Shown here piece after piece: positions 1-18,065 of a stretch of DNA of 18,065 nucleotides. Positions within the stretch are counted from its first letter, which is position 1, and each line of letters begins with the position of its first letter. Below the pieces are notes generated by a model. It ran no database searches and was not told the DNA's origin. It was given only the letters and a program-made list of their open reading frames with translations. The DNA is from Candidatus Peribacteria bacterium. Lineage in GTDB: Bacteria > Patescibacteria > JAEDAM01 > Absconditabacterales > Absconditicoccaceae. Location of the stretch: positions 1 to 18,065 of the forward strand of contig JAITQZ010000028.1 in NCBI GenBank assembly GCA_031288635.1, in the 5' to 3' direction. The position numbers were made by a program, and so were the translations under genes.

Positions 1-1094
1 GAGAGGATTTGAGAGGGTAAAAACTGGAGAGTATACGATTGAGAACTCCCAGAAAATAAAAAAGAAATGGTTCAATTTTTCTGATGAGATAGTGTTATTC
101 CCGTATGTTGACCTAGAAACTCTTGTAGAACCAACTGTTCTTTTTTGGTAAAATCATAAAAGTTATTTTTTACTAGCTCTTCGTATCAAGTAAACTCAAT
201 AATTTTATCAGATTTTATATTTTCATATCAATTTTTTGAATAAAAATCATAAAATTCTACACATAATCTAATAGAGTCTTTTTCGTCTAAAAAGTGATTA
301 AGAGGATTTAGAATAACATTATTTCGTTGCACATCTGCTGAGATGTTGGTAGTATCATCAAAAAACTGCTTTTTACATAGTTCTTGCTTTTCTATTTCAG
401 AAAGGTTATCGGTTTTGAATGATGGTTGTAAAATAAAATAGGAATATAATTTCTCTACATATAACAGAGAATTTTCTATAAAGACTCTTTGTATAAGATA
501 ATTCAAGTGTTGTGCATCTCCATTTTCTGATAAAATAAAAAGTTCATTTGCTCCAGCTTTACTTATGAGTAATTTTCTTTGAATGAGAGGAAGCAAATTC
601 CCCGATAATCCTCATTCTTTTTGGATACTGTTATTTAATATCTGTTCTGCTCTTATAAAATTTTGAGTTTGTAAAGCCAATAAAAAGTCTAAAATTACTT
701 TTTCTTCCACTTTTCTCTTTTGTGGTAGATAAGTAGTATAAGGGAATATCTGATATTCTCAAATTTCATCCCTAGTCATTGCATACTCTGAATGTAAACA
801 TTTTGTAGAAATAGTATGAAAGTCGTCTGGTAAATATCCAAGATTGTAAATATATACATTATCCTTATTGTTTGCTTCAGTATACTCCTTATCAATTACT
901 GGTGCTTTTTCCCATAAAGGAGAATAGAGAGAGTAAGTGGTTTCATCCTTTTTAATACTTCTTTCCACTAGAGAACAAGGTAGCTTAGATGATAATGGTA
1001 TATACACTATATCTTTGGTTATTGTTATTTGATGGCAACCTGCACATAGAAAACATAGCATAACAACAAAAAGGATTTTCGACTTTATTTTCAT
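1..1094 (-). CDS. Lipoprotein of unknown function (partial, runs off left edge)
   Basis: Read with TGA as glycine, one frame stays open from the ATG at 1092-1094 to the window edge (364 codons, 3' end missing). In-frame TGA lies at 759, 612, 228, 186 and 72; under the standard code these split it into several pieces. The N-terminus has two lysines, a hydrophobic stretch and a lipobox ending CAGC near residue 20, so I infer a lipid-anchored, exported protein. The rest is charged and mixed, with several Cys and Tyr and no fold I recognise. It lies 76 bp downstream of the cysteine-peptidase lipoprotein on the same strand, but a terminator hairpin stands between them and I see no convincing promoter of its own, so it may depend on read-through. 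Reading frame and lipoprotein nature are well supported; function unknown. Confidence 0.8.
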
Positions 1095-1111
1095 AATTAT
1101 CTATTAGTATT

Positions 1112-1144
1112 AAAAAAAACAATCCCATTATGATAATGGGATTG
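1112..1144 (-). terminator. Rho-independent terminator after the C39-like lipoprotein gene
   Basis: Near-perfect inverted repeat CAATCCCATTAT / ATAATGGGATTG at 1120-1144. On the minus strand it is followed directly by eight T (1112-1119). It lies 26 bp past the TAG of the 1171-1983 gene and just before the ATG of the next lipoprotein gene. Confidence 0.85.
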
Positions 1145-1170
1145 TAATTATACATTTCTATAAATCAAGA

Positions 1171-1983
1171 CTATATATGTTGAAACAACAATATAGAATT
1201 TTGATTATAGCTACTTGTCCGTTTGTTTGACAAGAGAAGTCTATCTAAAGTGCATTTTTTTTCAACACCTGAAGATTCCAAACAGTCTCTGTATCGAACA
1301 ATGTCTACTCCATTAGTTTGCTCTATTCCTGTTAAAATTAGGAAATGCCCCCATCTGCCATTATTATTAATGGTTTCATCTACAACATAACAAACGTTTT
1401 CCGGGTAATTTGCATACGCACTACCATCATAGCTTGTAGCATTGCCTGCATTAGCACTTCTTATTACAACGGGTACCAATATAATATTATAAGCAAGGTT
1501 ATTTATAATATATTGTTTCATCGTTGAAGAGGAAGAAGAATTATTGTAATAGACATTTGTATGAGGATATACAGTCCTATCTTGATTAAAAAAATAGTTT
1601 TGTAAATTCCCAACATTCGGGTCATCCCCTGATGAATAGTTATTTCTAATGTAAGTATCTATGGCACTAGCCTTTGTACCAGTAAGAGAATATGTTTGGT
1701 TGTGATATCCAGCATTTCTGGTATAATCAACAAGCATATCCATTGCTATTACGTAACTCGTAGCTCCACAAGTATTTCCACTCTGTTGAAGATGTGAATA
1801 ATACGAAAGATACGGTATACTCGCATTTGCTCTTGTAACTGGTCTGTCAGAGACATCAGAAAATAACTCCTCAGCAGGGGTAGGAACTACGATATCATCC
1901 TTTGTACAGGATGATAAAGACACACATACTACGGCGATGAAAAACATCGCTACTACAATTAAATTTAATTTTTTTATATTCAT
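1171..1983 (-). CDS. C39-like cysteine peptidase lipoprotein
   Basis: A 270-residue protein ending in TAG. Residues 1-26 form a lipoprotein signal with lipobox LSSC followed by TKDD, a layout typical of Bacteroidetes surface lipoproteins. The mature part carries QQSGNTCGATS near residues 66-76, which fits the catalytic Gln/Cys motif of papain-like C39 peptidases, and GRWGHFLILTG near 210-220, which fits the catalytic His segment. A serine/asparagine-rich loop lies between. I infer an exported, lipid-anchored peptidase or peptidase-like protein. All 13 glycines are GGN codons with no TGA, unlike most neighbours, and a GGAGG motif lies about 20 nt upstream of the ATG. Together these hint at acquisition from a Bacteroidetes-type donor, though 13 glycines are too few to prove it. 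Confidence 0.75.
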   Translation of the reverse strand: MNIKKLNLIVVAMFFIAVVCVSLSSCTKDDIVVPTPAEELFSDVSDRPVTRANASIPYLSYYSHLQQSGNTCGATSYVIAMDMLVDYTRNAGYHNQTYSLTGTKASAIDTYIRNNYSSGDDPNVGNLQNYFFNQDRTVYPHTNVYYNNSSSSSTMKQYIINNLAYNIILVPVVIRSANAGNATSYDGSAYANYPENVCYVVDETINNNGRWGHFLILTGIEQTNGVDIVRYRDCLESSGVEKKCTLDRLLLSNKRTSSYNQNSILLFQHI

Positions 1984-2473
1984 TTTATAAATATTTTGTT
2001 TTTTTCCTCCGACTAGGTAGCGTCATTGGGTATTACTTTATAGGGCTACCTCCCTACTATCATTTCCCGTAAAGTAGCTAATTTTACTAGGCAAGCGAAT
2101 AGACACTTGGAGAGGGATTTCACAAAGAGACTCTCATCTTCGGCTTTTTTCTTTCCTTGAAAGAATTTGGCATTTTTTTGTTTTTCTTACGTCATCATCT
2201 CTATATTATTTTTGTTTTTCCATTTCAAGGCACTACTAAAAAATAGTGCTAGTAAAGCATTTCTTTTTTTAATCTACTATGTGAATAAAAAATCTGCTTT
2301 GAGGTACCTTCATTTATACCTTATTCTGTGGTATTAAATGAACGTGGTTGTATGTATAAGAAAGTCCTCTATAAAATCAAGAGTATTTTTACTTTTTTTT
2401 GTGGAGCATTTAATGTCGTTTTTCTCCGTATTGTCTTTTGTGTTCTTTTTTTCCTATAGTAATTTTTTTCAAA
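1984..2473. other. Gene-free divergent interval with several inverted repeats
   Basis: No convincing code-25 gene. Inverted repeats seen: GGTAGC 2016-2021 with GCTACC 2045-2050; GAGAG 2110-2114 with CTCTC 2131-2135; TTCTTTC 2149-2155 with GAAAGAA 2159-2165; GCACTA 2230-2235 with TAGTGC 2244-2249; TTCATTTATACC 2309-2320 with GGTATTAAATGAA 2330-2342 (one bulged base). The interval probably holds the leader of the minus-strand lipoprotein gene. A weaker plus-strand box pair TTGTCT (2431) and TATAGT (2455) is also present. I cannot assign a known RNA family. Confidence 0.5.
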
Positions 2474-2501
2474 TTGCTTTTCCAAAGGAAATCACTATAC
2501 A
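2474..2501 (+). promoter_or_regulatory. der promoter, leaderless arrangement
   Basis: TTGCTT at 2474-2479, a 16-bp spacer, and TATACA at 2496-2501, followed by only 7 nt before the ATG at 2509. The expected transcription start is at or next to the start codon, so no Shine-Dalgarno would be in the mRNA. Confidence 0.6.
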
Positions 2502-2508
2502 TTTTTTT

Positions 2509-4302
2509 ATGCACATCTGACTCATCGGAGCCACCAATGTCGGAAAATCTACCCTCTTTAATCGTCTCATCGGACAGTTTAGAGCTATCGTGACGGATAT
2601 TCCTGGCACCACAACTGATATTATCACCCATACCTTAACGCTAGACGGCGGAGAAGTTTTGACTTTTTTTGATAGTCCGGGACTGCTGGATTTCACTGAC
2701 GAACTTCCTTATATCGAGAAAATCGTGAAAGTGTCTGACGTTTTGCTCTTTCTTATTGATGACATCGTAGGTATTACTGCAAAGGAACAGCATATTTTGC
2801 AGCTCATCAGAACAGAAAAAAAGCAGAATCAAACCCTGCTCGTCATCAACAAACTGGACGTGAAACGAAAAGAAAGCGAAACCGACCTCGCACTCACGGA
2901 ATATTACGGACTTGGCTTTACCAACGTGATTGGTATCAGTGCCAAAACCGAAAGAAATCTGACCGAAATTCAGCAACAGATTGAAATTTTTTATAAACAG
3001 CGAAAGAAATCCCACCCAACAGAAGATATTTGAATGGGTCTGATACCCACCCAAGACCGTATTGGTCTGGCAATAGTGGGGAAACCGAATGCTGGAAAAT
3101 CGACTTTACTCAACACTTTAGTTGGGAAACCGCTGGCAAAAGTCCAAGATATCGCTGGAACAACGAGAGACTACCTTGTCGGAGAGTTTGACTATAAAGG
3201 AAAACACTACCTCGCTTACGATACCGCAGGAATTAAGAAAAAAGGAAGTATTCACGGTATCGAAAAAATCGCTTACGACAAGACCAAGGCAATGCTTGAA
3301 TATGTTCGTCCAGTCGTGGTTTTTATGGTTGACTGCACCCAAGGCATTACGCACAGAGATATGACTTTGCTGCAAGAAATTCACAGTTTAGCTTTACCGA
3401 TTATCTTTGCATTGAACAAAGTTGATTTGGTTAATCCAAAGGGTATTGAAGCAATGCTCAGAAATACTCAAGCTTATTTAGAATTTGCGAAATATCTCCC
3501 CATCGTGCCAATGATTGCAACTACAGGACAGGGGGTTGAAGACGTGATGAAAATGGTGGGACTCCTACAGAAAGAGAACCAGAAAAGAGTCTGAACTAGA
3601 GAGCTCAATCAATCCTTGCAAACCGAGATGATTCAGCGTCCTCCCAGATTTCCCAAAAATAAGATTGCCAAAATTCTCTATGCCACCCAAATTGCTGTTG
3701 ATGCCCCGACGTTTGTACTTTTTGTCAATCACAAGTCCCGTGTAAATTTCGCATTCAAAAAATGGGTCGAGAATACTATTAGGAAGCATTTCGGTTTTAT
3801 TGGCGTACCTCTCATTGTGAAGTACAGAAATAGAGGAGAAAACTGAGCAGAAAACGGTGTACAAGTGCGTTATGAATGACCCGAAGAACTACCAGTGGCG
3901 GACTCTCCTGATAAGGGGAGAGAGAGGAGGACGAGATGACCCCGGAGGAGGAGCCAAGCATACGACGAAGGGTCAGCGAGGACGACGGAAGAGGGATTTG
4001 CCAACACCACTCCGCTTTCCCATAATCCCTACAACAATAAAGGGAAAAGAAAGCGAGAAAAACAAGCAGAACAACACGAAAGACCTTCATCAACGCAAAC
4101 CAAGCCATCGTACACAGGTAAGAAGGGGTCTTGAACCCGTCCAAGTGAAGCGAAAAAACCTGCCAAAAGAATTCCACCCAAGAGAGATAGCAAATACACC
4201 AACATCAAACAAGCCAAACAAGGAAAATTAAATGAAATGTTTACCAAAGTCTACGGAGAAAAAACCAAAAAAAGCAGATGAAAAAAATCTCACCAATTCT
4301 AG
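2509..4302 (+). CDS. der: Ribosome biogenesis GTPase Der (EngA), with long basic C-terminal tail
   Basis: A 597-residue double GTPase that in known bacteria binds the 50S precursor during assembly. G domain 1: P-loop GATNVGKST (7-15), DSPG (55-58), NKLD (114-117). G domain 2: GKPNAGKST (191-199), DTAG (238-241), NKVD near 317. The KH-like domain follows to about residue 460. Eight in-frame TGA (2518, 3031, 3592, 3844, 3877, 3937, 4132, 4279) fall at glycine positions; the first gives the Gly of MHIGLIG and the second lies just before G domain 2. After the KH domain a tail of about 130 residues rich in Lys, Arg, Pro and Gln makes it longer than the usual 435-490. The ATG at 2509 is chosen because family homology starts there and a -10 box lies 7 nt upstream, though the frame is open back to 2338. 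The gene stops at TAG inside a terminator. Confidence 0.95.
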
Positions 4303-4321
4303 AGTGGATGGTGAGATTTTT
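4281..4321. terminator. Bidirectional terminator between der and the collar-like gene
   Basis: Perfect 13-bp stem AAAAATCTCACCA (4283-4295) / TGGTGAGATTTTT (4309-4321) with a 13-nt loop. Each arm gives a T-tract on one strand, so it can serve both convergent genes. The der stop codon TAG (4300-4302) lies in the loop, so der translation runs into the left arm. Confidence 0.9.
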
Positions 4322-4343
4322 CTTTAAAGTATTTTGAGGGAGA

Positions 4344-5117
4344 TTAGTTTTTTTTACAGTAGATGAGTTTGATGTAGGGGTTTTGAATATTCACAGATTG
4401 TTGCACTCCCAAATCACCATAATCTGGCGACCCACTTTGCCAATCATATGCTTTTGCTCCATCAGTAACTTTTCCTGGTGTATTCGATTTCACATTCTCT
4501 GGTCAGCTTACTACTTTAGATCAGGTTTTTCTCCAAACAACCTGTAGCTGATTATCATAATCACCTCATTTATTCGATCATAACCATTTATTTCATGAAA
4601 CGGTATCTACACCTGCACGATATCAATAAGGTGCACCTGTATAACCATAACTTTCAGCAAAAAACGAATCTACCATCCAGTGACTATGAGGGGCAATCTG
4701 ATTTGCTGCTAACATAACACTACTCTTTCCTCCCGTTTCCTTGGAATTACTTGTGGAACCCATAATAAATCTATTATCTGCAGCAGAAAATCTGGTCCAT
4801 CCACTCGGACAAGCTGATAAGTCAAATGCCATTACTGCTCCGGCTGGAATGCTTCCAGTAGTAGTATTAGAGCTATTACTTTGTTTGAGACTTTGCAGCT
4901 CTGCATCCATTCCCGCTATATACTCTATCAAAATATCCCAATTGGTAGCGGTAAGCTTCTTATCATTTGCCCCCGCTTTGAGATTACGTAAAGCAGCAAC
5001 ATCGCTATTTCGTGCTAGGATTACTGCTCCTCCGAGCAACACGAAAGAGATAAAAACTAATGCACTCACCAAGGGTTTAACCATCAGCTTTAGAAAGCTG
5101 TGAACTTTTGTTTTCAT
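4344..5117 (-). CDS. Membrane-anchored phage tail-collar-like protein
   Basis: A 257-residue protein ending in TAA. A basic N-terminus is followed by a hydrophobic segment (about residues 13-36) that could be an uncleaved anchor or signal peptide, then a short charged, probably helical region (40-75). From about residue 90 it matches the pattern of tail-collar-type domains: IPAGAVMAFDLSACPSGW, then ADNRFIMGS, a GGK segment, APHSH, and a C-terminal NPYIKLIYCKK resembling the usual final strand of that family. Six in-frame TGA-Gly (4623, 4593, 4578, 4566, 4521, 4503) all lie in the C-terminal third. In phages such domains sit in tail fibres; in a cellular protein with a membrane anchor I infer a surface or appendage protein, perhaps for attachment. 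Fold assignment is good, role uncertain. Confidence 0.78.
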
Positions 5118-5158
5118 TTATATTAGATAAAAGAATAAAAAACATCTTACTGTACCTA

Positions 5159-5186
5159 ATGATATCTATATCTTCAATTTTTGCAA
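5159..5186 (-). promoter_or_regulatory. Promoter of the collar-like gene
   Basis: On the minus strand TTGCAA (5181-5186), a 16-bp spacer, then TATCAT (5159-5164). This leaves a leader of about 35 nt before the ATG at 5117, with no clear Shine-Dalgarno. Confidence 0.5.
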
Positions 5187-5212
5187 CTTTTCTGGAAGAT
5201 TTTCTCTCGCTC

Positions 5213-5240
5213 TTGTAAAACTCCCGAGAATTCATATACT
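5213..5240 (+). promoter_or_regulatory. Promoter of the 340-residue unknown gene
   Basis: TTGTAA (5213-5218), a 16-bp spacer, and TATACT (5235-5240). The leader to the ATG at 5289 is about 42 nt; an in-frame TAA at 5256 rules out an earlier start. The leader before the ATG is pyrimidine-rich with no Shine-Dalgarno. Confidence 0.6.
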
Positions 5241-5288
5241 ACCGAACACTGCTACTAAAGAATCCTTTCATCTTCTTCTTTCCTTTCT

Positions 5289-6311
5289 ATGTTTTACCTC
5301 CGACAAGAAAATTTCGACCCTAAATACCCAAAATTCCGCGTCCTGAAAGCTCAGAAAGAATTTTGAATACAGAATTATCTTCTCTATGAACAGTTGCCTA
5401 CTATTATCGAAAACAGTGTCAGTTACCCCAAATATCAACATATTTTCCTTTTGGATGACCAGAGGTTTCATTTTTTTAGTTTTGTGGTGGAAGCATATTT
5501 TGCAGATAAAATCACGCTCAAAGACCTTCAAAAGCTGATTAACGAAAAAATCGCCCTCGCTGATAAACAGACCAAGGAAAAATTTCTCTTTTCCCATTTG
5601 GATACGATTGATGTCGACGGACAGCGTAAAAAGTTTCTCATTGGAGAAAAAGGAGCAATAAAATGCAGAATTATTCTGGTCTATCTCAATAGAGAAACTT
5701 GCCTAGCATTTAACGATAAATATGGAAACTTTCATCAACAAAAAAATCTGGAAATCATCCCAGAGAGCTTTCAAACGTTGGCTTTTCTAAAAACTACTAT
5801 CAAAAATGACAGCTTTTTATTACTCTATATTAGAGATTCACATTGTAAGGGAATTCTCGTGGAGAAGGGGTTTTACAAGCGTATCGAAAGTATCAATCTG
5901 GGAGTAAACGCCTTGATGCAAATGTACAAAGATAATGGGATTTCTAAGTACCGATACAAAAATTATCAGGAAATTGAAAACAACCCTTTTGCAAAAAACC
6001 TCGTCATCCAAACTCTGGAATTTTACGCCCAAATGCTTTGTAAATGGATAAGTGAGGCAGACATTTGAGGGAAAAATTTGTTTGTGATTTCTTCCATTAT
6101 GAAAAATGAACACTTTATGGAAATCTTCAACCAAGCCTACAGCAAACAGTCCCATAACTATATCGTCCCTTTTCATTTTCCAGAGGAGTTGGAACTCCTG
6201 AAAAAGCAATGGGAACCGGAAGATATTGACGCTCTCATCTATCTCAATAAGGTAAAAGCGAAAGAGATTGAAAACTTATCTCCTCATTTGTCAAGTCAAA
6301 AACACTATTAA
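5289..6311 (+). CDS. Unknown 340-residue protein, possibly actin-like/PilM-like
   Basis: Code-25 gene from ATG 5289 to TAA 6309-6311 with in-frame TGA-Gly at 5364 and 6066. Soluble in appearance, rich in Phe, Lys, Asn and Gln, with no signal peptide. I do not recognise it with confidence. The order of elements, with a strand segment ending in SFLLLYIRD then a short turn (about 176-190), a helical part containing KNLVIQTLEFYAQML (about 238-252), and the TGA-encoded glycine pair at DIGGKNLFVI (about 258-267), faintly recalls the phosphate-2 and adenosine segments of actin-like ATPases such as PilM. It is transcribed away from the collar-like gene. Treat the PilM idea as a guess; the reading frame is well supported. 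Confidence 0.75.
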
Positions 6312-6315
6312 AGCC

Positions 6316-6343
6316 TTGCATACCTTCGTAATTTTCCTATATT
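6316..6343 (+). promoter_or_regulatory. Promoter of the 123-residue membrane protein gene
   Basis: TTGCAT (6316-6321), a 16-bp spacer, and TATATT (6338-6343), about 50 nt before the ATG. The leader contains the palindrome listed separately. Confidence 0.55.
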
Positions 6344-6354
6344 GAAAGTAAATT

Positions 6355-6369
6355 TTCCCCCTAGGGGAA
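6355..6369. repeat. Palindrome in the leader of the small membrane protein gene
   Basis: TTCCCC CTA GGGGAA, 6-bp arms with a 3-nt centre. It sits 11 bp past the -10 box, where an operator or a small RNA hairpin would act. Function unknown. Confidence 0.5.
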
Positions 6370-6396
6370 CTCTTTACCTTTCTTACCCTAAAACAA

Positions 6397-6768
6397 ATGG
6401 CAAAAACCCTAGAAAAAAACCTGGATAAAGTTTCCCAGGAAGTCAGTGAAGCTGTAGAAGAAGTAAAAGAAACGATGAACGAAGTTGGAGGACGATGGAA
6501 CAAATCTCCCATTGAAGAAAAAATTACTACCATTCTCGGAACCGTCTTCCTTTTACGAGGGCTTTGGGAACTCAAGACCTTTATTTGAGGAATTCTCTTA
6601 CTATTGGCCGGAGGATTACTGGTTTCCGGATACTTCAATAAGTGGCTCAAACCGCTTTTTGCTCCTACTAAACCAGAAAAAAAATGAAATGAAGTGGTAG
6701 CTAGCCAACCCGCAAGAGCGAAACCTGCACCCAAAGCCATCCCTGCAAAAAAGTCAACAAAAAGATAA
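6397..6768 (+). CDS. Small membrane protein with helical N-terminus and Lys/Ala/Pro tail
   Basis: A 123-residue protein from ATG 6397 to TAA 6766-6768, with in-frame TGA-Gly at 6586 and 6685. Residues 1-40 are acidic/basic with heptad-like spacing (probably amphipathic helix or coiled coil). Residues about 42-82 are hydrophobic, with the first TGA-Gly inside this segment, and probably form one or two membrane helices. The tail is rich in Lys, Ala and Pro. The layout recalls small envelope-stress or ribosome-tethering membrane proteins, but I see no family-specific motif. The terminator right after the gene makes it a single-gene transcript. Frame certain, function unknown. Confidence 0.8.
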
Positions 6769-6783
6769 TCCCTTTTTTCTCTC

Positions 6784-6812
6784 AAAGACTAGCGGAAACG
6801 TTGGTCTTTTTT
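6784..6812 (+). terminator. Terminator after the small membrane protein gene
   Basis: 11-bp stem AAAGACTAGCG (6784-6794) / CGTTGGTCTTT (6799-6809), with two G-T wobbles, a GAAA tetraloop and a following T-tract. Confidence 0.85.
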
Positions 6813-6842
6813 ATATTTCCTATGAAGTTAAAGAAGAATCGA

Positions 6843-6870
6843 TTGAAAATGAATATCAGATTTTTATATT
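6843..6870 (+). promoter_or_regulatory. Promoter of the 266-residue membrane protein gene
   Basis: TTGAAA (6843-6848), a 16-bp spacer, and TATATT (6865-6870), 30 bp before the ATG at 6901. Confidence 0.55.
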
Positions 6871-6900
6871 TTTCTTGTTCTTATTTTTTTCCCTTTCGTA

Positions 6901-7701
6901 ATGACTCAACAATTCACTACTACCGACCTCCCTGTGGAAGTCATCAAACAATCTTTCGGTACGCCACTTCAATCCTTTACTACCAAAACTCAAGGCATCT
7001 GAGTTCATCGAAAAGAACTCTTTGGAACCCTCATTTTGATAGGGATTTTTGGATGGAGTGTCTTTTCTACCTTTCAAAGTATTACTTACCTTGGGTGGGA
7101 ATATTACTTTCAGCAGAGAAAGAGCGACCTGTTTTGGACTATCATTTTTATAGGGTTTATCATCTATCGAATCCTCCACCTCAAAAACGTGCTCTCCACC
7201 TCTGCAGAAATCTTTGCCAATGGCTTTTACCTCCAGCACGGGAAGAAACAATACGCCTATGCTTTTACCGATATTGCACATCTCCAAAAGGCTTTCTTTC
7301 GCGGCGGAAATAACCAAATCAATTCCATTCGCCTCACCTTTTATCTCAACTCTGGCGAAGTTGTCACCATCCAAGAGAGTTGAACGGAGCTTTTAGTTCG
7401 TTTCGCTGACGCTCTCACTCTCGCCTACGTAGAGCACAAAAAAGCAGCTGTATTGGAACAGTTCAAAAAAGGGGAAAGAATCTGATTTTGACTTTTGGAA
7501 CTCGACAAACACACTCTTTACTACGATGGCAAAGAACTCCCTCGAAACGACATCTCAGAAATCAAGGAAGCAAGGTCAGACAGATATTTACTGGTAAACG
7601 ACCTCCAAGACAAAAAGCTCGCAAAACGGGATTTGAATGAAATCCGAGATGAAGACCTGTTTCTCATTCTATTATCTGGAGCTGGAAAATACCCATTATA
7701 A
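6901..7701 (+). CDS. Predicted membrane protein with two hydrophobic segments and a beta-rich cytoplasmic part
   Basis: A 266-residue code-25 gene from ATG 6901 to TAA 7699-7701. TGA-Gly lies at 7000, 7381, 7483 and 7489; the last two alternate with Phe, giving IGFGLLEL. Residues about 38-58 and 76-96 are hydrophobic and likely membrane helices separated by an aromatic-rich turn. The following part (about 100-162) has alternating hydrophobic strands and ends in a segment of the type YLNSGEVVTIQES, a pattern common in bacterial PH-like domains of membrane proteins. A second similar stretch starts at LDKHTLYYDGKELP (about 201-214). I suggest a PH-like membrane protein but name no family. Malic enzyme starts 41 bp downstream with its own -10 box. 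Confidence 0.75.
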
Positions 7702-7728
7702 CCTCATAGAATTCTTTTTATTCTGCTA

Positions 7729-7737
7729 TGATATACT
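7729..7737 (+). promoter_or_regulatory. Extended -10 promoter of the malic enzyme gene, leaderless arrangement
   Basis: TGATATACT (7729-7737) matches an extended -10 (TGn plus TATACT). Only 5 nt separate it from the ATG at 7743, so transcription should start at or inside the start codon. No good -35 is visible. Confidence 0.55.
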
Positions 7738-7742
7738 ACCTT

Positions 7743-8936
7743 ATGAACTATGCACAACTAGCTCTGGAAGCACACTTACAACACAAAGGAAAACTCGAAA
7801 TTCATTCAAAAGTCCCTCTTACGACCAAAGACGACCTCGCTACCTATTACTCTCCTGGAGTTGCTGAACCTTGCCTAAAAATAGCCGAAAATCCTGATAC
7901 CGCCTACGACTACACTCGAAAATCCAATACCATTGCCGTTGTCAGCGACGGTTCTGCGGTACTTGGACTCTGAAACATCGGGTGATTAGCAGGACTCCCC
8001 GTAATGGAAGGGAAAGCAATCCTCTTCAAAGAATTTGGCGGAGTAGATGCAATCCCGCTGGTTCTTTCAACGCAGGACCCGGATGAAGTGATTAAAACTG
8101 TAGAGGCTATTGCTCCAACCTTCGGGGGGATTAATCTGGAAGACATTGCAGCACCAAATTGCTTTTATATTGAAACCGAGCTCAAAAAAAGGCTGCATAT
8201 TCCTGTTTTTCACGATGACCAACACGGGACAGCCATTGTCGTGCTTGCAGGACTTATCAACGCATTAAAGCTGAGGTTAAAATCGGAAAATCCCCCCTAC
8301 CCCCCTTCCCCATCCCGCAGTACTGCGGTACGGGGCACCGTACGAAAGGGGATAAAAATTGTTATCTCTGGAGCGTGAGCTGCTGCTATTGCCATTGGCA
8401 AACTCCTTCATCAAGCCTGAGCAAGCAACATCATCTTCATTGACAGTAAAGGGGTGATTTCTTCTGCTCGTGAAGATTTGAATGCGTCTAAAAAAGAGCT
8501 CTTGCTTCTCAATCGTGATGATGTGAAGGGAAGTTTGCAAGACGCTCTGGTGAATGCAGATATTTTTATCGGAGTGAGTAAAGGAGGACTATTGAAAGCT
8601 GACGATATTCGCCAGATGGCTCCAAATCCTATTATCTTTGCTTTAGCCAATCCTACGCCGGAAATTATGCCAGAGGAAGCGAAAGCAGCTGGTGCGTTTA
8701 TTGTTGCTACAGGAAGGTCAGATTTTCCTAATCAGGTGAATAATGTCCTCGCATTCCCGTGAATTTTCCGTGGAGCATTAGACGCAAGGTTACCGCAGAT
8801 TACGGATGAGCATAACATTGCTGCTGCGAAAGCCTTGGCAGAGTATATTACGAATCCTGATGTTGAGCATATTTTGCCCTCTGCACTGGATAAGGGTGTG
8901 GCAAAGATGATTGCTGAAGCGGTAAAGGGAGTCTAG
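7743..8936 (+). CDS. NAD(P)-dependent malic enzyme (malate to pyruvate + CO2)
   Basis: A 397-residue malic enzyme, the short bacterial form without a phosphotransacetylase domain. Family motifs: [10 protein letters not shown] (35-44); [14 protein letters not shown] followed by [12 protein letters not shown] (about 71-98), where two glycines are [11 protein letters not shown]; and the dinucleotide-binding ISGAGAAA (208-215), again with a TGA-Gly. NPTPE and [11 protein letters not shown] follow in the expected order. TGA lies at 7971, 7983, 8376, 8418 and 8760, each at a glycine conserved in the family. It oxidatively decarboxylates malate in the cytosol, giving pyruvate and a reduced nicotinamide cofactor. 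Between the ALK helix and IKIVISGAG there is an extra stretch of about 25 residues rich in Pro, Ser and Arg, encoded by a C-rich palindromic insertion. The gene ends in TAG, 4 bp from the stop of the convergent PG-binding gene. Confidence 0.95.
8281..8351. repeat. C-rich palindromic insertion inside the malic enzyme gene
   Basis: Runs of C (8291-8311) precede CCGCAGTACTGCGG (8315-8328), a perfect 14-nt palindrome. It overlaps GTACGG / CCGTAC (8328-8333 / 8338-8343), and a GGGG at 8348-8351 can pair with the C-runs. The base composition differs from the flanking gene. The element keeps the frame open and adds about 25 residues at the surface loop before the NAD-binding core. It looks like a short mobile or REP-like repeat. 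Confidence 0.7.
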
Positions 8937-8940
8937 AAAA

Positions 8941-9423
8941 CTATTTTTGGGGTCAATATGATTTAAATACTGGTGGAGTTCGCCATTGTTGTTGCGGTAA
9001 AGCGTTTAGTGCTTCCACGATTTTGGTAATAGTTTTCGGACCTGGGATACCATCAGGAGAAAGAGAATTAGCTTGCTGAAATGCCTTTATAGCATTTTTA
9101 GTTTTAGAAACTGTTTTTCCTTTGTCTGCTAAAATTCAATCCACTTTTCCAAAATCATATCCTAATTTTTTCAAAGCAATTTGAACCGCCATAATCAAGA
9201 CTCAAGAATTTCTTTTAGTTAAAGATTCCCAACTTAAATCTTTCTTCTTCTCAAGGTAATCTTTTACATCATCCATATTATAGACAACATTACCATTCTC
9301 TACTTTACCAAATGATGTTCTCTCAACAACGGGACGAAGTGTGTCGAGTTCTTCTTTTGTTTGCTCTTTAACCCAATCGACAGGCCTAAAGCTTGCTTCA
9401 GGTTGAATGAATTTTTCTGGCAT
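8941..9423 (-). CDS. Peptidoglycan-binding domain protein (PG_binding_1-like)
   Basis: A 160-residue code-25 protein from the ATG at 9421-9423 to TAG 8941-8943, with TGA-Gly at 9202, 9136 and 8953. Residues 1-75 are polar with no signal peptide and include a short acidic/basic helical part. Residues about 78-145 match a PG_binding_1 repeat: a helix with VQIALKKLGYDFGKVDGI, then TKNAIKAFQQANSLSPDGIPG and a final helix, the usual order of this three-helix fold. In known proteins this domain binds peptidoglycan and directs enzymes or surface proteins to the wall. No catalytic domain is visible, so I infer a wall-binding or adaptor protein. The ATG is preferred over a TTG five codons earlier because a TATACT box lies 6 nt upstream of it. 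It neighbours the VanY gene and lies downstream of the structured RNA. Confidence 0.82.
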
Positions 9424-9429
9424 TGTAAT

Positions 9430-9435
9430 AGTATA
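9430..9435 (-). promoter_or_regulatory. -10 box of the PG-binding gene, leaderless arrangement
   Basis: TATACT on the minus strand at 9430-9435, then ATTACA and the ATG. The possible -35, TTCAGC at 9452-9457 with a 16-bp spacer, is weak. An inverted repeat AAAAGTA 9443-9449 / TACTTTT 9464-9470 overlaps this promoter. Confidence 0.5.
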
Positions 9436-9479
9436 CAAGAATAAAAGTACAGCTGAAGATAACTACTTTTCCCCTTTCA

Positions 9480-9670
9480 TAAAAAGCACTCTCGCCGTGA
9501 GTGCATACAATCTAAGACAAACTACCAATTGATTTGGTGCTCGACTAATAAGATTATTCAGCAGCGAAAGTGCTTCATTTTCTTATTAGTCAAACAATTA
9601 GACCATCTACCAAAAAGGCATTTTACTTACCCTTTCAAATCGGTAAAATTTTGTCTTAAACTGTATGCAC
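9480..9670 (-). ncRNA. Putative structured RNA or riboswitch-like leader, about 190 nt
   Basis: On the minus strand, numbered from 9670 as base 1: closing stem P1a GTGCATACA (1-9) / TGTATGCAC (162-170); 3x3 internal loop; P1b TAAGACAAA (13-21) / TTTGTCTTA (150-158). Inside are three hairpins: ATTTTAC (22-28) / GTAAAAT (45-51); GACTAATAAGA (80-90) / TCTTATTAGTC (118-128) with an inner AGCA/TGCT; and ACCAA (133-137) / TTGGT (143-147). All listed pairs are perfect. The stretch has many TAA/TAG codons in all frames and is not coding. A promoter lies just upstream so that RNA would start at the closing stem, and a terminator follows whose 5' arm reuses the last four bases (GCAC) of P1a. I know no matching family. 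It could be an independent small RNA or a leader controlling the PG-binding gene 57 nt downstream. Confidence 0.72.
9481..9504 (-). terminator. Terminator at the end of the structured RNA
   Basis: Minus strand GCACTC (9499-9504), loop ACGGCGA, GAGTGC (9486-9491), then five T (9481-9485). Its 5' arm overlaps the 3' strand of the RNA closing stem by four bases, so the two helices cannot both be complete. Confidence 0.75.
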
Positions 9671-9675
9671 TATCA

Positions 9676-9703
9676 ATAATAAGGATTTTTTTTGGAAATG
9701 CAA
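9676..9703 (-). promoter_or_regulatory. Promoter of the structured RNA
   Basis: Minus strand TTGCAT (9698-9703), a 16-bp spacer containing A8, and TATTAT (9676-9681). A start 6-7 nt downstream falls at 9669-9670, exactly the first base of the closing stem. Confidence 0.7.
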
Positions 9704-9718
9704 ATTTTACAGAACTTT

Positions 9719-10447
9719 TTAAGAAAATTGTTTTAAGATGTCTGTTTGAGCCTCGCTAAATGTCATCCCCTTTTCCCATAATTCTTTCGCTAATTCCCCT
9801 CCCACATACCTCCAATGTCGCGGTTCTACCGCGTAGCCATCAGTCTCTTTTCTTTTTTGATAACTCTGATGAAATCCATATTCCCAAGCGTGCTGAGCTA
9901 ACCATTCATACTCTATCTGATACTTCGACAAAAATTTTTCCTCATTGGTAGCCTCCCATAAATCCACAGCAAGCCCTAGTTGGTGTTCAGATTCTCCTGC
10001 TCTAGCACAGTAGCCACTTTGTTTACAGCTCTCGGAAATCTGGTTTTTCTGATAGTCATAACTCCTGTAGGCACTCATTACCACGATGGGCTGCTTAAAG
10101 TCCTCGTAAAAAGCGAGAGAAAGCTGTATTAATTGTTCATTCGCCTCTGCCCTCAAAGAACGGTTACCTTGAATTTTCAAGGTCTCAGAACTCTGCATTT
10201 CCACCAAATCGGAAGGGGCATATTTTACATCAGAAAAAGGCTTTCCTACTGAGACGAATTTTTGCAGGTCGTCGTCTGGGAGATTGGCGTAGTCAATAGA
10301 GGGTTCGTTGGTGGGAGCCTCGTCAAGGATTTGAAGAGGAAGAAGTGATGCTGTGGGGTTTTGTTCGGGGTCGATAAAAGGTGCTGTACCACATCAAGAA
10401 AGGAAGAAAAAAAAGCAGAGTGAAAAGAAGAGAGACAGATTTTTCAT
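9719..10447 (-). CDS. D-alanyl-D-alanine carboxypeptidase lipoprotein, VanY family (peptidase M15)
   Basis: A 242-residue protein from ATG 10445-10447 to TAA 9719-9721. The signal peptide is Phe/Leu-rich and ends in lipobox LSGC, whose glycine is the gene's one TGA (10394), so a standard-code reading loses the whole export signal and starts inside the mature protein. After an acidic, Pro-rich linker comes the M15 domain: SAYRSYDYQ (about 125-133), SEHQLGLAVDL with zinc ligands His155 and Asp162, and EPRHWRYVG with the third ligand His211. The family removes the terminal D-Ala of peptidoglycan pentapeptides. I infer action at the outer face of the membrane, trimming its own or a host's wall. 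It has a clear leaderless-type promoter and lies next to the PG-binding protein gene. Confidence 0.93.
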
Positions 10448-10453
10448 AGGTTT

Positions 10454-10481
10454 ATTATATCCATCTCAGGTATTATTACAA
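10454..10481 (-). promoter_or_regulatory. vanY-type gene promoter, leaderless arrangement
   Basis: Minus strand TTGTAA (10476-10481), a 16-bp spacer, and a perfect TATAAT (10454-10459), then AAACCT and the ATG. The best promoter in the window; the mRNA should begin at the start codon. Confidence 0.75.
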
Positions 10482-10643
10482 TCGAAAGTTTCTTCTCTGT
10501 TGTGCAATTTGTTCCACTTCACGTAAATCCATTTCTCAAAGTAATAATAAAATATAACTATGAGAAATATAATACTGATTTTTTCTTTTGCAAGATTTTT
10601 GTAAGATATTTAAGATAGAGAAGAAATTCTATTTTCTCAGTAC
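10482..10643. other. Intergenic stretch between the giant gene and the VanY gene
   Basis: AT-rich and non-coding. It holds an 8-bp inverted repeat ATTTCTCA 10531-10538 / TGAGAAAT 10561-10568 around an AT-only centre. No T-tract terminator is visible after the giant gene, so its transcript may run on. Confidence 0.45.
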
Positions 10644-13600
10644 TTATGTCATTTGAGTATCAGAGGCTGAAGAGAGCACTCTATCATCAGTTCCTGTCGG
10701 AAGATTTGAAGGGTCATTTGTATTATATCCTGCAATATTTACTACTCTCATACTCACTCACTGCCGATTTTCTGGATAATCATCTGGTACCATAGTATCT
10801 TTATGGAAAGCGTCTGCTATGAAATGATCATTTGGGATACCATATTTGTCTTGTAAATAGGCTTTAAATGCTAGAGCTCTCTCATTGGCTAATTTTTTAT
10901 TATAGGTCGCTGCGTCTCCTGAGCCAGCATACGTTCGACTGGCTACCCCACGAAGCATAATAAACGCGTTTTGATTTAGTGGATCTTCAATCCCATTTTC
11001 TTTACATAACTGCTGAAATACCGTCTCAATCTTTTTTGGATCTCTCGGTAAAACCTCATTTGTAGGAACTAAGATCCCACCATCAGTTGGATTTTTTATC
11101 ATTCCTTCTATTTCTGTTTGAATATCTTGTCCGATACGATAACGAATATCAGATGGCTTTTCTCTGTCTAATGGCAAAAGGAAGATTGGCAAAAGTCGGT
11201 GTGGAAATTGTGTTTTAGGATATACTTTAGGTACCGTATGAGGAGGTAATGCAGCGATTTCACTTGGTCAAAGATATGGGGGAAGCATCTTTTGTTCTGG
11301 TGCTGGTCAGAGTTGTTTCACTTCTGGTTGCTGTCATTGTCATTCTGACATATTCTGATTTACATATTTATCTCTCAATGCATAATAACGCTCTCTAATT
11401 TGGGTACCATTTCCATTTTCAGGGATATACTCAGTCTCAGACTTTGCTGAACGGACAGTTCTACCATTTTCAATCCATTTCCATTCTCATTTCTTTGCTG
11501 TATTATGAGATGGAGTGTTTTCATATACCATCCTATAATTATAACCATCAATAGTGATTCACTCTGGAGACGTTAGTTTTGCATCAAATTCATCAACAAG
11601 TTTATTTTCAATGTTTTCTCTTGCAATTACATAATCTTTGGAAGGAATATTTTTTGTAGGTTCACTCTCAACTTTGCTTTCCAATACATTTTTTTCTTCT
11701 TTTAAGAGTGCAATTTCATCCTGTCTTACTTGCCTAAACTTGGTACCTACCTCCTCTTTTAATGCAACAATTTCTTGTTCTTTTTTATTAATGTCGTTTT
11801 CGATCTTTTGCTCTTCTTTCGGATCTGGATTTTTGGAGGCTCTTAGTTTAATAAGTTCTCATTCTAATTGTGCTTTCTCGGCCTGTAATACTTTAATTTT
11901 TTGCATTCTCTCTTCAATACCTTTGATAGAACGTTCAATAGAAGTAACTCTGGCCTTGCCCTTGGCATCAAGCTCTTCTTTTCACAGCTTTTCTAGCTTT
12001 CTCTTGGCGTTATCTATTCTTTCTTGAGTAGGTGCTCAATGTCACTGTCTCGTTAACTCTTCTATCTCCAAATCTATTTCTTTGATTCTTTCTTTAATCT
12101 GTTCTTCGGAAAGTTTAACTTCTTCTTTCATATTAGTTTTCTTTCCAACTTCTTCTCATGTTTTTTCTCATGACTCTGGCTTACTCTTTGCATTACTTCT
12201 TTTAGCCATCTCCGCTTCTAATTGTTTTCCATACTCTTCATATCTCGCTTTAAGAGCTTCTAAATCTGCTTTTGCCTTAGTATCTTTTACATTAGGCAAC
12301 TCTTTCTCTAGACCTTCTACAATCTGTTTGTTTGCCTCTACCAGTTTAGCTCACTCTCCTTTGTCAAGCATCTTCTCAGCTATAGAGTCAGGTTTATTGT
12401 TTGGTTTGGATGTCCTTTGATTTCTCGGCTTAAATCCTCTCATAATCAGTCCCATTCCTGCTGCTAATCCCATCATCTGAAAAATCATCTCTGGATGTGA
12501 TTCACCTGTCAGCCAAAGTTGTCTTTGGTTTTCTACAGCACCCATAAATGCACCATCCCCTACCGAAAGGGTGGTATTTCCCAATCCTTTCGCAAGTTTG
12601 TTGGCATTCGCTGAAAATATTTTAGATAATCCTTTAAGCTGTTGGATATACCTTCACAGTCCTGCTGTAACCAATGAAACTCCAACGAAGGTTGCAGTCA
12701 TTGTAGCAGTATCTACAAATCATTCATTAAACGTTTCATACGCTTTTCCTTGTACAAATTCACCTCCTATCATTACTGCCGAACCAACTAATGCTCAAAC
12801 TACGACGGTAGAAACTGTAGTCATCGCAGCCGTAGCAGAAGCCATTCCTGCCACTGATGCAATCGCTCCAGCTAAAGCAGCACCTCCTGCACCAGCAGTA
12901 GCTACTGTAGCAACAATTGCAGCTACAAGTACTGCAGCCATAGCGGTATATTCCTTTAATTTCTGAGTATTTCTATCAGACGTATTAAGATATCCAAATC
13001 CTTTCATATCAATATATGCTTTTGCAATATCCGCATCAAGTCCAGATAGACCTTGGAATATGAGAGGAGACCGGCTATCATTATATCCCAACTGTTTCAT
13101 TCTATTATCCATCTTTCTTTCATAATCATCCATCATAAAAGCACTTGTTTTCTGGATCATCTCATTAAGCTGGCTACTAACCAATTCCACATAATCAGTA
13201 TCGGTTAATTTTGCTTGATCAATCGTTCCAAATCTATTTTGGTAATTTACATACGTAGCTAATAATCCTCTTTCATTGATAGAAAGATCTTTGTAGTCTT
13301 TTGTTATCCAATCTGCTCCAGACTTTCCGTTTTCTCCCTCTACCAGTACCTTTCCTCCAGGGAAAGATCTCAGTAACGTTTTTCTCTGCTCAATAGAAAG
13401 ATCCTTACTTTCTTTATGTTCAGGTTTGATTGTTTTGCTTTCATCTAATTTGTCCATAAAGCCTCCTTTTCCTGTGGCAAGTTCTTGAAAAATCTCTTCT
13501 GACAAATCATAGTCTATAAAGTGATTATCTATATTCACTCTAGAACTCTCATCTCTAGCAACTTGAGCAAGTTCAAATAATTTGCCTCTTTTCATCTCCA

Positions 13601-15896
13601 ACGGAAAGTTTCCTGTCTCTCCGGTATCAGGTGTATTTCTGATGTTATCAAAAATTTTCTCCCCTAACGTGTGCATATAGGCAGGTACACTCGATTTAAA
13701 TGCATCAATTTTAGAGCGATTGTTAGCAATAGCTTGATGTTTAGCTACATATAAATCGATTAACTCATCAATGGGTTTCCCTTCTATTTCAGCATCGAGA
13801 TGTTGTATTGCTATTTCGATATTTTCATCAGCGTCAGATTTTGTTAGGATATTTTCTAAAGCATCAGCATCTTTTACTCCTGTAGTCTCTCCACCTGTTC
13901 CACTGGTGATTTCCGCCAACTTTTTTTTATACGAACGTATCGTATCTTGCATTCCTTGTTTCTGAGGGTCAGTATCTGGCAGAGCTTGTACTCATTCTTC
14001 CAATAGAGGGAGAGCCTTTGAGATTTCTCTTTTTTTAATTCTCACTTCAGCCTTTTCGGATTCATTCAAATAGGTTTTTTTTAGAAGTGTCTGTATTTCT
14101 GTAAAATACGTATCAATAGAAGAGCTTAATTTATTAATATCGGTTTCTTTAGAAATCTCAGCGATATTTTTTTGTTCTTTAACCAAATCTGTATATTTCT
14201 CCTTCCAGAGTTTATTCATATAGTTTACTACTTTCTTGGTATTGCTATCGTTATCAAAAATTTTTTCTGTTTCTTTATGTCCATTAAAGAGGTTTGATGC
14301 AAACACTTCCCAATCCATTACTCCATTTTTCTGGTCAAACTCAATATAATGACTTGTCCAAAGAGCATTTGTTCCAAAAGGCTGATCATTTTCTGGCATC
14401 GTAATTTTACCATTTTTGATATTTTCTACAATTCTTTCCATCTCTGCTTCAATCTGATGTTGCATCCAAATAGCTTCTTTTGGATCTTTTCGATCGACAT
14501 CTAATCCTTCAATAAAGACTTGATTATCATCTAATGCAACTTCCTTACCATCTTTATCTTTTACTTTTCCATTTTCCACTTTGAGCCCTTGTTTTTTTGC
14601 ATCCATCGTAAAATTCTGATTTTTAGTTACCTTTTCTGTATATAGTTCTTTCCGTCTGGTATTGAGATAATTCACTACTTTATCTTCATTAGAGCCTTCA
14701 TTTAGAAAATCATATAGTTTTTCTCCTAGCCTCTCATCAGGAAGTTTTTCTTTCAATTGTTTTTCAGTCAAAACACTGATATTATGCTGTCCAGATAAAG
14801 AGATAAATTCGGCAACTGTCCCTCCCCTCATAACGTCTTCAAAGGGTTTCTCCATATTCTTAGGGGTGCTCGTCCCATTCAAAGCTCCAATCACTAAATC
14901 TTCTAACACTTTTTCTGTAAGGTCATATAAGGCTCCAGCAATTTTCATTTCTTTTTTCCCATCAGGGCTTCCATTTGGCAAACGCAGTTGCATCTCTTTT
15001 TGAAAATCAAATCCCATCGCTTTGAAATTATTTAATATTCCTTTATATTTTTTTTCGTTCGCTAGAGTCGCCTGTGTTTTTTGTTCTACATATTCTTTTC
15101 CCTTTCTAGATGCCAATTCAGCAGTTGCAGGTAATAGTTGGACGCCTTCATACACTAGGGCTCTTTCATTTGTCCCTTCATATACAAACGTATTTCCCTT
15201 TTTCTCAATCAAAATACGATTATTACCTCCCGTGAGAGCTTGTACTTTTGATTTTATTTTAGCACTTTTTGATCCAGAATAATCCAACACGAGCTTATTA
15301 GCATCAGCTTGATTAGACATTGCAACAATTTGGTGAATTTTCAAAGGATTTGCAGCTTTAGTAAAAACTCCATCAGCATCCAATGCTTTCACTTTTTGAG
15401 TTTGTTGGGTATCTACGATATTCTTTTTTGCTTCTTCATCTTTTTGCAAAAGTTGCTCATATTCCTGTCTAATTTCTTTAATCGCTGCCTTATCTGCTTC
15501 TGTGATTTTCGTAGCCACTTCCAAAGCTAACTCTTCGTCATTTCTGTTGTGCTTCCCATTTTCTATTTTTTTCTGGAATTCTTGTGCTTTTCTTTCAAAA
15601 ACATTTTTAGCATTTTGAACATTAACCTTCGTATCCATTCCTAATTTCTTTCCAATATCAGAAAGTCCATATTTATGCAAGAGCTCCTGATAGGATTTTT
15701 CTCTACTCCCTAAAATTTCAGTCCCAGCACTATAAAAGGCTTTCTCATCATTGTACCCTCGTGATCCCCAAAATCACTTTCTCGTATCTACTTTCTGTTT
15801 TATTTCTGTTTTCAGCCCTTTAAGATCTGATGCAACAGAGTGCTCTTTTTGATCTAAAAGAGCTTTGAAGTCTGATAAGTTATTTCCTGTAGTCAT
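10644..15896 (-). CDS. Giant 1,750-residue protein: hydrophobic core, coiled coil, OmpA-like C-terminus
   Basis: With TGA as glycine one frame runs from ATG 15894-15896 to TAA 10644-10646, with 19 in-frame TGA (from 15774 to 10758). Residues 1 to about 970 are polar, Lys/Glu-rich and probably mostly helical, with no signal peptide. About 980-1045 is an Ala/Gly/Val-rich hydrophobic region long enough for two membrane helices; shorter hydrophobic parts lie near 1062-1080 and 1136-1155. About 1180-1420 is a strongly charged coiled coil. A Pro/Gln linker (about 1515-1570) leads to an OmpA-like domain (about 1600-1725): the NKKLANERALAFKAYL helix and the ENRQGVSMRVVNI end fit the family, but the conserved Asp of the GHTD segment appears to be Ser. 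OmpA-like domains normally bind peptidoglycan. I infer an envelope-spanning or secreted interaction protein; the route across the membrane is unclear. It follows a 106-residue gene by 19 bp. Confidence 0.85.
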
Positions 15897-15915
15897 TTTC
15901 CCAGTAGATTAAAAG

Positions 15916-16236
15916 TTAAAAATTGGTGTCTAACATCTTATCCGCAGCAGTTTTTTCTCCTAACTCCTCTAAGATATGAAGATTGTTATCCATTTTTTGA
16001 ATAAGGGTTTCGAGTTCCTGCGATTCTTTTCTATGTTTTTGAGCTATATTGGAACGAAAAGCTTCAATCTTTTTCTGTCTCTCTGCCTCATCTTCAGTAA
16101 AAATCATCTCATAGAGAGTCATAATTTTCTCATCAGAGAAATCATCCAATCTAGCAAGCATTTTTATGTCAGCTTCTTGTCCTCTTTTTTCAAAGAACAT
16201 TTTGAGTAATGCTTTGTAGTCTTTAACGGTATACAT
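15916..16236 (-). CDS. Small helical acidic protein, upstream partner of the giant gene
   Basis: A 106-residue protein from ATG 16234-16236 to TAA 15916-15918. Rich in Lys, Glu and Met/Leu, with no glycine-TGA, no signal peptide and no membrane segment; probably all helical with a coiled-coil part (about 52-95). It ends 19 bp before the ATG of the giant gene on the same strand, with no terminator between, so the two are very likely one operon. Small helical proteins encoded just before a giant surface or effector protein are often chaperones, adaptors or immunity proteins, but nothing in this sequence tells which. A TATCTT box lies 6 nt before the ATG, and a stronger promoter lies about 50 bp upstream. 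Confidence 0.8.
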   Translation of the reverse strand: MYTVKDYKALLKMFFEKRGQEADIKMLARLDDFSDEKIMTLYEMIFTEDEAERQKKIEAFRSNIAQKHRKESQELETLIQKMDNNLHILEELGEKTAADKMLDTNF

Positions 16237-16284
16237 AGTAATAAGATAGGAAATTAAAATGGGGGCTAGTAGTACCTCCCCTTG

Positions 16285-16312
16285 AGTATACCCTAAAAAA
16301 AATTCTACGCAA
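16285..16312 (-). promoter_or_regulatory. Promoter of the small-protein/giant-protein operon
   Basis: Minus strand TTGCGT (16307-16312), a 16-bp spacer, and TATACT (16285-16290). The leader to the ATG at 16236 is about 40 nt and starts with a G-rich stretch that can pair with a CCCC at 16261-16265. A second -10-like box TATCTT (16243-16248) is 6 nt from the ATG. Confidence 0.55.
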
Positions 16313-16373
16313 CTTTTAAGGCAGATTTTTCAGCACTTTGACTTGCAATATTATAAGCATTGATATATATATC

Positions 16374-16401
16374 TTGACATACTCATATCAGATACTACAC
16401 T
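16374..16401 (+). promoter_or_regulatory. dprA promoter
   Basis: Consensus TTGACA (16374-16379), a 16-bp spacer, and TACACT (16396-16401). The start would be near 16408, giving a leader of about 30 nt to the TTG at 16438. It is divergent from the operon promoter; the interval 16237-16437 holds no gene. Confidence 0.6.
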
Positions 16402-16437
16402 ATCGTACAAATATTTTTTACATTTACTCTTGATTTT

Positions 16438-17559
16438 TTGACAAATAACCATATTAACAAAGCAGATTTATTTTTGACGTATCTAATGTCTCTCCCTCCC
16501 CACCAACAAGCCCTGCTCTACTCCCTAGACGAAACCCTTACACTAGGACAGCTCAAACGCGGAGACTTTCCTGACCCGCAAACCACACTCAATTCTCCTG
16601 CAGCCACCCAGCTCCAGCAACGAATGGCCACCCACCACATCACAGCTCTCACCCCAGAAATCCCCGAATATCCTGAGAAGTTTTCCCAAAGCAAAAACTC
16701 GCCCTACCTCGTCTACGCACTAGGCGACCCCTCTCTCCTCCAGCAAAAAACACTAGGTATCGTCTGACCCAGAGAAATGTCTCCTTATGCCGAAAGAATC
16801 TTGGACGCTTTTTTTCAGCAAATTCGCCAAATTCCCCTCACGACCGTCTCTGGACTCGCCAGAGGAGTCGACCACAAGTGTCATCAGCTTTCTATGCAAT
16901 ATCAAATCCCTACCATCGCCATTCTCGGTGGCGGACTCAGGCGATACCTCAAAAGCAACGCAAAAAAGCTGATTTCTGATATTGTAGCACAAGGCGGTCT
17001 CGTTCTCTCTGAATTCAAACTCGATTTCCAGCCTACTACACGAAGTTTTCCGCAGAGAAACAGACTTATTGCCGCACTCAGTGATGTTCTCTTTTTGCCG
17101 GAAGCCAGAGAAGGTTCTGGGAGTCTGATTACCGCAAATTTTGCTCTCCAAATGAAAAAAGACCTCTTCATCGCTCCCAATCAGCTTTTTTCCCCCAATG
17201 GTAAAGGCAGCAACCAACTTCTCAGCACTGGAAAAGCACACCTCCTGAGCAACTTTGATCAGATTTTAGAAAAATTTTGAAAAAATGTGGATTCCCAACA
17301 TGTTATCGACTCCCTTGACAAAGTCGGCTGACAAGGAGGGAACTCTGAAGAATTCGAGATTTGAGCCAAAGATAGGGAGAATTTGAATGACTCCGAAAAA
17401 CAGCTCCTTTTTTGGGTAAAGAAATTTCACCACCAAGACATTTCTCTCCGAAGTTGAGAAGTCGGCAAAGATTTTGGGGCACTCCTGTCGGAGCTGACTT
17501 TACTAGAGATGAAGGGGATTATTGAACAGGCCAGTCCGGGGTGTTATCTGGTGAGATAG
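16438..17559 (+). CDS. dprA: DNA-processing protein DprA (Smf)
   Basis: A 373-residue DprA ending in TAG. In known bacteria DprA binds incoming single-stranded DNA and loads RecA during natural transformation. The Rossmann-like core shows GIVGPREMS (107-115, Gly110 from TGA), SGLARGVDHKCH (138-149), GGGLRRY, LVLSEF, FPQRNRLIA (204-212) and EGSGSLITANFA (224-235), all in family order. The C-terminal winged helix (about 320-373) includes QLLFWVKKF and LLSELTLLEMKGIIEQ. TGA-Gly lies at 16765, 17278, 17329, 17362 and 17455; four of them are in the linker and winged helix, which a standard-code reading would lose. The start is set at TTG 16438; the first in-frame ATG is at 16486, so the true start could be there. 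Confidence 0.95.
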
Positions 17560-17575
17560 CGGATTTGTTTTTACA

Positions 17576-17619
17576 GACCCCCTCGCTACGCTCGACCCCT
17601 TAGCAGGGATTAACGTAGC
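17576..17619. repeat. C-rich nested inverted repeat between dprA and the DUF559 gene
   Basis: GCTACG (17585-17590) pairs with CGTAGC (17614-17619), and inside it CCCT (17597-17600) pairs with AGGG (17605-17608) around TAGC. It is preceded by ACCCCCT (17577-17583). GC content is well above the surroundings. It could act as a terminator-like stem for dprA or mark the edge of an inserted unit. Confidence 0.6.
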
Positions 17620-17642
17620 TATTGTTTTATCTCGTATTAATT

Positions 17643-18065
17643 ATGTCAATGATTGACTCTTGTATGCACGCAATTTGATATATTCCATATAATACTGCTC
17701 TCACAATATATGCTAAAGAAAATAGAAAGAGACCAAAATCTACCAAAGCAGAAGAATTGATGTGGCATTGCATATTGAAAGGGAAAAAAATGCTGGGATA
17801 CAAATTTACGAGACAAAAGACCATTGATTATTTTATCTTGGATTTCTATTGTGCAAAATTGATGTTGGGGGTAGAAATAGATGGCTGATACCTCGATGAA
17901 GAAGCACAAGTACAATATGATACTGAAAGAACAGCTAGATTAAACGAGCTAGGAATCACAATTCTTAGATTAAAAAATGAAGAAGTTTTACATCATTTGA
18001 TGGAATGTGTCGAATATATTAAACAGTATATACAACACATAAAAGCATTTATCGCGTATCCCCCT
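17643..18065 (+). CDS. DUF559 endonuclease-like protein (3' end outside window)
   Basis: Code-25 frame open from ATG 17643 to the right edge (141 codons), with TGA-Gly at 17676 and 17886. It matches the DUF559 pattern of the restriction-endonuclease-like (VSR-related) fold: IPYNTALTIYAKENR then TKAEELMWHCIL (about 15-45), GYKFTRQKTIDYFILDFYC (about 53-71), VEIDGG at about 78-83 (second G from TGA), then YDTERTARLNELGITILRLKNEEV (about 92-115). The catalytic-type residues (Glu of the AEE helix, Asp of DFYC, Glu/Asp of EIDGG) are present, but the His often found after the GG is replaced by a YL pair. The role of DUF559 proteins is not established; many are thought to be selfish or DNA-repair nucleases. 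Minus-strand frames here are shadows. The domain looks complete; only the last residues may be missing. Confidence 0.85.

Follow-up and report, generated by a model that had tools for sequence, protein, structure and literature searches.

A family of 5' leader RNAs in genetic code 25 bacteria with a hairpin apex antisense to its own terminator, a candidate transcription attenuator

Here we present a family of structured 5' leader RNAs in which the main predicted contact, overlooked by the initial annotation of this DNA, is between the apex of a conserved hairpin and the loop and 3' arm of the leader's own terminator, to which the apex is antisense. The family consists of 13 leaders of one sequence type from 7 genomes, including the leader in the window (the whole 18,065-nt stretch analyzed here), plus four leaders in one related genome that have the same layout, three of them partly similar in sequence and one unrelated. 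We consider it fairly probable that this RNA is a cis-acting 5' leader serving as a transcription attenuator, in which the apex-terminator pairing would compete with termination. As an attenuator it would be of a new variety, in which a hairpin tip holds, as the antiterminator partner, an antisense copy of the terminator. This layout recurs in one genome, where 11 leaders were seen, and follows a simple pairing rule. Cell-wall binding, DNA methylases and probable surface proteins would thereby come under one control device, in very small bacteria presumed to live on hosts.

Genes in the window read through TGA (translation table 25), as illustrated by a Der-like GTPase gene with 8 TGA codons. 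The nearest relative found is 'Candidatus Peribacteria bacterium isolate Im510_bin22' (the genome of L001, designated G001), which is 77% identical to the window in the best-matching segments of both malic enzyme and Der. In a synteny search over 21 kb of G001, malic enzyme was the sole match among 12 window proteins. The leader RNA is 186 nt long (minus strand, 9671-9486, followed by a T run) and intergenic, with VanY (9719-10522) upstream and a 160-aa PG_binding_1 protein (8941-9423, minus strand) downstream. The ATG of the latter, directly preceded by TATACT, lies 62 nt past the terminator stem; its product, correctly named a peptidoglycan-binding protein in the initial annotation, had no match anywhere in G001. 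Elsewhere in the window, positions 10644-15896 of the minus strand encode a 1750-aa protein whose sole match, weak and below cut-off, is to OmpA close to the C-terminus, and positions 1171-1983 of the same strand encode a 270-aa lipoprotein-like protein with SCTKDD near its N-terminus and no Pfam match. The gene at 4344-5117 is a distant homolog of a G001 surface family (E 1e-10 in a single comparison), and a leader of the kind studied here is absent from it.

The minus-strand region 9671-9486 is a structured RNA: its fold reaches -70.9 kcal/mol compared with a shuffled mean of -38.5 (z -8.7), and 0/200 shuffles were as good. Ahead of it stands the promoter-like site TTGCAT-16-TATTAT (9676-9703, minus strand; TTGCAT at 9703-9698, 16 nt, TATTAT at 9681-9676), present as originally described, although the match is weak taken alone because five promoter-like sites occur in the same 601-base region, where 1.4 are expected. 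The closing stem P1 pairs 9671-9650 with 9521-9500 at 22 of 22 positions, and 0/300 shuffles were as strong; the 3x3 internal loop that had been drawn into it is in fact a run of G-U, U-A and U-G pairs, so that the helix is unbroken. Past a 3-nt bulge, an inner closing helix is predicted to join 9646-9638 to 9530-9522, with pair probabilities of 0.46-0.93. Its 5' arm is the partner of the second of two TTGGTAG copies; this repeat, which had been taken to offer the arm two possible partners, does occur twice in the window leader and is found in 0/12 homologous leaders. Inside the closing stem lie further hairpins, as previously recognized; the fold has there a 9-pair side hairpin (9612-9636), by eye no shared feature of the homologs, and the main hairpin (9538-9596, conserved core 9544-9590, outer stem ACTAATAAGA/TCTTATTAGT), whose 11 perfect pairs become 16 once wobbles are counted, with an inner 2+4 in addition. 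The hairpin apex (9558-9573) can form 15 pairs with 9486-9500, at -22.9 kcal/mol. This target belongs to the terminator stem-loop GCACTC-ACGGCGA-GAGTGC (9486-9504; -7.7 kcal/mol alone), directly followed by its T run (9485-9481); the T-tailed terminator and its reuse of GCAC from the closing stem had both been noted correctly, and the final 5 nt of the P1 3' arm are common to the terminator 5' arm.

Homologs were found through the hairpin. When the RNA was compared by BLAST with 49 genomes of G001's order, a single notable match emerged, to the apical hairpin, on G001 contig 24 (E 1e-4), and the same hairpin ranked first when 40 genomes were searched with a covariance model built on just the window sequence (E 5e-4); beyond it, the full-length window-only model returned three matches in the 40 genomes, all with E of at least 1.69. 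The window and contig 24 hairpins have identical loops and stems that differ at 3 pairs, all compensatory, a result that 67/500 shuffles equal in a test with two rows only. A covariance model of these two hairpins (R2) matched three more copies in G001, one in G005 and, later, one in G041, and R3, a model built from seven hairpins, brought in G040, G044 and another three G001 copies, the third at E 1.6. The terminator pattern alone gave 24 matches in 40 genomes, 10 of them members, compared with 2 for the control pattern (read backwards) in the same genomes; in G001 all 7 matches were members, one of them new, and the pattern also pointed to G045, listed by R3 at E 0.36. At the other 14 matches no hairpin was seen by eye, and R3 gave one weak match there, off the terminator.

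The R3 searches covered 353 genomes under strict filters and 40 under lax ones, and members were found in 6 genomes of the order; flanks were inspected for a subset of the weak R2 and R3 matches, so that weak members among the many at E>0.1 may have been missed. Closing stem and terminator were judged by eye when a leader was accepted, and the presence of a terminator is therefore partly selected; apex pairing was no acceptance criterion, yet it was noticed prior to being tested. A generic scan of 375 terminator-like sites, whose thresholds were chosen with the members already in view, returned 27 hits at 13 distinct places, of which 2 were non-members, and recovered 9/13 leaders; no leader of the additional G001 subtypes B and C was recovered. 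Searches of neighboring-gene loci with R3 gave three weak matches over 9 VanY loci (E at least 0.33), none beside a gene end, and one matched place over 15 loci of PG-binding homologs (L129, the same as L132; E 0.46), apparently inside an ORF. Three patterns run on viral contigs gave 2, 0 and 2 matches; the two inspected, L273 and L274, resemble ordinary terminators.

In all 13 leaders a promoter-like site, a closing stem, the hairpin and an abutting terminator are followed by an ORF on the same strand, which starts 18-62 nt past the terminator stem (18-26 nt in 10). Of the 12 copies in relatives, 7 are non-independent, being paralogs within a single genome. The downstream ORFs span 160-1026 aa, one being cut by a contig end. 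The hairpin lies 54-69 nt upstream of the terminator, which is mostly GCACCC...GGGTGC with a T run of 3-5, preceded by one C in G005. The hairpin core is similar across the 13, though not in the additional subtypes B and C, and an ATG within it, considered as the start of a leader peptide, is present in 7/13 leaders and missing in 6/13, so that this candidate was rejected. Promoter evidence across the family appears modest: the sites match 7-10 of 12 consensus positions, with a mean of 8.5/12 versus 7.1 (sd 1.0) for shuffled flanks. Among the 12 homologs, 11 have a best -35 that starts with TTG and 11 a best -10 that starts with TA (the site of C17a in G001 is TTTGCA-15-AATAAG), and 4-7 nt separate the end of the -10 from the closing stem, the stem start being hand-set for G041 and G045.

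The closing stem varies widely in sequence between copies and keeps its pairing. In an ungapped test at most 4/300 shuffles were as good in 10/13 leaders; the stem was not significant alone in C7 (22/300), C17a (117/300) and G041 (152/300). It overlaps the terminator by 5 nt in the window, by 2-3 nt in 11/12 others and by 1 nt in one. The initial annotation had made competition between closing stem and terminator the main switch; an overlap of merely 1-5 nt across the family is too short for this, and because it is so small the two would nearly co-form, which makes such a switch weak.

The compensatory changes that had been named as support for the hairpin are present. In the outer stem of 14 hairpins (the 13 leaders and an orphan, G001_C24), 132/140 cells are paired versus 94 when shuffled, with 39 double changes versus 14; 0/2000 shuffles reached either value, and 4/2000 reached the 22 extra pair types. 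For the 7 hairpins outside R3 the figures were 67/70 paired cells and 18 double changes (0/2000 each) and 16 extra types (7/2000). The 7 R3 hairpins have a covariation score of 0.81 versus 0.27 shuffled (0/500), and 7 of their pairs carry a double change, a number reached by 24/500 shuffles. Together with the terminator and the close same-strand gene in 13/13, these changes lend good support to the original proposal of an undescribed structured RNA with attenuator-like geometry.

The second layer of covariation lies between hairpin and terminator. The hairpin segment RCAYYN pairs 6/6 with the terminator 3' arm in 13/13 leaders, through five Watson-Crick pairs and one G-U, and co-varies with it (ACACTC/GGGTGT, GCACTA/TGGTGC, GCACTT/GAGTGC; permutation P = 0.0009). 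The full apex-terminator helix comprises 13-18 pairs at -16.6 to -25.7 kcal/mol, compared with -6.2 to -11.1 for the terminator alone, and the duplex is the stronger structure in 13/13. This complementarity is specific to each copy. Own pairs average -22.9 kcal/mol versus -15.7 for cross pairs, and 0/20000 permutations reached the own sum; the own terminator ranks best for 11/13 apices (second for C25 and C17b), and the own apex ranks best for 11/13 terminators (third for C17b, fourth for G041). When the terminator loop alone is shuffled the pairing weakens, with 0 to 25 of 500 shuffles as good, depending on the copy. Over the 170 nt upstream of the terminator, no segment pairs with it as strongly as the apex in any of the 13 leaders, and the best minus-strand partner of the window apex in the window is its own terminator, at -25.3 versus -21.7 kcal/mol at the next place. 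At 46 control terminators the mean was -12.2 kcal/mol, with two at or below -20 (one of which, L204, is the G045 leader) and six at or below -16.6; the weakest family value, that of the C17b apex (-16.6), is therefore matched by 6/46 controls, one a member. The apex is closer to the antisense than to the sense of the terminator in 12/13 leaders, with one tie, evidence against a hairpin duplication.

What the sequence statistics carry is thus the architecture, the covarying hairpin stem and an apex-terminator complementarity particular to each copy; competition in the cell between the apex-terminator helix and the terminator hairpin is our inference from them. At the sequence level the leaders hold an alternative pairing that would exclude the terminator and is backed by covariation, and each of the 13 has a terminator and a same-strand ORF. 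In the mechanism that we propose, the RNA would start at the foot of the closing stem, which would hold the leader such that the main hairpin faces the terminator emerging just after it. The apex would first capture the terminator loop together with the last part of the 5' arm, and afterwards the 3' arm, blocking the terminator hairpin and presumably allowing the gene to be read; with the apex masked, the terminator would form and transcription would stop. The balance might be set by a ligand or protein acting on the hairpin's conserved internal loop (approximately AGAAAAUGAA / GGAUUAAUCU, by eye). With the 5' arm and loop alone the apex pairs at -6.2 to -12.4 kcal/mol, compared with -2.7 to -6.5 for its own fold, so that capture could start before the 3' arm exists.

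The best-surviving alternative is a stand-alone small RNA with a constitutive terminator, in which an apex-terminator pseudoknot closes or protects the 3' end and the gene has its own promoter. Many small RNAs have, as here, a promoter at the foot and a terminator of their own, the TATACT just ahead of the ATG in the window could serve such a gene promoter, and the orphan hairpin G001_C24 occurs without a terminator or a directly following same-strand gene. The same element nevertheless stands ahead of paralogous genes in one genome, and the short distance to the ORF in 13/13 leaves scant space for a second promoter. Given this constant downstream ORF we disfavor the small-RNA reading, which we regard as doubtful. 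Somewhat less likely still is a device of opposite sign, in which the apex-terminator helix is, or aids, the terminator: the apex pairing reaches the base directly before the T run and might itself promote release, and the duplex beats the local hairpin throughout, but the captured loop and 5'-arm bases emerge before the 3' arm and already bind the apex, which better suits interference with the local hairpin. A MITE-like mobile element whose terminal repeats mimic a closing stem is very improbable, since the 22-nt inverted repeats spaced by 128 nt and the several G001 copies that could suggest it are countered by closing-stem sequences that diverge between copies with pairing and apex-terminator covariation retained, by the gene start that follows in 13/13 and by the absence of a second copy within the window.

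Known RNA families did not account for the element, in agreement with the initial annotation. A search of the whole window against Rfam 15 (E<=1) gave one unrelated weak match elsewhere, and the region alone (E<=10) gave four matches, all with E of at least 1.2 and far below cut-off. 6S RNA (RF00013), which resembles the leader in its length of about 180 nt and its long closing stem, matched neither window nor region. Among 49 genomes of the order, 5 had a 6S match at E<=10, none over cut-off and four at E<1e-4; these four (L136, L137, L138 and L139; 32-44 bits, cut-off 46.4; in 4/49 genomes) differ by eye from the window RNA, and identity with 6S was rejected. 6S RNA itself seems, from these matches, to be present but divergent in the order.

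Several regulatory leaders provide a context for the attenuator reading. T-box leaders place an antiterminator and a terminator ahead of many different genes; they are alike in preceding varied genes, and the window matches no Rfam family. In plasmid antisense-RNA attenuation (pT181, pIP501), antisense pairing selects between two leader folds, but that RNA acts in trans, whereas here the antisense segment sits within the same leader. Our literature search found no description of an element of this type in Patescibacteria. In the ZTP riboswitch, the long-range pairing of the aptamer and an intrinsic terminator are described as mutually exclusive, the choice being made during transcription (PMC10907184); further papers on riboswitches that set a pseudoknot against a terminator are PMC11077080 and PMC10085676. 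The ZTP/pfl and fluoride/crcB riboswitches are alike in that a pseudoknot overlaps the terminator. They differ from the present leaders, where 13-18 pairs join the apex to the terminator loop and 3' arm, the sequence is free to vary and there is no Rfam match. The L5-L13 contact of the cobalamin riboswitch env8, in which a receptor-domain loop docks on the loop of the expression hairpin and hides the ribosome-binding site, belongs to the kissing loops, typically of five to seven pairs (PMC10907184); in our leaders the predicted contact is with a transcription terminator, through a helix of roughly double that length or longer.

The genes behind the leaders point to no single metabolite. The window leader precedes the PG_binding_1 gene, and five G001 leaders (C7, C17a, C23, C23b and C17b) precede members of one protein family with a hydrophobic N-terminus and no explanatory Pfam match, which is probably secreted or surface-located. 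Two further G001 leaders, C22 and C25, precede long proteins with GDSL-lipase matches, just under cut-off for C22 and over it for C25. In G005 the leader (L189, C1) stands before three genes, for a DrmD-like helicase, an AbiA-like RT and a type III methyltransferase, a putative defence operon. The leader in G040 is followed by an EcoRI-type methyltransferase and then a GmrSD_N/HNH protein, and those in G045, G041 and G044 by a D12 methyltransferase, NERD and a hexapeptide transferase, respectively. These genes look like accessory, host- or phage-facing functions with no common metabolic pathway. A bolder extension, which we put forward as speculative, is that the leaders constitute a new class of leader switch in the code-25 group, a 'terminator-antisense hairpin' with a private apex-terminator code and drifting sequence that could also act in trans on the terminators of paralogs, the same device guarding methylase and defence genes. 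Surface-protein genes might in that case switch one another, because cross duplexes average -15.7 kcal/mol and terminated leaders could act in trans.

Additional leaders came to light through the downstream proteins. The first 70 aa of one G001 downstream protein had 14 matches in G001, five of them genes behind leaders already counted. Four more have leaders of the same layout that the R3 genome searches had missed, bringing the leaders seen in G001 to 11 in total; at the remaining five genes, three were without a leader by eye and two lay at contig ends. Three of the four leaders (subtype B, L286-L288) partly resemble the main type in their apex, and one (subtype C, L285) is unrelated in sequence; both subtypes have a different hairpin core. 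Their apex and terminator are again antisense, with 14-19 pairs at -19.4 to -25.6 kcal/mol, compared with averages of merely -8.4 to -10.2 for the same apices against the 13 main-type terminators. As these four were spotted by eye, they count as support and not as a blind test. In L285 the scripted closing stem was a poor register, and a better one, placed by eye, ends at the terminator.

The orphan hairpin at G001:C24:14882-14929 (L175, L188) lies between convergent genes, has no adjoining terminator and no same-strand gene directly downstream, and was excluded from the 13. Its best antisense partner within 1.5 kb sits 850 nt downstream, and an Rfam search of the surrounding G001 stretch gave no family above cut-off. 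Additionally, a second segment, ATTGAGTGGTGC followed by T's, occurs after the terminator in L286, L287 and L288 (G001) and in L189 (G005), and also upstream of the C22 promoter (L186); its T tail is TTT in G005 and TTTT in the others. The GTGGTGC of this segment may offer the GCACCAC 5' arm an alternative partner, making a nested second terminator possible.
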